Source: Nostoc sp. 'Peltigera membranacea cyanobiont' 210A
Lineage (GTDB): Bacteria > Cyanobacteriota > Cyanobacteriia > Cyanobacteriales > Nostocaceae
Assembly: GCF_002246015.1 (NCBI RefSeq)
Contig: NZ_NOLJ01000012.1
Coordinates: forward strand, 69,455 to 133,454
Length of the DNA stretch: 64,000 nucleotides
Direction: 5' to 3'
Of this stretch, positions 1 to 64,000 are shown in pieces (position 1 is the stretch's first letter; each line of letters starts with the position of its first letter). The notes below the pieces were generated by a model. The model did not search any database. It worked only from the letters and a program-made list of their open reading frames with translations, and had not been told where the DNA came from. Both the position numbers and the translations under genes were made by a program.

Positions 1-364
1 TTTAACTGCCTAATCCGACGGTTATTACGAACTATTTATTTGGGTAATTTCATCAGAAAAATAGCACTTAAGAAACTACAGTAATCATTTTTATACATCT
101 ATATAATATTCAGTATTTTTACTGTTTTAAAAACAAAGTGTAAAGAAGACATTAGTTGTCAGAAGCAGATATTTCAGAAAATGTAGTAGTAAATTTAAAG
201 CCGTAAAAGGAGATTAACCTTAGAAAAATAGTGAAAGTTTGGTGTTTTGAAAAATATATATCAAAAAATTAACTTAGCCTAGAACATCATATTTAGTATT
301 AGGCAAAAGCATTAAGTTACTCAATCTAATTCTTTAAAATTTAAATAGGATAAAAAATAAAGCA
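1..364. other. AT-rich intergenic region
   Basis: No open reading frame, RNA gene or strong repeat could be supported here. The stretch is very AT-rich and probably holds the promoter of the downstream diguanylate cyclase gene, but no promoter element is clear enough to mark. Confidence 0.5.
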
Positions 365-1390
365 ATGAATATTTCTATTCTGGTCTTTGGAAAAAATAAC
401 TTTATCGCCACACTTCCAGATCAGATCCGTTATGCGACTGCTTTTAGTGTAGAAATTATAGACAATCTGAATCAGGCAGTATCGCAGATTCAAACAACAG
501 CCCCCGATATAATACTTGTGCAAGCTAGCCTGGATGGCAGCATGGAACTGTGCGCTTGGTTGAAAGACCAGACAAAACTATCGTGGATATACTGTATTCT
601 GTTTGAGGATCGTTCCCAACAGCTAACTGATAAAAATAAAGGTTGGCATAGAGAATTAGAGATGAGTGCTGCGGCATTAAAGCAAGGAGCCGATGCATAT
701 ATTTGGCATCTTATTGAAGGAAAAACAGATTATAGCTTGGCAGAGTTGATTGCCAATCATGGACTAATACTTGCTCAATTGACAGTTGGCTTGCGGAAAG
801 CACAAAAATACCGAGATTTGATTCGCGCAAATGATATGTTATCTGCGATCGCCTTAGCAGATTCGTTGACAGAATTAAATAATCGTCGTGCTTTAGAATG
901 GGACTTGCCCAGACAAATTCAAAGAGCCAGGGCCCAAAAAACTTCCCTGAGTTTGATTATTCTGGATGTAGATCATTTTAAGAAAGTTAACGATACTCAC
1001 GGGCATTTAGTAGGCGATCGCATCTTGCAAATATTATGTCAACGTTTGCGTCATAATCTACGTTGTCAAGATACAGCATTCCGCTATGGTGGCGAAGAAT
1101 TTGTAATTCTTCTAGCTAACACTACCGATGAGGAAGCACTATTAGTAGCCCGTCGTCTCAATCGCGTAGTCAGCGACGAACCATTTGCACTCAACAATAA
1201 ACTGACAATTAATATCACCATTAGTTTGGGTACAGCTTCTCTACAAGCTGAGGATGATGAGAAAGGAGAGAGTCTGCTATATCGTGCCGATCAATGTCTG
1301 TTACAGGCTAAAACTTCTGGGCGTAATCGGGTGATTAACTCGAACTACCTATCTCATCATGGCTCACATTTGAAAGCTGTTTCTTCGTAA
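365..1390 (+). CDS. Response-regulator-like diguanylate cyclase (GGDEF)
   Basis: Predicted cytoplasmic diguanylate cyclase making c-di-GMP from two GTP. Residues 1-130 resemble a receiver domain, but the expected phospho-acceptor Asp is replaced: the strand reads PDIILVQASLDG, with Q where D is usual. The GGDEF domain covers about residues 165-330. Its active-site motif is GGEEF near residue 242, preceded by an intact RxxD inhibitory site (RCQD), so product inhibition is likely. The DNA-level start is an ATG after an AT-rich leader. The gene stands alone, with no partner histidine kinase next to it. The enzymatic call is firm; loss of phosphorylation control is an inference from the missing Asp. 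Confidence 0.9.
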   Translation: MNISILVFGKNNFIATLPDQIRYATAFSVEIIDNLNQAVSQIQTTAPDIILVQASLDGSMELCAWLKDQTKLSWIYCILFEDRSQQLTDKNKGWHRELEMSAAALKQGADAYIWHLIEGKTDYSLAELIANHGLILAQLTVGLRKAQKYRDLIRANDMLSAIALADSLTELNNRRALEWDLPRQIQRARAQKTSLSLIILDVDHFKKVNDTHGHLVGDRILQILCQRLRHNLRCQDTAFRYGGEEFVILLANTTDEEALLVARRLNRVVSDEPFALNNKLTINITISLGTASLQAEDDEKGESLLYRADQCLLQAKTSGRNRVINSNYLSHHGSHLKAVSS

Positions 1391-1855
1391 AAGTGAGGAG
1401 AGTTTAATCAGACATTGAATCATGAACGGCTCAGATTAACAATTTATTTGGATACTAATCTTACTTTCAAAAGTGCGATCGCCTGAATTAAAGTCTTTAT
1501 TCATACATTGTATCCTACATAAATATATTGATAATTAGTTAGACAGTTCATAGGTTTGGGAATACTGAAAATTAGGGTAATGGATTGCTGCAATCCGTTG
1601 ATTTAGCTATACTTCCAGCCTTTCCCCTAAAGCACAGTCTTTCCAGGATTTTAGATATTATGACAACTGTTCAAGTTACATACGCAGGTCTAGAGATAGA
1701 AACGCCCCATTGATTTTAGGACACATGAATTTCTTTTTAGCGTTTGATGTGTGCTTCTATCGTTCTGAATTAGCGTTTGAAATTAGCCCTAAAATAGCCT
1801 GATGGAAATAGTGAAACCCAACATTATATTAGGTTAATGGTGGGTTTCACAGAAT
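1391..1855. other. Intergenic region, nothing recognised
   Basis: 465 bases between the 3' ends of two convergent genes. I see one near-HIP1 site and short AT-rich stretches but no convincing gene, RNA or terminator. Confidence 0.4.
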
Positions 1856-2593
1856 TTAGCTACCTTGATTAGGTGGTATTTGCTCAGGTGGCGTTTCCGC
1901 TGGGGGAGCGAGTACCGCATCCGGCGCAATTTCTTCTACGGGAATCGGTTGCTTCTCCTCAATTTCAAAATCTGGTTGCGCTGCTTCCACCAACTCAGGA
2001 GATGGGGGATGTGGGGGAATCGCTTCTGGTACAATCTCAGTTTTTGCTTCGGTGTCGGTAGTAACTGTCTCCTCTGCTGGTGGTTCTGGTATGACAATAG
2101 TTTTGTCAATAATCTCAACAGCAGGTTTCTCTGATATTACAGAGATAATATCTTCAGGTTTGGGGGTTGTGGGTGTCTTTTTGCTCACAGTCTGCCGCAC
2201 CTTGTCTTTCGCGCCACCGAAAGTGCTACCAAGACCTTTTTGCAACTGGCCCAGCCGTTCCTGAAGGGATAACTTATTCACCTGTTCTTGAATGCCAGTT
2301 TTTACCGTCTCAGCACTGGGTACTTGGGTTTGTTGTGCCTGTGGAGTCAATTGCCGACGCAATGATAGAGTTTGCCAGCCAAACCAGACTAAAAGAGCAA
2401 CACTAGCCACATGACCGAGCAACAAACCCCCAGTAATGCGTGGTGCAAACACCCATAAAACTAAAGCGTAGAACAATCCTACGCCACTCCAGATAAAGTC
2501 ATTCTTGCGGTGGATTTCTGGGAAAAAGAAAGCTGCTATGTAAATGGCTAAACTACCAAGACCCACTACCAAAGCTAGGACAAATGCCAGCAT
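1856..2593 (-). CDS. ycf66: Ycf66 family membrane protein
   Basis: Conserved cyanobacterial/plastid Ycf66 protein of unknown biochemical role. The N-terminal 90 residues hold the family signature: three hydrophobic segments, starting MLAFVLALVVGLGSLAIY, with a conserved FFPEIHRKNDFIWSGVGL stretch after the first. The remainder, to residue 245, is a soluble, low-complexity Pro/Glu/Val-rich tail with an amphipathic SLQERLGQLQKGL segment. Such tails vary in length between species. It is transcribed toward the GGDEF gene and diverges from gnd, with about 215 bases between the two starts. Family assignment is by recognition of the N-terminus; I cannot say what it does. Confidence 0.85.
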   Translation of the reverse strand: MLAFVLALVVGLGSLAIYIAAFFFPEIHRKNDFIWSGVGLFYALVLWVFAPRITGGLLLGHVASVALLVWFGWQTLSLRRQLTPQAQQTQVPSAETVKTGIQEQVNKLSLQERLGQLQKGLGSTFGGAKDKVRQTVSKKTPTTPKPEDIISVISEKPAVEIIDKTIVIPEPPAEETVTTDTEAKTEIVPEAIPPHPPSPELVEAAQPDFEIEEKQPIPVEEIAPDAVLAPPAETPPEQIPPNQGS

Positions 2594-2809
2594 TATTTGG
2601 TTACTCCTTACTGCGTCCTTTGATTATTTCAATTTTGCAAATTTTGCTAGTCAATTGTTGATTTAGATACAATTTAAAATCAATTATCCCTGTTACTTGT
2701 GGATTTTTGTCATTTATATCAAGTCTTAAGGTCTTCTTTAGGAGAGAAGGGAAAATATCGGACTACCCTTAAAGTAAAAGGATCTGCAAGAGTTAGCCAG
2801 AAATTTTTT

Positions 2810-4240
2810 ATGACACTACAAAGCTTTGGTGTGATTGGATTAGCCGTTATGGGTGAGAACATCGCTCTCAACGTGGAGCGCAATGGCTTCCCAATTGCAG
2901 TTTACAACCGCTCCCGCGAAAAAACGGATGCGTTTATGGCGCAGCGTGCTACAGGAAGGAACGTCAAAGCCGCCTTTACTCTAGAAGAATTCGTTGCCTT
3001 ATTGGAACGTCCCCGCAAAATTCTAGTAATGGTGCAAGCTGGTAAGCCAGTGGATGCGGTGATTGCTCAACTCAAACCCTTGTTAGACGAAGGCGATATC
3101 ATTATCGACGGTGGCAACTCTTGGTTTGAAGATACAGAACGACGCACTCAGGAATTAGAACCCGCAGGGCTTCGGTATCTTGGTATGGGTGTCAGTGGCG
3201 GTGAAGAAGGAGCGCTAAATGGCCCATCTCTGATGCCTGGAGGTACAACAAGCTCTTACGAGTTTCTATCACCAATTTTCAACAAAATTGCTGCCCAAGT
3301 CGATGATGGCCCTTGTGTAACCTACATTGGCCCTGGTGGTTCTGGCCACTATGTCAAAATGGTACACAACGGTATTGAGTACGGCGATATGCAGCTAATT
3401 GCTGAAGCCTACGACTTGCTGAAAAATGTCGCTGGATTAAACCCCAGTCAGCTACATGACGTGTTTGCTGAATGGAACACCACCGATGAACTCGATTCAT
3501 TTTTGATTGAGATTACGAAGAATATCTTCCCATATATTGACCCAGAAACAAATAAACCCCTGGTGGATTTGATTGTTGACGCAGCCGGTCAAAAGGGAAC
3601 TGGACGCTGGACTGTACAAACTGCGTTGGAATTGGGAGTTGCTATTCCCACAATTACAGCAGCAGTTAATGCCCGGATTATCTCTTCTATTAAAGAGGAG
3701 CGGGTTGCAGCATCTAAAGTCCTTACAGGCCCTAGTGGCAAGTATGATGGGCAAACCAAGGACTTTATCAATAAAGTACGCGATGCTCTCTATTGCTCAA
3801 AAATCTGTTCTTATGCTCAAGGGATGGCGTTGCTATCCACAGCTTCAAAAACATATAACTGGAATTTGGATCTGGGCGAAATGGCGCGGATTTGGAAAGG
3901 TGGTTGTATTATTCGCGCTCGCTTTTTGAATAAGATTAAGAAGGCTTTTAGCGAAAATCCAGCTTTGCCTAACCTGCTGTTAGCTCCCGAATTTAAGCAG
4001 ACAATTCTTGACAGACAGACTGCTTGGCGGGAAGTGATTGCGACAGCTGCAACAGTTGGAATTCCAGTACCCGCATTTAGCGCATCCTTGGATTATTTTG
4101 ACAGCTATCGCCGCGATCGCTTGCCTCAAAATCTGACTCAAGCACAACGCGACTACTTCGGCGCACATACCTACCTGCGTCTTGATAAGCCTGGAAGTTT
4201 CCACACTGAATGGGTACCTATTGCTGAAGCTGGGAAGTAA
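2810..4240 (+). CDS. gnd: 6-phosphogluconate dehydrogenase, decarboxylating
   Basis: Cytosolic oxidative pentose phosphate enzyme converting 6-phosphogluconate and NADP+ to ribulose 5-phosphate, CO2 and NADPH. The N-terminal Rossmann domain begins FGVIGLAVMGENIALN (GxGxxG variant typical of this family), followed by the IIDGGNSW and MGVSGGEEGA motifs. The catalytic Lys lies in GGSGHYVKMVHNGIEYGD and the C-terminal domain ends near HTEW. I chose ATG 2810 (476 aa, standard for the family); an in-frame GTG at 2699 would add 37 unconserved residues. A strong intrinsic terminator follows at 4281. Confidence 0.97.
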   Translation: MTLQSFGVIGLAVMGENIALNVERNGFPIAVYNRSREKTDAFMAQRATGRNVKAAFTLEEFVALLERPRKILVMVQAGKPVDAVIAQLKPLLDEGDIIIDGGNSWFEDTERRTQELEPAGLRYLGMGVSGGEEGALNGPSLMPGGTTSSYEFLSPIFNKIAAQVDDGPCVTYIGPGGSGHYVKMVHNGIEYGDMQLIAEAYDLLKNVAGLNPSQLHDVFAEWNTTDELDSFLIEITKNIFPYIDPETNKPLVDLIVDAAGQKGTGRWTVQTALELGVAIPTITAAVNARIISSIKEERVAASKVLTGPSGKYDGQTKDFINKVRDALYCSKICSYAQGMALLSTASKTYNWNLDLGEMARIWKGGCIIRARFLNKIKKAFSENPALPNLLLAPEFKQTILDRQTAWREVIATAATVGIPVPAFSASLDYFDSYRRDRLPQNLTQAQRDYFGAHTYLRLDKPGSFHTEWVPIAEAGK

Positions 4241-4280
4241 GCTTTTGTACCTCTAAAGTCTCAATTTATTTTATTTGCAG

Positions 4281-4309
4281 GTGACTCTAGATATTAGAGT
4301 CACTTTTTT
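4281..4309 (+). terminator. Rho-independent terminator of gnd
   Basis: Perfect 9-bp stem, GTGACTCTA (4281-4289) with TAGAGTCAC (4295-4303), a 5-nt loop and a run of six T, placed 40 bases after the gnd stop codon. Confidence 0.9.
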
Positions 4310-4486
4310 GTGAAAACTACCAAAGACATTTAGTAGCCCATTTTAACTATAAAAGGTGAATAAAAACGGAGATTAGAAATTCCCTACAAAAATTAAAAAC
4401 CTTATCAAATATAGGTTTTATGAAATACGATTGGATGTCAAAAATGAGCGGACGGACAGTAATTAGGCGATTAAGAAACGTGCGAA

Positions 4487-5659
4487 TCAAGAGCGATTTA
4501 GCAAGTAATCATTAGTTAAATATTTGGAATCAATTTGATGTTCCCGTGGAAGATAAATTGCAACCGGAATTCCTATATTATGCAAAGAACGACACATTAG
4601 CGGTCCTACTTCCTCCCAATTTAAGTTGCCTAAACCACAACCCAAAGCTGGCATTGCTAAAGACTGAATACCAATTTCATGACAATTGTTTCTAACCCAG
4701 TCTAAGCCACCTTCAATGTCCTCTAAACGAGAGTTGTCTCGCCATTGTCTTTTAGTAGCAAACGACAAGAACCACTTTACAGCATTGGAGGTCACAAGAG
4801 GAAAGCTAAGATCAGCTAGTTCTTGGTCTAAAGAAGCTTCACGTTTATAGAGATAGGGTTTTGTAGCAGTAAGCTGTTTATTCCGGCAAGCATCTTGATA
4901 AACTACATATACGTCAGGAAACTGATATTTTGCTCGTGATGCTAATCCTTTGCCCATTATGCCTTGAAGATTAACACTAATCGTCAAAGTTTGCATATTT
5001 GAAAAAAACATATCCCCATCAATCAAGGAAATATTAGTCCCAATACGGCTGGCAGATATGGGTTGGAAAAACATATTTTGTTCAGGAACAACAGGTATTT
5101 TAGCTGAACCGATAATTGTTTCGACTCGCTCTTTAGCCTTATAATCTGCTACAAAAATTGAATGAACAAGTTCTGGGCTGATTTGCTTAGGAACCAAGCA
5201 CTCAGCCATTATTTTTCGTTTAGAACCATCAAGATCATTCCACCACTCATTTTGAATAATTTTCCATTGTTTCTGAAGTATTTCTCTTCCTTCCTTAATA
5301 GCAAAAAACTGAGTTGGATCATTGGCAGCATTTCCATCTGTAATTAGTCCTCCTGCTGCTGCAAGTACATCGGGTTTGACTCCAATAACAGCAATATCTC
5401 TTTTGTCTTTTTCATGAACCACCCGATACATCATTGGGTTACGTGGCTGAAAGTATAAGTTAGCGTACTCCCACAAACTACTCTTTGCAGGTGTAAACTT
5501 GTCTTTACGTTTGCTAACAATTCCACTATCGTAGATTGGTGTATATGAAACTCCTAACTCCTCAACTTTTTTGTGGGATAATATACCTCTTTGAAGTATC
5601 GAGGGCAGATTTTCAATATGTGTGATGTAATAGAGGCTTTTAATATCTGGCTTTCTCAT
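4487..5659 (-). CDS. DarT-DarG-like fusion: DNA ADP-ribosyltransferase plus macro domain
   Basis: Single polypeptide joining a DarT-like toxin to a DarG-like antitoxin. Residues 1-200 look like the DUF4433/DarT fold: YYITHIENLPSILQRGIL near the start (NAD-binding ART core), then YANLYFQPRNPMMYRV, and a Glu in KIMAECLVPKQIS at the position expected for the catalytic Glu. Residues about 210-375 are a macro domain of the DarG type: LIDGDMFF, VNLQGIMGKGLASRAKYQFP (the GKG loop carries the hydrolase Lys) and MPALGCGLGNLNWEEVG. DarT adds ADP-ribose to thymidine in single-stranded DNA and the DarG macro domain removes it. The ATG overlaps the stop of the upstream kinase by 4 bases, so the two are translationally coupled. 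The fold calls are recognition-based; activity in this order of fusion is inferred. Confidence 0.85.
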   Translation of the reverse strand: MRKPDIKSLYYITHIENLPSILQRGILSHKKVEELGVSYTPIYDSGIVSKRKDKFTPAKSSLWEYANLYFQPRNPMMYRVVHEKDKRDIAVIGVKPDVLAAAGGLITDGNAANDPTQFFAIKEGREILQKQWKIIQNEWWNDLDGSKRKIMAECLVPKQISPELVHSIFVADYKAKERVETIIGSAKIPVVPEQNMFFQPISASRIGTNISLIDGDMFFSNMQTLTISVNLQGIMGKGLASRAKYQFPDVYVVYQDACRNKQLTATKPYLYKREASLDQELADLSFPLVTSNAVKWFLSFATKRQWRDNSRLEDIEGGLDWVRNNCHEIGIQSLAMPALGCGLGNLNWEEVGPLMCRSLHNIGIPVAIYLPREHQIDSKYLTNDYLLNRS

Positions 5660-6804
5660 TGATTTGGTGTGTTATTTTTCCCAAGATATTTGGCTTTTAA
5701 TTCTTCTAATTCTTCATCTATTTTGCTTTTACTAGTAGGCTGAGATGTAGGATTTGGTGGTTGTGTTTTATTTGGTTGAGGTTTGCTGTTACCCATAAAT
5801 TGGGTTTTCATTTCTTCTAATTCCCGCTCCAGTTGACTAGGAGATTTCGATACAAAATTGGGTGGAGAATTTGGTGGGGCTTGAGGGATAGGTTTTGGCG
5901 GTATCGCTGACATAGCTGCTACTTTCGGCTGTTGATTGAAGTCTTTGAGAACTTCATCTACTGTTTGATAACGTCGAATTGGAATACTTTCTAGCATCTT
6001 GTTGAGAATGCGACTCAACTCATTACTGACGGGAGTTTGCAAGTATTGCTGCCATACCCAAGTATCGTTGTTAGTATCATAAGAATCGAAGGGCGATCGC
6101 ACTGTTAATAAATTAATACAAGTCGCCCCCAAACTATAAATATCGCTGGCAAAAATAGCCCTACCTCTCATTTGTTCAGGGGCTACATATTCTGGACTAC
6201 CAATACTAGTACCAGTTTTATTTAAGGCAGCGCCAGTGGCAGATTTAGCAGCACCAAAATCCACTAATACTAGTTTGCGATCGCTCTGGCGTAAAATAAT
6301 ATTTTCTGGCTTAATATCGCGGTGAATTACGTGTCTAGCATGGCAAAATTGCAATACTGATAATAAATCGTTTAATAGTTGCCAGATTTCTATTTCACTA
6401 AAAGCACCTCTATGTGCTAATTCCTGGGCTAAGTTTTGCCCGTCGATAAATTCTTGTACAAGATACTGCCGAGCTTCTTGGGTAAAATATGCCAGTAATT
6501 CGGGAATTTGGGGATGTTTACCCAATTCATCTAACTGCACCGCTTCTTGGTTAAATAACTCTACGGCTTTTGCCAGCGTGTTAGTGCCTTGGGATTGGGG
6601 ATAAAATTGCTTAATTACGCAGCGTGGTTTTGAGGGTTTATCCTCATCCACAGCTAAGAAGGTTTTGCCAAAACCACCTTGTCCGATTGGTTTGATAGCA
6701 CGGTAACGTTCTTTGAGGAGTAATTTGGAACCACAAGTCACGCAAAAATTGACATGATTGGGATTTTCCGGCTTGGGACAATGGGGATTAAGGCAGTAGC
6801 TCAT
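5656..6804 (-). CDS. Serine/threonine protein kinase with N-terminal zinc ribbon
   Basis: Hanks-type kinase of the cyanobacterial form with a short N-terminal zinc ribbon (CLNPHC...FCVTCG, residues 4-24). The kinase domain covers residues 33-290, with the glycine loop IGQGGFGKTF, catalytic HRDIKPENI and LVDFGAA all intact, so it should be active. The tail is Pro/Gln-rich and holds two copies of a short motif of the type LERELEEMKTQFMG and DEELEELKAKYLG. No transmembrane segment is seen. It overlaps the DarT-macro gene by 4 bases (ATGA), so the pair form a bicistronic unit. The kinase may control the toxin fusion or sense the same stress, which is an inference. Confidence 0.92.
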   Translation of the reverse strand: MSYCLNPHCPKPENPNHVNFCVTCGSKLLLKERYRAIKPIGQGGFGKTFLAVDEDKPSKPRCVIKQFYPQSQGTNTLAKAVELFNQEAVQLDELGKHPQIPELLAYFTQEARQYLVQEFIDGQNLAQELAHRGAFSEIEIWQLLNDLLSVLQFCHARHVIHRDIKPENIILRQSDRKLVLVDFGAAKSATGAALNKTGTSIGSPEYVAPEQMRGRAIFASDIYSLGATCINLLTVRSPFDSYDTNNDTWVWQQYLQTPVSNELSRILNKMLESIPIRRYQTVDEVLKDFNQQPKVAAMSAIPPKPIPQAPPNSPPNFVSKSPSQLERELEEMKTQFMGNSKPQPNKTQPPNPTSQPTSKSKIDEELEELKAKYLGKNNTPNQ

Positions 6805-7111
6805 ACAGGCGATCGCTCTTATATCTCTTTATTTTACTGGCGTTAAGGGTGGAGACTTTTGCGAATCCGTTAAAATATGAGCGATCTCTACGACGGGCTA
6901 TTCGGCGTCGCACTACTAACTAGTACAATAAGCTTGTTTTGAGGGTTTGTACTAAGCACAAAGCGTGCTTAGAAGATAAGGACTAAATTCCTTACTACAA
7001 ACTTTTGAGCAGAAATAAAAAGGTACAGAGAAAGTAAATTTATTTATGGGGTTTCCCCCCTGCTCCCTGCTCCCTGCCCCTTTTCCTCTTTCTGACTTCC
7101 GCCTTGCGGTA
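6805..7111. other. Intergenic region with pyrimidine-rich Nostoc repeat
   Basis: Upstream region of the kinase operon. Around 7050-7083 it holds a CTGCTCCCTGCTCCCTGCC short tandem repeat of the heptanucleotide class common in Nostocales. No gene was seen. Confidence 0.5.
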
Positions 7112-8203
7112 CTACCCCATACCTTCCATCACTGGGTGGAAGTAGAAGGCGAACCCCAATACTGTATAAGCAGCTAATAATAAAGTGCCTTCCAGCCAAT
7201 TGGACTTACCATCGGAACTAATACTGTTGGCAATCAACACTGACACAACCACAGCTACTAATTCAAAGGGTTTGAAATCTAAATCCATTGGTTTACCTAA
7301 TATCCGCCCTGCTATCACCAACACGGGTGCGACAAATAGGGCAATCTGCATACTCGATCCCACAGCTACCGAAAGGGAAAGATCCATCTTATTTTTCATT
7401 GCCACGGTGACTGCTGTAGCGTGTTCAGCCGCGTTACCGACGATGGGAACCAATATCACCCCTGTAAACAGCGCCGTCAAACCTAGCTGAGATGTGGCCA
7501 CTTCTAGGGAATCTACTAGCATTTCTGACTCAATTGCCACTAGTAAGGTACATACTAGCAGCACGCCAACCCACAACATCATATTTGGTTTTGCGTGAGG
7601 GGTTTCTTCTTCTTCTGTCTCCGCTACACCCACATCATACAAATAGGAGTGGGTTTTCATCGAAAATAGCAGCGTTAGGGCATAAACCAAGATTAATACG
7701 ACGGCAACAGCAATAGAAAGATTTTGCACTGTTTCTTCGTTAATTCCTTGAGAAGTGTAATTCATCGCCGTTGGCATCAAAATGGCAATCACCGCCAAAT
7801 TCATCGAAGCAGCATTCACCCGCGCCACAATTGGCTGAAATGTCTGTTCTTTGTAGCGCAGTCCTCCCAAAAGCATGGAAAAACCCATTACCAGTAGCAA
7901 ATTGCTAATAATCGATCCCGTGATACTAGCTTTGACTACATCGATTAACCCAGCGTTCAGGGCTACTAGGGCGATGATTAGTTCTGTAGCATTGCCGAAA
8001 GTGGCGTTTAACAAGCCCCCCAATGATGGCCCGACTACGACAGCAATTTCTTCTGTCGCTGTACCCATCCAAGCTGCTAAAGGCAGAATTGCTAATCCAG
8101 CTGTAATGAAAACTGTCAATTCTCCCCATTCCAGAAAGTGGGCTGCTACAGAAACCGGGATAAATAGTAGTAAAGCGAAAAGAATAATGTTTTTGGTTGA
8201 CAT
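7112..8203 (-). CDS. cax: Calcium/proton exchanger (CAX family)
   Basis: Integral membrane Ca2+/H+ antiporter with about 11 hydrophobic helices. Both alpha repeats carry the family ion-binding signatures: FGNATELIIALVALNAG in the first half and VGNAAEHATAVTVAMK in the second, separated by a short acidic loop (ETEEEETPH). Expected role is export of cytosolic Ca2+ driven by the proton gradient. I prefer ATG 8203 (363 aa). An upstream TTG at 8242 or GTG at 8233 could extend the protein by 10-13 residues that show no conservation pattern. Confidence 0.93.
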   Translation of the reverse strand: MSTKNIILFALLLFIPVSVAAHFLEWGELTVFITAGLAILPLAAWMGTATEEIAVVVGPSLGGLLNATFGNATELIIALVALNAGLIDVVKASITGSIISNLLLVMGFSMLLGGLRYKEQTFQPIVARVNAASMNLAVIAILMPTAMNYTSQGINEETVQNLSIAVAVVLILVYALTLLFSMKTHSYLYDVGVAETEEEETPHAKPNMMLWVGVLLVCTLLVAIESEMLVDSLEVATSQLGLTALFTGVILVPIVGNAAEHATAVTVAMKNKMDLSLSVAVGSSMQIALFVAPVLVIAGRILGKPMDLDFKPFELVAVVVSVLIANSISSDGKSNWLEGTLLLAAYTVLGFAFYFHPVMEGMG

Positions 8204-8737
8204 TTGTTGTCTTAAGTTGAGGGTATCATTCACAGCGAGCAATCCTAAGTTTCAAATTTGGAGTGTTGAATTAACAATTAACTTTCACTCAGCACTCCGA
8301 TATGGTACTCTCAACCGCCTGTAGAACCATTCAGAGATTGTACTTGTTTTCCATTCAACGCTGCGGATGTTTTGTAACGCAAAATTGCGATATAATGAGT
8401 TGTTGTAATCTTTTGTTGCAAAAGTATGAATTTGAGCCAAAATATTACATCAAAAATGGGGTTTAATGTATTAAAAGACAATTAAAATTTTGATTGGCGC
8501 TAAAGAAGAAAAAACCCCTAACTAAGGCTTTGTTCAATGGCTAATTATTTTAAGCCTTCAGGGAAAGGGCTGTGCGATAACGCAGATTTCCCACTACAAT
8601 AAAACTGCTTTGTCAAAAATTTGGTTGGGTTTCATAGTTGTTGTTTATACCGGATTTTGTGTGAAAACTATTGTAGAAAGGTTTACGCACAATGTTTTTG
8701 GTGCAACTGCAAGTTTTTTGTTTTGGATTAAATATAC
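8204..8737. other. Divergent intergenic region
   Basis: Region between the divergently transcribed exchanger and GH57 genes. It should contain both promoters. I see no gene, clear hairpin or repeat family. Confidence 0.4.
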
Positions 8738-11455
8738 ATGACTTCTGCTGCTGAAATGCCAGCTAGCTCTGGCTCAACGTTAACATTACATTCAGATCCC
8801 AATAACACCAAAGAAACCGATCCCCTAAGAAAGGCTAATGGTGTTTATGTGACGGTGCATGGTCATTTTTACCAGCCACCAAGGGAAAACCCTTATCTGG
8901 ACGCAATTGAACGCCAACCGAGCGCTGCACCTTTCCATGATTGGAATGAGCGGATTCATTGGGAATGCTATCGTCCAAACGCCTTTGCCAGAGTCTTAAA
9001 TGACCAAGGTGAAGTGGTGGGGATCGTCAATAATTACGAATATTTCAGTTTTAATATTGGCCCAACGCTGATGTCGTGGCTAGAACGCTACGATGTGGAA
9101 GTTTATCAGCGAATATTAGAGGCAGATGCCAAAAGTAGCGATCGCTTGCATGGTCACGGTAATGCGATCGCGCAAGTATACAATCACATCATCATGCCTC
9201 TGGCGAATGAGCGCGACAAATGTACCCAAATTCGCTGGGGTAAAGAAGACTTCCGCTCCCGCTTTGGCCGCGATCCCGAAGGAATGTGGCTAGCAGAAAC
9301 GGCTGTAGACTACGCCACCCTAGAGGCTCTTGTTGCTGAGGGTATTCGCTTCATTGTCCTGGCACCGTCTCAAGCACTGCGTTGCCGTCCCCTGCCTACT
9401 CCAGATCGTCCCCATCCTGAATGGATCGAAGTCGGCGGTAGTCAGATTGATTCCACGCGTCCCTACCGTTGTTATTTGCAGCCCACACTAGACACTTCAT
9501 CTTCACCTCTAAGTGCGGTTGCCACTAGCCCCAACGATAGTAATACAGAAGAATTACCCTACATTGATATCTTCTTCTACGATGGCCCGATATCGCGGGA
9601 TATGGGTTTTAGTGATGTCGTTTATAATTCCAGTCACTTTGCCGGCCGGATTGGTTCGGCAGTACGTGGGGATCATCGTCTGGCACAGCTAATCTCTGTG
9701 GCGACGGATGGGGAAACCTTTGGACACCACAAAAAGGGAACAGAGAAAACTTTAGCCTACGCCTTTACCAAAGAGTTTCCTCAACAGGGTTGGACGGTGA
9801 CGAACTTCGCCCACTACTTGAGCTTAAATTCTCCCAGTTGGGAAGTGGAATTAAAGTCAGTCACAGCCTGGAGTTGCGCCCACGGTGTCGGTAGATGGGA
9901 AGATGACTGTGGTTGTGGTGGGGAAGGCTCAGTTTGGCATCAGAAATGGCGTCGTCCACTGCGGGATGCCCTAAATTGGCTGCGGGATAAACTAACTGAG
10001 GTGTATGAAGAACATGGTAGACAGTTATTTCGCGATCCTTGGCTAGCGCGAGATGAATATATCCAAGTAATGCGCGATCGCTCTGCTGGCAATGTCAACC
10101 GTTTCCTCTCCCGTCATCAAACCCACAAACTAACCGCAGCCGAACAAGTAGACGCTCTACGCCTATTGGAAATGCAACGTCACGCGTTGTTAATGTTCAC
10201 TAGTTGCGGTTGGTTTTTTGAAGAAATTTCCCGTCCAGAGGGGACGCAAATTCTGCGCTATGCCGCCCGTGCTTTGGAATTGGCAGGGGATGTAGCAGGT
10301 GTGCAGTTGGAAAAGGGCTTTGTCAAACGTCTTGGTTTAGCCCCCAGTAATGTGGATCAGTTCAAACACGGTGCGGAAATTTATCGGCAACTCGTGTTAA
10401 CTGCCCAACTTGGCTTTAAGCAAGTTGCAGCCCATTACGCTATTACTTCCCTGTTTAGTAATCAGAAACCAGCAGAGACACACAATTCCCTACCGAGAAA
10501 AGATGCTGCTGACAAACAGTCTCAGCGTTACCACAAAAAGGTTTATTGCTATGCTGCCAATGAGCTAGATTACCAAATGCAACGGATGGGATCGCTAACT
10601 CTGGCTATAGGAAATTTAAAGCTAGTATCAGAGATTACTTGGGAAAGTGAGCATTTGGTATTTGCGGTTCTGCATTTAGGAGGCTGGGATTTTCATTGCG
10701 GCATTCAACAATTTACCGGGCGGCGTAACTACAGCCAATTAAAAGAAAAGCTGTTTGGGGCGCTAAAACAAGCTAGTGCGGCTCATACGATCTTGGCGAT
10801 GACACAGCTATTTGGAGAAGAAGCTTTCAGCTTACAGAATCTATTTGCTGAAGAACGTCATCGGATTATGGGGCTGCTGAGTCAGGAAACACTGACACGT
10901 TTAGGACAGTTGTATACCCAAGCCTACCGTGATAATTATGGTGTGCTGATGGCGTTTCATCGTGATGAAATCGCAGTACCGCAAGAATTGCAGGTAGCAG
11001 CAGATATTGCTTTAGGGCATCGCTGTCTGATGACATTGCGATCGCTTGAGCAAGAGATTGCCGATCCCCAAAAGAGTTGGAATCACATCTTAGAATTGGA
11101 GGCGATCGCGACTGAAGCAAAACATCTGCGTTGTCGGCTGAATATTCCCGACGGGAAGCAAATGTTAGAACAGTTAATTGCGCGATCGCTTTGGCAATTG
11201 TTGAACGATGCCAATGGTAGTTTTAATGCAGATATCCAACTATTGGAGCGATTGATTGATGTCGGGGATCAACTAAATATTGATATTTCCCTACAGCGAT
11301 CGCAGGAACTATATTTTAGTTGTCTGCAAAGTCAGATAGCACCAGTGTGTATTACTAGCGTTGGGAATGAAGGAGATAATCAGTGTCTTCAGTTGCTCAA
11401 GTTAGGTAAAAAATTAGCTGTTGATGTTAGTTCAATCTCCAATCAGTTGGGATAG
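8738..11455 (+). CDS. Glycoside hydrolase family 57 protein with DUF3536
   Basis: Cytoplasmic alpha-glucan enzyme of the GH57 family in its long bacterial form (905 aa) with a C-terminal DUF3536 region. The GH57 start motif is VTVHGHFYQPPRENPY near residue 40. The nucleophile Glu lies in EGMWLAETAVDYATLEAL, and the general acid Asp in VATDGETFGHHKKG. The C-terminal half is mainly helical with no catalytic motif. Likely substrates are glycogen or other alpha-1,4-glucans, as amylase or 4-alpha-glucanotransferase; the sequence alone does not decide. A hairpin with T-run follows at 11576. Confidence 0.93.
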   Translation: MTSAAEMPASSGSTLTLHSDPNNTKETDPLRKANGVYVTVHGHFYQPPRENPYLDAIERQPSAAPFHDWNERIHWECYRPNAFARVLNDQGEVVGIVNNYEYFSFNIGPTLMSWLERYDVEVYQRILEADAKSSDRLHGHGNAIAQVYNHIIMPLANERDKCTQIRWGKEDFRSRFGRDPEGMWLAETAVDYATLEALVAEGIRFIVLAPSQALRCRPLPTPDRPHPEWIEVGGSQIDSTRPYRCYLQPTLDTSSSPLSAVATSPNDSNTEELPYIDIFFYDGPISRDMGFSDVVYNSSHFAGRIGSAVRGDHRLAQLISVATDGETFGHHKKGTEKTLAYAFTKEFPQQGWTVTNFAHYLSLNSPSWEVELKSVTAWSCAHGVGRWEDDCGCGGEGSVWHQKWRRPLRDALNWLRDKLTEVYEEHGRQLFRDPWLARDEYIQVMRDRSAGNVNRFLSRHQTHKLTAAEQVDALRLLEMQRHALLMFTSCGWFFEEISRPEGTQILRYAARALELAGDVAGVQLEKGFVKRLGLAPSNVDQFKHGAEIYRQLVLTAQLGFKQVAAHYAITSLFSNQKPAETHNSLPRKDAADKQSQRYHKKVYCYAANELDYQMQRMGSLTLAIGNLKLVSEITWESEHLVFAVLHLGGWDFHCGIQQFTGRRNYSQLKEKLFGALKQASAAHTILAMTQLFGEEAFSLQNLFAEERHRIMGLLSQETLTRLGQLYTQAYRDNYGVLMAFHRDEIAVPQELQVAADIALGHRCLMTLRSLEQEIADPQKSWNHILELEAIATEAKHLRCRLNIPDGKQMLEQLIARSLWQLLNDANGSFNADIQLLERLIDVGDQLNIDISLQRSQELYFSCLQSQIAPVCITSVGNEGDNQCLQLLKLGKKLAVDVSSISNQLG

Positions 11456-11488
11456 ATATATAGCGTTTTCTAATCACATGAGGTACAT

Positions 11489-11530
11489 CATAGTCCCCTC
11501 CTCGCTTGCGGGGAGGGGGTTAGGGGTGGG
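11489..11530. repeat. GC-rich Nostoc palindromic repeat
   Basis: CCCCTCC and GGGGAGGGGG arms around a short spacer, the familiar 'cccctcc-gcttgc-ggggaggg' dispersed repeat of Nostocales. Confidence 0.6.
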
Positions 11531-11575
11531 GTTCTTGTACCTGACTCAACTGAGAACCGCTATATCACACAAAGA

Positions 11576-11604
11576 AAAGGGGATAATTATCCTCTTTGCT
11601 TTTT
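11576..11604 (+). terminator. Probable intrinsic terminator after GH57
   Basis: Stem AAAGGGGATAA (11576-11586) with TTATCCTCTTT (11587-11597), one G-T pair, followed by GC and five T. It lies about 120 bases past the GH57 stop. Confidence 0.6.
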
Positions 11605-11752
11605 ACAGTCAATTTCAAGTTCGTGAAGTACACAACGATTCGTCTTAAGTCCAGGTAATGCACCCTGTTTTACTACTGTTAGCGCAGCGGGGCGCAGCCC
11701 ATTCTGACTTCTGAATTGTGACTTCTAAATTCTGAATCTGCTGTAACTTTCT

Positions 11753-11998
11753 TTACCTAACGTGAGAGCGATCGCAATGGTAGGGATAAAGCCACTCACA
11801 CTTAAACAGTCCACGGGTATGTTTTTCAAAAAATGTTCCTGCATGGCGTCCAGGTGATATATCAATCCCAGCTTTAGTTTTAATCTCATATAACCAGGGG
11901 AAGGTTACTACTAACATAGCTGTGATAGCGAAGAAGTAGATAATTGTAGTTTTAATGTTGGGAAATCTTCGGGAATTGCTATTGTGATTTTGAGACAT
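11753..11998 (-). CDS. Small single-pass membrane protein
   Basis: 81-aa hypothetical protein. Residues 18-37 form one hydrophobic segment (IIYFFAITAMLVVTFPWLY), and the C-terminal 40 residues are polar and rich in His/Cys. Function unknown. It follows the HNH gene on the same strand by 38 bases and may belong to that unit. Confidence 0.65.
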   Translation of the reverse strand: MSQNHNSNSRRFPNIKTTIIYFFAITAMLVVTFPWLYEIKTKAGIDISPGRHAGTFFEKHTRGLFKCEWLYPYHCDRSHVR

Positions 11999-12036
11999 AG
12001 AAATGAAGAGAAACTAATAGCCGATACCATCGTAAC

Positions 12037-12282
12037 CTAAAGCTGAAAATATCGCCGGAAACGTGGATCAATGTTGTCTGTTTTCTGCTGATTACAGGTA
12101 AAACAGAGAGTTTGGAGATTACTGATATCATTTTGACCCCCACGAGCGAGGGGAATAATATGATCGATACTGAGGTTAGTTTCTACATTAGTTTTACCGC
12201 AACTTCGGCATTGATATTGGTCGCGTTGAAAAACATATTTTTTGACTTCCGGCGGGATACGAATGCGGGGAGTTTTGCTCAT
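12037..12282 (-). CDS. HNH endonuclease domain protein
   Basis: 81-aa stand-alone HNH nuclease. The zinc-binding pairs are CRSC and CFTC, with the catalytic core LSIDHIIPLARGGQND followed by NLQTLC between them. Stand-alone small HNH proteins of this type are common in cyanobacteria; their target is unknown. It starts 7 bases after the stop of the Gfo/Idh/MocA gene, so the two are probably cotranscribed. No intron or restriction partner is nearby. Confidence 0.88.
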   Translation of the reverse strand: MSKTPRIRIPPEVKKYVFQRDQYQCRSCGKTNVETNLSIDHIIPLARGGQNDISNLQTLCFTCNQQKTDNIDPRFRRYFQL

Positions 12283-12289
12283 TTGTTTT

Positions 12290-13387
12290 CTAGTTACTCA
12301 GAAATTCTTCTAAACTAGGTACATCTAACCAACTTGATTTTTGATGCGATTCATGAGATAAATCCATCAACAACTGAGAATAAATTCCTTCGCGTAGTGA
12401 TGGTGTAATTTCCTGATTTCGGTCAATTCCTTGCACCCATTGGTCTACTACGCGGATAAATGCCGAAATGCGCCCATCAGCATAATTGTTGGGAAAAATT
12501 AACCGATTCGGTATTTCTATTTCTGTTAAAGGTTTACCTGGCTGGGAACCCCAAACACGAAAACCATGTATATAATCTTTTTGATTTTCACTGCCCACTA
12601 TTAATGTACCGCGATCGCCATATACTTCTACCCAATGCGTTCTTGCTGCATGAACAACCGCACTGATAGAAAGTTGGCAAGGTGTACCATTGGCTAATTC
12701 CAGCGTTAATATACAATTGTCATCTGTATTCACTGCCTTAGATTCCCCACTAATCGGGTCAATTCGTGTAGGAATAGCAGTAGTTAAATGAGCGTTTAAT
12801 CTACGCACTGGCCCAAATAGCCAGTGAATATAATCGAAGGCGTGAGAACCCAAAGATCCCAACGCACCGCCTCCTTTATCTTTATCAGAATACCAATTCC
12901 AAGGGCGTGAAGTATCAGCACGAGAAGAACCTAACCAATCAATTTTAATTAAGCGTAACTCACCCACATAGTCTTCTGACAATAATTCTGCAAACAATTG
13001 CCATGCTGGTACAAACCGAAATTCAAAATCTACAGTTGCAATAACGCTTTTTGCTTTAGCTAACTGATAAAGTTCTTTCGCCTCAACTGCATTTAAAGTT
13101 GTCGGTTTTTCTAGTAATAAATGTTTTCCCGCTTGGAGTACAGTCTTTGCCATTTCATAGTGCAAAAAGGGCGGTGTAGAGATGCTGACTGCTTGCACTT
13201 CTGGTAAGGCCACAATATCTGTAAGTGAGTCGGAAGCCTGGGGGATATTATGGGATTCTGCTATGGCTTTGGCTTTATTAATATCTCGGTGATAAACAGC
13301 AACTACCTCAGTGCGAGGATGTGCTTGGAATCCAGGGATGTGGACTTTTTGACCAAATCCAGTGCCTGCGATCGCAATTCCAATCAT
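12290..13387 (-). CDS. Gfo/Idh/MocA family oxidoreductase
   Basis: NAD(P)-dependent sugar or inositol dehydrogenase-like enzyme of 365 aa. The N-terminal Rossmann fold shows IAIAGTGFGQKVHIPGF, and the family motif EKPTTLN carries the catalytic Lys near residue 94. The C-terminal domain contains GGGALGSLGSHAFDYIHW, with the His expected at the active site. Substrate cannot be told from the sequence. It heads a likely operon with the HNH gene. Confidence 0.9.
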   Translation of the reverse strand: MIGIAIAGTGFGQKVHIPGFQAHPRTEVVAVYHRDINKAKAIAESHNIPQASDSLTDIVALPEVQAVSISTPPFLHYEMAKTVLQAGKHLLLEKPTTLNAVEAKELYQLAKAKSVIATVDFEFRFVPAWQLFAELLSEDYVGELRLIKIDWLGSSRADTSRPWNWYSDKDKGGGALGSLGSHAFDYIHWLFGPVRRLNAHLTTAIPTRIDPISGESKAVNTDDNCILTLELANGTPCQLSISAVVHAARTHWVEVYGDRGTLIVGSENQKDYIHGFRVWGSQPGKPLTEIEIPNRLIFPNNYADGRISAFIRVVDQWVQGIDRNQEITPSLREGIYSQLLMDLSHESHQKSSWLDVPSLEEFLSN

Positions 13388-13460
13388 ATCATTTTTGCTC
13401 CCATTAATTACTTAGCTAAACCCTAATAATTCCACCTCAAAAAAGCAATAGCTTTTTATG

Positions 13461-13553
13461 TAGGACTTACGCAATAACTCTCTGAAACTCTTATTCCTTT
13501 GTGTCCTTTGCGTCCTTTGTGGTTCGTTTTATCATGATTTTGCGTAAGTCCTA
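13461..13553. mobile_element. 93-bp MITE with target duplication
   Basis: Perfect 14-bp terminal inverted repeats, TAGGACTTACGCAA (13461-13474) and TTGCGTAAGTCCTA (13540-13553). It is flanked on both sides by TTATG (13456-13460 and 13554-13558), consistent with a 5-bp target site duplication. The interior is non-coding. Partial copies of the terminal motif recur at about 13601 and 53601. Confidence 0.8.
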
Positions 13554-13675
13554 TTATGTACAAGTGGATTTATCAGATAATTCTCTATTGTAATCATCTT
13601 AAGACTTACGCAAACAATAGCCGAAAAGAATGATTTTATGGTAAAAGCAATAAAGCAATTTTGTTGAGGAGGCAG

Positions 13676-13830
13676 AAGGCAGGTGGTAACAGAGCGTAGT
13701 CGTTGGCGTGGTAACAGAGCGTAGTCGTACCCCTTGCCTACGGCACGCTGCGCGAACGGGGAAGCAAGCTACGCGGAGCGTCTCGTAGAGAAGTGGGGCA
13801 GTGTTTCGGCTACGCTCAACAACCAGGCAG
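13676..13830. repeat. Cluster of Nostoc dispersed repeats
   Basis: Contains two copies of GGTAACAGAGCGTAGTCGT (13685-13703 and 13710-13728) and several palindrome-like modules of the families ACGCTGCGCGAACG and GCGTCTCGTAGAGAAG. A reading frame across it exists only because the repeats lack stops. The rest of 13554-14079 holds two copies of ATAAATAAATTTAGGG and no gene. Confidence 0.7.
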
Positions 13831-14079
13831 AAGGGAAACCCGATAAATAAATTTAGGGGATTCAATAGGGACGTAGTATTTCTTGCACTGTGCGTCTCGA
13901 AATACATATTTTTTTTTCATAAATAAATTTAGGGGCTTTAAACCCTTTTGGCAGAGGGCAAAAATTATATTTTCTTCCTTCTGTCCTCTGCCTTTCTTGG
14001 TAAATTTGCAAGATAAAATCTCAATGACATCGATAACGCAAATCCGATGTTTGAGAGCATAATTTTTTAGTTGTATGAT

Positions 14080-14298
14080 TTATTCTTCTAATAGTTTTTG
14101 ATCTAATTCAAATTTATTAGCTTGGGCTAATCCGTTAGATACTTCTTCGATTACTAGCTGAATGTCAGCCAAAACTAGATTATTACTTGTCGAGTAATAT
14201 CTTGATTTGGCCAATCTTTTTAATTCCGGTGAATCTTGTACAGAGTCCAGAATATAAGAAACACCGTTCAAAAATGTCACAAGTTCTGAAATACTCAT
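14080..14298 (-). CDS. Hypothetical protein, second gene of a small operon
   Basis: 72-aa acidic, helical protein of unknown function. ATG 14298 is the natural start; it lies 2 bases after the stop of the preceding gene, implying coupling. No motif recognised. Confidence 0.55.
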   Translation of the reverse strand: MSISELVTFLNGVSYILDSVQDSPELKRLAKSRYYSTSNNLVLADIQLVIEEVSNGLAQANKFELDQKLLEE

Positions 14299-14300
14299 AA

Positions 14301-14606
14301 TCAAGCACTCTCCAGTAGTGTATATTTATGATTCAAAATCTCACTTACTCGCAAAGGCAAATAATGTAACTTTAGATATTGAATTTCTTCTAAATATTTG
14401 ATATTAGACTCCAAAATTCGTTTACCGTTCAAAGGGTCGTCATCCGATACATAAGCTTTCAAGGCAGCAATATAATCAGCACCAAATGCTAAATAACGAA
14501 CAAGAGTTTTTGCTGATATCTTTAATTTCCCAGCAATAATTGTTCGGGTATATTCAGGCTCATCAAGTGAATCGTTAGCGGTTCTGTCTTGGTCAGTGGC
14601 TAACAT
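14301..14606 (-). CDS. Hypothetical protein, possible DNA-binding
   Basis: 101-aa protein from ATG 14606 (an in-frame TTG at 14645 would add 13 residues). The segment GKLKISAKTLVRYLAFG resembles a helix-turn-helix, so it may bind the palindromes upstream, but the match is weak. It is cotranscribed with the following 72-aa gene and diverges from the 94-aa gene at 14917. Function unknown. Confidence 0.55.
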   Translation of the reverse strand: MLATDQDRTANDSLDEPEYTRTIIAGKLKISAKTLVRYLAFGADYIAALKAYVSDDDPLNGKRILESNIKYLEEIQYLKLHYLPLRVSEILNHKYTLLESA

Positions 14607-14916
14607 TGTCTCTATTAGTAGTAGGTCAAACTGTGGACAAGACAAGGAACGGACAACAAAGCGACAGTCTTAGACACGTCTAAGACGCGTTCAAGTAGCT
14701 ACAAGACAAGTTACTATCCTCTGTCTAGTCTTGTAGCGTATACCTGTCTGGTCAGATGTTGTATACTTGTCTACTTCTATAATATACCAGTGTTATATAG
14801 GTTTAACACTAACGCTATATGTATTAAAAAATATTAAAAAGCTTGTACAAGTAACTTATATCACCAGTATAACATAAATGTACCAGTATCAAACAAGTGT
14901 AATATAGAAGTAAAAA
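14607..14916. promoter_or_regulatory. Divergent control region with nested palindromes
   Basis: Intergenic region between two divergent small units. It has GTCTTAGAC (14667-14675), a 2-bp spacer and GTCTAAGAC (14678-14686); and GCTACAAGAC (14698-14707) facing GTCTTGTAGC (14728-14737). Further right there are repeated ACCAGT(G/A)T and GTATAC elements. These look like operators for an autoregulated locus. Confidence 0.55.
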
Positions 14917-15201
14917 ATGGCTAAATTAAATGTCGGATCAATAGATTTATCAGATTTTGATAAAGATTGGTTTTTGGTAGTCTCAAAGCTAATGGAGCGA
15001 TCTGTAAGGGCTAATTTAGCCTCAATAACTTCATTCTATATGAGAAGAAATATCGGAGCGTTTAAAGAGCTACTAGCCTACAAAGCTAAAAAACACGGAA
15101 TTTCAGAAGATGAATGCTTTGAAATACTACTCAATAACGGTGAATTCCCTCCCCCAATTGCTAGCTTTTTAGAAGAACCTCCAAAAATAAATGAAGAGTA
15201 A
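14917..15201 (+). CDS. Hypothetical protein, divergent partner
   Basis: 94-aa protein of unknown function, mostly helical, with a Pro-rich end (FPPPIASFLEEPPK). The AT-rich composition matches the two genes opposite and differs from the core neighbours, suggesting the three form one acquired module. The start ATG follows an AT-rich leader without a clear ribosome-binding site. Confidence 0.5.
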   Translation: MAKLNVGSIDLSDFDKDWFLVVSKLMERSVRANLASITSFYMRRNIGAFKELLAYKAKKHGISEDECFEILLNNGEFPPPIASFLEEPPKINEE

Positions 15202-16087
15202 GTGGGGATAAATATGGGGATGATTGGGGACGACTTACACTAATTGGGGATGTGTTGGGGAAAAGTATTTATACTTAGCCAAGACTTACACAACTGGCGC
15301 ACTGAGATCGCCCTATGATAGTACCTAAGTATTACTTTGTCTTCGTTCTGAAAGCTTTGTATTGGGAATATAAATGGCATGAGTGGAGCAGTAAGTAGTC
15401 AGACAGAATTAATTACACAATGTCATTGCGGGAGCGTACCCCTATGGGGATCTTGCTACGCGGTAGCGTTTCCAAGAGTTGCAAAATAAAGCAATCGCAA
15501 TGACTGTAAATATTTTTGTCTGACCACTTATTGAAATATTTATGAGAAAACAAGTATCTTATAAATATCTGGCTGTATTAAATAAAACTTATTCACGGTA
15601 ATTAGATTTACTATATTTAATTACTGCCAATGCTTGCTAAGTAGCCAAATCAATATTTGATTTACGAAAAAATTCAGTACAACTCAAAGAGGCTTCTTGA
15701 CTGTCGCTTATTGCCTATAGCCTCTTGCTCTTGCCTCCTATGAAAATAAGTATGGCTACGCCACGCTGCGCGAACAGAAATAAAATCGGATTGCTATATA
15801 GGAATCCGGTTTGATTCCTGAATTTACTTGCGTGGGCAGGGAACAGGAAATAGGGAATAGGGAACAGGAAAGAAGGCATAGATCCGTACTGAGTCTTGTT
15901 CAAAAATCAAATAGGAGTCCTATATTTCCCAGACTATGCCTTTTCCTGGCAGTATCAACAAAATAACTGCTTTTGTCTCCTCCTGCTGTTTCATACCCCA
16001 CTCCTCACTCCCGTTCGACTACGCTCACGGCAAGCCTACTCTACATTCTCCATCTAATTCGTGGTCTAAACACCTGAGAACTGCTGT
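15202..16087. other. Long repeat-rich intergenic region
   Basis: No gene supported. Besides the inverted-repeat element at 15422-15504, it holds Nostoc repeat fragments around 15755 (CCACGCTGCGCGAACAG), 15835-15870 (GGGAACAGGAAATAGGG type) and 16011-16035 (CGTTCGACTACGCTCACGG). Short frames here are repeat-derived. Confidence 0.5.
15422..15504. repeat. 83-bp inverted-repeat element
   Basis: GTCATTGCG (15422-15430) and CGCAATGAC (15496-15504) bound a Nostoc-type dispersed repeat. No target duplication is evident. Confidence 0.6.
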
Positions 16088-16255
16088 AACATTGCAACAT
16101 TCTTCATCAACATTGTGATGTTTCTCATCAACATTGCAATATTCTTCATCAAGATTGCAATGTTCTTCATAAACATTGCAATATTCCTCATCAACATTGC
16201 AACGTTCCTCATTAACATTGCAATATTCCTCATCAACATTGCAATGTTTCTCATC
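16088..16255. repeat. Tandem array, eight 21-bp units each with a palindrome
   Basis: Eight contiguous 21-bp units of consensus AACATTGCAATRTTCYTCATC. The first 14 bases, AACATTGCAATGTT, form a perfect or near-perfect palindrome in most units. The array ends 170 bases before the gene at 16426. The 21-bp period keeps one minus-strand frame open (MRNIAML heptads), which is probably accidental. Confidence 0.85.
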
Positions 16256-16425
16256 AAGATTAAAGCAATTGCAAAGAAAAACAGGTAAAAACTGAAAATT
16301 AAGAGAAATTACTCAGATTCGTTAAGATTTTTTTGACAAATATAATTATCACTAATTTTACTGAACCAAAAAACAGCTTTAGTAAGCCAAAGTAGCTTTA
16401 GAAACCTCTCTAAGGAATATTATTG

Positions 16426-16821
16426 ATGTCTCGTAAAAAACGTACATCCCGTGTTCTCGAAAAAGCTGAGTTGAGATCCGCTGGACTAAAAGCAATTGAT
16501 TCAAATATGAGTTTTGGTGATGATTGCGATTTGCAAAACTTGAGTCAAGCAATTGAACTGCTAAGAACCATGCTTGATGGTTATAACACTGCGTTAACTG
16601 TAATTGATTCTTCTAAAACTAAAATTGATGCGATGGAAAAAACTCTCAGTAATCTTACAGACAAGATGGTAAGAGGGGTTGCTTTTAAATATGGCAAAGA
16701 TAGCAGTGAATATGAAATGGCGGGTGGGGTTCGCGATAGTGAACGGATTCGCAAAAGCAGATTGAGTCGCTTGAAAGCTGCTGCTGGAGAAGCATCAGAT
16801 AAAAATCCTAAAACTACCTAA
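16426..16821 (+). CDS. Conserved-looking hypothetical cyanobacterial protein
   Basis: 131-aa soluble protein. The N-terminus is basic (MSRKKRTSRVLEKAELR). The middle looks coiled-coil (MEKTLSNLTDKMV), and the C-terminus carries GVAFKYGKDSSEYEMAGGVR and SERIRKSRLSRLK, a pattern I associate with small cyanobacterial proteins without known function. ATG 16426 is preceded by TAAGGA, which supports this start over the TTG three bases upstream. The tandem palindrome array lies just upstream. Confidence 0.7.
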   Translation: MSRKKRTSRVLEKAELRSAGLKAIDSNMSFGDDCDLQNLSQAIELLRTMLDGYNTALTVIDSSKTKIDAMEKTLSNLTDKMVRGVAFKYGKDSSEYEMAGGVRDSERIRKSRLSRLKAAAGEASDKNPKTT

Positions 16822-17183
16822 TACAGCCCGGATAAAAGCATAAAACACAGGTAAAACAATGTTCTTACAAGGGATGTAGGGAACGAACAAAGGCACTTGG
16901 CTGATTAAAATTATTTTTTATATTACTGCAATTGTTTATGGTAAAGCATAACCTATTGCAATTTTTTATATTTACTAATGCTCTTTGATAAACAATAATT
17001 ATATACAGCTACTATCATGCATGATCATGCATATTGGATCGGGCATTTTGTAGTCATAACTAATATTTTCCAGTACTGAGAGTCTTGCTACGTAGTGTTT
17101 TCAAGCATTTTACTTGTCTAAATACTGATTAGAGTTTATAGTGATACGGTGTTTTCCGTTCCTTGTCTTGGCAGATTCATAAC
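16822..17183. other. AT-rich intergenic region
   Basis: No gene or strong repeat. A short CATGCATGATCATGCAT palindromic stretch lies near 17017-17033. Confidence 0.4.
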
Positions 17184-17933
17184 ATGATTTATTCTGGCAA
17201 ATTACAAAAGTATTTTGCGGGCATTTCTTTGTCTGTAATTTTAGTAGGTGACTTAGTTCTCACACAAAAAACTGCTCCAGTTTTAGCTGAAACCATAAAT
17301 ACATCGATCGGTGAAGCTGTGACATTCAGTTGCAATGATAGTGAAGCGACAATCGCAGCTAAAAATGGCCCCAAAGTAGTTAATGGAACAGCAAGAATTT
17401 ACATTGGTTATCAGCAATTCTCAAATAACAAAAACCCTGTAACTATCCGCTTTAATAATGGGATAAAAGCATGGTGTCGTGATGATTACGAGACAACAGG
17501 CGACGATGGTACAGGTTACGGATTGTATTGGAATGGAAGTGATGTTTTATATGGCATTTACTCTTCTACAGGCAGTCAGACAGGTAATGATTTTCGCCGT
17601 TTTGCCAGTGGTCGGTGGTTGCCTAGCTATGGTTATGGAGGCGGGCCACAAGCCGCAGTTATAGCCCGGATTAATCCAGCTAATGGCCAGGTTGATTATG
17701 CCACATTTTTCTCTTCTAAAAAGTCAGATAATGGACAAACTAACTCTTTACTTGTCAATTATCTATCATGGAATGGCGCAAATTTAACTGTGAAAGCTCA
17801 GTCTTGGTGGACTCCTCGTGGTACTAATACAAATTCCATGAATTGCTCTGGTTCATCACCTTATCAATACACAGCCGCATTTACAAGCGATTTAAGAACG
17901 ATGACCTCAGCTTCAGCCAATACTTGTAGGTAA
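17184..17933 (+). CDS. Secreted hypothetical protein with signal peptide
   Basis: 249-aa exported protein. After ATG 17184 there is a classic signal peptide: a basic start (SGKLQKYF), hydrophobic core (FAGISLSVILVGDLVL) and an AxA-like cut near VLAET. The mature part has four Cys (SCND, WCRDD, NCSG, NTCR), suggesting two disulfides, and is rich in Gly, Asn, Ser and Tyr, like beta-rich surface or cyanobacterial exported proteins. Function unknown. A TTG 21 bases upstream is possible but would put polar residues before the signal. Confidence 0.7.
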   Translation: MIYSGKLQKYFAGISLSVILVGDLVLTQKTAPVLAETINTSIGEAVTFSCNDSEATIAAKNGPKVVNGTARIYIGYQQFSNNKNPVTIRFNNGIKAWCRDDYETTGDDGTGYGLYWNGSDVLYGIYSSTGSQTGNDFRRFASGRWLPSYGYGGGPQAAVIARINPANGQVDYATFFSSKKSDNGQTNSLLVNYLSWNGANLTVKAQSWWTPRGTNTNSMNCSGSSPYQYTAAFTSDLRTMTSASANTCR

Positions 17934-18175
17934 AAGGGAAAAATTCAGCTTTCAAATTAAGGAAACATATTGTTTCCAGTTGTTTAAGAATTAACAAAAA
18001 ATTTGGCAATCTAATTCGCAGTCTTAGATACCCGACTTCTCCAAGAGGTTGGGGTTTTCGTTGTTCACAAATGATTTAGGATTAACTTTGTCTTGACGGC
18101 GATTTATCACGTCTCTTGCCTTAAGCGAACAGCATTGGCGTTGCTATAGCTAAAACACCATCTCTTTAGCAGCTA

Positions 18176-18281
18176 ATACCAATTTAATTAATGATTGCAA
18201 CAACATATCCTTGGGTAAAGACGCGATGAATCGCGTCTCTACAAATGGTCTATTTGTTGCATTCTTTTTTCAAATTGGTAT
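18176..18281. repeat. 106-bp MITE-like repeat with central hairpin
   Basis: ATACCAATTT (18176-18185) and AAATTGGTAT (18272-18281) bound a segment whose centre is GACGCGA-TGAA-TCGCGTC (18220-18237). Both modules are widespread Nostoc repeats. The flanking 17934-18420 region holds no gene; a GC hairpin at 18326-18345 lies past the end of rca. Confidence 0.65.
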
Positions 18282-18420
18282 AATTACCCAGAAATGGTAT
18301 GAGCTAATAGAAAATAAAGCTTTTTAAACCCGCGTGGGCGGGTTTAGTCTGTTTAGATGCAGTTTCTAAGCGTCGATTTAACTTCCGATTTTTAACTCCC
18401 GGATTCTGCTGCATCTGCCC

Positions 18421-19692
18421 CTAATTGTTTCCATTTGGACGCTGAATAATTGTCTCCACCACCCGCCGCTTGGCTTTAGGATCGATACCTACTAAGCGCA
18501 CATATTCACCGCTATATTCTGCCAGAGTTGATTCCAAATTTGAGATGGCATCAGACTCGGCATCGATGTGGCTATGAACACAAGTTTGCCAAGAACCTGT
18601 GCGGAAGCGGCGCTCATCTACGTGTTCAATACTAATTTTGTAACCTTGAGATAATAACTGTCTAATTTGAGCTTGTGTGTCTAGTGTCAAATGGGCACTT
18701 GATGCTTCCTGTTTCTGGAATTGATTAGTTTTTACTTCTTTGGTTGCGCCATTTGACGGCTGACTAATTGGTGTTACCACAGCAGGTGGTGCGGATTGAG
18801 AATTTCTACCTCGATTGAGTCGATTGTAATCATCAACCAAATGGGAACTTTCCACCCGTTTTTGTTCGCCAACCAGGAAGTTACCAGACTCGATTAAGTG
18901 AGACAGCCTGAAATCTGGCTTTTTAAACTCAGGTGGCCCTTGAGTGCTGTTAACCACATTCAAGGATATCTGCTCAAAACCTACTTTATGGATGTAGTTG
19001 CGGATTTGTTCGTCATAAATGCGCGATCGCAAAGCGCTAAAAAAGTCAATAGACTGATTGACAAAAGTATCAACTAGCTGTTCAACTTCTTTTTGTGACA
19101 ATCCATCTGGTTCAAAAATCCCCTTGACAATTCCTACCTTATCGTCTCTATCTGGTTCCCAGTAGAATTTCTCCATCCGTCCATCCCGAATTAACGGTGC
19201 ATAGAGAGTAGAAAAATCATTACCTGTGACAATAATCGGCACACGATGTAAAGGTGTGGAATCATAGCTTCCCGGCAACTGCACATCTGTGGGATTATCA
19301 GCAATATTCATCAGTGTGGCATTCACCAACTGCGTGTTTACAGTATATTGAGTGCCTTCATCAAAGCGTCCAGCACCGGCATCTAAATCGTTAATCATCA
19401 GTACACACATTTTGCCGCGTACTTTGATCAGTTCAGCTGTTTCCCGATAGCGCAACCGAATCAACCGCGCTGGATCTCCCGCATCTGGACTTTCTAATTC
19501 GCCGCCAGATACGTGAGTTACTTCGATACCCATTTTCTCGAAGACTAATTGACATTGAAATGTTTTACCTTCTCCTTTGCGTCCATGAATACCCAGGATC
19601 ACGGGAACTCGTACGCCAGGAAGCTTCAGGAAATTTTTGGTAATGTGGACAGCAAGTTTGTCCAAAAAGCGGGGAGCGATGTAGTAACCCAT
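18421..19692 (-). CDS. rca: Rubisco activase with C-terminal SSUL (RbcS-like) domain
   Basis: Cyanobacterial Rubisco activase, an AAA+ ATPase remodelling inhibited Rubisco, probably acting in the carboxysome. Residues 1-290 are the AAA+ core, with Walker A GIHGRKGEGKTFQ, Walker B CVLMINDLDAG and the conserved GRFDEGTQYTVNTQLVNATL. A linker of about 60 residues follows. Then comes one RbcS-like domain (about 335-420: IRQLLSQGYKISIEHVDERR, then GSWQTC), which recruits the enzyme to Rubisco. The length of 423 aa fits the filamentous cyanobacterial form. It is not next to rbcLXS here. Confidence 0.96.
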   Translation of the reverse strand: MGYYIAPRFLDKLAVHITKNFLKLPGVRVPVILGIHGRKGEGKTFQCQLVFEKMGIEVTHVSGGELESPDAGDPARLIRLRYRETAELIKVRGKMCVLMINDLDAGAGRFDEGTQYTVNTQLVNATLMNIADNPTDVQLPGSYDSTPLHRVPIIVTGNDFSTLYAPLIRDGRMEKFYWEPDRDDKVGIVKGIFEPDGLSQKEVEQLVDTFVNQSIDFFSALRSRIYDEQIRNYIHKVGFEQISLNVVNSTQGPPEFKKPDFRLSHLIESGNFLVGEQKRVESSHLVDDYNRLNRGRNSQSAPPAVVTPISQPSNGATKEVKTNQFQKQEASSAHLTLDTQAQIRQLLSQGYKISIEHVDERRFRTGSWQTCVHSHIDAESDAISNLESTLAEYSGEYVRLVGIDPKAKRRVVETIIQRPNGNN

Positions 19693-20025
19693 GAGTTTAT
19701 ACGATGAAAAATTAACACTTCTAAGGTTAATGTTAATTTTTTTTTGGGGATAGCGATCGCTTTTCTTTCAGACAAGCTTGTGCTTGTTAATTTGTTGGGT
19801 TGATTGTCTGCTGCCACAGTTGAACGCGCGCCCAAGCATGGAAGGAGTGAAAACTGCTGTTATTTGGTAGTGCCAAAAATTTGATTACAATATCAAATGA
19901 CTTTGATGAGCCATTTGTATAATTCCAGGATTACTTACATTAGCCTATTTTTGAGAACAGAGCGTGTTTTCAAACACGCTCTAGTATTGTATATCGCTAC
20001 AGTTAATGGAAATCGTTTGTATCTA
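19693..20025. other. Upstream region of rca
   Basis: Probable promoter region of rca. One HIP1 site and a short TAGCG module; no gene or clear operator. Confidence 0.4.
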
Positions 20026-20280
20026 CTACGTCTGATTAGCAAAAATTTCTTTTAAAGCAGATAACGCCTCTTCTGTTAATATATCTGGGTTGTTAGAATC
20101 GTTAATCACTTTAATACCGCGCTTTTCAAGAGCAGCAATAATTTCAGGGGTTAGTCGTGAAACAGGAGGCGTTACGCCACCGTATACACTTTTCAATTCT
20201 TCATCATCTGTTACTTCTTCAATAAACATAACTGGAGCTAGATTTAAAGCGACGTTATCTTTAATTTTGTTTTTAGTCAT
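20026..20280 (-). CDS. Putative double-glycine leader peptide (secreted peptide precursor)
   Basis: 84-aa small protein. The segment TDDEELKSVYGG matches the double-glycine leader pattern (E at -8, L at -7, V at -4, GG at -2/-1) cut by C39 peptidase-containing ABC exporters. The predicted mature part of about 49 residues (VTPPVSRLTPEIIAALEKRG onward) lacks Cys and is not an obvious lanthipeptide or lasso precursor. A good ribosome site, GAGGTGATTT, sits directly before the ATG. No exporter or modification enzyme is adjacent, so it would depend on genes elsewhere. It could instead be an ordinary small regulator. Confidence 0.6.
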   Translation of the reverse strand: MTKNKIKDNVALNLAPVMFIEEVTDDEELKSVYGGVTPPVSRLTPEIIAALEKRGIKVINDSNNPDILTEEALSALKEIFANQT

Positions 20281-20665
20281 AAATCACCTCAATTACGCCT
20301 TTATAACTAATCATTGAATATGTACTTAATGTATCACCTAGAAAAAGGAGAAATCAAGGTTTTATACAAAACATCCTAGTTTTATGACTAATTTTGCTAC
20401 TTTTTTGATTAATCCAATTAGACAAGGGCTGAGGACGCGATCGCACTTCCTGGCAGCTTGCCAGTTGGAAAATGTTTAGCCCACTGCTGACGATGGCTTT
20501 TGGTGTGACAGCAGAATCGATTGTAAAAAACTTGAGAGTGTAGTCTCAACGTTACAATTGGCCCAATACTTTATTTGCACTGGTTGTGGTTTAACATCAC
20601 TTTTGATTTAATTTTACTTCTGTAATGCTGATGGATACTTATAATATGGGAATTAAAATTTAACT
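20281..20665. other. Divergent intergenic region
   Basis: Promoter region shared by the peptide gene and trmFO. Contains one GCGATCGC. No gene seen. Confidence 0.4.
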
Positions 20666-21982
20666 ATGGAAACACAACCGATACAAGTAATTGGAGGTGG
20701 ACTAGCTGGGACAGAAGCAGCTTGGCAAATAGCGCAAGCTGGAGTGCCAGTAATTCTGCATGAAATGCGTCCAAAGCGATTTAGTCCGGCTCATCATACA
20801 GAACATTTAGCAGAATTAGTGTGTAGTAATTCCTTTGGGGCAATGGCAAGCGATCGCGCGGCGGGATTATTGCACGAAGAGTTACGCCAACTCGGTTCGA
20901 TTGTCATCTCGAAAGCTGATGAACACGCCGTTCCGGCTGGTGGGGCGCTAGCTGTAGACAGGGGACAATTTGGCCAAGATTTAACTGAAACTTTAGCGAG
21001 TCATCCTTTAGTTGAATTTCGCCGGGGTGAAGTGTCTGCAATTCCTGAAGGGATTGTGGTTTTAGCAACCGGGCCTTTAACTAGTCCCGATCTAGCAGAA
21101 GATTTGCAACGCTTTACAGGGATGGAATACCTCAGCTTTTTTGATGCAGCGAGTCCGATTATCGTGGGAGAATCGATTAATCGTGACATTGCTTTTATGG
21201 CATCACGTTATGACAAAGGTGAAGCCGCTTATCTCAACTGCCCAATGAATAAAGAGCAGTACTTGCACTTTCGGGAAGAACTCTGTAAAGCTGAACAAAC
21301 AGAACTCAAGGGTTTTGAACGAGAAACGGCGAAATTTTTTGAAGCTTGCTTACCCATAGAAGAACTAGCCCAGCGCGGAGAAGATACCATGCGCTACGGC
21401 CCCCTGAAGCCAGTGGGATTGTCAGATACTCGCACAGGGGAACGTCCTTATGCTGTGGTGCAGTTACGACAAGAAGATAAAGCTGGTCAGCTGTGGAACA
21501 TGGTAGGATTTCAAACAAATCTGCGTTGGGGTGAGCAAAAGCGAATCTTTCAATTAATTCCCAGTTTGGAAAAAGCAGAGTTTGTCAGGCTGGGAGTAAT
21601 GCACCGCAACACTTTTATTAATGCTCCCCAGTTAATGCATCCTACCTTGCAATTTAAAGAGCGTCCGACATTATTAGCCGCAGGACAATTGATTGGTACT
21701 GAAGGTTATACTGCTGCGGCTGCGGGTGGTTGCTTGGCGGGAATTAATGCAGCGCGATTAGCTTTGGGTAAAGAAGCTTTGGTTTTACCACCAACAACAA
21801 TGATGGGTGCATTATTAGAATTTATTAGTTCCGCTTCGCCGAAGCATTTCCAACCAATGCCGCCTAACTTTGGGATTTTTCCCGATTTAGGAATGAAAAT
21901 AAAAAGTAAACCAGAGCGTTATGGACGTTACCGCGATCGCTCTTTAACTGATTTGGCAAACTGGAAAGCTAATCATAATTAA
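20666..21982 (+). CDS. trmFO: Methylenetetrahydrofolate-tRNA (uracil-5-)-methyltransferase TrmFO
   Basis: FAD- and folate-dependent enzyme making m5U54 in the T-loop of tRNAs. The dinucleotide-binding start is [19 protein letters not shown], followed by the family stretch [20 protein letters not shown] with the catalytic Cys region [20 protein letters not shown]. Further TrmFO motifs are [22 protein letters not shown] and [20 protein letters not shown]. Full length (438 aa). Confidence 0.97.
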
Positions 21983-22054
21983 TGGGAATGGGGCATTGAG
22001 ATTTCCCCATTACCCCTTATCCCCAGAGGGGGCCCCACCTTCTCCACTCCCTAT

Positions 22055-22699
22055 CTATACCTTCAGTACCCAGGCTTCACGATTCTCAGAGCTAACAAAA
22101 GACGCTGGTACGATTTCAAGATTTACTCCAAGTGCTTTGAAAGTGGCACGAATAGCCGCAGCATGGGCAGCCTCAGTAGAACCGATACTTGCCCCGACAG
22201 TAATCAATTTTGGAGTTTTCAACTTAGCAATTTCCTGGGTATAGGCGATCGCCGCATCAGTCTCCAAAGCTAAAGCCAGCTTGGCAATATTCACATCGCT
22301 ATCCAAGTTCCCCTCACCCCTTTTGATGTAAGATGAAAGATCATAGCTAGACTTTGTTTTTACTGGAGTTCCCTCCAAACTGGTGATCGTAGCTGCTAAA
22401 GCATCTCGATGCTTTTTATGATCAGCTTGGTTGCGGAGCGCCAAAGCTAAGACAGCTTTACCAACTTCAGTATTAGTTAGTTTGCCAGCAGCAGCACCAT
22501 AAGCCCAAATTGCCTGATGTTCGTAATAAAGAGCATTATTCAGAATTTTTACATCGTTTCGCCCAGCAATTGTTGTCCGAGCATCAACTTTTTGGGCAAT
22601 GAGCGGCAAACCTAACACAGTCGCTATGCCACCAACTGCTCCACTCACTATTACCCCACGGCGGGAGGATTTTTTGCTGAAAGGGTTTTGATAGTCCAT
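22055..22699 (-). CDS. Exported ferritin-like domain protein
   Basis: 214-aa protein with an N-terminal export signal containing twin Arg (SSRRGVIVSGAVGG) and a hydrophobic core, probably Tat-type. The mature part is a four-helix ferritin-like domain. Its likely metal ligands are in YYEHQAIWAY, NQADHKKHRDAL, LETDAAIAYTQEI and STEAAHAAAIR. Role is probably metal or oxidative chemistry in the periplasm. It converges with trmFO; a 7-bp AATGGGG/CCCCATT hairpin at 21987-22011 lies between them. Confidence 0.85.
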   Translation of the reverse strand: MDYQNPFSKKSSRRGVIVSGAVGGIATVLGLPLIAQKVDARTTIAGRNDVKILNNALYYEHQAIWAYGAAAGKLTNTEVGKAVLALALRNQADHKKHRDALAATITSLEGTPVKTKSSYDLSSYIKRGEGNLDSDVNIAKLALALETDAAIAYTQEIAKLKTPKLITVGASIGSTEAAHAAAIRATFKALGVNLEIVPASFVSSENREAWVLKV

Positions 22700-23025
22700 A
22701 AGTTAGTGTCTCCTAAAGAAATTACGGTTTTTTTGATGCGGATATGAAAATGAGGGAATAGCCAGGGCATGAATAACCTTGGCTGCAAGTATTACCTTTG
22801 GAAAAAGAATAATTTTGCCCAACGAATAGTTCTAATGTGTCTTGACTAGATGTTCACTTTCCAAGTCAATGACTGCTCATTTGTAACTTATTTTGGTAAT
22901 GGTGTCAGCAATTACACTAAATATGGATAAATACTATTTTTGTATTTTTAACGAAACGCAATATAGTCAGGCATTTAGTCAGATTATTCGCTTTTCTTTG
23001 AATAGCGAACAAAAGTAACTTTGTA
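22700..23025. other. Intergenic region, nothing recognised
   Basis: AT-rich upstream region of the ferritin-like gene. No gene, RNA or repeat supported. Confidence 0.4.
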
Positions 23026-23334
23026 TTATTTATGATCGTTTAATTTACTTATATTAATAGTGACTAATCCGTGTATGCCTAGCGCTGTAATTACACCTCC
23101 CAGCAATCCCCAGGTACCATCGGCAAATACGTTGATGCGATGAATGTAGGTGCGATGATAGGCATACTCTAACTGTCTATCATTTACTTTTCCAACCTCT
23201 ACCAGTTTTTCCACATACTTTTCAGCTTTAATCAGTGCTGCATAATCGAGATTAAACCAATACAACGATACTCCCACCACAGCCAAACCTGGCAAAACCA
23301 AGGTAATTAAGAGAATTGCTATACGTGCGTTCAT
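23026..23334 (-). CDS. Small two-pass membrane protein
   Basis: 102-aa hypothetical protein. ATG 23334 is preceded by GGTGAGGTGT and is preferred over the GTG at 23343. Hydrophobic helices lie at residues 5-27 and 72-92, with a basic/acidic loop between. Function unknown. Confidence 0.65.
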   Translation of the reverse strand: MNARIAILLITLVLPGLAVVGVSLYWFNLDYAALIKAEKYVEKLVEVGKVNDRQLEYAYHRTYIHRINVFADGTWGLLGGVITALGIHGLVTINISKLNDHK

Positions 23335-23493
23335 ACACCTCACCCGCTGACATACCTGCTCAATGCTGACATAGCTGGAATCCTTGTGTTACAACTTGGC
23401 ATACCAATTTAATAATGTGTTGGCATGGGTGAACTAGATTTTGGGAATAATCCTCATAGTGTTTGAAAGTATCGTTTTGATTAGGTTCGCACT

Positions 23494-24681
23494 ATGAGAG
23501 GGCGATTTCTAGAAAAAAAGCAGATTTATTGCTGTTTATCTATTGCATTTTGCTGTATTTTGTGGATTTGTTTGGCATTAATTCCAGCCGATGCAACGTC
23601 TACAGGGTCTATTGATACTCTGCGACAACAGCAGCAACAAATGAACCAGCAGCGTCAGGGTGTAGTTGGAGAGCGCGATCGCTTAAATAATCTCCAACAA
23701 GAGGCGCAAAAACACCTCACTGGTTTAAAGCAAAATCTGCAAACGACAGATAGCTATCTTCTAGAGAGCGAATCACGATTACAACTTGCTACCCAATACC
23801 TCCAGCAGTTAGAAACTGATTTAGATGTGGCAGAACGTTCATATCAGGAGCGGCAAATCGCAACAGTAGCACGATTGCGTTATCTTCAGCGATCGCCTGC
23901 TTTTGCGGGATGGGCAGTTTTGCTCGAAAGTGAAAATATCAGCGACTTTTTCAGCCGTCGTCATCAGTTGAAGTTAGTGTTTCAAGCAGATCAGAAAATT
24001 TTGGTAAAACTCAACACCCAAGCAAACTCAATTGATAAACAAAAAACGGAAGTAGAACAGCAAAAAAACGAAATCGGCTTAATTCGCGAACAACTATTAG
24101 CACAAAAAGCCGATTATCAAACCCAGGCACAATCACAATCAGAATTGATTCAACGCCTGAATAGCGATCGCTTTGCCTTAGAAGCCGCGCAAAATCAGCT
24201 AGAAAGAGAATCTAAAAATCTGGAAGTCTTGATTCAACAAAAGGTAGCAGAAGCCCAAGCAAAAACCAACAGCCGAACAGGTATCATCATTCGGGGAACT
24301 GGTGTAATGGCATATCCTAGCGATGCTTCTACTAGCAGTCCCTTCGGCTGGCGGGTACACCCAATTCTTGGCTATCGTCGCTTTCATGCCGGGTTAGATT
24401 TTGCCGCCAGCTATGGTAGTAAAATACGAGCTGCGGATTCGGGAAGAGTCATTTTTGCTGGGTGGTATGGTGGCTATGGCAGAGCGGTAATTATCGATCA
24501 CGGTAATGGCATGACTACACTCTACGGTCATACCAGCGAGTTGTATGTTTCTGAGGGACAAGCAGTTGAACGCGGACAAGCGATCGCTGCTGTCGGTTCT
24601 ACAGGTTTCTCAACTGGCCCTCACCTCCACTTTGAAGTTCGTCGGAATGGTACGCCTGTAGACCCAGCTAATTATCTTTAA
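23494..24681 (+). CDS. M23 family peptidase with coiled coil (EnvC/NlpD-like)
   Basis: Exported murein hydrolase or hydrolase activator. Residues 8-30 form an N-terminal signal/anchor, and residues 38-260 are a long Gln-rich coiled coil as in EnvC. The LytM/M23 domain occupies about 280-395. Zinc ligands are visible: H and D in RFHAGLDFAA, H in TLYGHTSE and the HLHFEV motif. All are present, so it could be an active endopeptidase. It acts in the periplasm during cell separation or envelope remodelling. It lies 45 bases upstream of tRNA-Arg. Confidence 0.92.
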   Translation: MRGRFLEKKQIYCCLSIAFCCILWICLALIPADATSTGSIDTLRQQQQQMNQQRQGVVGERDRLNNLQQEAQKHLTGLKQNLQTTDSYLLESESRLQLATQYLQQLETDLDVAERSYQERQIATVARLRYLQRSPAFAGWAVLLESENISDFFSRRHQLKLVFQADQKILVKLNTQANSIDKQKTEVEQQKNEIGLIREQLLAQKADYQTQAQSQSELIQRLNSDRFALEAAQNQLERESKNLEVLIQQKVAEAQAKTNSRTGIIIRGTGVMAYPSDASTSSPFGWRVHPILGYRRFHAGLDFAASYGSKIRAADSGRVIFAGWYGGYGRAVIIDHGNGMTTLYGHTSELYVSEGQAVERGQAIAAVGSTGFSTGPHLHFEVRRNGTPVDPANYL

Positions 24682-24725
24682 AGCTGCGAATCTTATCACA
24701 GACGTGCTATAATATGGAAGATTAA

Positions 24726-24798
24726 GGGCGCGTAGCTCAGTGGATAGAGCAACAGATTCCGGTTCTGTGGGTCGGGGGTTCAAATCCCTCCGCGCTCG
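24726..24798 (+). tRNA. tRNA-Arg (anticodon CCG)
   Basis: Full cloverleaf: acceptor GGGCGCG/CGCGCTC, D-arm GCTC...GAGC, anticodon stem ACAGA/TCTGT with loop TTCCGGT, and T-arm GGGGG TTCAAAT CCCTC. No CCA is encoded. Reads CGG codons. The 3' half from base 24753 is repeated at 28473, marking it as an integration target. Confidence 0.97.
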
Positions 24799-24922
24799 TT
24801 ACCTTTAGAAGACTAACCACAAAATCGAGAGGTCATTTTCTCTCAGTTTTCTCTCACGGGATAAAACCAATCTACCCTATCAGACAGAATTGCAACGGAT
24901 AGATGGAATACATAAAAATTAT
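24753..24922 (+). repeat. Left copy of tRNA-spanning direct repeat (att site)
   Basis: Starts inside the tRNA anticodon stem. The first 55 bases match 28473-28527 exactly; the match then continues with scattered differences to about 24922. The exact part is the likely attachment core of an island in the tRNA-Arg gene. Confidence 0.8.
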
Positions 24923-25335
24923 AGGTTAGACTTGGTAATATAATTTTTGCTTATAATTAATTTATAAAACCTGTCTCTGATAATTCCTAAGAACTTGCTA
25001 GAAAATATTTAATATAATTTATACCAAACTGGACTTTTTTTAAATTTTGTGGGTCAGGTTGATTTTATAGTGGTGCTGTCTCTGCGTTAGAGTGCTATCA
25101 CCTATATTTATAGGTATGTACTTTAGTGTGCAAAAAGTTGCATACCTTAGATACTTGAGTATATTTTCATCGAACTTTTTATGCTTGCTAGGGAATCTAA
25201 AGGAAACGGGACTCCTAATTAATAAGAAGGCATAACTGTTAGAAAATGTCTAATTTCTACTTTCCATGCGTTATTTAACGACTGCAACTGGGAAAAATAA
25301 GATATAAGACATTTACTACCTAGAAAGAAGGTGTT
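24923..25335. other. AT-rich upstream region of the GUN4-domain gene
   Basis: Very AT-rich, with no gene supported. A ribosome site, GAAGG, precedes ATG 25336. Confidence 0.4.
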
Positions 25336-27870
25336 ATGGCACAACCAAAACCTAATATACTGCAACTTGCTAAACAAGGCAATCCAAAAGCTATTGCGAC
25401 TATAATAAACAGACAACTAGAGCCTAAAGGTATCATTGCTCAAGTTGATTTAAAAGATAACTGCTTACAAATTCTTATAGAAGCAATTCAATTGCCGCCA
25501 CAACACATTATAGTTGAATACTTCCGTAAGTCTTTCACAAACTTGGGTGCTACTGCAATCAAAAGTATTAAAGTTTATGGAAAACGACCGGGAGAAGTAT
25601 TTTTTGATTGGCATGAATTGTTTGATTTAGTAGAAGCACCAGGACAAGAACTATTTAAAATGGCTAAGTCTGGTGATATTCAATCAATAACTATTGTGAT
25701 AAATCAGTGCTTAAAAAAGCAAGGCATTATAGCAAAAGTAAATTTAAAAGATAGTTGCTTGCGAGTAATGCTGGAAGCACAAGAAGCTATAAATCAAGAA
25801 TTAATAGTCCCAATACTAATTAATCAATTGGAAAACTTAACCATCGAATCTATTAATAAATTAATAGTATATAGCAAACAAACTAATGAAGATTTTCCAG
25901 TATGGCATCAAGAAATTAACTATAATTTACTAACTAATAACTCAGAAAAAATAGTAGAATCTTTAGCTTTAGTCTCAATTAACGAGACTGAAGCTAAAGA
26001 TATCATAAACGTAAGCCTCAGTCAAATTGAAAATATAGATTCTGTCAAGTTATCAAACTATCTATATTATGAATTTCTACAAAATAGAATATATGAACCT
26101 CTATCAGTTAGGTTCAAAGCTGAAGAAGAAGAAAATAAAATTCATGGGATAGTGAATGCGTTTAATATTTCTACTCTACAAGAAGATATCAAGCTGTCCA
26201 TAAGGCAAATAGAAAAGCAAATTGTAAGAACATTAGAAGATAAGTTTTGTATCACTTTAGATATAAACCAAGTAGAAAGAATATTTTATGATATTTCAAA
26301 TTATAGGTTTTCTAATCTAAAAAATGCAATTAAACAGATGGAAACAGCTATACAGGAAGTTTTAAATTTTAATTTTCCTGAAGAAATAAACGAGTTAAAA
26401 GCCTTCTTTAAAGGAGCCGTAGAAGGAGCCGTAGATGGTCTTACAGGAAGAATTAAATTTACAGAAGTAATTGTAGGGGGCGTAATTGGTAATCTTATTA
26501 TACCAGGATTAGGGGGTGTAATTGGTGGTGCTGTTGGAGGGTGGTTTGCTGGTAATAAGGAACAAAAGAGAATGGAGGAAATTATTAACAAATATGATAT
26601 AGCAAAAACAAAACTAAATGAGGAATTCAAAATTCTATTCCAAAATTGTTATGAGGATATTTCTAAGTTAATTAATAGTTTATATAAAATAAATCTTATT
26701 AAATATCAATATTTTATACAAGCAGAAGAACTTAATAGACAAGGAATAGAGAGTAAAAATATTAAAAATCTTATAGAAGCTATTCATTGTTACGATAAAG
26801 CTGTCAGCTTAAATCCCCATTATTACGGAGCTTGGTGCAATAAAGGTTGGGCTTTAGTGTTATTAGGTAAGTATGAAGAAGCAATTCATGCCTTTGATGA
26901 ATCTCTTAAAATTAATAGTGAACTTATTATGCCTTTGGAAAGTAAAATAATGCTTCTAGGATATCGTCTAGAACAACATGAGACTGTACTTTTACTATGT
27001 AATAATGCTATTTCTAAAGGTTATAACACTTTTAATATCTTGTCTGCAAAAAGCTTTTCTCTTTATAAATTAGAAAGATACCAAGAAGCAATTGAAATTT
27101 GTGATATAGCTATATCAATCTATTCTTCTAGTCTTGAAATATATCAGTTTTTTATACAGAAAGCTACCTGTATGATATGGATGGAAGATTCAGAACTTGC
27201 TCTAGAAAATCTAAAAGAAGCTATAACATTAAATCCAGAAAAGTCCCAAGAAATAATAAAAGTTAGTCCGAGCTTTGAGAACCTAAAAAATGATGGAAGA
27301 TTTATAGCATTCATGGAATCATCTGTGGGTGTAGATTATAGTAATTTGAAGAAACTATTAGCAGAAAATAAATGGAAAGAAGCTGATATAGAAACAGCAA
27401 AACTCATGTGTTTGGCAGTTACTAATCATGATAAAAGACTTAATATAATCGTGAAGGATGCTAGAGCATATACAGAGTTGAATAACGAACGAATTGTTAA
27501 AATACCAGCTATAGATTTAAATACAATTGATAAGCTTTGGCTAAATTGCAGTAAAGGAAAATTTGGATTCTCTGTACAAAAGGAAATTTATCAAAATTTA
27601 GGTGGAACTAAAGAATTTAATGGTGAAATACGAGATAAATTTGGAGTATCAGTAGGATGGAGAACCCGTAATAATAATGGTAACTACTTCTGGCGTAATT
27701 CAGATGATTGTCATTATTATATTGGCATTGACATTGCACTAAGAGGACATCTTCCTAGTTGTCTGTGGGCAGGTATTAATGATGTCTGGTTTGAAAATAG
27801 AAGAGACAGATTGATTACTTTTTTTTACCATTTGGAAGCTTGTGGTATTGGCAATATTTCAAAACAGTAA
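25336..27870 (+). CDS. GUN4-domain protein with repeat, glycine-zipper and TPR regions
   Basis: 844-aa multidomain protein. Residues 8-90 and 105-190 are two copies of a cyanobacterial repeat (LAKQGNPKAIATIINRQL and MAKSGDIQSITIVINQCL). Residues about 385-410 are a glycine-zipper hydrophobic hairpin (IIPGLGGVIGGAVGGWF) that could insert in membranes. Residues 465-640 hold TPR-like repeats (NPHYYGAWCNKGWALVLLG). Residues 665-840 are a GUN4 domain (DYSNLKKLLAENKWKEAD, FGFSVQKEIY, WAGINDVWFENRRDRL). GUN4 is known to bind porphyrins in Mg-chelatase regulation; stand-alone GUN4 modules in large cyanobacterial proteins have unknown roles. It is the only intact gene in the tRNA-Arg island and is much more AT-rich than its surroundings. 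A defence or stress-effector role is inference. Confidence 0.8.
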   Translation: MAQPKPNILQLAKQGNPKAIATIINRQLEPKGIIAQVDLKDNCLQILIEAIQLPPQHIIVEYFRKSFTNLGATAIKSIKVYGKRPGEVFFDWHELFDLVEAPGQELFKMAKSGDIQSITIVINQCLKKQGIIAKVNLKDSCLRVMLEAQEAINQELIVPILINQLENLTIESINKLIVYSKQTNEDFPVWHQEINYNLLTNNSEKIVESLALVSINETEAKDIINVSLSQIENIDSVKLSNYLYYEFLQNRIYEPLSVRFKAEEEENKIHGIVNAFNISTLQEDIKLSIRQIEKQIVRTLEDKFCITLDINQVERIFYDISNYRFSNLKNAIKQMETAIQEVLNFNFPEEINELKAFFKGAVEGAVDGLTGRIKFTEVIVGGVIGNLIIPGLGGVIGGAVGGWFAGNKEQKRMEEIINKYDIAKTKLNEEFKILFQNCYEDISKLINSLYKINLIKYQYFIQAEELNRQGIESKNIKNLIEAIHCYDKAVSLNPHYYGAWCNKGWALVLLGKYEEAIHAFDESLKINSELIMPLESKIMLLGYRLEQHETVLLLCNNAISKGYNTFNILSAKSFSLYKLERYQEAIEICDIAISIYSSSLEIYQFFIQKATCMIWMEDSELALENLKEAITLNPEKSQEIIKVSPSFENLKNDGRFIAFMESSVGVDYSNLKKLLAENKWKEADIETAKLMCLAVTNHDKRLNIIVKDARAYTELNNERIVKIPAIDLNTIDKLWLNCSKGKFGFSVQKEIYQNLGGTKEFNGEIRDKFGVSVGWRTRNNNGNYFWRNSDDCHYYIGIDIALRGHLPSCLWAGINDVWFENRRDRLITFFYHLEACGIGNISKQ

Positions 27871-28022
27871 TTATTCTCTAGGTTTCTCAACTTACTCAAC
27901 ACACCTTATGAGCAAAATTGTTCATAACTGTAGTAATCGCCAAAAATCGAATCGAGCTGCTATGGATAATAACTATATGCTGACTATTCTTGCTGCTTGC
28001 TTATCCCAATATGATGATATCT

Positions 28023-28406
28023 CTAAACCCGCTTGTCAATAGCGTTTGAGATGCGCTTACCCTGATTCTTGACTTGGTTTTTTTCTAATATGTGTTCATC
28101 ATACCAAGCTAAAAACTCTGTCTCACTGCTAAACTTCCCTAATGCTTCACTAACTTGTTTAGCTTTTCTGAGTGCGTTAGCTATCCCATCCATCGTAAAA
28201 GCACAGTTACACGCTTTAGCAACACGCTTATCACCGAGTTTGAATTGTAGGAGGATATAAGTACCACTAGCTTTACTGTCTTTTTTGAGTCCTATTCCTT
28301 TAGGTGTTTGGTTTTGCGCTTCCTTAAAGAAGTCTAGCAAACGTTCATAACCTATGAGATGATTGGCTATATCGCTTGGTGTGACTTGCTTCTGATTTTC
28401 TCTCAT
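28023..28406 (-). pseudogene. Tyrosine integrase N-terminal fragment
   Basis: 127-aa frame resembling the arm-binding and linker part of cyanobacterial phage-type integrases (GTYILLQFKLGDKRVAKACN, then SSETEFLAWYDEHI). It ends before any catalytic domain. Its start faces the right att repeat at 28473, the usual place for an integrase. I read it as a truncated, inactive integrase. A small directionality factor is less likely. Confidence 0.55.
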
Positions 28407-28472
28407 CTTTCTCTCAACTTGCCTAGTGAAGTCAGAGAAAACTGAGAAAATGCTAGTTATATCGTTCTTAAC

Positions 28473-28628
28473 CAGATTCCGGTTCTGTGGGTCGGGGGTT
28501 CAAATCCCTCCGCGCTCGTTACCTTTACAAGACTAACCACAAAATCGAGAGGTTATTTTGTCTCATGGGATAAACTTAATTTACCCTATGAGAAGAATGG
28601 CAACGGATAGTCTGGAATACAAAAATTA
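28473..28628 (+). repeat. Right copy of tRNA-spanning direct repeat (att site)
   Basis: Second copy of the 24753 repeat, containing only the 3' half of tRNA-Arg, so it is not a functional tRNA. Similarity continues well past the tRNA into flanking sequence, which suggests tandem islands or a segmental duplication rather than one simple integration. Confidence 0.8.
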
Positions 28629-28655
28629 GTGTACGTATCTGGTGATTGATATAAC

Positions 28656-28892
28656 ACTATACTAGAGATTTTTTTTCTCATTCAGTCTCTCACCCGAATG
28701 GTACTAAAAAAAGCCCAAAGGCTTGTGTTGTCTTGTTCCCAGCGTGGAGGCTAAGAATGTATTTAAAGTAGGCTTCTGCCTCTTGTCAAGAAGATCGGAG
28801 GCGGCAGCCCTTCCAGAATGGGTTCCCAGCCTAGAGGCTTGTTCCAGTCAGACTATACTAGAGATTTTGTTTTCTCATTCAGTCTCTCACCC
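28656..28892. repeat. 40-bp direct repeat flanking Nostoc repeat modules
   Basis: ACTATACTAGAGATTTT and the following bases to CTCTCACCC occur at 28656-28695 and 28852-28892. Between them lie two GTTCCCAGC(G/C)T(G/A)GAGGCT modules. No gene was seen in 28629-29040. Confidence 0.7.
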
Positions 28893-29040
28893 CTATTACC
28901 TACCCCAAAATTGTTTTAAAAAATCAAATAATGGGGCATTTGTTGGAGGGAATTCTTAAAGTAGAAGTAGAGGCTAAATCTTCCCTATTAGCAGGACATG
29001 GGTTTGATGCAACTAGGATTTTTGTGGAGCGCAATTAATT

Positions 29041-29619
29041 ATGACTGCTTTAACCTTACAATTACCTTCTAATCTGCAATTTACTGATGAGGAATTTGCA
29101 CAGATTGTAGCCGTGAATAAAGAATTACGACTAGAGTTAACTGCTGAAGGGGAATTAATTATCATGTCACCGACTGGGGGAGAAACGGGAAACCGTAATT
29201 TCGATTTATTAGGTCAAATATGGTTTTGGAACAATCAAAATAAATTGGGAAAAGCTTTTGATTCTTCTACTGGTTTTAAATTGCCAAATGGGGCAACTCG
29301 TTCACCTGATGCTTCTTGGATAAGGATAGAAAGATGGGATGCTCTTACTCCAGAACAAAGAAAGAAATTTCTCCCTTTGTGTCCTGATTTTGCAGTGGAA
29401 TTAGTTTCTGAAACTGATGATGTGGAAGATACTAAAGCCAAAATGGAGGAATATTTAGCAAATGGCTTACAACTGGGTTGGTTAATTAATCCTAAAGATA
29501 AACAAGTAATAATTTATCGTCCAAATCTTGCACCAAAAGTTTTACAATCTCCCACAAGTTTATCGGGTGAAGATGTTCTCCCTGGTTTTGTTTTAAATTT
29601 ACAGCAGATTTTTGCATAG
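29041..29619 (+). CDS. Uma2 family endonuclease-like protein (DUF820)
   Basis: 192-aa member of the PD-(D/E)XK-like Uma2/DUF820 family, highly multiplied in cyanobacteria. Visible motifs: LELTAEGELIIMSPTGGETG, then TRSPDASWIRIERWD and the active-site strand PDFAVELVSETD with an ExK-like end. Length and order match the family. Biological role unknown; some copies travel with transposons, but no IS is adjacent here. Confidence 0.92.
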   Translation: MTALTLQLPSNLQFTDEEFAQIVAVNKELRLELTAEGELIIMSPTGGETGNRNFDLLGQIWFWNNQNKLGKAFDSSTGFKLPNGATRSPDASWIRIERWDALTPEQRKKFLPLCPDFAVELVSETDDVEDTKAKMEEYLANGLQLGWLINPKDKQVIIYRPNLAPKVLQSPTSLSGEDVLPGFVLNLQQIFA

Positions 29620-29796
29620 ATGACTGATTATCTTGATTTTATTTCTACAATCACTAAACATTATTAAATTTGCTTAAACCATCGACACTCCCTTTAAACA
29701 TCAAAAGCCCTGCTGAGGTGGGATACTGGAACTATACTTACAATTTAATCGCGATCGCACTTCTTCACCAACAAAATCAAATAACTCAAAGCTTAT

Positions 29797-30180
29797 ATGG
29801 TTTTTCAGTACACTAACGCATTTGTCACCATAGCATCGGTTAATTTTGAGATGTTAGTGAATTTCTATACCAAATTGCTGGAGCAAAAGCCAGTTACTTT
29901 GGTTCCGAACGTCTATGCTGAGTTTAATTTAGTTAGTATGCGATTAGGTATTTTTAAACCAAAAAACACAAACGAATCGGAATTTGAAGCGATTGCGAAA
30001 AGTAAGATAAGTTTGTGTTTAGAAGTAAGTAACTTAGAAGATGCGATCGCTTACCTAACTACTTTGGGCTATCCTCCACCAGGAGACATTTCCATTGCTT
30101 CCCACGGCAGAGAAATATATGCTTATGACCCTGATGGCAATCGTCTGATTTTACATCAAGCCATAGTGAATGATAATTGA
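29797..30180 (+). CDS. VOC family (glyoxalase-like) protein
   Basis: 127-aa protein with two beta-alpha-beta-beta-beta halves typical of the VOC superfamily. It starts VTIASVNFEMLVNFYTKLL and ends YAYDPDGNRLILHQ, the latter holding the usual metal-ligand Glu/Asp region. Substrate unknown. It lies 31 bases upstream of rbgA and may be cotranscribed. Confidence 0.85.
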   Translation: MVFQYTNAFVTIASVNFEMLVNFYTKLLEQKPVTLVPNVYAEFNLVSMRLGIFKPKNTNESEFEAIAKSKISLCLEVSNLEDAIAYLTTLGYPPPGDISIASHGREIYAYDPDGNRLILHQAIVNDN

Positions 30181-30211
30181 TAAGTGATAATAATTTATTT
30201 GGTAATTAACT

Positions 30212-31093
30212 ATGGCTATAACTCAAAACTATAGATTAAACCTGATTCAATGGTATCCAGGTCACATTGCAAAAGCTGAAAGGAAGCTCAAAGAACAACT
30301 GAAGCGCGTAGATGTGGTGTTTGAGGTACGAGATGCTCGGATTCCCTTAGCGACTCACCATCCCCAAATAGGTGAGTGGGTAGAAGGTAAGGCACGGGTG
30401 TTGATACTTAACCGAGTAGATATGATTACGCCACAAATGCGATCGCTATGGATCGATTGGTTTAAACGTCAAGGAGAAGTCCCTTATTTTACCAACGCTC
30501 AACATGGTAAAGGTATAGCAGAAGTAGCGCGGGCAGCGCAAGCCGCTGGGATAGAAGTTAATCAAAGAAGAAGCGATCGCGGGATGTTACCCCGTCCAGT
30601 GCGGGCTGTGGTGATTGGTTTTCCCAATGTCGGTAAATCAGCTTTAATTAACCGCCTGTTGGGAAAGCGAGTCGTGGAAAGTGCAGCCCGTCCTGGGGTA
30701 ACTCGCCAACTACGCTGGGTGCGAATTTCCGAACATTTAGAATTGCTAGATGCTCCTGGTGTCATCCCTCTAAGATTAGAAGACCAAGATGCAGCCTTGA
30801 AATTAGCTATTTGTGATGATATCGGTGAAGCATCTTACGATAACCAGCTAGTAGCAGCAGCCTTAGTGGATTTACTCAACTATTTAGAAGCTGTAGCAGG
30901 AGATTTATTACCAAAAAAACCATTACAGTCTCGCTACCAACTCGATTCAACATCAGACACCGGAGATACCTATTTACACGCCTTAGCAGAACATCGTTAC
31001 AAAGGTGATGTAGAGCGAGCAGCAAGGCAACTTTTAACAGATTTTCGCAAGGGGTTGTTGGGTGAAATGAGTTTGGAATTGCCACCTAATTAG
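30212..31093 (+). CDS. rbgA: Ribosome biogenesis GTPase YlqF/RbgA
   Basis: 293-aa circularly permuted GTPase assisting late 50S subunit assembly. The motifs come in the permuted order G4 (LNRVDM), G1 (GFPNVGKSALIN), G2 (GVTR) and G3 (DAPG). The N-terminal QWYPGHIAKAERKL is the family signature. Its last six codons and stop lie inside the left attachment site of the 22.5-kb element, so integration keeps the gene intact. Confidence 0.95.
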   Translation: MAITQNYRLNLIQWYPGHIAKAERKLKEQLKRVDVVFEVRDARIPLATHHPQIGEWVEGKARVLILNRVDMITPQMRSLWIDWFKRQGEVPYFTNAQHGKGIAEVARAAQAAGIEVNQRRSDRGMLPRPVRAVVIGFPNVGKSALINRLLGKRVVESAARPGVTRQLRWVRISEHLELLDAPGVIPLRLEDQDAALKLAICDDIGEASYDNQLVAAALVDLLNYLEAVAGDLLPKKPLQSRYQLDSTSDTGDTYLHALAEHRYKGDVERAARQLLTDFRKGLLGEMSLELPPN

Positions 31094-31135
31094 ATTACAA
31101 GCATTTTCAGCCGTTTGTGAGTAGCAGGTGAGTAG
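31070..31135 (+). repeat. attL with paired arm-like repeats
   Basis: Core AGTTTGGAATTGCCACC then one variable base and AATTA (31070-31092), spanning the end of rbgA. Inside the element follow TGAGTAG at 31118 and 31129, 11 bp apart. Confidence 0.85.
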
Positions 31136-31138
31136 TAT

Positions 31139-32287
31139 TCAAAAGTCTGGGCACTCAGCTTTGGTGACATCTGGGTGGCAATAGTACTTCAAAACTGTTT
31201 GAACAGTGTCACCGATCCAGTAGGCCACCTTTTCCGGTGATGCTCCAGAAGCGATCGCCCAAGTGGCGAAAGTGTGCCGAGTGCTATAAGCCTTTAAGTA
31301 GGGAATTATGCCCCGATCTGCTAACTCTATTACCACACCGCTATAGCGGTATCCCCCGGCATCGTGTGCCCTCCAGCATTTATCTAAAATGTTTGAGTTC
31401 AGCCTTTCCCCAGTAGTGCTTTTAAAAATCAGTTCTTTTGGATCTGGGGAATCTGGTTTAACCTCTGCAAGCAAGGATTGCAGTTTTGAGCCGTGCTTGC
31501 AGGAGAACACACGCCGTTTATTGTTTTTGGTTCCCTTGAGGACACGAACACGAGAGGCGTAGGCTTTTGTAATAGAGATTCGGGTGCATTCGCAGCTCAC
31601 ATCACCCCAGGTCAAAGCAAACGCTTCTCCATGTCGGCATCCAGTCCAGAATAAAAATTTAATCAGAACACTGTAGTGTGAAAATTTTGAGTGGGATTCA
31701 AAAGCAGAGATGATTAGATCCCTTTCTTCTAGGGTGTAAGCTTTTTTGTTATTTTCGTCGCTGGAGCTTTTGGGACTTGGTAACTGGATCTTTTCAAAAG
31801 GGTTGGAATTAATTAAGCATGAGTCAATAGCCCATCTACAGCACCTAGAAAAAGCCAGAAGTGTCTTATAGGCAGTATGGTAGCTATATTTAGCTAGCAG
31901 CCAATCTCTGATTGCTGGAGCATCTTCGATTGGTTCATTTGATAGCTCGACGACAATTTTAGTTATTTGCTTATAATCACTTTCTAGCGTTGAAGGCTCT
32001 AAATGTTGAGATTGGAAAGTTAAGAATTTATCCCATAACTTATCTAAAGGTTCTTTCTCTACTGGAACTACAATGTTTTGGTAATCTCCAAATTTATATG
32101 ATTTCAACGTGAAATCAAAACGTCCTAATGCGATATCTCGCTGAATTTCTTCCCAGCGAGAATCTACAATTATTCTATTTTTAGGCAAATTTTTAAGCCC
32201 AGTAGATAGATAAAATTGCTTGCTGTGACCATTAACCCTAAAGCGAATATTTAATTTTTGCGTCTTAGGATCGACGGTTACAGCCAT
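31139..32287 (-). CDS. int: Tyrosine site-specific recombinase (integrase)
   Basis: 382-aa phage-type integrase. The N-terminal arm-binding domain begins KLNIRFRVNGHSKQFYLSTG, followed by a SAM-like core-binding region (about 90-170). The catalytic domain shows Arg in TGCRHGEAFALTWGDV, box II as YSTRHTFATWAIASG (Y in place of the usual first His) and the nucleophile Tyr in VLKYYCHPD. It is adjacent to attL and reads out toward it, as expected for the enzyme integrating this element. Its ATG lies within the end of the upstream 205-aa gene (10-bp overlap). Confidence 0.95.
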   Translation of the reverse strand: MAVTVDPKTQKLNIRFRVNGHSKQFYLSTGLKNLPKNRIIVDSRWEEIQRDIALGRFDFTLKSYKFGDYQNIVVPVEKEPLDKLWDKFLTFQSQHLEPSTLESDYKQITKIVVELSNEPIEDAPAIRDWLLAKYSYHTAYKTLLAFSRCCRWAIDSCLINSNPFEKIQLPSPKSSSDENNKKAYTLEERDLIISAFESHSKFSHYSVLIKFLFWTGCRHGEAFALTWGDVSCECTRISITKAYASRVRVLKGTKNNKRRVFSCKHGSKLQSLLAEVKPDSPDPKELIFKSTTGERLNSNILDKCWRAHDAGGYRYSGVVIELADRGIIPYLKAYSTRHTFATWAIASGASPEKVAYWIGDTVQTVLKYYCHPDVTKAECPDF

Positions 32288-32895
32288 CTAATCGACCTTC
32301 CCGTATCTTGGATATACAGTTCGGACAATTCCTGTTCAAAACCGACAAAATGCCAAAAGTAAAGTAGAGGGTAGTCTTCGAGTGGGCGTTCTCCTTCTGG
32401 GTAGTCTTCATCGGAAAATTCAGTTGACAGCTTGCCGTAAATTTTTTGGTAGCCGTGTATCGGAACTGGTGGCTCAAATCCCTTGAAATGACGATACAGG
32501 TAGCGTCCGTTGTTGTCAAAATTGTAGGGGGTAGCGAAAGTGACTGATGCATCTAGGTTCAAGCGTTTAACAACTATCAGCCCGCCGTCTATCAGAGATT
32601 TGTAAGGAAGTTTGATTGCTTCCCACCATCCCCCCTCATAGAATCCATGCCGAACGCTTTCAACCCAGTGGTTGTAACGTTCAGTATCTTCGATATCCTC
32701 TTCTTTACAAGAATCGTGTTCTGCATAACTTGGCATCTCCACCAGAAATCCATTATTTTCTCGCCATTCAGGATCAATGACAAAGCAGCAATAAGGTAAT
32801 GGCCACGGTTTAGCCAAGTTGAAGCACAAGGTGCGGCGGATGCGACGATCGCACTCGAAATCGCTACAAATTAAACCAATTGGGCATTCACTCAT
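32278..32895 (-). CDS. Hypothetical protein
   Basis: 205-aa acidic, aromatic-rich soluble protein with several Cys near the N-terminus (CPIGLICSDFECDRRIRRTL). No known domain recognised. Overlaps int by 10 bp and follows the 93-aa gene by 7 bp, so it belongs to the leftward operon. Confidence 0.7.
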   Translation of the reverse strand: MSECPIGLICSDFECDRRIRRTLCFNLAKPWPLPYCCFVIDPEWRENNGFLVEMPSYAEHDSCKEEDIEDTERYNHWVESVRHGFYEGGWWEAIKLPYKSLIDGGLIVVKRLNLDASVTFATPYNFDNNGRYLYRHFKGFEPPVPIHGYQKIYGKLSTEFSDEDYPEGERPLEDYPLLYFWHFVGFEQELSELYIQDTGRSIRWL

Positions 32896-32902
32896 TTTTG
32901 TT

Positions 32903-33184
32903 CTAAGCCCGAAAGGTGTCTAAGTTTAAATCTGCGTGAACCTCAATAGAATGTTCTGCTTCATCTGCATCATAGCTATGCTCAATTTCGCGGATTTTTA
33001 AGTTCCATACGGAATCACCATCGTGATCTTCTAATATTCCAAAGGCTTTAGGTATTCCTGTTTTCCCTGTAATATCAAATCTGTCGCCTTCTCGTGGCAG
33101 TGCCTGTAAGAGAACATTTTTGATGGTGTGTGGGTATTGTTCAATCTCTTCGGGCGGGAATATTTTTAACCTGACTTTGATCAT
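32903..33184 (-). CDS. Hypothetical protein
   Basis: 93-aa acidic protein, probably beta-rich (VRLKIFPPEEIEQYP start). No motif recognised. First gene after the TGTAGAC repeat region and likely cotranscribed with the 205-aa gene and int. Confidence 0.65.
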   Translation of the reverse strand: MIKVRLKIFPPEEIEQYPHTIKNVLLQALPREGDRFDITGKTGIPKAFGILEDHDGDSVWNLKIREIEHSYDADEAEHSIEVHADLNLDTFRA

Positions 33185-33225
33185 TTTTTCTTTGAAAATC
33201 CAAAATTTTAGAGGTTGAAAATTTG

Positions 33226-33444
33226 GTCTACAGTTGCCAGAAAGCTTATTAAATAAAAACTTCAGCCGTCTACAGCCGAATTTTTGGGGCTAAAAAATTG
33301 TAGATGGTGTAGACGCACTATTGATTGGTTGTCGGCGATATGGTGAGCGATCGCACTTCCACCCAAGTACTGCTCATTTAATCGATAATTTACCTGTAAA
33401 GCTTTGCCTACAGCCTGTAGACGGACTGTAGGCAAGCTGTAGAC
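33226..33444. repeat. Cluster of TGTAGAC repeats
   Basis: GTCTACA at 33226 and 33268; TGTAGAT at 33299; TGTAGAC at 33308, 33416 and 33438. A GCCTACAG/CTGTAGGC inverted repeat lies at 33406-33433. The cluster sits between the ATPase stop and the next gene. Confidence 0.75.
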
Positions 33445-33445
33445 A

Positions 33446-34696
33446 TTACTTTGACCACCTCCAGCCCAAGCGATCGCCATTTCCTTCCACTTCCCCCAAT
33501 CCCCTATCAGCCATAGAAACGAAGAAAATCCGTATTTCGTCTGGCTGCATATTGTCGAATAACCGCGTAGCTCGACTGAGATGAGCAGCTTTTAAAACTT
33601 CACCTGGGTGCTGTTGACCCCAGTCAAGGATAAATTGCTCAAACTCATTCATGGGTTTAGCTTGCTCTTGCACCTCCTCATTTCCCCCGCCGGAGGTTTC
33701 CGGCTGCTCCCTGCTCCCTGCTCCCCAACTGCTCAGGTCAAGTTCACAAGGGCAGTCATCGACCATAAACCTTTTTTTACCACCAGCTTTCAACCACTGC
33801 TCTAGTTGAGGATCTTTAAGTTTAGTCCTGGCGTAGTCGCGCCCAAACTGCCCCAAACGCACCAAACAAAAGCAGCTGTAAAGGGTGTCTTTGTCACCTT
33901 CTAACCCGAAATTCTCCGCCGTATCGTTTTGAGCTAGCGCACAAATGAACTGTTTATATCGCCTGCCCCGTTTGGCGTGGCGTTTTATCCACGGTCTAGA
34001 GTTGCCGCACTCGTCCACCAAAATCGGGAATTCCTCAGCGATCATGAACCGTTCCCGACCGGCGATCACGTTGTCCCCTCCTTCACCCCTAAGCTGAACT
34101 AGGTCTTCGAGAATTTCTAAGTCTTTACCCATTGCGGTGTCGATGGCTTTGAAATTCCCCTTCCTGCCAATGACATCGGCTTGATCTAGCCATGACCAAT
34201 CATCCGGTTTAGCGTCGCTGTCATAGACAACGACACGACCACCGATTTTGGAGGATAGGTACTGGGTAAAAGTTGACTTCCCGTCGCCAGTGCCACCAAT
34301 CAACGCAACGTGTTTTTGCTTCTTTTGGATGTACTCAACTGGGTCTGTAATCAGGTTCTCTGGTTTCCAGTTCACATCGATGCTGCCAACAGTAACAGCC
34401 AATTGTGCTGTTGGCTGAGTGTTGTTCCTTGCCCACGCCTGGAAATTGACCCGTGATGCTCGGTCGATATCACCGAGTGATTCTTGCAGGAGTTTGGCTG
34501 TTTGGCGATGTCTGCGACCTACTTCTAAAGTGCCAACTGAGGCCGCTAGTATCCACGGCTTAGACTCTGGCTTTTGGCTTGCCCCCAGGAACAACAAGCC
34601 ACAGCTGACAGCCAGACTACCCCAGAATGACCACTTGGCGCAGGCGTACATTTGCAAGTGCTGGTGTAGCTGGGAGGGGTGCAAGTCGCTGCTCAT
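33446..34696 (-). CDS. Membrane-anchored FtsK/HerA-type ATPase
   Basis: 416-aa P-loop ATPase. ATG 34696 overlaps the stop of the preceding gene (ATGA) and is preferred over longer frames. One or two hydrophobic segments lie at residues 25-60 (WGSLAVSCGLLFLG, PWILAASVG). Walker A is LIGGTGDGKSTF near 130. The Walker B-like strand is MIAEEFPILVDECGN, and a FICALAQND strand ends in the Gln typical of FtsK/HerA pumps. Such proteins move DNA in conjugation (coupling proteins), in chromosome segregation, or into capsids of tailless viruses. Here the context does not settle which. Confidence 0.75.
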   Translation of the reverse strand: MSSDLHPSQLHQHLQMYACAKWSFWGSLAVSCGLLFLGASQKPESKPWILAASVGTLEVGRRHRQTAKLLQESLGDIDRASRVNFQAWARNNTQPTAQLAVTVGSIDVNWKPENLITDPVEYIQKKQKHVALIGGTGDGKSTFTQYLSSKIGGRVVVYDSDAKPDDWSWLDQADVIGRKGNFKAIDTAMGKDLEILEDLVQLRGEGGDNVIAGRERFMIAEEFPILVDECGNSRPWIKRHAKRGRRYKQFICALAQNDTAENFGLEGDKDTLYSCFCLVRLGQFGRDYARTKLKDPQLEQWLKAGGKKRFMVDDCPCELDLSSWGAGSREQPETSGGGNEEVQEQAKPMNEFEQFILDWGQQHPGEVLKAAHLSRATRLFDNMQPDEIRIFFVSMADRGLGEVEGNGDRLGWRWSK

Positions 34697-35055
34697 ATCC
34701 CTAGCAATATCCCCACAGCGACTAACCCAACACGGAGCAGGAGAATATCCTTGACCTCTGGCACGGCTTGCCGCAAGTAAAGGGTGAAAATTCCAGCGAT
34801 CGCTAACACCCCCAACACCCCCAGGCGGATAAAACCAGGTATGGGTACACTTACCCAGCAGCTGCTTAACAAGGCGGGAATCGCCACTGTAGAAGCAAGG
34901 GTATAAGCTAAGTCTGGCAGATTGTCTGGGAGGGCGATCGCGTCCGCCCACCCCTTTTTAAATTCCTCCAGTTTGTTGGAATGGGGAATGGAGATTGGGG
35001 AATAGTGACCGCGATCGCTCGGAACCTCAACTACTATTTTTTGCTCATCTCCCAT
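34693..35055 (-). CDS. Two-pass membrane protein preceding the ATPase
   Basis: 120-aa protein from ATG 35055 (MGDEQKIVVEV). An acidic/basic soluble part is followed by hydrophobic segments (about 50-72 and 78-110). Stop and ATPase start overlap (ATGA), suggesting a membrane partner of the ATPase. Function unknown. Confidence 0.65.
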   Translation of the reverse strand: MGDEQKIVVEVPSDRGHYSPISIPHSNKLEEFKKGWADAIALPDNLPDLAYTLASTVAIPALLSSCWVSVPIPGFIRLGVLGVLAIAGIFTLYLRQAVPEVKDILLLRVGLVAVGILLGI

Positions 35056-35163
35056 ACTGCACCTCGATTTTGAGGTAGAAAGGGCGGTTGCTCTCCTGTT
35101 TACAGAGGGCGGCGATCGCAATTACTAGAGATGCTATGGTGCAAAAAAGAATGATTGCTTGAT

Positions 35164-35325
35164 TCACTGCTGCTCCTTCTCACGTATGGCTTTCCAGGTT
35201 TCAGGGTAAGTTTTCTTGCTCAGTCGCCAAATCTCTGCTTGTGTTTCTGGCGACTGATTCTTTAATTCTTGGGAAATAGCTTTAGCCCCTTCTATCCAAG
35301 GATTGGGAGTTTCACTATTCGCCAT
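35164..35325 (-). CDS. Small hypothetical protein
   Basis: 53-aa helical, charged protein (start MANSETPNPWIEGAKAISQE). Overlaps the preceding gene by 11 bp. Function unknown. Confidence 0.55.
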   Translation of the reverse strand: MANSETPNPWIEGAKAISQELKNQSPETQAEIWRLSKKTYPETWKAIREKEQQ

Positions 35326-35506
35326 CTGCTTTCTCCTTCTTTTCGATCTGGGCATTCAGGTCAACCATTGCCTGGTAAGCGTCGCCCAGCGTTGCATCTG
35401 ATTCATACCCTTTGGAATCTATCTCTTGGTACTCAGGATGAATGTATACTTCGGAAATTTTCAGTGAGACTTCAGCAACTAGGTCGCTAAGTTTTTTGTT
35501 AGTCAT
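35315..35506 (-). CDS. Small hypothetical protein
   Basis: 63-aa acidic helical protein from ATG 35506. Longer upstream frames run through the neighbouring gene and are rejected. Overlaps both neighbours, a tight operon arrangement. Confidence 0.55.
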   Translation of the reverse strand: MTNKKLSDLVAEVSLKISEVYIHPEYQEIDSKGYESDATLGDAYQAMVDLNAQIEKKEKADGE

Positions 35507-35729
35507 TGCTTTTCCCCCAGTCGCTGTACTGCCCATAGCCGCTAGTTTCGGTAAGGCGGTCATTGATTCGGTTGACAACTTCGTTATCGCTAACGGGTAG
35601 CGGCTTCCCTTGGAGATAAGCGGCTGAGATTTCAGCGCACTCCTGGGCAGATGCACCATTGCCTAGTAGCTGCCCCTCTGGGAAGCCGACATGATGAATT
35701 TCGTTGCTGGGATTTGGTCGTTGAGTCAT
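35499..35729 (-). CDS. Small hypothetical protein
   Basis: 76-aa soluble protein with a VNRINDRLTETSGYGQYSDW C-terminal stretch. First of three overlapping small genes. Unknown function. Confidence 0.55.
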   Translation of the reverse strand: MTQRPNPSNEIHHVGFPEGQLLGNGASAQECAEISAAYLQGKPLPVSDNEVVNRINDRLTETSGYGQYSDWGKSND

Positions 35730-35817
35730 ATAATTTGGATGATGTTTAGTTTTTGCTGCGGTGGAGACTACATCGCGTTGGTGGGCGATCGCAATCCTGG
35801 TAGATGGGCGATCGCCT

Positions 35818-36186
35818 TTAAAAATCGGTTTTGATTGCAGTGGTTGAGTTGAAATTGGTTACTAGCCATATTTGCCAAGTCTTTCGCCTTTGGGGGCTGA
35901 CCTCGATCGGCTGACGGGTATCAAGACAAACCCCGCGTCCGTCGTTGAGTTTCACGTAAAGGCTTTTGCCGCTTTTAGTTCGAGAGAACAGTTGACCTGG
36001 GGACAAGGTATCGAAGCCGACTTGAGTCTTTCCGACTACGTAATCAGCTTGATGGACTTCAAAACCCTCGGCTAGTGGATCTACCTCCATCTCTTTCCAC
36101 TGTCTCTGTCTTCTGGCTCTAGGTTCAGCATTGTTGGCGGATTTGCCGTTAGTAATGGCTAGATCTGTTATCTGTTGGTCGGTCAT
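35818..36186 (-). CDS. Hypothetical protein
   Basis: 122-aa basic protein. The central part (SPGQLFSRTKSGKSLYVKLN, then GRGVCLDT) looks like a small beta-barrel or SH3-like fold, but no family was recognised. Part of the leftward operon. Confidence 0.55.
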   Translation of the reverse strand: MTDQQITDLAITNGKSANNAEPRARRQRQWKEMEVDPLAEGFEVHQADYVVGKTQVGFDTLSPGQLFSRTKSGKSLYVKLNDGRGVCLDTRQPIEVSPQRRKTWQIWLVTNFNSTTAIKTDF

Positions 36187-36281
36187 AGTGGGTCACAAGT
36201 CCTTAATAGTTAATCGATAGTGCGTCACTAATTGGTGATGTGTGGCTCGATAGTGCGTTAATGGTCGCTCAACAAAGTGGG

Positions 36282-36584
36282 TTAATTTTGGTCGTCAATC
36301 GCTTGCTGCACAAGCAGTTGGGCGTTTTCTTCGTCCAGCGCTGCGGTGTTTTTCTCCATAATTAAGGCGAGTGTGATTCGTCCTATCAAGTCGAGTAGCT
36401 CGTCATCGTTAAGCTGATAGCACAGGGTAACGATCCGTTCAGGGATGTCCTCAAAGCCAATTTCTTCATACTGGTGGGCAACAGTGGTGTTTTCCCGCAC
36501 TGCCAGGGAAATTAGGCAGATTAAGCCGGTAGCCTGGGTGCGGTTAAGGTCTCCGATGTGGGTGATGATTTCTGTTACAGTCAT
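36282..36584 (-). CDS. Hypothetical protein
   Basis: 100-aa acidic helical protein (GTG at 36593 is an alternative start). Rich in Leu/Ile with repeated helical segments, e.g. ATGLICLISLAVREN. No domain recognised. Confidence 0.55.
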   Translation of the reverse strand: MTVTEIITHIGDLNRTQATGLICLISLAVRENTTVAHQYEEIGFEDIPERIVTLCYQLNDDELLDLIGRITLALIMEKNTAALDEENAQLLVQQAIDDQN

Positions 36585-36675
36585 TTCGTCCACTCTTTCA
36601 ATGTTTATTTATTTGTCGATCGAGTCGAATTTAGGATTATCCAGGGCATATCGCTCTGGATTTTTAATGGGAACC

Positions 36676-36834
36676 GCTAACCCTGCGATCGCTACGACTT
36701 ACGGGTAAAGACAGTTGCAAAAGAAACATTCAGCATGGATGGAAGCTACGTGTTCTGCTAACCCAGCGACGCTACGACTTACGGGTAAAGACAGTTGCAA
36801 AAGAAACATTCAGCATGGATGGAAGCTACGTGTT
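36676..36834. repeat. 80-bp tandem direct repeat
   Basis: Two nearly identical units start at 36676 and 36757 (81 bp apart); one unit carries a HIP1-like GCGATCGC where the other reads GCGACGC. Lies between the XRE gene and the rest of the leftward operon. Frames across it are accidental. The following 190 bases hold no gene. Confidence 0.8.
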
Positions 36835-37025
36835 GTAAGTTTTTGGTTGTCCTTTGTAAGTTGTCGGTTGTCCGTTCCCCCTAGCAGGTCTTTCATTGCC
36901 TCATTGGCTACAGGCTGCTATCTCTGTCGGTTTGAATCTAGGAAGCGGAAATTCGCAGGACAATATTTCAGGGAGTATGCCCTGACTAGCCTTGTATCGG
37001 TCTACTTTAGGTTTCTTCCTTTTAC

Positions 37026-37280
37026 TTAGGCCGTAGCTTCAGCAGGAGCAGCTAAATTTTGAGGCAGTGCGTCAAACGATACGCCAACGCTCTGACAAAA
37101 AAGTTGCCATTGGTTTCTAGTCATTGAGGGTTCCATCCCTTCGTTTTCCCATCTTCGGAGAGTGGAAACAGCGATACCAAGGTAGACAGCGAGTTGCTCC
37201 TGTGACAATCCTGCATTTTCTCTAAGCGCTTTTAACACTGATTTAGGTGGCAGTTGTTGCTTTTTTTGTTCTACAGTCAT
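37026..37280 (-). CDS. XRE family repressor-like regulator
   Basis: 84-aa helix-turn-helix protein from ATG 37280. The HTH is LSQEQLAVYLGIAVSTLRRWENEG, quoted in part: helix 2 SQEQLAVYLG, helix 3 STLRRWENEG. No dimerisation or peptidase domain. It heads the leftward operon and faces the rightward arm, the position of a phage-like lysogeny switch. Confidence 0.85.
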   Translation of the reverse strand: MTVEQKKQQLPPKSVLKALRENAGLSQEQLAVYLGIAVSTLRRWENEGMEPSMTRNQWQLFCQSVGVSFDALPQNLAAPAEATA

Positions 37281-37352
37281 AATATCATAACAGGCGCTCA
37301 AATCAAGCGGTCTTTAAAACCTGTTGAGAAAAGCGCCAATTCCATAAACAAC

Positions 37353-37377
37353 ATGAGCGGTCAATATCGCCGCTCAT
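37353..37377. promoter_or_regulatory. 25-bp inverted repeat, operator or hairpin
   Basis: ATGAGCGG (37353-37360), 9-nt spacer, CCGCTCAT (37370-37377), perfect 8-bp arms. It lies 72 bases from the XRE start, in the divergent region. Confidence 0.6.
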
Positions 37378-37577
37378 TTTCTAGAATCTCACAACAAATC
37401 AGAGACGGCGATGCCTATATTTCAGCGACCGCTTACTACAGTGAGGTTTGGCTCATTCAATCGTGCCAATTAGTAAAACGAGTAAAAAATACTATGACCG
37501 GACAAATAAGCAAAATTAACAAAGATGCGGGTATCCTCCGATGCTTTCGTCTGGAGAATACCCGCATGGTGGATTGA
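37353..37577 (+). CDS. Doubtful small ORF in the switch region
   Basis: 74-aa frame starting at the ATG inside the inverted repeat and ending inside the structured leader of the next gene. Composition is basic/aromatic. It may be a small regulator opposite the XRE gene, but no motif supports it. Confidence 0.3.
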   Translation: MSGQYRRSFSRISQQIRDGDAYISATAYYSEVWLIQSCQLVKRVKNTMTGQISKINKDAGILRCFRLENTRMVD

Positions 37578-37595
37578 GAACCAACTCAATTCACT
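37525..37595 (+). promoter_or_regulatory. Structured 5' leader A (two stems, bridged Shine-Dalgarno)
   Basis: Stem 1: ATGCGGGTAT (37525-37534) with ATACCCGCAT (37558-37567), plus inner CTCC/GGAG. Then GGTGG (37568-37572). Stem 2: ATTGAG (37573-37578) with CTCAAT (37585-37590), then TCACT and ATG 37596. If stem 2 folds, GGTGG sits 5 nt from the start. Homologous to the leader at 51686. Confidence 0.7.
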
Positions 37596-38108
37596 ATGGA
37601 AATTCTACTCACGATTGCTTTATTTGTTGCATTCTTCTGGCTGCTTAGACAAGAGAAGGCTTTAGGGAAATATGCACAATCTACAATACTGTTTACACAG
37701 GCTGTAGACCAATACCAGGAAGCGGTAGAAGGCTACCAGGAAGCTATAGCCAAATACCAGCAAGCTATAGAGCTTTATGAACAAGACTTAGCAGGGTGCG
37801 AATTGCTACTCAAAGAACACGGCATAGATAAATCAAAGCCCAAGGGTGAACCTATTCGACAACTAGTACCCCCACCTCCACCACAATTTACATTGCCAGA
37901 CCTGAAAACAACGAAAAGACAGGCTAGCAAGCCAAAAGGAGTATCCAAGAATAGTCCAATGTACAAAGAATTTCTTAATTTACTCAATGGCAACGAAGAA
38001 ACTGCTAATCGGTTAATTACACGTCAGCAGCAATTAAACCCAGACAGATTAGATAACTGGATTTTAGAAAAAGTTATTGGCGATTTAAAACGTGATCGGC
38101 GTGCTTGA
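37596..38108 (+). CDS. Single-pass membrane coiled-coil protein, paralog of the 51762 gene
   Basis: 170-aa protein with an N-terminal anchor (MEILLTIALFVAFFWLL). A YQEAVEGYQEAIAKYQQAI coiled coil follows, then a Pro-rich linker (VPPPPPQF). The C-terminal domain ends NPDRLDNWILEKVIGDLKRD. The same ending and the same leader RNA occur at 51762. Function unknown. First clear gene of the rightward arm. Confidence 0.7.
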   Translation: MEILLTIALFVAFFWLLRQEKALGKYAQSTILFTQAVDQYQEAVEGYQEAIAKYQQAIELYEQDLAGCELLLKEHGIDKSKPKGEPIRQLVPPPPPQFTLPDLKTTKRQASKPKGVSKNSPMYKEFLNLLNGNEETANRLITRQQQLNPDRLDNWILEKVIGDLKRDRRA

Positions 38109-38281
38109 TTAACCAAAGCGATCGCACTTCTTACTTCTGCTGCGATCGCTGAATGCTGAATACCGAATGACGAATGACTAAAAAATACAAAATCTCAGCA
38201 AAGGACGTTGACACAAGGATTCTAGCCATTACTGCGCTAGACAAATTAATCGACTACATCCGCACTGTTGACGCAGGCTTA

Positions 38282-39470
38282 AGCTATTCCACATTTAAGT
38301 TGCAATAGTAATATTACCCTTATTCTTAATTTTTCTTCCCCATTTAATAATTAATTCTCCTTGATTTAACAGCTTATCAAGTAAATTTTTTAGTTCATCG
38401 ACTGATTTAAATAACCTGTGGGCTACATATTCTTTAGCTGAATGCCATACCAATTCTACTAAATTCATATCTGGGCTATATGCCGGCAGAAAATATAGTT
38501 GAATGTTTGGCAACTCTTTCTCAATTGCCTCTATAATTACTTTCTTTTTATGGTAACTAGCGTTATCCAGAATAATTAAAATTACTGGGCCATTCTCGGA
38601 AAAATTAGATTCTAGATTTCCTGCTAAAACCCATTCTTTTTTCACAAATTCATTTAATTTTTTTAACTGCGCATAAAAAATTTCACCATTCCCTTTCTCA
38701 ATGAAATAACACATTCTCTTGCTGTCGTGATATCTTACTCCTCCCATTATATTTACACGCCCGCGACTCCTCTGACCTGTTACTTTTTTACTCGAACCTT
38801 TTTTGCTCCAATTTTTACGTCTAATTACCCTGAGACTAAAACCACTCTCATCCCAAAACCAGACTTGTAACCTTTCAGGGCAAGACTTTGAAGCTTCTAG
38901 ATATCCAAGCAGTTTTTCTTTAAAGACCTCTCTTTTTATCGGATCTTGCTTATCCTCTAGACTGTATTTTGCCCAAAGGTAAGCATACTTTTTTTGCTTT
39001 AATATTCTCCTGACTTGTTCTCCGCTTAACTTAATATCAGTTCTTTTGTCTAAATATGTAGCTAATCTTGCTGTTGTCCATCGTCCAAATTCATAGCCTA
39101 ATTCACTTGGTTCTTTGTCAATAACTTCCATTAATAATTCAATATATTCATTTGTTGCTTTCTGGTAATTTCCTTTTCTCCTGCCATCTTTTAGACTTTC
39201 TAAATTGTCTGGATCACCATGAACACACCAATATGCTACACTTCTACATGAACAGCCTAAAAATTCACTTATCTCCTGATAAGTTTTTCCATCATTCATC
39301 AGAAGTAACATCAATATTCTCTGTATAAATTGAGAGCGATCGCTATCTTTTAAAGCTTTTTGTAAATTGTCTTTTTGAGATTGAGCTAGAAACCCTTTAG
39401 CAGGCATGATAACGCTATAGACACGGATATATCTATTTTACCATTTATGCAATTTAAATGTGGAACAGCT
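38282..39470 (-). mobile_element. IS630 family insertion sequence
   Basis: 1189 bp. Terminal inverted repeats of about 23 bp, AGCTATTCCACATTTAA at the left and the matching AGCTGTTCCACATTTAA read inward from the right (two differences over 23 bases). TA is duplicated at 38280-38281 and 39471-39472, as expected for the family. Confidence 0.93.
38295..39407 (-). CDS. IS630 family transposase
   Basis: 370-aa full-length DDE transposase. The N-terminal HTH region shows KTYQEISEFLGCSCRSVAYW. The DDE triad lies in WFWDESGFSL, LILDNASYHKKK and SPDMNLVELVWHSAKEY. No frameshift, so probably active. Confidence 0.95.
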   Translation of the reverse strand: MPAKGFLAQSQKDNLQKALKDSDRSQFIQRILMLLLMNDGKTYQEISEFLGCSCRSVAYWCVHGDPDNLESLKDGRRKGNYQKATNEYIELLMEVIDKEPSELGYEFGRWTTARLATYLDKRTDIKLSGEQVRRILKQKKYAYLWAKYSLEDKQDPIKREVFKEKLLGYLEASKSCPERLQVWFWDESGFSLRVIRRKNWSKKGSSKKVTGQRSRGRVNIMGGVRYHDSKRMCYFIEKGNGEIFYAQLKKLNEFVKKEWVLAGNLESNFSENGPVILIILDNASYHKKKVIIEAIEKELPNIQLYFLPAYSPDMNLVELVWHSAKEYVAHRLFKSVDELKNLLDKLLNQGELIIKWGRKIKNKGNITIAT

Positions 39471-39631
39471 TAACACCAGATGAAGCCACATTCCTAGCAG
39501 CAATTACATTGCATAGCTTGCCAGAGCTATTCCAAGAGAACCCCTTGCTAGTAAATCGGTTCAGAGAAGCGGCGGCACATATCAAGGGCAAAAAACGGAA
39601 TCCCCAAAGCCCAACTCTTAACTAATGACCA

Positions 39632-39865
39632 ATGACTAACACCCAACCGACTACCAAAAGGAAAGATCCAACCCAACAGAGAATTGAGAAATTAGAACGC
39701 ACAGTCAACGCTTTGCACCATCACCTGTTGTCCACCCTGGAGCTAACTTATATTTTGTCCACCGAGCTAGCATCAGCCAAAGGACGCGTCCCCTCGGAGG
39801 ATGGCACGTGTACCAGAATCCTTGCTGAATACAACATCATCAGTTCTCTCCACCCAATTAAATGA
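39632..39865 (+). CDS. Hypothetical small protein
   Basis: 77-aa helical protein (EKLERTVNALHHHLLSTLEL). Its stop overlaps the next start (ATGA). Part of the replication operon of the element. Confidence 0.55.
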   Translation: MTNTQPTTKRKDPTQQRIEKLERTVNALHHHLLSTLELTYILSTELASAKGRVPSEDGTCTRILAEYNIISSLHPIK

Positions 39866-40074
39866 CCGAGAAACCAACATACCCAAACTTTGACAACCTA
39901 ATAACCCAGACAGACGCTCAAATGCAGCGATTGGGCTGGACAAAAGCTCAAGGTCGAGAGCATTTGGAGAAACATTACGGAGTGCGATCGCGCCTCCTGC
40001 TGACCGAGGACGAATTAGATAACTTTCTCCTTTACCTGCAACTAACCGATACCCCAGTAACTAATGACCAATGA
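39862..40074 (+). CDS. Small cyanobacterial domain protein (RLGWTxxQGRExL type)
   Basis: 70-aa protein with the motif MQRLGWTKAQGREHLEKHYG and RSRLLLTEDELDNFLLYL. I recognise this as a recurring cyanobacterial module, often at the C-terminus of other proteins, without a known function. Coupled to both neighbours by 4-bp overlaps. Confidence 0.65.
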   Translation: MTEKPTYPNFDNLITQTDAQMQRLGWTKAQGREHLEKHYGVRSRLLLTEDELDNFLLYLQLTDTPVTNDQ

Positions 40075-40409
40075 GCGACGAAATCAGAGTAACTATCTAC
40101 CAGCCAAAGCGAATTCCTAATGTTTACCGCCCACCGATGGGCTTCCCCCTGAACTGGAAGGACGAAACATCAGGAGAATTGCCCCATGCAGTTTTCAGAT
40201 TTTTTGGATCTCACCAACTCTCCCCCGAAGAAATCAGCTTAATCGCCGAATATTGCCAGCATTACATCAACGCCCCTTGCTGGGATGCCACCGGCGGATT
40301 TCCTGCCGAGCTAGCATCGCTGCGACAATCAGCTAATTCAATTTCTAGCGTTAGCGGGATTAACCAGTGGATTGATGGCTGCCTTCAAATTGCGATCGAC
40401 CCGTTTTAA
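40071..40409 (+). CDS. Hypothetical protein
   Basis: 112-aa protein. No known domain. Third of three overlapping genes before the replication protein. A weak hairpin at about 40431-40451 follows. Confidence 0.55.
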   Translation: MSDEIRVTIYQPKRIPNVYRPPMGFPLNWKDETSGELPHAVFRFFGSHQLSPEEISLIAEYCQHYINAPCWDATGGFPAELASLRQSANSISSVSGINQWIDGCLQIAIDPF

Positions 40410-40574
40410 TTCTCGAAAAAAAAATTCACCAACTTAGAAGTTGATGAATCAAAACCAAAATAAACAATAAAAAATGAACAAATACTTAATAAGATTAAGC
40501 GGTCAAATAACCGTTACTTTCTCACATTCTACCACATTAAATAATTCAAAGCTAGCTAATCGGGGGACAGAACG

Positions 40575-43181
40575 ATGGTAGTAGTTCCCTATACATACAC
40601 TGAAGAACCAAACTTTAAACCTGATAATAACAGGCTTCCACCATGCAACATTGAAGCAGAAGAAGGGATATTAGGTGGAATACTTCTTGACCCGAATGCA
40701 ATCTATAGAATCAAAGATAGATTAAAGCCAGAACACTTTTTTATCGGCGCACACAAGGATATTTACCAAGCCTGCCTAAGACTTTGCAAGAGAGGGCAGC
40801 CAACAGACTTGTTGCACGTTACTAGCTGGCTATCAGACCATGAATTGCTAGCAAGAATTGGTGGCAGAAATAAGCTAGCTAGCCTTTTCGATAGAACTGT
40901 TAGTGCAGTCAACATTGATAGTTTAGCGTTTTTAGTTATTGAAAATGCTTGGCGTAGAAAAGCAATAATAGATGCTAATGAACTCGAACAATTGGCTTAC
41001 GATACCCAGACAGAATGGGCAGATGTTTCTGTAGCATTTGAAAATAAAATTAAAGACCTTTTCTCAGCACCAGTAGCGCCAACAAAAGAAGAAAATCAAC
41101 TCTGGCACTACAACCAGCTAATTAGTGAACTAGAAAACATCTACCTCAAAACCTCTAATCCTGGTCTGAAACTATACAAGCTTCAAGAATTAGCTAATGC
41201 TAGTCCTGGCAGAAGAGTTAAAGACCTCGAAGACCTCTACATGAAATCGCTGTGTGCCACAGTTGAGTCACGAAAAACCTTAGATGAACTTGAGGAGGAA
41301 GTAGGCACACAGGGAAGAAAGTGGCTTTTGGGCGGAATACTTCCACAGGCAACCACAGCACTAGTAATCGCCGATGGTGGCGTTGGTAAAACCAAATTTC
41401 TTTATGATTTACTGCACTGCATAGCCGAGGGTAAAAACTGGAATGGATTTCCTGCCACCGCCGACAGCCGCCGCGTTCTTATCTACCAGGGAGATGAATC
41501 CAAACACGATATGCTCCAGGCGCTCAACAAGCGCGGCTTTAAACCAGGAACCCAAGTTCGTAACAAAACAGGAGTCAGATTTGGCTGGAACACAGACGCC
41601 ATGCCGACTCTGTACGAAGATGCCGCCGAATTTAAACCTGCGATCGTGATGATTGACTCCTTGACCTTTGTTAATCGCTACTCCCTTTACGACGAAAACA
41701 GAACAGAATATTCCCGCCCCGTCCTGGAGCTAAACAAGTTCGCGGCAGAAACAGGGATAACCGTAGTCATTGTTCACCACACCAACAAAAACGGAGGGTC
41801 TAGGGGGACGACAGCAGTTAGAAATGCTGTCTCAGAAGTTATCAAACTGGAGAAAGACCCCAACCCCAGCGCCAACCCCCAAGAGAAAATTCTCACGATC
41901 GAGAAATCGCGATCGCGCCGCTTCCCCACAAGCTATCGCCTGTTCTTCAACGAAGAAGACTTTAGCTTCTCCCTGTTAGAGGAAGTGGGACAAGAATTAG
42001 GTTCGCCGGACAATTCCACTAAAGACCGGATCATCAAATTTTTGCAGGAACACGCCAACAAGAAATTTGAAGCTGAAGAAGTAGCTCACTATATCAGCAC
42101 TACCTCTGGTAACGCACGGCGGTGTTTATCGCAATTAGCCAGAGATGGACTAGTAAACCTTGACGAGAGAAGCCTTAGTGGTACGAAGAAGCTGTATTAC
42201 ATCGCTCGTGATACCGAAAATTGTAGTACAGAAAAATCGTTACCAAGCGTAACAATAACATCGTCTACGCGGATCACCTCTGAAAATGACTCAAATGCTT
42301 ATCAGGCTGAGTCGAACAGTGAAATCAATGATGTGTATAAAAACGATGGATCACCTGTGATCACCTCTATGATCACCTCGGCGGATCACCTTACCAACCA
42401 CAATACCAACCATTCTACAGAAAGCGTTTCAACTCAAAACTTGCCAGAGAATTTGGAAGGTGATCATCTAAGTACATCAGAAATTGCAATTTTATCAAAT
42501 CCCGAATCAGAAGAAAAAATCGATGTTCAGACAGATCACCTGATCACCTTCGCCGCAAACGCAGAGGCAGTAAGCAATCCAGAAGGTGATCCGGTAAGGC
42601 GATCGCAAGGTGATCACGAGGTGATCCGAGGTGAACGCGATCGCCTCGATGACAACAGTGGTGTACTACATCAGCAAAAACTATCAGAACTGGGTTTTAA
42701 ACTTAAAGACACAATCCGTATTACTGCTTGCTCCGGCAGACCAGAACTGATTGGGCGAGAAGAAACCATTGCACGAATGTCTGATAAATCCATTAGGACT
42801 AAATCTGGATTATTTTTTGCGATCGGTGAATTCGAGAAATGCTCTCCATCAAAAAACACCCGTAGCTTTACCAGCTTCCAGAGCGGTGATATCTGCCACT
42901 GCTCTCTTCACAACAAGAAAGCCAAAATCCAGGAAATAATTGTCACCAAAGGAGAGGCTAAAGTAATTCTTGCTGGCGATATAGATGTAATTTGCGTGAA
43001 GCTATCCGACCTCACAGTATTAACTTGGCAGCCGATGTTAACTCAACCTGCTATGTATGGCGGAGAGTTGGTCATGGTAGTGGGGTACGATTCCGGGAAA
43101 AGACAATATCAAATAGAAACCAGTGCCAATCGAACCTACTACGTCAAACCCAGTAAACTAAGCAAACCTGACAAAGCCTGA
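40575..43181 (+). CDS. Replication protein: DnaB N-terminal domain plus RepA-type helicase
   Basis: 868-aa protein. Residues 20-125 are a DnaB_N-like domain (PPCNIEAEEGILGGILLDP). Residues 250-450 are a RepA/RegA-type RecA-fold ATPase with Walker A ADGGVGKTKFL, Walker B IVMIDSLTFVN, and VVIVHHTNKNGGSRGTTAVR. Residues about 480-545 are a winged helix (EEVAHYISTTSGNARRCLSQ). A Ser/Thr-rich low-complexity stretch (565-685) coincides with an iteron-like DNA repeat. Two SH3-like segments end the protein. A GGGGGA ribosome site precedes the ATG. Likely loads or acts as the replicative helicase of the excised element. Confidence 0.85.
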   Translation: MVVVPYTYTEEPNFKPDNNRLPPCNIEAEEGILGGILLDPNAIYRIKDRLKPEHFFIGAHKDIYQACLRLCKRGQPTDLLHVTSWLSDHELLARIGGRNKLASLFDRTVSAVNIDSLAFLVIENAWRRKAIIDANELEQLAYDTQTEWADVSVAFENKIKDLFSAPVAPTKEENQLWHYNQLISELENIYLKTSNPGLKLYKLQELANASPGRRVKDLEDLYMKSLCATVESRKTLDELEEEVGTQGRKWLLGGILPQATTALVIADGGVGKTKFLYDLLHCIAEGKNWNGFPATADSRRVLIYQGDESKHDMLQALNKRGFKPGTQVRNKTGVRFGWNTDAMPTLYEDAAEFKPAIVMIDSLTFVNRYSLYDENRTEYSRPVLELNKFAAETGITVVIVHHTNKNGGSRGTTAVRNAVSEVIKLEKDPNPSANPQEKILTIEKSRSRRFPTSYRLFFNEEDFSFSLLEEVGQELGSPDNSTKDRIIKFLQEHANKKFEAEEVAHYISTTSGNARRCLSQLARDGLVNLDERSLSGTKKLYYIARDTENCSTEKSLPSVTITSSTRITSENDSNAYQAESNSEINDVYKNDGSPVITSMITSADHLTNHNTNHSTESVSTQNLPENLEGDHLSTSEIAILSNPESEEKIDVQTDHLITFAANAEAVSNPEGDPVRRSQGDHEVIRGERDRLDDNSGVLHQQKLSELGFKLKDTIRITACSGRPELIGREETIARMSDKSIRTKSGLFFAIGEFEKCSPSKNTRSFTSFQSGDICHCSLHNKKAKIQEIIVTKGEAKVILAGDIDVICVKLSDLTVLTWQPMLTQPAMYGGELVMVVGYDSGKRQYQIETSANRTYYVKPSKLSKPDKA
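42272..42626. repeat. Iteron-like cluster of GGTGATC/GATCACC
   Basis: Eleven exact copies in 355 bp, starting at 42272, 42349, 42359, 42371, 42384, 42459, 42534, 42542, 42585, 42609 and 42620, on both strands and in different reading frames of the rep gene. Candidate replication origin. Confidence 0.7.
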
Positions 43182-43213
43182 CATTATAATCTGGCAGAGA
43201 GCGATCGCAGACA

Positions 43214-43360
43214 ATGGAACAATCAGTTTTTCAGATCATGTATCAGGCATTGGTAGAAATTGCCGCCGCCGACAATTTCTTTGATGAGAGTAAGAAATTG
43301 AGCCAGATTGCTAAACAGGCTCTACAAAATATTGCGAAGGCTGACGCTCAGACAAAGTAA
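43214..43360 (+). CDS. Small acidic hypothetical protein
   Basis: 48-aa frame (start MEQSVFQIMYQALVEIAAAD) 32 bases after the rep gene. Helical, no motif; plausible as a distal gene of the replication operon. Confidence 0.5.
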   Translation: MEQSVFQIMYQALVEIAAADNFFDESKKLSQIAKQALQNIAKADAQTK

Positions 43361-43531
43361 AACGCGATCGCTTTGTGAGTGAACGTAGAGGATTGCGATC
43401 GCGGATAATACTGAACTCTTGGCAAACTTTTCATCAAATTCGCCCTAGTTTAAAGATTTGAATAAATTATTTTCCTATCAAAATCAGTACAGCTACTCAG
43501 GCTGTTAGAAATCTTTTTGGGGGTATGACTT

Positions 43532-43562
43532 CCGGTTTAACCCTGCTCAATGGTTAAACCGG
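43532..43562 (+). promoter_or_regulatory. 31-nt perfect hairpin upstream of the cassette
   Basis: CCGGTTTAACC (43532-43542), 9-nt loop, GGTTAAACCGG (43552-43562). May be an operator or RNA hairpin for the rightward cassette. A further hairpin, ATGTTCC/GGAACAT (43633-43662), has a run of seven T nearby (43669-43675) and could attenuate transcription. The rest of 43361-43723 has no gene. Confidence 0.55.
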
Positions 43563-43677
43563 TATATTTTAAATGAAGAAAAACAGTAATCTTTCTAGAA
43601 TTCAGGCATAGCAATATGTTTGTTGCGTGAAGATGTTCCGAAATTACATAAAAGTGGAACATTTACGATTTTTTTAT

Positions 43678-43723
43678 TAAGGCATACAACGGATTTATTC
43701 ACTTCATAAATAAATCCGTTTCT
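43678..43723 (+). promoter_or_regulatory. Hairpin between Shine-Dalgarno and ATG
   Basis: TAAGG (43678-43682), CATAC, then stem AACGGATTTATT (43688-43699) with AATAAATCCGTT (43709-43720), 9-nt loop, then TCT and ATG 43724. With the hairpin folded, AAGG is 8 nt from the start. Confidence 0.7.
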
Positions 43724-44053
43724 ATGGTGAAGGCAACTTTAGTAGAAGTTCTTGGACAAGGCGCAACTCAAACCGCCACAACATTGACAATTCTTAAGGC
43801 GGATTTACCCCGTTTAACACCATCCGCAAACAATACTCCTGAAAGCTTGTTGATAGGAATTTTGCTAAAAGCTCAGTCAAACTTGACTCAAGAAAGCTTT
43901 GACTCAAATCTCGACCAAAGTTTAACAATTTTGAAGGGTTACTCATCCTCTGTTACGCGGGGGACGCAAAATGTGGATTACAGAACCAAGCAACTTGTAG
44001 TTTCTATGTCCGCGCTGGACACCGACACGGAAGTCGATCCTGATAATTACTAA
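43724..44053 (+). CDS. Unknown cassette protein 1
   Basis: 109-aa soluble, probably beta-rich protein (VKATLVEVLGQGATQTATTL). Start lies 3 nt after the hairpin. The next gene's ATG overlaps its stop by one base. No known family; the context suggests a structural component. Confidence 0.65.
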   Translation: MVKATLVEVLGQGATQTATTLTILKADLPRLTPSANNTPESLLIGILLKAQSNLTQESFDSNLDQSLTILKGYSSSVTRGTQNVDYRTKQLVVSMSALDTDTEVDPDNY

Positions 44054-44469
44054 TGCCAAGACAATCAGGAACCTGGGCTATTACTGTTGTTTATTCCCCT
44101 GCGGTATTCTCGCCTGATAGCACAAATCTTGTGGGCTACAGCGACGATAATCCTTATTTTGCTCTTAATAACAATCAATGGAGCATATTAAGCGCCGCTG
44201 ACGGGAGGGTGATGTACCCAAATTGGGTTGGGGCAAATGTAACTCCTTCTTTCAGTTTAAAAAATTTTACTCCAGTAGCAACACCCCATGATTGCATCAA
44301 TGGGGCTTGCATTATGGCTTCTGTTTATTCCACTCCAGGTATTTATACCACGCTTGAAGAATGCGAAGTCGCTTGTGGAATTGGATGCAGCGGTAAATGT
44401 ATTTCTAATAGCGATTGGGCGCAAATTCAAGGATTATCAAATCAATTAAAGAATAGAAGCTGCAACTAA
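44053..44469 (+). CDS. Unknown cassette protein 2 with Cys-rich C-terminus
   Basis: 138-aa protein. The N-terminal part is beta-rich; the C-terminal 50 residues have eight Cys in HDCINGACIMAS, LEECEVACGIGCSGKC and the terminal RSCN. This Cys-rich ending resembles small modules repeated in environmental virus and cyanobacterial proteins. Function unknown. Confidence 0.65.
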   Translation: MPRQSGTWAITVVYSPAVFSPDSTNLVGYSDDNPYFALNNNQWSILSAADGRVMYPNWVGANVTPSFSLKNFTPVATPHDCINGACIMASVYSTPGIYTTLEECEVACGIGCSGKCISNSDWAQIQGLSNQLKNRSCN

Positions 44470-44473
44470 ATAT

Positions 44474-46564
44474 ATGAGTACCTCCAGCATAATTGGAAGT
44501 ATGCAATCAGCCTTGAATTGTGCTGGTAAATGTGATTGCTGTGATAAATTACAGCAGCAAATAAATGCTATCAATGCTCGACTTTCAAGTGTTAAAAATA
44601 TTGATGAAAATGCTCTGAAAACATCAATAAAAGCTTCACTACAACCAGATTTATTTACTGCTGTAGCTGCTGCTGGTGTAGTGATTACCAACAAATTACA
44701 ACCACAGGTGGAAGCCATTAGAAAAACGGCATCCGACGCTTTTCTGGAAGCAGTGGAGAACACGAAAAAACAAAAATTACTAGAGATTGAACAAAGAGGA
44801 GTAAGTGAAACCGCTACCAGGGCGGAGAGGAATGCTGCCGAATATGCTCGACAGATGAGGCTAGCCCAACAGGAATTGACAGCAGCAAAAGGGGAGCAAG
44901 CACGATTAAATCGTGTGAATAAATCCCTTGAGCTAGCTGACACAGAACTTAGGGAGTTAAACACAAAAAATACCCGCGAAGCCGAACGACTGGCGACCAT
45001 AGAGCGCAAGAATGCGGGGAAGTTCAAAGCTTTAGAGGACACCGCTATTGCTGCCAAGAGAGAGGCGGAACTAGCGAAGGGCTTATCTAATCAAGCTATT
45101 AGTAAATCAGCGGAAGCTGTAACTGAATCCATAACCGCAAGCACCAAAGCTGCCACTGCTGGTAGGGACGCACTGAATCTATCAACAGAGATATCTGGTT
45201 TACGAGGAGTAGTGAATGGTTTCGGCGCGAAACTAAACGCTTTTGGACGCGCTGTTGCAACACTTGAAAAAGCCGTGGGTGATGCGCTAGTGACAGCTGC
45301 GGAAGCGGTCGGTATCTCCAAAGGAGCACTAGCCGCTACCGGAAGACTTGCGGGACAAGTGCTACAGATTTTCAATGTCATCGGTACAATTTTCACGATT
45401 CTTGATGGCATGGCAACAAGGATCGTGCTTGGTGAGCGCATTGATGCTGTAGAAAACGCTGTAGTGGCATTAGGTAGCGACCTGTCCCGTGTTCTCGGTA
45501 AGTTGTTGGGATTTCAAAACCGTATCGGTGCTAATGAAGCTCTCACAGCACAAGTGAAAAATATTGCCCTTGATGCCAAAGGTATAGGCGAAGCGGCTAA
45601 ATTGCAAGCAGGAGCAGCGCAGGTGACATCTGCTAGGGCGCAAGGCATTGCAGAAAGTGCTTTAGGTAATGCCAAACAAGCCCAACTGACATCTGATGGT
45701 GCAGTTCGGAATGCCGCGATCGCAAACGAGAACGCTACGACAGCTTACAAGCAAGGTGTCAAGGCGGAAGGTATCGGGCAGCAAGCTGCAAAACTCGGTG
45801 GTCAAGCGCTTGAAAAAGCGGGTCAAGCGCTGGCACTAGCAACAACAGCAATTGCAACAGTTCAGTTAGTCAGGAGCTTGCAAGGACTGAGGGGGCTAAA
45901 GGGCGACAAAGGAGATAAAGGCGATAGAGGATTCCAAGGAGCGCCCGGTATTCTAGGGCGTGATGGGATTACGACTGTTGTCCAGCTACCAGGCAGAGAC
46001 GGAAAGGACGGCAAAAACGGCAGAGACGGTAAAAGCGGGTTCCCAGGCAGAGACGGAAAGGACGGGAAGGACATGGGGCAAGCAGAAGTATTTGAATTGA
46101 AAGCGTTTATCGCAACACAACATCAACAAACGCAGGGTGTCTTAGGTAATGCAATCGCAGGTATTAAAGCATCAGTAAATACTGGTTTTGCTACCGTGGT
46201 AAATGCTTCAAGCGCTGTCGTAAATGGCGCAAATTTAGCACTATTGAACGTCGTTAACGCGAAACTAGGAACACAAGTAACGGGTGGCATTGGTGGATTA
46301 ATTACGAAAATTGCTGAAAATTCGTACATCGATAAGGCGCTTGCTGTACTAACCTTCGCAACTACATTGCACAATGCTTTGATGTTGACGAACAATCTTG
46401 CTCAAACGCTTGGAAGCATTATCAATACTGTGTTGGGATTAGTCCTACCAAAGGGTTTAGATGGAAATCCGATTGAGATTGGAGCGGTAATTGGAAAAAC
46501 AACAACGGGAGCATCCCAATTTTGCAAAAAGAGGGTGAGAAGACCAGTTTATTCGCGACTATGA
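44474..46564 (+). CDS. Coiled-coil/collagen-like protein, 5' part (truncated by IS)
   Basis: 696-aa product as it now stands; the last 18 or so residues are IS-encoded. N-terminal Cys cluster (CAGKCDCCDKLQQQ, residues 16-30). Long Ala/Glu-rich coiled coils run through about 100-230 and 330-470. Two Gly-X-Y stretches lie near 471-497 (GLKGDKGDKGDRGFQGAPG) and 506-533 (GRDGKDGKNGRDGKSG). A hydrophobic C-terminal region ends LDGNPIEIGAVIGK. Collagen-like trimers with coiled coils suit a fibre or spike. The ancestral protein had 854 aa. Confidence 0.8.
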   Translation: MSTSSIIGSMQSALNCAGKCDCCDKLQQQINAINARLSSVKNIDENALKTSIKASLQPDLFTAVAAAGVVITNKLQPQVEAIRKTASDAFLEAVENTKKQKLLEIEQRGVSETATRAERNAAEYARQMRLAQQELTAAKGEQARLNRVNKSLELADTELRELNTKNTREAERLATIERKNAGKFKALEDTAIAAKREAELAKGLSNQAISKSAEAVTESITASTKAATAGRDALNLSTEISGLRGVVNGFGAKLNAFGRAVATLEKAVGDALVTAAEAVGISKGALAATGRLAGQVLQIFNVIGTIFTILDGMATRIVLGERIDAVENAVVALGSDLSRVLGKLLGFQNRIGANEALTAQVKNIALDAKGIGEAAKLQAGAAQVTSARAQGIAESALGNAKQAQLTSDGAVRNAAIANENATTAYKQGVKAEGIGQQAAKLGGQALEKAGQALALATTAIATVQLVRSLQGLRGLKGDKGDKGDRGFQGAPGILGRDGITTVVQLPGRDGKDGKNGRDGKSGFPGRDGKDGKDMGQAEVFELKAFIATQHQQTQGVLGNAIAGIKASVNTGFATVVNASSAVVNGANLALLNVVNAKLGTQVTGGIGGLITKIAENSYIDKALAVLTFATTLHNALMLTNNLAQTLGSIINTVLGLVLPKGLDGNPIEIGAVIGKTTTGASQFCKKRVRRPVYSRL

Positions 46565-46576
46565 CTCGCGAATAAA
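46548..46576. repeat. IS subterminal hairpin, left
   Basis: TTTATTCGCGA (46548-46558), loop CTATGAC, TCGCGAATAAA (46566-46576). Related hairpins: 47754-47774 and 48213-48241. Confidence 0.8.
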
Positions 46577-46642
46577 TGGGGGCTGTACATCAACACAAGA
46601 ATTCGAGAGAATTATTTGTGTTCAATCTCAAGATCAAGGCCA

Positions 46643-47718
46643 ATGACCCCAGAAGATAAAAAACAGTTGGATGCACACGTAAAAGCCATCGCCAAGATTC
46701 TGTATAAAAACACGCCACCCTCAAAAATCGAAACCTTTGAAGGAATCGAAACAGCCGTTCGAGATCAGGTACTGGAACACGTCAGCCCGAAAATCGCTTT
46801 TTTTTTATTGGAGAAAAAACGGGAACGACCAGAGGACGCAGCCGAACCATAAGAAGTTGTGTCGGGAAAATAATCATCACAAGACTTCAAGCATTGCGTT
46901 TGGGAATAGAACCATATAGGCGATTTAGCCCACTGCTAGAAAAGTGCTGTTTATTACTGGCAGCAAACGTTTCATTCCAAGATGCAGAAAAAGACTTAAA
47001 GGTGATGACCGGGATAGAAGTAGGTCATAGCACCTATCATCGTCAAGTCCAGAAGGTGGATACATCCCCTCCAAACGTCAAACAGAAATTAACAGAAGTG
47101 TGTTTGGATGGGGGAAAAGTACGGTTACGCTCTCAAGAGAAAGGAAAACCTGCGTACTGGAAAGAGTATAAAACAGGCAGATTGCAGGGGATATATTACG
47201 GAGCATTCTTTCAAGATAATCTCGGACTTACTAATTGGGTCAACAGTCAAAACATCGGTAAAACACTTTACTGCTTAGGAGATGGACATGACGGGATATG
47301 GAATCTATTTGCAGAAATAGCCGATTCGGATATTCGGCAAGAAATTTTAGACTGGTATCATTTGAAAGAAAACCTGTATAAAATACGAGCCACTAAAAAA
47401 TTTCTGGTGGACATTGAAGCTGAACTTTGGCACGGACAAGTAGAACCAGCAATCACCAAACTCAAAAAATGCAAATATGTGGGAGCAACCCAGTTCATCA
47501 ACTATCTATGTAAACACCGACATCGGTTGATAAATTATATGTACTTCCAAGCAGAACAATTAAGCTCCATTGGTTCTGGAGCAGTGGAGTCAGCCGTCAA
47601 ACAAATAGATAAGCGACTACAAATAGTAGGAGCTTGCTGGAAGTATGAAAATTTACCACAGATGCTGTCTTTACGTTGTGCCTACTTAAATGGCTTCCTA
47701 GCGCCCAGCTTTGGATAA
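46643..47718 (+). CDS. ISKra4-like transposase, probable -1 frameshift
   Basis: Two frames. The first runs from ATG 46643 (MTPEDKKQLDAHVKAIAKIL) to a stop at 46852. The second covers most of the protein (RFSPLLEKCCLLLAANVSFQ, CLDGGKVRLR, LDWYHLKENL, GSGAVESAVKQIDKR). They join by a -1 shift on a run of nine T (46798-46806), giving join(46643..46804,46804..47718), 358 aa. The shifted reading across the joint (GEKTGTTRGRSRTIRSC) is the sequence I expect in this family. Programmed slippage, rather than a disabling mutation, is likely. Confidence 0.85.
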
Positions 47719-47793
47719 GTAAATAAATCGCACAAACTCTCTTTCTCTTGTACTTCGCGAGTTACAATCGCGAATAGTTTTGTGTGCCTGTGT

Positions 47794-48204
47794 ATGCCAA
47801 AACCAAGAGCCAACGATGCGGAACTTGATAAAATCGCTCGATTTGAGCGGATTAAGAAAGCGATTACAGTTTTAGAAAAACAACAAGCTATTATATTAAG
47901 GCAGGGGGCGCTTGCTCCACAAGGAGCTTGGGTAGCGCGTTACCAAGTCCGCCAAAATCTGAAGAAGTATTGGTACTATAAATTACAAGCCTCTACTCCT
48001 TGCTTACCTCAAGCCACATCTTCAAAACTGAGTAAATACAAGCATTTAGGCAAAGCTGGTACTACTGAACATATTGATGCTGTTATGTCTGTTTTTAGAC
48101 GTTCTATTTGGGAAGAGATACAGAGAATAATTGATACTCTTGATGATTGCCTTCTAGATATTAGTTCTGGGTCTGAGCAAGAGGAGGAAGACCCACAAGA
48201 TTAA
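47794..48204 (+). CDS. Passenger ORF of the IS
   Basis: 136-aa soluble protein with a helical start (DAELDKIARFERIKKAITVL) and acidic end (EQEEEDPQD). The central VRQNLKKYWYYKLQA and KYKHLGKAGTTEHID stretches look conserved in type. GTG 47782 is an alternative start. It lies between two of the three IS hairpins. Role unknown. Confidence 0.6.
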   Translation: MPKPRANDAELDKIARFERIKKAITVLEKQQAIILRQGALAPQGAWVARYQVRQNLKKYWYYKLQASTPCLPQATSSKLSKYKHLGKAGTTEHIDAVMSVFRRSIWEEIQRIIDTLDDCLLDISSGSEQEEEDPQD

Positions 48205-48239
48205 GTCCCTATATTATTCGCGATGAAACCTCGCGAATA

Positions 48240-48818
48240 ATGTTTCTTTCTTTATTTTTACACATTTGGGATGCTCCCACAACAACAGCATTGATTCAAG
48301 ATGCTATTGGAGTTGATAATTACACCAAGTTAAGCCAAGAATGGGCGATGGCTAACAGAATATATCAAGCCTCAGCCAATGTTTTCAACGCAATAACGAA
48401 CGCAGTAAGTACTCTGGTAAATGCGCTAGAAGTTATTGGAAGTCATGTCGCTAAAATTGGCAATGCACTTAAGACGTGGCTTGTATTGGGACAGAAAGCT
48501 TACGAGTGGTTCCACCCTAATCCAAATTTTCACAACAAGTATTTTACCTTTCTAAACAATGCTGAAACAGGAGCTAATACCATACAAGCAGTGGTGCAGG
48601 TTCCAGTAAGTATTGTTGAAGCGAAAAATCAAATTGATACTTCTAACGCTGAATTTAAATCAGCTATTCAAGGCGACAAAAACAGCGACAATACGCCAAA
48701 AGAAAGCGGTATAAAAACCGAAGAGAATAAGGATAAAAAAGCAGAGGTTGACCTGAGTAAAGCTAACTCTCAGCCATTTAGCTTTGATTTCTCTGATTTA
48801 TTTGACGGAGAAGACTAG
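48240..48818 (+). pseudogene. 3' part of the collagen-like protein gene
   Basis: From 48287 the frame is the natural continuation of the 44474 gene: removing the IS and one ACAACAAC gives GKTTTALIQDAIGVDNY without a frame change. The remaining 177 residues include ANRIYQASANVFNAITNAVS and AYEWFHPNPNFHNKYF. The frame also has an ATG at 48240 inside the IS, so a separate fragment might still be made. Confidence 0.85.
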
Positions 48819-48820
48819 TA

Positions 48821-49663
48821 ATGTCTATTCCAGATAATGCAGCAGAACATCTCCAACAAACTTATAGAACTGAATTTAATCGACGGGTAGATAGATTTTT
48901 TAGGGATGTTGAAGGCAATGGTGATTTATCATCGCCGCGTGGATCGCTAAAATTGGCGTGCAGGATTGCTGATGACGACAACGACGCAATAATGAATATG
49001 CGTCACAACTTATTTTTTAATGTAATCGGCTATAGCAGGAAAAATTTAGCTGTAGTTTATGGCTCAAAATTTGATACCGCTCCCCCAGTTGCTGGGCATC
49101 CCCAGCTATTTTTATATTTCTCGCAAGACGGAGCGGCCCAGCCATCGGATGAACCATTGATTGAACATGAAAAAAGTTGCAGGTTAATGAATTTTTCATG
49201 CACTAGTGAAGGCGTGAAACCTACTATCACCAAGGCTGACATGACCGCAATTGCGAATGAAATTAAAACTTTATTTTTAGATAATAAAAAAGGAATTACT
49301 TATACTACCGGGAATAAATCAGCAAGCTACACTGACCCAGATAACGGTTTTGCTAAAGGAAATTATTTGTTGGTAAATTCTAAGGCTGACGCGGTGAATA
49401 TATACACAAAAATGTGTAACGCAATTGATGTACCTTTCAAGGGTGAATCGCACATAGTTTTAAACGATCCAGATAAAGCGAGTACAACCACAGCGACGGC
49501 TGGGAAGACAACTATTCTAGGCAAGCAGCGCAACAACAGGCGATACAGGCCAATAGCTATACTCCGATTTCGATACGCTTACATCTCACTGGGAAATCTA
49601 ATCCCCCCTGTGTTTTTAATTGATACCACGTTCAGAAACCAGTCATTAGTTAGCTTTTTGTAG
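48821..49663 (+). CDS. Unknown cassette protein 3
   Basis: 280-aa soluble alpha/beta protein with no recognised family. GGAG lies 10 nt before the ATG. Starts 2 bases after the previous stop. Size would suit a coat or enzyme subunit, but no fold can be assigned by eye. Confidence 0.6.
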   Translation: MSIPDNAAEHLQQTYRTEFNRRVDRFFRDVEGNGDLSSPRGSLKLACRIADDDNDAIMNMRHNLFFNVIGYSRKNLAVVYGSKFDTAPPVAGHPQLFLYFSQDGAAQPSDEPLIEHEKSCRLMNFSCTSEGVKPTITKADMTAIANEIKTLFLDNKKGITYTTGNKSASYTDPDNGFAKGNYLLVNSKADAVNIYTKMCNAIDVPFKGESHIVLNDPDKASTTTATAGKTTILGKQRNNRRYRPIAILRFRYAYISLGNLIPPVFLIDTTFRNQSLVSFL

Positions 49664-49712
49664 CCGATGGCTGAGAAATACCAACGAAACCTATTAGGTT
49701 TCTGGGTAGGGA

Positions 49713-49769
49713 AAGGAGGGAAAATATCACTTATGGTTGGTATAAAAGTAAACCTAAGTAAGTGAATTT
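49713..49769 (+). promoter_or_regulatory. Hairpin between strong Shine-Dalgarno and ATG
   Basis: AAGGAGGG (49713-49720), AAAATA, then stem TCACTTA (49727-49733) with TAAGTGA (49759-49765) and inner GGTT/AACC, then ATTT and ATG 49770. Unfolded distance is 49 nt; folded, about 10 nt. A ten-codon ORF (MVGIKVNLSK) starts at 49733 within it. Confidence 0.65.
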
Positions 49770-50345
49770 ATGAGCTTCCGCGACTTACGCCGATACGAAT
49801 CTCAAAAGGCAGCATACGATGCCTATAAGGCTTGGCAAGCACTCACGCCAGACTTGAAGCAGGCTGCATTTGCCGCCATAACAGATGAGACAAAGCGAGC
49901 CAAGCCAGAACGGATTCTTGGATACTTATCTCCTTTCAATCAGCTTGGGGCAACTCTTAAGCATATAAAAATGCCCGTCCTGAAGAAAGCCCAGGAAGGG
50001 CAAGGATCTGCGGTAGGAAATGCTTTAGCGACCGCTCTTGATGCTTTTTATACAGATGATACTGAAGTTGTTCCAGTGGGAGGAGCAATTGATTACAAGC
50101 GGTTTAAAGCGGCAAAATTGTCATTCACTCTGCGAAGTTCTTTTACCAAGAAAAATAGCCGAATCACAAAGCGGGCATATCTCAAGCCCGATGTAGATAC
50201 CTACTCTGCACCTTTTGGGCAGTCTGTTGGCGGACAAGATTATGCAGCAGCTTTGGTGATTCTCGTTCCCCTGGCTAATACCTGGACGGAAGCGGCAACC
50301 GCACCAGCTAAACGCTCATACAAATTTACGCCAGAAGGTGCATAA
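49770..50345 (+). CDS. Unknown cassette protein 4
   Basis: 191-aa protein. An N-terminal helical part (SFRDLRRYESQKAAYDAYKA) is followed by a basic, beta-rich part (SFTLRSSFTKKNSRITKRAY). Gene spacing and length suggest a structural or nucleic-acid-binding protein. No known family. Confidence 0.65.
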   Translation: MSFRDLRRYESQKAAYDAYKAWQALTPDLKQAAFAAITDETKRAKPERILGYLSPFNQLGATLKHIKMPVLKKAQEGQGSAVGNALATALDAFYTDDTEVVPVGGAIDYKRFKAAKLSFTLRSSFTKKNSRITKRAYLKPDVDTYSAPFGQSVGGQDYAAALVILVPLANTWTEAATAPAKRSYKFTPEGA

Positions 50346-50347
50346 AG

Positions 50348-50611
50348 ATGAGCCAGATAGCGCAAAGAACCAGCATTATCTGGACTCCACAAGATGATAT
50401 CGACTTACTTGCTGTTTCACTTGATGCTGCTGACGATGCTGATTTTTTGGGCATGATTAACATTAATCAGGCTGCTAGAGACTGGCTTGACAACAAAATA
50501 TCGCTAAGTGACTATTGCGATATTTTGCAGATGAACGGCATTTCCGATCCTTTTGAACTCGTGGATGATTTTTGCGAACATACTGAGTTAATCATGAGGA
50601 TGGGACTATAG
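50348..50611 (+). CDS. Small acidic protein
   Basis: 87-aa acidic protein (DDIDLLAVSLDAADDADFLG). GAAGGTG precedes the ATG. Adjacent genes abut on both sides. Function unknown. Confidence 0.6.
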   Translation: MSQIAQRTSIIWTPQDDIDLLAVSLDAADDADFLGMININQAARDWLDNKISLSDYCDILQMNGISDPFELVDDFCEHTELIMRMGL

Positions 50612-51052
50612 ATGGGCAGGATATTAGAGTTACAGAATGGGGATAATTTCTCTCTTCAATACACTAACTCTGTGCCTGCCACTTCTATAGAGATGGTGAA
50701 TGGTAAAAACATTTATGCCAAGTTGACTGAAATAATAATTCCTGTGGTTTTTAGTAAGTCTATTATTTTAATCAACGTTTCTACAAGCATTCCAGTCGGT
50801 AAGATTTGGCGTTATGCCGGACGCTGTAGGCAAATTTTTCCTACAGCTTTAGGCGATTCATTTGTGGATGAAAAAACATTGTTTCTTGGTAAAAGAAACT
50901 TGATATTTTTCTCAGATTTTTCGTCTGATTATACTATTACTTACCTGCCGCCATCATGGTTTTACGAGGTGAGCATAGTGATTTACCAGTACGACGGTCT
51001 TGATACTAATAATGATCTGGCACGAATTGAATCTAAAATTGATGCTCTTTAA
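50612..51052 (+). CDS. Unknown cassette protein 5, beta-rich
   Basis: 146-aa predicted beta-rich protein (TEIIIPVVFSKSIILINVST). Starts directly after the previous stop. Possibly structural; no family recognised. Confidence 0.6.
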   Translation: MGRILELQNGDNFSLQYTNSVPATSIEMVNGKNIYAKLTEIIIPVVFSKSIILINVSTSIPVGKIWRYAGRCRQIFPTALGDSFVDEKTLFLGKRNLIFFSDFSSDYTITYLPPSWFYEVSIVIYQYDGLDTNNDLARIESKIDAL

Positions 51053-51057
51053 ATTAA

Positions 51058-51480
51058 ATGATTACTACAAGGTCGGAAATAGCTGTTACTTCTTCTACTA
51101 GTCCCAGAATGGAATTCACACTTCAAGACACAGGCGTATTTATAGGAGTTATTGGTAGCTTGGTGATGCTCTCCGGTGTAGCAATATCCATCATTAGTAA
51201 GATAAATAAAATCTCATTTACAGTTGATGGGATACAGGATGCTCTTAAGCTTCACGCTACCAATGCCGAAAAAATTAAGGATTTGGACAAACGACTTGAC
51301 ATACACCTACAAGATTATGTCAACTACAAAGATGCAAATCTCCTTTCGCACAACGGCTTGGGCAATCTGATCGAGCACAAATGGGAGAGATCCGAAGAAG
51401 AATTCGACGCAATCAAGGGAAGCATTAAAGAGCTTCAAGGATTTCTCCACCGAAATAATGATTTCAAGATCCGGGAATAA
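51058..51480 (+). CDS. Single-pass membrane coiled-coil protein
   Basis: 140-aa protein with one transmembrane helix (residues 24-46, TGVFIGVIGSLVMLSGVAIS) and a helical soluble tail (KIKDLDKRLDIHLQDYVNYK). Last gene of the cassette. Topology resembles small phage or secretion accessory proteins; function unknown. Confidence 0.6.
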   Translation: MITTRSEIAVTSSTSPRMEFTLQDTGVFIGVIGSLVMLSGVAISIISKINKISFTVDGIQDALKLHATNAEKIKDLDKRLDIHLQDYVNYKDANLLSHNGLGNLIEHKWERSEEEFDAIKGSIKELQGFLHRNNDFKIRE

Positions 51481-51492
51481 TCCTCTGGGGAT

Positions 51493-51627
51493 TCAGGGTA
51501 ACTGAAACTTTTTGTAGCAAGCTGGACAGATTAAATCTTTGCCCAAAAGCTTGAGGTCGGAGTACTTGCCACACTTAAAGCAAGTGCCTTCTAAATGGAT
51601 TGTTCCAATCTTAAGTTTTGCTTTCAT
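51493..51627 (-). CDS. Zinc-ribbon small protein
   Basis: 44-aa frame with two CxxC pairs, GTCFKCGK and LICPACYK, 18 residues apart. Flanked by direct repeats CTGGGGATTCA (51485-51495 and 51635-51645). Confidence 0.55.
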   Translation of the reverse strand: MKAKLKIGTIHLEGTCFKCGKYSDLKLLGKDLICPACYKKFQLP

Positions 51628-51685
51628 TCAAGGTCTGGGGATTCACTCTAGTAATTTCGGATGCAGGCTATACCAGTCTCGAAAA

Positions 51686-51761
51686 TACGGGTATCCCCTG
51701 ATGCAAGCATCAATGGAACCCGTAGATGGTGGAATGAGTTGCTCTATCAACTCAAGTCACT
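51686..51761 (+). promoter_or_regulatory. Structured 5' leader B, homologous to leader A
   Basis: Stem 1: TACGGGT (51686-51692) with ACCCGTA (51718-51724), inner TGATGC/GCATCA. Then ATGGTGGA. Stem 2: TGAGTTG (51735-51741) with CAACTCA (51748-51754), then AGTCACT and ATG 51762. Stem bases differ from leader A but pairing is kept. Confidence 0.7.
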
Positions 51762-52082
51762 ATGGAAATTTTAATCATTATTCAAGTAGCGTTTTTCTGT
51801 TTATTGGTGCTACTGGCAATCATCCACATACTGCAACTGATATACATTGAGTGGCGCAAACCTGATACAGAAAGCCCACGCCAACCATCTGGCAAAGTTT
51901 CTCAATCATACCGTAACGACCCCAAAAACAGAGCATTGCAAGGTGACTTACTTGTATTGCTTAAAGGTGATGTAGCCACAGCGAAGCGTCTTTTGCTACA
52001 GCAGAGGCGACGCAACCCCGGTCAAGCAGACAACTGGTATTTAGAAAAAGTAATTTACGACCTGGAACGCGATCGGCATTGA
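51762..52082 (+). CDS. Single-pass membrane protein, paralog of the 37596 gene
   Basis: 106-aa protein with an N-terminal membrane helix (VAFFCLLVLLAIIHILQLIY) and a basic C-terminal domain ending NPGQADNWYLEKVIYDLERD. The 170-aa protein at 37596 shares this ending and the MEIL start but has an extra coiled coil. Both carry the same structured leader. Function unknown. Confidence 0.7.
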   Translation: MEILIIIQVAFFCLLVLLAIIHILQLIYIEWRKPDTESPRQPSGKVSQSYRNDPKNRALQGDLLVLLKGDVATAKRLLLQQRRRNPGQADNWYLEKVIYDLERDRH

Positions 52083-52111
52083 ACAAAATCTCCATTTTGT
52101 CACTTGGGCGG

Positions 52112-52300
52112 TCAATAAGGGTAATCCTCATACTCTTCATCGCCTCTTTTTTCTAGTTGGCAAGTTTCAAGTATTTCTGCATCACACAAATTGCAGCAAG
52201 CTCCGGCATGATTCCAAGAGGAAGTAAGCTTAAATTCAAATCCGGGGTCTAATTCCCCGTCCTCAATTTCTTGGTCACACCAAGGGCACTCAATCTTCAT
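52112..52300 (-). CDS. Zinc-finger small protein
   Basis: 62-aa acidic protein with ECPWCDQEI and ACCNLCDAE, i.e. CxxC pairs of a zinc ribbon. Third in a row of small minus-strand genes. Confidence 0.6.
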   Translation of the reverse strand: MKIECPWCDQEIEDGELDPGFEFKLTSSWNHAGACCNLCDAEILETCQLEKRGDEEYEDYPY

Positions 52301-52313
52301 AATTCCTAGAACG

Positions 52314-52451
52314 TCACTTTTTATTAAGCAGAAATTTGGCTAAGGAACATTGAGCCAAACAACTAGGGGGGAAATGGATGTTAACTGTTCCTTTCCGCTT
52401 TGAAAGCGATACTTCACTATTGCAATCGGTACAGGTGTATTTCTCTGCCAT
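52314..52451 (-). CDS. Small Cys-rich protein
   Basis: 45-aa frame, start MAEKYTCTDCNSEVSLSKR, with CTDC and two later Cys (SCLAQC). Possible half zinc ribbon. 13 bases upstream of the 62-aa gene. Confidence 0.45.
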   Translation of the reverse strand: MAEKYTCTDCNSEVSLSKRKGTVNIHFPPSCLAQCSLAKFLLNKK

Positions 52452-52469
52452 TACGTTATTCCGTTTTTG

Positions 52470-52631
52470 TCACTTCAAGCCCAATTCCCTCAATCCCTCG
52501 TTGAGTTCTGCCTCAAATTTATCCCTAAACTCTTGGGGCATCTCTTCCCAGAGCGGAACGGTCTTCCCTGATTTTTGCAAAACTTCCACAACCGACTGAT
52601 AGCATTTTTCAGCCAAATTTTGTATAGTCAT
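52470..52631 (-). CDS. Small helical protein
   Basis: 53-aa frame (MTIQNLAEKCYQSVVEVLQK, ending ELGLK). GGGAATC precedes the ATG. First of the minus-strand small-gene row. Function unknown. Confidence 0.45.
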   Translation of the reverse strand: MTIQNLAEKCYQSVVEVLQKSGKTVPLWEEMPQEFRDKFEAELNEGLRELGLK

Positions 52632-52888
52632 GATTCCCTTTTTCTCACATTTTAAACTTCCAGTGGATGCACTAGAGACTCCACTGGACAGTGAGCGTTT
52701 TTATTTAAATTAGTCAAAGCTTCAATGCTGTTTATCCTTGACAGACAAGGCTTTTAGAGTAGAGCGTTTGCTCGGTTTAGTCAAGAATTAGTCAAGGGCA
52801 GGTTTGGAAGCCTGCAAAGGTGGGTGACCTGAGATTCAGGGTAACTGAAACTTTTACGGGGACTCTAGACAATTATGATTCGGTTTGT

Positions 52889-53029
52889 ATGAAAATTTTA
52901 GAACCAAAGCAAACTCTTCCTTGGCTGACAAGAATTTCAGATAGAGCATTGAGAGAGGCACATACCCAAGAGCGGCGTAAACAATTCCGTGACACATTAG
53001 AACGGATTAGACGGCTTTCTCGCCGATAG
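52889..53029 (+). CDS. Doubtful small basic protein
   Basis: 46-aa basic frame (ERRKQFRDTLERIRRLSRR ending). A GTG at 52820 would extend it through a repeated sequence, which I do not trust. Confidence 0.3.
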   Translation: MKILEPKQTLPWLTRISDRALREAHTQERRKQFRDTLERIRRLSRR

Positions 53030-53042
53030 ACTCACTGGGGAT

Positions 53043-53384
53043 TCACTCTAGTAAATAACGGTAGGTTGCCTTGACTATTTGGGCTAGCGCATAAGCTGTT
53101 TCCGACTCAAGACGTTTATCGCCCAACAGCAAAATCATGACTTCTTCCTCAATATCTAGTCTCTCCTGCGGTTGGTGATCCGTAACGAATAAATCACCTG
53201 GCGGCACTTGTAGCCAGTCGCAGAGAACTATAAACGTCTCCATGTCTGGCATACTCCCATTCTCTACCCTTGATAGGGTAGCTGCGCTGATGCTAATTTC
53301 TGCGGATATTTCGCGCAGTCCTTTAGTCGCGCGTTTGCGGCGAATTAGTCCTGCTAGCCGCTCGGTGTCTAAATAAGTATTCAC
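53043..53384 (-). CDS. XRE family transcriptional regulator
   Basis: 113-aa regulator from GTG 53384. The HTH reads LREISAEISISAATLSRVEN, and the C-terminal part is helical (ETAYALAQIVKATYRYLLE). Longer frames run through the att site and are rejected. It lies at the right end with TGAGTAG repeats directly upstream, so it may control excision or its own promoter. Confidence 0.85.
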   Translation of the reverse strand: MNTYLDTERLAGLIRRKRATKGLREISAEISISAATLSRVENGSMPDMETFIVLCDWLQVPPGDLFVTDHQPQERLDIEEEVMILLLGDKRLESETAYALAQIVKATYRYLLE

Positions 53385-53391
53385 AAATAAA

Positions 53392-53552
53392 TGAGTAGCA
53401 TTTGAGTAGCACGATCGCTGCTTGCGATCGCTAAAAATGTGGTTAAAGATGGTGAGTCTGAGTAGCGATTGAGTAGTATGATTGACAGCCAAGGCTGAAA
53501 CTACTGTGTTTACAGGGGAGAAGCACATTAGTTTGGAATTGCCACCCAATTA
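53392..53552 (+). repeat. attR with paired arm-like repeats
   Basis: TGAGTAG at 53392 and 53403, and at 53459 and 53470, each pair 11 bp apart, then the core AGTTTGGAATTGCCACC (53530-53546), one variable base and AATTA. Confidence 0.85.
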
Positions 53553-54265
53553 AATCTAAATTCAAATAGTAAAAATTGAGAAACCTATTTGATTTTTAAC
53601 AGGACTTACGCAACTATCACAAGCAATGGCGCGGCTATACCGTCCTGCGCCCCAAACAACTAGGCGATAAACATGGTAACGTCTTGACTTTTAATTGCGG
53701 AGCTAAATAATTTGACAACAATCTATGCTTGATTTGATAAATTGTTTGACTAGTTTTATCAGCTAAATCTTTGAGCTTAAACTAGACTAAAATTAATTGA
53801 TTTATTGGAGTAGCACATAGTTACTGAAAAATTCGATCGCACTAGATATCAGAGCCACTTGAAACGACCTAATACTACACAAATAACAGCGACTAACGGT
53901 TTATGAAAAATGGATATTTGCCAATAAAAGTACTCGTGGCTTAAGCATTACGGCATTATTTTCTGGGATGAGCGGTACCAATAAAACTATGTCCGCAGAA
54001 GTTATTGCCACTCACCAACTAAATTAATACTTCTTTGCTGTTGCTTCATGCCTTTCTTTGTCAGATCGAAAACTCTTTGACGGAGTTCTGATACTACTTT
54101 GGTAAATCATCAAAAAGCGATCGCCATTTTTACATGGAGGTGTTTTGCATTCCTATTTTTTACCTCCAGTGCCCCATACTTAATGCAATTTTTCTAACGT
54201 TTGTTAACCAAGATATGGTAATGGGAATTATAACACTAATATAAAGTAAATTTTCGTGAAAATTT
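53553..54265. other. Intergenic region right of the element
   Basis: Flank of the element and upstream region of the giant kinase gene. CAGGACTTACGCAA near 53601 matches the end of the MITE at 13461. A frame at about 53615-53710 reads HKQWRGYTVLRPKQLGDKHG and may be the decayed end of a gene. Nothing else supported. Confidence 0.45.
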
Positions 54266-57200
54266 ATGAGCGCAAAAGTTGATGGAACTTTAAGGATTGC
54301 TGGCTACCAAATCATCGAGAAACTTTATTCAGGTTCTCGTACTCAAGTGTATCGGGCAATTCGAGAATGCAATCGTCTACCAGTTGTCATCAAGCTCTTA
54401 AAACGAGAATTCCCAACTTTTACTGAATTAGTACAGTTTCGCAACCAATATGCGATCGCTAAAAACCTAAATATTCCCGGCATTATCAAACCCTACAGCC
54501 TGGAAGCCCATCACAATGGCTATGCCCTAGTCATGGAAGACTTTGGTGGTGGTGTTTCCCTGCGGCAATTTACTCAAGGAAAAACACTGACATTAGAGCA
54601 ATTTTTACCCATTGCTCTGCAACTACTAGAAATTTTACACCAGTTACATCAACAGCGCGTCATTCACAAAGACATCAAGCCAGCCAACATCTTGATTCAC
54701 CCTGACACGAACCAAATCAAGCTGATTGACTTTAGTATTGCCTCGCTCTTACCACGAGAAACCCAGGAATTTCAGAGCCTCAATGGACTAGAGGGAACGC
54801 TAGCCTATCTGTCGCCAGAGCAAACCGGGCGGATGAACAGAAGCATTGACTACCGCAGTGACTTCTATTCTTTAGGTGTGACTTTCTTTGAATTACTGAG
54901 TGGAAAATTGCCCTTTGAATCCCATGAACCAATGGAGTTGGTGCATTGCCACATTGCGAAACTTCCACCCTGCCTGTGTGATTTCAACCCCAAATTGCCC
55001 TTGATGCTGGGCGAAATTATCCGCAAACTGATGGCAAAGAACGCCGAAGACCGCTATCAAAGTGCGCTAGGACTTAAACATGACCTTGTTACCTGCTTAG
55101 AACAGTGGCGAGAAACAGGCAAACACACCTGGTTTGATTTAGGACAACGCGATATCAGCGATCGCTTTCTCATACCCGAAAAACTCTACGGGCGGGAATT
55201 GGAAGTAAAGACACTATTAGAAGCATTTGGTTATGTGGCCAATGGTGGCTCTCAACTGATGCTAGTGGCAGGTTTTTCTGGTATTGGCAAAACCGCAGTC
55301 GTCAATGAAGTGCATAAACCGATTGTGCGCTGGAACGCCTACTTCATCAAGGGCAAATACGACCAGTTCAACCGCAACATTCCTCTGTCTGCTTTTGTAC
55401 AAGCCTTTCGTGACCTAATGGGACAGTTGCTTAGTCAAAGCGATACTCAGCTAAAGCAATGGCAGAAAAAGATTTTAGCGGCAGTTGGAGAGAACGGACA
55501 ACTTCTGATCGAGGTAATTCCTGAACTGGAGCAGCTGATCGGCAAACAGCCTGCGTTCGCTGAACTATCAGGCGGTGCGGCACAGAACCGTTTCAATCTG
55601 CTGTTCCAAAAGTTCATTCAGGTGTTCGCGACAAGAGAGCATCCGTTGGTGATGTTTCTCGATGATTTGCAGTGGGCAGATTCGGCATCGCTGAATTTGC
55701 TGAAATTGTTAATGTCTCAAAGCGATTGCGGCTATCTATTCATTATTGGTGCATACCGGGATAACGAGGTGTTTGCGGCTCATCCACTCATGTTAACGGT
55801 AGATGAAATTGAAAAGGCATCCTCCTGCGTCAACACCTTGAGTCTAGATCCCTTAAGTCAAGCAGATGTCAACCATCTAATCGCCGATTCGCTCAGTTGT
55901 GCAACTGAAAAAGCATTACCGTTAACAGAGTTAGTTTATCAAAAAGCCAAAGGCAATCCCTTTTTCACAACTCAGTTTTTGAAAGCGCTACATGAGGATG
56001 GGCTGATTACCTTTAATTGGGAGGCAGGTTTTTGGCAGTGTGATGTAGCACAAGTGCGTAGACACGTAGCGGCTTGTCGTCAGACATCGCTTGCTCTCAC
56101 TGATGATGTGGTGGAATTTATGGCACAACAACTTCAAAAATTGCCCGACATCACTCAAAATGTTCTGAAACTGGCAGCCTGTATCGGCAATCAGTTCGAT
56201 TTGGCGACGTTAGCGATCGTTTATGAAAAGTCGCAGACAGAAACCGCTTCAGACTTGTGGAAAGCATTGCAAGAAGGATTTATCATTCCTACCAATGAAA
56301 TTTACAAGTTTTATCAGGATTCCTCATTGGTGATTGGTCATTTGCAAATGACAAGTGACAAAGCGCAAAGTCTGAGCGGAGGAAACCTCCGATCAGAACT
56401 TTGTAAGAAAGGACAAATGACGGTTTACAAATTCTTGCACGATCGCGTCCAGCAAGCTGCTTATTTCCTGATTCCAGACGCACAAAAACAGATCGCTTAC
56501 CTAAAAATTGGGCAATTATTACTGACTCATACGCCTGTTGCCAAACAAGACGAAAAATTATTTGAAATCGTTAACCAACTTAATATCGGCAAATCCCTAA
56601 TTGTCGATTTATCTGAGCAAATAGAACTCGCCCAACTCAATCTGAAAGCTGGACAAAAAGCCAGAGCCGCAACTGCCTATACAGCCGCATTTGAGTATTT
56701 CACTACAGGCATCGCCTTGTTAGCTGAGAATATGTGGCAAACGCAGTATGAGTTAACCTTAGCCCTCTACGAAGCTGCCACTGAAGCCGCTTACTTGAGC
56801 GGCAACTTTGAGCAGATGACACAATTGGCGGCAATGATTACAGAACACTCTAGAAACTTGTTGGATACGATTAAGGTCTATGAAGTTCAAATTCAAGCAG
56901 CTCAAGCCCAACATCAATTTATAGAAGCAGTAGAGATTGCCCTCAAGAGTGTGGAGCGTTTAGGAAACAGCCTTCCAAAGCAACCCAGTCAATCAGATAT
57001 TGCCAAAGCATTCGAGACGACTAAATCCATTTTGGCTGGAAGGCAACCGCTGGATTTAATCAATTTGCCCCAAATGACAGATCCTAACAAGTTAGCAGTT
57101 GTACGGATTCTTGCCACTGTCACTTCTGCTGCTTTTGTTGTAACTCCAGCGCTGCTACCGTTTATTGTCCTCGAACAGGTCAATTTATCCGTTCAATATG

Positions 57201-60200
57201 GCAATAGCTCATTTTCGGCAATAGGTTATGCCTACTATGGAATGATACTTTGTGGGATGACAGGAGAGATTGACTTTGGGTATGAGTTTGCACAACTAGC
57301 ACACTTGTTGCTGGAACATTTCAATGCCAAAGAACTGAAATCCAGAGTCTATGTCGGAATTTACTGTTGCGTGTGGCATTGGAAAGAGCCGCTCAAGAAC
57401 TCCTTACCATTTCTCCGGGAAGGCTACGAAGTTGGATTGGAAATGGGAGATTTAGAATCGGCTGCTATTTGCGGATTCATTTACATCTCATACTGTTGGT
57501 TTCTGGGCAAAGAATTAAGCGATCTTAGCCGAGATAGTGCTGCCTTTCGAGATCAGCTCAAGCAGCTCAACCAAGAAGGTCTTACGAGTCATCTGACCGT
57601 TTTTCAGCAACCAATTTTGAATATGCTTGGCGATTCTGCTGAACCTTGGCAGCTGACTGGAAATGCCTTTAATCGAGAGGAAATTGTGCCAGCCCTCCAG
57701 CGATCGGGCGATCAGACTGCGCTGTATTATTTCTATGCCAACCAACTTGGTCTGTGTTATATGTTTGGCAAGTTTGAGTTGGCGATAGAAGCCGCGATCG
57801 CTGCTGAAAATTATATAGGTGGTGCTACAGGTTTATTCATAGTTGCGCTCTGCTACACCTATGATTCTTTAGCCAATCTGGCAATCTATTCTCAGGTTTG
57901 TGAGGCACAACAGCAACACATTCTGCAACGGGTGGCTAAAAATCAGGAAAAAATGAAAAAGTGGGCTGATCGTGCTCCAGAAAATTACCTGCACAAATTT
58001 TATTTAGTTGAAGCCGACCGATACCGAGTGTTAGGGCAGAAATCAGAGGCAATAGATTTGTACGATCGCGCCATAACTCTTGCTAAAGAACACGGTTACA
58101 CCCAAGAAGAAGCACTTGCCAATGAACTGGCAGCTAAATTCTACCTCAATTGGCGCAAAGAGCAGATTGCTCAGTCATATATGACCCAAGCCTACTATGG
58201 CTATGCTCATTGGGGCGCTAAAGCTAAAGTCGCCGAATTGGAACGACGCTATCCCCAACTCCTCGCCCCGATCTTAGAGCAAACCCGTTCTCCCCTCTCA
58301 ACTAACGACACTATCTTCATATTGGGGAGTCTCACCTCCACCAGTTCCACCATTTCCGATAATAGCAGCGTCTCTGTTGCTTTAGATTTAGCTACCATTC
58401 TCAAAGCTTCCCAAACCCTTTCTGGGGAAATCGAACTCGAAAAGCTGCTTTCAGCTTTGCTGCATATTGTCATTGAAAATGCTGGAGCCGATAAATGTGT
58501 ATTCATGCTTTTGGAGTCAGATCGGTTGCTAGTTCAGGCATTAGCACACCTTTCCCTGAGCGGTGTACAGAATCAGGCTGCCGTCGATTTTTACTCAATG
58601 TTGCTCAACCCACAGCCTGTTGAAGACTCAATTGATGTGCCAGTTGGCTTAATTAATAATGTCAAACGCAACTTACAACCAGTAGTAATTACTGATGCCA
58701 CGGTGCATCCGCAACTACTCAATGACCCGTATATTCAGCAACAGCAGCCCAAGAGTATCTTGTGCAGCCCAGTTTTGCATCAGGGTAAATTGCTGGGCGT
58801 ATTGTACCTAGAAAATAATTTGGCAACCGGAGCCTTTACAAGCGATCGCGTCGAACTGCTGAACTTACTTTGTACCCAAGCTGCAATTTCTTTGGAAAAT
58901 GCTCGAATTTACCAAAATTCTCAGAACGATGCCCAACAACTGGCACAATCTCTAGCAAAATTGCAGGCTAGTGAAATCCGCTTCCAAAATTTAGCAAATA
59001 ATATTCCTGGGATGGTGTACCAATTCCGTTTGGAGGTAGATGGTTCAACTTCAACACCCTACGTTAGTTCTGGCTGTTTCGACTTGTATGAGTTAGAGCC
59101 AAAGTTGGTGATGTCAGGGACGCATAGCCTTTACGATCTAAATCATCCTGACGATCGCCAATTTATTGCCCAAGCGATCGCCTACTCTGCCCAAACTCTG
59201 ACGCCATTTGAGGTAGAATGTCGCATTATCTTGCCTTCAGAAACTGTGAAATGGGTTCGATCTACTGCTCGCCCAGAGCGACAAGCCGATGGCTCAATCC
59301 TATGGGATGGGGTGATGATTGATATTAGCAATGGCAAACAGGCTGAAGAATCTCTAGCCAAAGAACGAGAGTTTTTGAATGCCATCATTCACAATATTAC
59401 TGATGGAATTGTTGTTTGTGATGCTAGTGGCAAATTGACTTTATTTAACAAAGCAACTCGTGACTTTCATGGCTTACCAGTAGAATCATTACCAGCAGAA
59501 CAGTGGACAGAACATTTCGATCTCTATCAACCAGATGGGCAAACACCTCTATCAACTACAGAAATTCCTTTGTTTCGCGCCTTGCAAGGGGAAATAGTCG
59601 AAAACGCTGAAATGGTAATTGCACCGAAGCATGGTTCTAAGAGAATTTTGTTAGCTAGCGGGCAAGCGATCTTTGATTCTTCGGGTAACAAACTCGGTGC
59701 AGTCGTTGTCATGCGAGATATTAGCGATCGCAAACAAGCTGAACTTGCCTTGCACCAAAAATCACTTGATTTGCAACAAGCATTGAACGATTTACAAAAC
59801 GCCCAATTACAAATTGTTCAAAGCGAAAAAATGTCAGCACTGGGCAACTTAGTTGCTGGTGTGGCTCACGAAATGAATAATCCCCTTGGTTTTATTGCTG
59901 CCAGTCTCAAGCAAGCTAAACCCACTGTTGCTGATATTGTTGAACACTTAAAGCTTTATCAAGAAAGTTTCCCCCACAAAAATGATGAAATTAAAAACCA
60001 TGCTGAAGAAATTGACTTGGATTATAGCTTAGAAGACTTGCCTAAGATAATTGATGCCATGTCTATGGCGTGCGACAGACTAAAAAATATCAGCACCAGT
60101 TTACGAACTTTCTCGCGTGCCGATAAAGATTATAAAGTCCCGTTTAATATTCACCAAGGCATCGATAGCACGATTTTAATTTTGAAACATCGTCTCAAGG

Positions 60201-60634
60201 CTAACGAGCAACGTCCAGCAATTGAAGTGATAACTGAATACAGTACTTTGCCTCAAATTGAGTGTTTCCCTGGACAATTAAATCAAGTATTTATGAATAT
60301 CTTAGCAAATGCTATTGATGCCTTGGAAGAATCGAATCTTAGCCGAACTTTTAACGAAATTAAAGCAAATCCGAACTGCATTAAAATTACCACTACAGTA
60401 GCAACTAATTTAGTTAAAATTACAATCGCTGATAATGGTAAAGGTATCGAGGAAGAGGTAAAACAAAAAATATTCGACCATTTATTTACAACGAAAGCTG
60501 TTGGTAAAGGCACAGGATTAGGACTTGCGATCGCTCGTCAAATCATTGTCGAAAAACATAGCGGAGCGATCGCAGTGAATTCTCAACCTGGCGACGGAAC
60601 TGAATTTGTGATTCAGCTACCTTTTTCGGCTTGA
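54266..60634 (+). CDS. Ser/Thr kinase - ATPase - GAF - PAS - histidine kinase
   Basis: 2122-aa trifunctional signalling protein of the type frequent in filamentous cyanobacteria. Ser/Thr kinase at 10-270 (HKDIKPANILIH near 134; the DFG motif reads DFS). AAA/STAND-like ATPase from about 310 (Walker A GFSGIGKTAVV near 335, then MFLDDLQWAD). Helical TPR-like middle to about 1370. GAF about 1380-1545, two PAS domains about 1575-1825. Histidine kinase with H-box GVAHEMNNPLG near 1867, N-box FMNILANAIDAL and GTGLGLAIARQI. All histidine-kinase motifs look intact. The DFG-to-DFS change could weaken the Ser/Thr kinase. Signal and partner unknown. Confidence 0.92.
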   Translation: MSAKVDGTLRIAGYQIIEKLYSGSRTQVYRAIRECNRLPVVIKLLKREFPTFTELVQFRNQYAIAKNLNIPGIIKPYSLEAHHNGYALVMEDFGGGVSLRQFTQGKTLTLEQFLPIALQLLEILHQLHQQRVIHKDIKPANILIHPDTNQIKLIDFSIASLLPRETQEFQSLNGLEGTLAYLSPEQTGRMNRSIDYRSDFYSLGVTFFELLSGKLPFESHEPMELVHCHIAKLPPCLCDFNPKLPLMLGEIIRKLMAKNAEDRYQSALGLKHDLVTCLEQWRETGKHTWFDLGQRDISDRFLIPEKLYGRELEVKTLLEAFGYVANGGSQLMLVAGFSGIGKTAVVNEVHKPIVRWNAYFIKGKYDQFNRNIPLSAFVQAFRDLMGQLLSQSDTQLKQWQKKILAAVGENGQLLIEVIPELEQLIGKQPAFAELSGGAAQNRFNLLFQKFIQVFATREHPLVMFLDDLQWADSASLNLLKLLMSQSDCGYLFIIGAYRDNEVFAAHPLMLTVDEIEKASSCVNTLSLDPLSQADVNHLIADSLSCATEKALPLTELVYQKAKGNPFFTTQFLKALHEDGLITFNWEAGFWQCDVAQVRRHVAACRQTSLALTDDVVEFMAQQLQKLPDITQNVLKLAACIGNQFDLATLAIVYEKSQTETASDLWKALQEGFIIPTNEIYKFYQDSSLVIGHLQMTSDKAQSLSGGNLRSELCKKGQMTVYKFLHDRVQQAAYFLIPDAQKQIAYLKIGQLLLTHTPVAKQDEKLFEIVNQLNIGKSLIVDLSEQIELAQLNLKAGQKARAATAYTAAFEYFTTGIALLAENMWQTQYELTLALYEAATEAAYLSGNFEQMTQLAAMITEHSRNLLDTIKVYEVQIQAAQAQHQFIEAVEIALKSVERLGNSLPKQPSQSDIAKAFETTKSILAGRQPLDLINLPQMTDPNKLAVVRILATVTSAAFVVTPALLPFIVLEQVNLSVQYGNSSFSAIGYAYYGMILCGMTGEIDFGYEFAQLAHLLLEHFNAKELKSRVYVGIYCCVWHWKEPLKNSLPFLREGYEVGLEMGDLESAAICGFIYISYCWFLGKELSDLSRDSAAFRDQLKQLNQEGLTSHLTVFQQPILNMLGDSAEPWQLTGNAFNREEIVPALQRSGDQTALYYFYANQLGLCYMFGKFELAIEAAIAAENYIGGATGLFIVALCYTYDSLANLAIYSQVCEAQQQHILQRVAKNQEKMKKWADRAPENYLHKFYLVEADRYRVLGQKSEAIDLYDRAITLAKEHGYTQEEALANELAAKFYLNWRKEQIAQSYMTQAYYGYAHWGAKAKVAELERRYPQLLAPILEQTRSPLSTNDTIFILGSLTSTSSTISDNSSVSVALDLATILKASQTLSGEIELEKLLSALLHIVIENAGADKCVFMLLESDRLLVQALAHLSLSGVQNQAAVDFYSMLLNPQPVEDSIDVPVGLINNVKRNLQPVVITDATVHPQLLNDPYIQQQQPKSILCSPVLHQGKLLGVLYLENNLATGAFTSDRVELLNLLCTQAAISLENARIYQNSQNDAQQLAQSLAKLQASEIRFQNLANNIPGMVYQFRLEVDGSTSTPYVSSGCFDLYELEPKLVMSGTHSLYDLNHPDDRQFIAQAIAYSAQTLTPFEVECRIILPSETVKWVRSTARPERQADGSILWDGVMIDISNGKQAEESLAKEREFLNAIIHNITDGIVVCDASGKLTLFNKATRDFHGLPVESLPAEQWTEHFDLYQPDGQTPLSTTEIPLFRALQGEIVENAEMVIAPKHGSKRILLASGQAIFDSSGNKLGAVVVMRDISDRKQAELALHQKSLDLQQALNDLQNAQLQIVQSEKMSALGNLVAGVAHEMNNPLGFIAASLKQAKPTVADIVEHLKLYQESFPHKNDEIKNHAEEIDLDYSLEDLPKIIDAMSMACDRLKNISTSLRTFSRADKDYKVPFNIHQGIDSTILILKHRLKANEQRPAIEVITEYSTLPQIECFPGQLNQVFMNILANAIDALEESNLSRTFNEIKANPNCIKITTTVATNLVKITIADNGKGIEEEVKQKIFDHLFTTKAVGKGTGLGLAIARQIIVEKHSGAIAVNSQPGDGTEFVIQLPFSA

Positions 60635-60686
60635 AGAAGAAGTCAAAATTCAGTTGGTCACTGAGTTTACGGTGAGCATCTCGACT

Positions 60687-60738
60687 ACTTCGACTGCGCT
60701 CAGAGTACAAGTCCGCTCGATGGAACCGCAGTCGAAGT
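60687..60738. repeat. Inverted repeat between the two signalling genes
   Basis: ACTTCGACTGCG (60687-60698) and CGCAGTCGAAGT (60727-60738), a dispersed Nostoc repeat. It might act as a transcriptional barrier. Confidence 0.65.
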
Positions 60739-60845
60739 GATCACCTAAATTCTGCTTCGATAACTTATAAACCTATAATTTATCATATCCGTGCCTTTTT
60801 CCACTCGTTGAACTCACGTTTTACTAGGTTGCCAATGCTGCATTT

Positions 60846-63800
60846 ATGGAAAAACAGCAACCCTTCTCCCTCAAGCAGATTTCTTCAGAGGATTGGGAAA
60901 ATACGCCGCAGGATGTGAAGTCTCTGGTAGAATCACTGCTAGCAAGTGCGGCTTTATTAGAAAGCCAAAGCCGTCTCATTCAATTTCTAGATGCCACCCC
61001 CATTGCGATCGCTGTCCACGACTCAACAGGGCAACTTGTTTACATAAATCATCTGGCACAGGCATTGCTAGACACCGATCGCCCATTAGAACTGAGTCCA
61101 GACCAACTCTCAGAAGTCTTTCAAGTTTACCGTGAGGGCACTCAGGCTCTTTATCCCTTGGAAGCGTTACCAAGTAATCGGTCTCTGGCTGGGGAAACGA
61201 TTTGGGTTGACGATCTAGAAATTCATCGTGGCGATCGAGTGATTCCTCTGGAAGTTTGGGCGACTCCGATTTTTGGCGATCGGGGTGAGGTGACGTATGC
61301 GATTGTGGCGTTTCAAGATATTAGCGATCGCAAACGCCAGCATTTAGAACAGCAGATCGTCGAAAATACCCTGGTGAAAAGTGAACGCCGCTACCGCCAG
61401 GTGATCGAGGTACAAACAGACTTGATTCTGCGATCGCTACCGGACACCACCATTACTTTTGCGAACGATTCTCTTTGCCTTGCTCTCGGTCAATCCTTAG
61501 AGAATGTGATTGGATGGCGATGGAGTAGCTTTGTACCGCCAGAGGATTTAGACGAGTTGTCTCGCAAAATTGCAGCTCTCACCCCAAAAAACCCAATCTT
61601 TGAAAACATCAATCAAGACTACCGCTCCAACAACCAGATTGGCTGGACACAGTGGATTAACTTGGGGATTTTTGATGAGCATGGACAGTTGACCGAAATT
61701 CAATCGGTGGGGCGAGACATCACCGCATTACAGGAGCAAATTCAACGTGAACAAGCTCTAAATCGAGTTTTCCAGTCCATCCGCAACTCCCTTGATTTAG
61801 ACACGATTTTTGCCACCGCGACAGCAGAAACGGCGAAACTTTTGAAAACCCTAGATTGCTTTGTGGTGCAATATCTGCCAGAACAGGGCATTTGGAAACA
61901 TATTGCGGAATTTCGCCACAATCCAGACGCACCAACAGTCATTGGCTTTGAGATTCCCGATGTGGGTAATCCCTTTGCGGCTCAACTCAAGCAGTTGCAA
62001 ATTGTGCGGGTGGAAAATACAACCAACCTAGATAATCAGATTAACTACGAAGTCGCCCAAATCATACCCGGCGCTTGGTTACTCATTCCCCTAGTAATTG
62101 AAGACACCCTGTGGGGGAGTTTCACAATTATATCGCCCCAACAACCGTTTACCTGGAGCGATAACCAGATCAAACTGGCCCAGTCCGTCGCCGACCAACT
62201 GGAGATCGCGATTCACCAGGCCAATCTTTACCAAAAAATACAACTGGAACTAACGGAACGCCGTCGGGTGGAGATGGCTCTGAGAGAAAGCGAAGCCCGC
62301 TATCGCTTGTTAGCCGAAAATACCAACGATCTCGTGTGCCTTCACGAGTTGAATGGTCGATACCTCTACGTTAGCCCGTCTTGTGAGTTCCTCTTGGGCT
62401 ATAGGCACGACGAAATGCTCAGAGAAGATATCCATACCTTCATCCATCCCGACGATCGCGATCGCGTTTACCAAGAAATTCGGACAGCGGTATTCCGCAA
62501 AAAACTCACACCCATCACCTACCGAATGCTTCAGAAGCGTGGCAACTATGTCTGGTTTGAGACCCTCACTAAGCCCATTCTGGATGCGACGGGTGAAATT
62601 GTTCAACTGCAAACCACCTCCCGCGATGTAACAGAACGCATCCAGGTGCAAAATCAGTTGAAACATGATGCCCTACACGATGGGCTAACGGGGTTGCCCA
62701 ATCGCCATTTCTTCATGAAACGGTTGGAATTAGCTATTCAACGAGCCTACCGTCTCGAAAATTATCATTTTGCCGTTTTATTTCTCGATCTCGATCGATT
62801 CAAAGTCGTCAATGATAGCCTGGGACATTTGGTAGGAGATCAATTACTCATTGCCATTGCTGAAAAACTCCAAGCCACCCTCCGTAAAATGGATCTCGCC
62901 GCTCGTTTGGGTGGCGATGAGTTTGTGATCCTACTTGAAGAAATTAAGGATATTCAGGAAGCAGTTCGGATCACAGAACGGATTTTTGCAGAGTTGCAAA
63001 CACCCATGATGATTGAAGGACGTGAAGTATATACGACCTCTAGCGTTGGTATTGTCTGGGGTACAAAAGACTACGTTCAAGCCTCCCACTTGTTGCGAGA
63101 TGCTGATATTGCGATGTATCGAGCAAAAAACAAGGGCAAAGCCCGGTATGAAATTTTTGATACTGAGATGCACACTCAAGCTTTGAATCGACTACATTTA
63201 GAAAACGATCTGCGCCGAGCAATCAAGTGTCAGGAATTTGTCCTTCACTATCAACCGATTGTTGCTCTAGACACTAGACATCTTGTTGGTTTTGAAGCAC
63301 TGATTCGCTGGCAACACCCTACCCAAGGGTTGAAATTTCCCGGAGAATTCATCCCTATAGCTGAGGAAATAGGACTGATTACGCTTTTGGACTATTGGGC
63401 AATTCGTACAGCCTGTTATCAGATGGCAGCTTGGCAAACTTCTTTCCCGGAACTTTCTGCAATGAGAGTGAGTGTCAATCTCTCGGCGCAAGATATAAAG
63501 CAGTCCGATCTGTTAGAAGAAGTCGATCGGGTTCTGACTCAAACCCAATTGAATGGTCGTTACCTGACGTTAGAAATTACCGAAAGTATGTTGATTGAAG
63601 ACATTGAGTCTACGATTAGTGTACTGAGCCAGTTGAAAGAGCGAGGAATTCAAATTAGCATTGACGATTTTGGCACAGGATATTCATCGTTAAACTATCT
63701 TCACCGTTTACCTGTGGATAGTCTGAAGGTCGATCGCTCTTTTGTAAATCAAATTCAATCAGGCAAAAAAAATCATCAGATTGTCGAAACTATAGTGGCG

Positions 63801-63980
63801 CTGAGTAACCATTTAGAACTCGATGCGATCGCTGAAGGCATAGAAACTCAAGAACAACTGGAACACCTACAACACCTTGGCTACAAATTCGGTCAAGGGT
63901 ATCTATTCTCGAAACCCATGAGCCACAACACAGCAGAAGCACTTTTAGCAAGTAAAAGCTTGTATAACCTTTGGTCTTAA
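60846..63980 (+). CDS. PAS/GAF diguanylate cyclase - phosphodiesterase (GGDEF-EAL)
   Basis: 1044-aa cytoplasmic c-di-GMP enzyme. PAS domains at about 40-165 and 180-300, a GAF domain at about 308-456, another PAS at about 475-600, GGDEF at 605-770 and EAL at 790-1040. The cyclase motif is intact (LGGDEFVILLEE near 688). The phosphodiesterase signature is EALIRW near 816, with DDFGTGYSSLNYL and ETIVALSNHL further on. Both activities are possible; one usually dominates. It follows the trifunctional kinase on the same strand by 211 bp and may act downstream of it, which is inference. Confidence 0.94.
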   Translation: MEKQQPFSLKQISSEDWENTPQDVKSLVESLLASAALLESQSRLIQFLDATPIAIAVHDSTGQLVYINHLAQALLDTDRPLELSPDQLSEVFQVYREGTQALYPLEALPSNRSLAGETIWVDDLEIHRGDRVIPLEVWATPIFGDRGEVTYAIVAFQDISDRKRQHLEQQIVENTLVKSERRYRQVIEVQTDLILRSLPDTTITFANDSLCLALGQSLENVIGWRWSSFVPPEDLDELSRKIAALTPKNPIFENINQDYRSNNQIGWTQWINLGIFDEHGQLTEIQSVGRDITALQEQIQREQALNRVFQSIRNSLDLDTIFATATAETAKLLKTLDCFVVQYLPEQGIWKHIAEFRHNPDAPTVIGFEIPDVGNPFAAQLKQLQIVRVENTTNLDNQINYEVAQIIPGAWLLIPLVIEDTLWGSFTIISPQQPFTWSDNQIKLAQSVADQLEIAIHQANLYQKIQLELTERRRVEMALRESEARYRLLAENTNDLVCLHELNGRYLYVSPSCEFLLGYRHDEMLREDIHTFIHPDDRDRVYQEIRTAVFRKKLTPITYRMLQKRGNYVWFETLTKPILDATGEIVQLQTTSRDVTERIQVQNQLKHDALHDGLTGLPNRHFFMKRLELAIQRAYRLENYHFAVLFLDLDRFKVVNDSLGHLVGDQLLIAIAEKLQATLRKMDLAARLGGDEFVILLEEIKDIQEAVRITERIFAELQTPMMIEGREVYTTSSVGIVWGTKDYVQASHLLRDADIAMYRAKNKGKARYEIFDTEMHTQALNRLHLENDLRRAIKCQEFVLHYQPIVALDTRHLVGFEALIRWQHPTQGLKFPGEFIPIAEEIGLITLLDYWAIRTACYQMAAWQTSFPELSAMRVSVNLSAQDIKQSDLLEEVDRVLTQTQLNGRYLTLEITESMLIEDIESTISVLSQLKERGIQISIDDFGTGYSSLNYLHRLPVDSLKVDRSFVNQIQSGKKNHQIVETIVALSNHLELDAIAEGIETQEQLEHLQHLGYKFGQGYLFSKPMSHNTAEALLASKSLYNLWS

Positions 63981-64000
63981 GGGGAAGGGGAAAGGGGAAA

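Follow-up and report, generated by a model that had tools for sequence, protein, structure and literature searches.

Iterons inside a rep gene as the probable replication origin of an integrative element in Nostoc

A cluster of eleven short repeats in Nostoc sp. 'Peltigera membranacea cyanobiont' 210A is probably the origin from which a 22.5-kb integrative element replicates, and it lies inside the linker-coding part of the element's own rep gene. From the sequence comparisons described here we put the probability of this reading at roughly 0.8. An origin within its own rep gene had been suggested in the initial annotation of the window, that is, the whole stretch of 64,000 nucleotides that was analysed, and the suggestion is now supported by positional conservation, covariation and DNA-level selection in relatives. 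The features concerned are collected in Table 1.

The cluster consists of eleven exact sites of the 8-mer AGGTGATC, which include all copies of the 7-mer originally noticed. On the + strand seven sites read GATCACCT and four read AGGTGATC, and the eleven make use of three codon frames, so the observation that the copies fall in several reading frames was correct. Over both strands of the 64 kb there are 16 matches to GGTGATC where 4.79 are expected, and 11 of the 16 are found inside the cluster, against about 0.03 expected there by proportion; the earlier estimate of well under one copy for these 355 bp thus holds. Iteron motifs were scored as exact 7-mers, our own motif finder having given mixed registers. 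When codons were shuffled synonymously, with protein and codon usage preserved, no 7-mer occurred more than 7 times per 450 bp in 1000 shuffles (11 observed), and no 8-mer more than 5 times in 500 shuffles (11 observed). We are nearly certain that the cluster is real and that selection acts on it at the DNA level.

Table 1. Coordinates of the rep gene, the proposed origin and the element that carries them (window positions unless another locus is named).
Feature	Position	Strand	Remarks
att repeat, left	31070..31095	+	3' end of GTPase gene (30212-31093)
Tyrosine integrase of element	31139..32287	-	
P-loop ATPase	33446..34951	-	weak HerA/terminase-like matches
rep gene, 868 aa	40575..43181	+	proposed initiator-helicase
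DnaB N-terminal domain, residues 22-121	40638..40937	+	E 1.8e-25
AAA_25 RecA-like ATPase domain, residues 242-407	41298..41795	+	E 1.3e-23
Winged helix-turn-helix, residues 478-545	42006..42209	+	structure model; weak Pfam match below cut-off
Recognition helix, residues 511-523	42105-42143		
Disordered linker, residues 552-783	42228..42923	+	holds the iteron-coding stretch; pLDDT <50
Iteron cluster, proposed origin, 11 x AGGTGATC	42272..42626	.	start-to-start layout (> is GATCACC on + strand): > 77 > 10 > 12 > 13 > 75 < 75 > 8 > 43 < 24 < 11 <
Iteron 1	42272..42279	-	
GTATAAAAAC box	42335..42344	+	start 14 bp before iteron 2
Iterons 2-5	42349..42391	-	starts 42349, 42359, 42371, 42384; direct repeats, spacing 10-13 bp
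Iteron 6	42458..42465	+	inverted; left border of central region
Central 68-bp spacer	42466..42533	.	proposed unwinding element
Iterons 7-8	42534..42549	-	starts 42534, 42542
Iterons 9-11	42584..42626	+	starts 42584, 42608, 42619
att repeat, right	53530..53555	+	
Displaced copy in genome G330	L038:16906-17205 (contig 1)		non-coding, partly inverted

A Pfam scan of Rep returned only DnaB, AAA_25, a KaiC-type ATPase and a weak HTH, and neither a classical initiator of the Rep_3 type nor Phage_rep_O was matched in it. PDB profile and fold searches with Rep led to DnaB, and the ATPase profile search also gave RadA and RSF1010 RepA (1g8y, E 2.6e-5). In the structure model the winged helix has block pLDDT values of 91-94 over residues 481-530 and of 71-75 in the wing, and the C-terminal beta part is modelled at low confidence. 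The first repeat starts about 21 codons past the winged helix, where the modelled pLDDT falls short of 50. The description of the encoded segment as low complexity was only loosely right; what can be said is that it is unconserved as protein and modelled with pLDDT <50. The module that follows the linker (window ~42680-43181) is swapped among close relatives, the window and L083 having one type and L084 another.

Relatives of Rep were sought in three overlapping sets of genomes, from the order (74 of 388 matched), the phylum (64 of 386) and the family (53 of 217), and in 29 named loci, and 106 distinct proteins from the analysed loci were scored. A cluster was called when the count exceeded the shuffle maximum, from 40 shuffles per gene, by at least two. 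Among relatives longer than 600 aa with a match to the DnaB N-domain, 48 of 52 carry a cluster (L122, L056, L106 and L150 have no clear one), and in all 48 the start of the cluster precedes the end of the matched winged-helix region by 12 residues at most or follows that end; these counts, like those that follow, are of genes distinct in protein and are not independent, because close relatives were kept. AAA_25 proteins of more than 600 aa that lack the DnaB N-domain match have a cluster in 13 cases out of 33, in 12 of the 13 after the winged helix, and among proteins of 600 aa or less (short or cut) the figure is 3/21. Only one of the 64 positive genes, L075, has its cluster elsewhere than after the winged helix. 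An in-gene origin as a property of the whole AAA_25 superfamily was rejected, 20 of the 33 long proteins without the DnaB N-domain match being clusterless.

Seven plasmid-borne genes were examined, three with a clear in-gene cluster (pANACY.03, p057_I and HK-01 plasmid3) and four without a clear one; those of pANACY.03 and HK-01 plasmid3 are apparently L154 and L156 and are already contained in the counts for the 106 proteins. A search of viral_contigs gave no relative with the window protein as query and two with query A1. Some genomes contain several Reps of the family: in G669 these are L135 (GCTCGTA), L149 (ATCAGAT) and L150 (weak ATCACAT), and in G342 L006, L124 and L137 with GGATCAC-like sites and L138 and L139 with AAGTGAT.

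The view that selection acts on the DNA, put forward at the outset, gained support from two sides. In eight close relatives the identity to the window is 0.90 for iteron bases and 0.68 for the spacers from iteron 1 to iteron 11, and at third codon positions it is 0.92 for iterons and 0.66 for spacers. The second line of support is a displaced non-coding copy in G330; together with the conserved third positions it argues for selection on DNA rather than on protein. The rep gene of this genome (L056, L009, L038) retains three exact copies of GCTGATCA, and eight GTGATCA sites are located about 10 kb from rep, next to a gene whose family is integrase-like. The left part of the displaced copy aligns to the genome's own rep gene and the right part, in reverse orientation, to the origin within the gene of L109, a sister Rep whose motif the copy shares. 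Its poly-A tracts are retained, and the longest open frame that overlaps it by more than 90 bases has 52 codons. A GTATAAAA box, present in 20 of 51 other long DnaB_N-type genes at a place similar to that of the GTATAAAAAC box of the window, also occurs in it. On the simplest reading, this stretch would be an origin copy freed from coding.

The same data bear on the explanation that protein-level repeats, codon bias or chance produced the cluster, in favour of which are the disordered, poorly conserved linker and the passing of the count criterion by two control ORFs. As controls we used 80 other ORFs of at least 400 aa from the analysed loci, of which 75 were left after removal of five with runs of N. 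At least six copies of a 7-mer were present in 5/75, and 2/75 also passed the count criterion by exceeding their own shuffle maximum by two. Four of the five repeat-bearing controls have every copy in a single codon frame, as protein repeats do, and one of the two that passed has all copies in the same frame and orientation. The other is the fifth, a GGDEF/EAL gene at window 60846-63980 with six CGATCGC per 450 bp (shuffle maximum 4) in several frames and both orientations. In the Rep family, by contrast, both orientations and two or more frames are represented in 63 of 64 positive genes, synonymous shuffles never match the observed count in the window, the third codon positions of the iterons are conserved and the copy in G330 is non-coding. 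Chance, protein repeats and codon bias are rejected on the shuffles and the control ORFs, and we regard this explanation as hardly conceivable. CGATCGC, which we take to be the HIP1-type repeat, was also considered for the window and rejected, its sequence being different; it probably explains the cluster of L075 and that of one control ORF.

While the position of the cluster persists among relatives, its motif varies. In L092, from Nostoc favosum, 11 GCACAAC sites stand in place of the 11 GATCACC sites of the window, in the same order of orientations and mostly at aligned positions (the last three are shifted), and the two proteins are 88% identical over the matched 233 residues. L091 has kept the four-site block at aligned places with ATGCACAAC and diverges further on. 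The recognition helices read TSGNARRC in the window protein, SPANARRC in L092 and TDNNARRC in L091. Likewise, L098 and L057 have ATPases that are 93% identical and the motifs CAGCACCCC and CGATCACCCC, respectively. L089, with an altered helix (GSNTRRC) and yet unchanged GATCACC sites, argues against a simple code between helix and motif. Of the 64 clusters, 42 have a best 7-mer that contains GATC, compared with 2.1% of background 10-mers, and GATC-free 7-mers include those of L092, L091 (ATGCACA), L098 (CAGCACC), L107 (CTGCACC), L059 (AAGCACA), L135 and L148 (CTGGACA). The 39 distinct best 7-mers represent fewer iteron types, because shifted registers of one motif are included.

Covariation was quantified by partial Mantel tests on 41 of 50 keyed genes that were left after removal of near-duplicates; L092 was outside the set because its helicase part is incomplete. 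The helix was represented by residues 505-517, a range picked by eye before the model was made, which overlaps the modelled helix. The recognition helix correlates with the iteron given the ATPase (0.36, p 0.001) and given the remainder of the winged helix (0.363, p 0.001), and this remainder correlates with the motif given the ATPase (0.235, p 0.004). Shared descent is not fully removed, because the ATPase keeps a partial correlation with the motif of 0.22 (p 0.038) given the recognition helix. The initial annotation had proposed to check whether the repeat changes in step with Rep in relatives, and both the partial correlation of 0.36 and the switches in L092 and L091 agree with such a change. 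It is very likely, as far as comparative data can tell, that the encoded Rep reads the iterons.

The layout of the sites was analysed in 61 genes with at least seven copies and at least 400 aa, L075 included, which are not independent of each other. A mirrored plan, > 40-50 < 48-90 > 40-50 < (in bp; > a site, < an inverted site), is present in 23 of the 61. When gaps and orientations were shuffled 200 times, 3.2 genes on average and never more than 7 had it. The ranges were chosen after the layouts had been inspected; the first half only of the plan is found in 14 further genes. The window and its close clade, with 63-75 bp instead of the first 40-50, are outside the 23. Mirror pairs number 176 over the 61 genes (mean 127 and maximum 138 in 300 shuffles); the window alone has 3, which 21% of shuffles match and which is not significant. 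The central spacer of the window has 69% A+T, compared with 55% in the rep gene before the cluster, so that an AT-rich region adjoins the iterons, and the family-wide excess in the centre is small (mean 61% versus 56%).

Iterons often also act in copy control, handcuffing and incompatibility, and those described here could bind their own Rep and serve such purposes only, with replication starting elsewhere. This would fit two plasmids in which the minimum of the cumulative GC skew is not at the iterons (pANACY.03, minimum 30028, iterons ~95811; HK-01 plasmid3, minimum 56824, iterons ~10102). It is made improbable by the mirrored arrangement about a centre that recurs in the family, which is typical of origins, and by the lack of a second cluster in the window element, where the only copies of GATCACC beyond the origin stretch are at 39212 and 53174. 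In addition, no AGGTGATC with up to one mismatch is present in 40400-40590, before the rep gene. As in iteron-type replicons, there are several direct repeats, and they are not clustered elsewhere in the replicon.

The element in which the proposed origin resides has the integrase, the att repeats and the empty site in relatives that are expected of an integrative element. The att pair is an imperfect repeat with its first 17 bases exact. Where genomes of the same genus have an empty site, the two flanks of the element are joined directly and share 26-29 bases; this overlap corresponds to the att repeats and gives an element of about 22.5 kb. The empty site was recognised by alignment in G773, G738 and G757 (loci L188/L197, L189 and L196) and by coordinates in G240, G378 and G384:C161; in the flank alignment of nine loci, L187, L190, L191 and L192 match the left flank only, and L186 only the right flank, further out. 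Several relatives of the rep gene are on chromosome-sized contigs. Two ORFs in the element (window 38295-39407 and 46894-47718) are presumably transposase-like, by the look of their sequences, and for the one at 46894-47718 there was no Pfam match. The ORF at window 44474-46564 codes for a collagen-like protein with matches of the tail-fibre type, of a loose family found in 10/21 neighbourhoods. A search that covered a subset of the window ORFs gave no match to a capsid or relaxase. Since it covers only part of the ORFs, we do not name the element a phage satellite or an ICE (actinobacterial ICEs are treated in PMC3218068).

The HerA-like ATPase encoded by the element raises the question of a transfer or partition locus, with the repeats read by a DNA-pumping ATPase or a partition protein. 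Such readers of repeats exist; in Streptomyces, TraB reads clt repeats. However, the ATPase family is present in 5/21 neighbourhoods (several of them incomplete), in contrast to clusters in 48/52 long DnaB_N reps, the motif tracks the recognition helix of Rep, and no partition protein was found in the subset of window ORFs searched. We consider a transfer or partition locus very improbable.

If the cluster is the origin, the winged helix of Rep, directly N-terminal of the linker, would bind the 8-bp iterons, and the facing arrays would put Rep on both sides of the AT-richer centre, where the DNA would melt. The AAA_25 RecA-like domains of the same polypeptide may then form helicase rings, probably one for each direction, in a form of self-loading, and the DnaB-type N-domain may recruit the host primase.

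Comparable arrangements are known from other systems. Lambda O is not itself a helicase, and a separate loader, P, is used. In lambda and Stx phages, iterons (4 in lambda, 6 in Stx) and an AT-rich tract lie in the middle of gene O, and each lambda iteron is an inverted repeat (PMC7466680). For Rep a similar arrangement is proposed, with iterons and an AT-rich tract within the initiator gene, and the phage genes are a precedent for an origin in this place. In contrast to lambda O, the Nostoc Rep appears as a helicase-initiator fusion with iterons of about 8 bp, mirrored arrays in many relatives and no Phage_rep_O match. The Rep family with in-gene iterons is a new, diversified family. In RSF1010, RepA, RepB and RepC are separate proteins. 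Rep resembles RepA and DnaB in its AAA_25 domain, its profile matches to RepA 1g8y and the DnaB N-domain and its DnaB fold match, and adds to these a winged helix and an origin-coding linker in one polypeptide.

Geminiviruses replicate by the rolling-circle mode and their Rep protein is unrelated. Closely related geminiviral replicons often have different iterons that interact with the cognate Rep, and these iterons are upstream of rep (PMC12548392). The Nostoc family is similar in its iteron switches among related replicons and different in having the iterons inside rep. For cyanobacterial Rep proteins knowledge is described as limited (PMC10899382). CyRepA and CyRepX are plasmid Reps of cyanobacteria, CyRepX genes gave autonomous replication, and no Pfam domain was found in Slr6031 or Slr6090 (PMC10899382); a term search of the main text of that paper did not find the word 'iteron'. 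The gene taken as slr6031, by position only, differs from the present family in having no in-gene cluster. In the open-licence literature, from which subscription papers are mostly absent, none of the matches listed was recognisable from title and abstract opening as dealing with the Rep family or in-gene iterons.

RctB belongs to another initiator family with its origin outside its gene, and its 12-mers contain GATC. Replication of Vibrio cholerae chromosome 2, which has RctB iterons, requires adenine methylation (PMC2865523). The Nostoc iterons share the GATC, and for Rep a dependence on methylation is a possibility. Two matches to a PF02086 (Dam-type) methyltransferase are present in the organism's own genome, which together with the GATC-containing clusters makes the link to methylation testable.

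A wider reading, which we hold only tentatively and think somewhat less likely to be right than wrong, is that of a single-gene replicon with initiator, replicative helicase and dyad origin in one ORF. The origin would be placed in a linker that tolerates any iteron, and the family might have radiated through concerted conversion, in which all sites changed along with a few residues of the recognition helix. The outcome would be many orthogonal origins, most of them GATC-based, so that adenine methylation could gate initiation.

If the proposed origin is confirmed, the family would provide, as a natural series, initiators matched to their origins, among them very similar proteins with switched iterons. 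The joint change of specificity in a protein and a dozen DNA sites, and the self-loading of a fusion of helicase and initiator, would then be directly testable, and the members of the family would be candidate orthogonal replicons for cyanobacteria.
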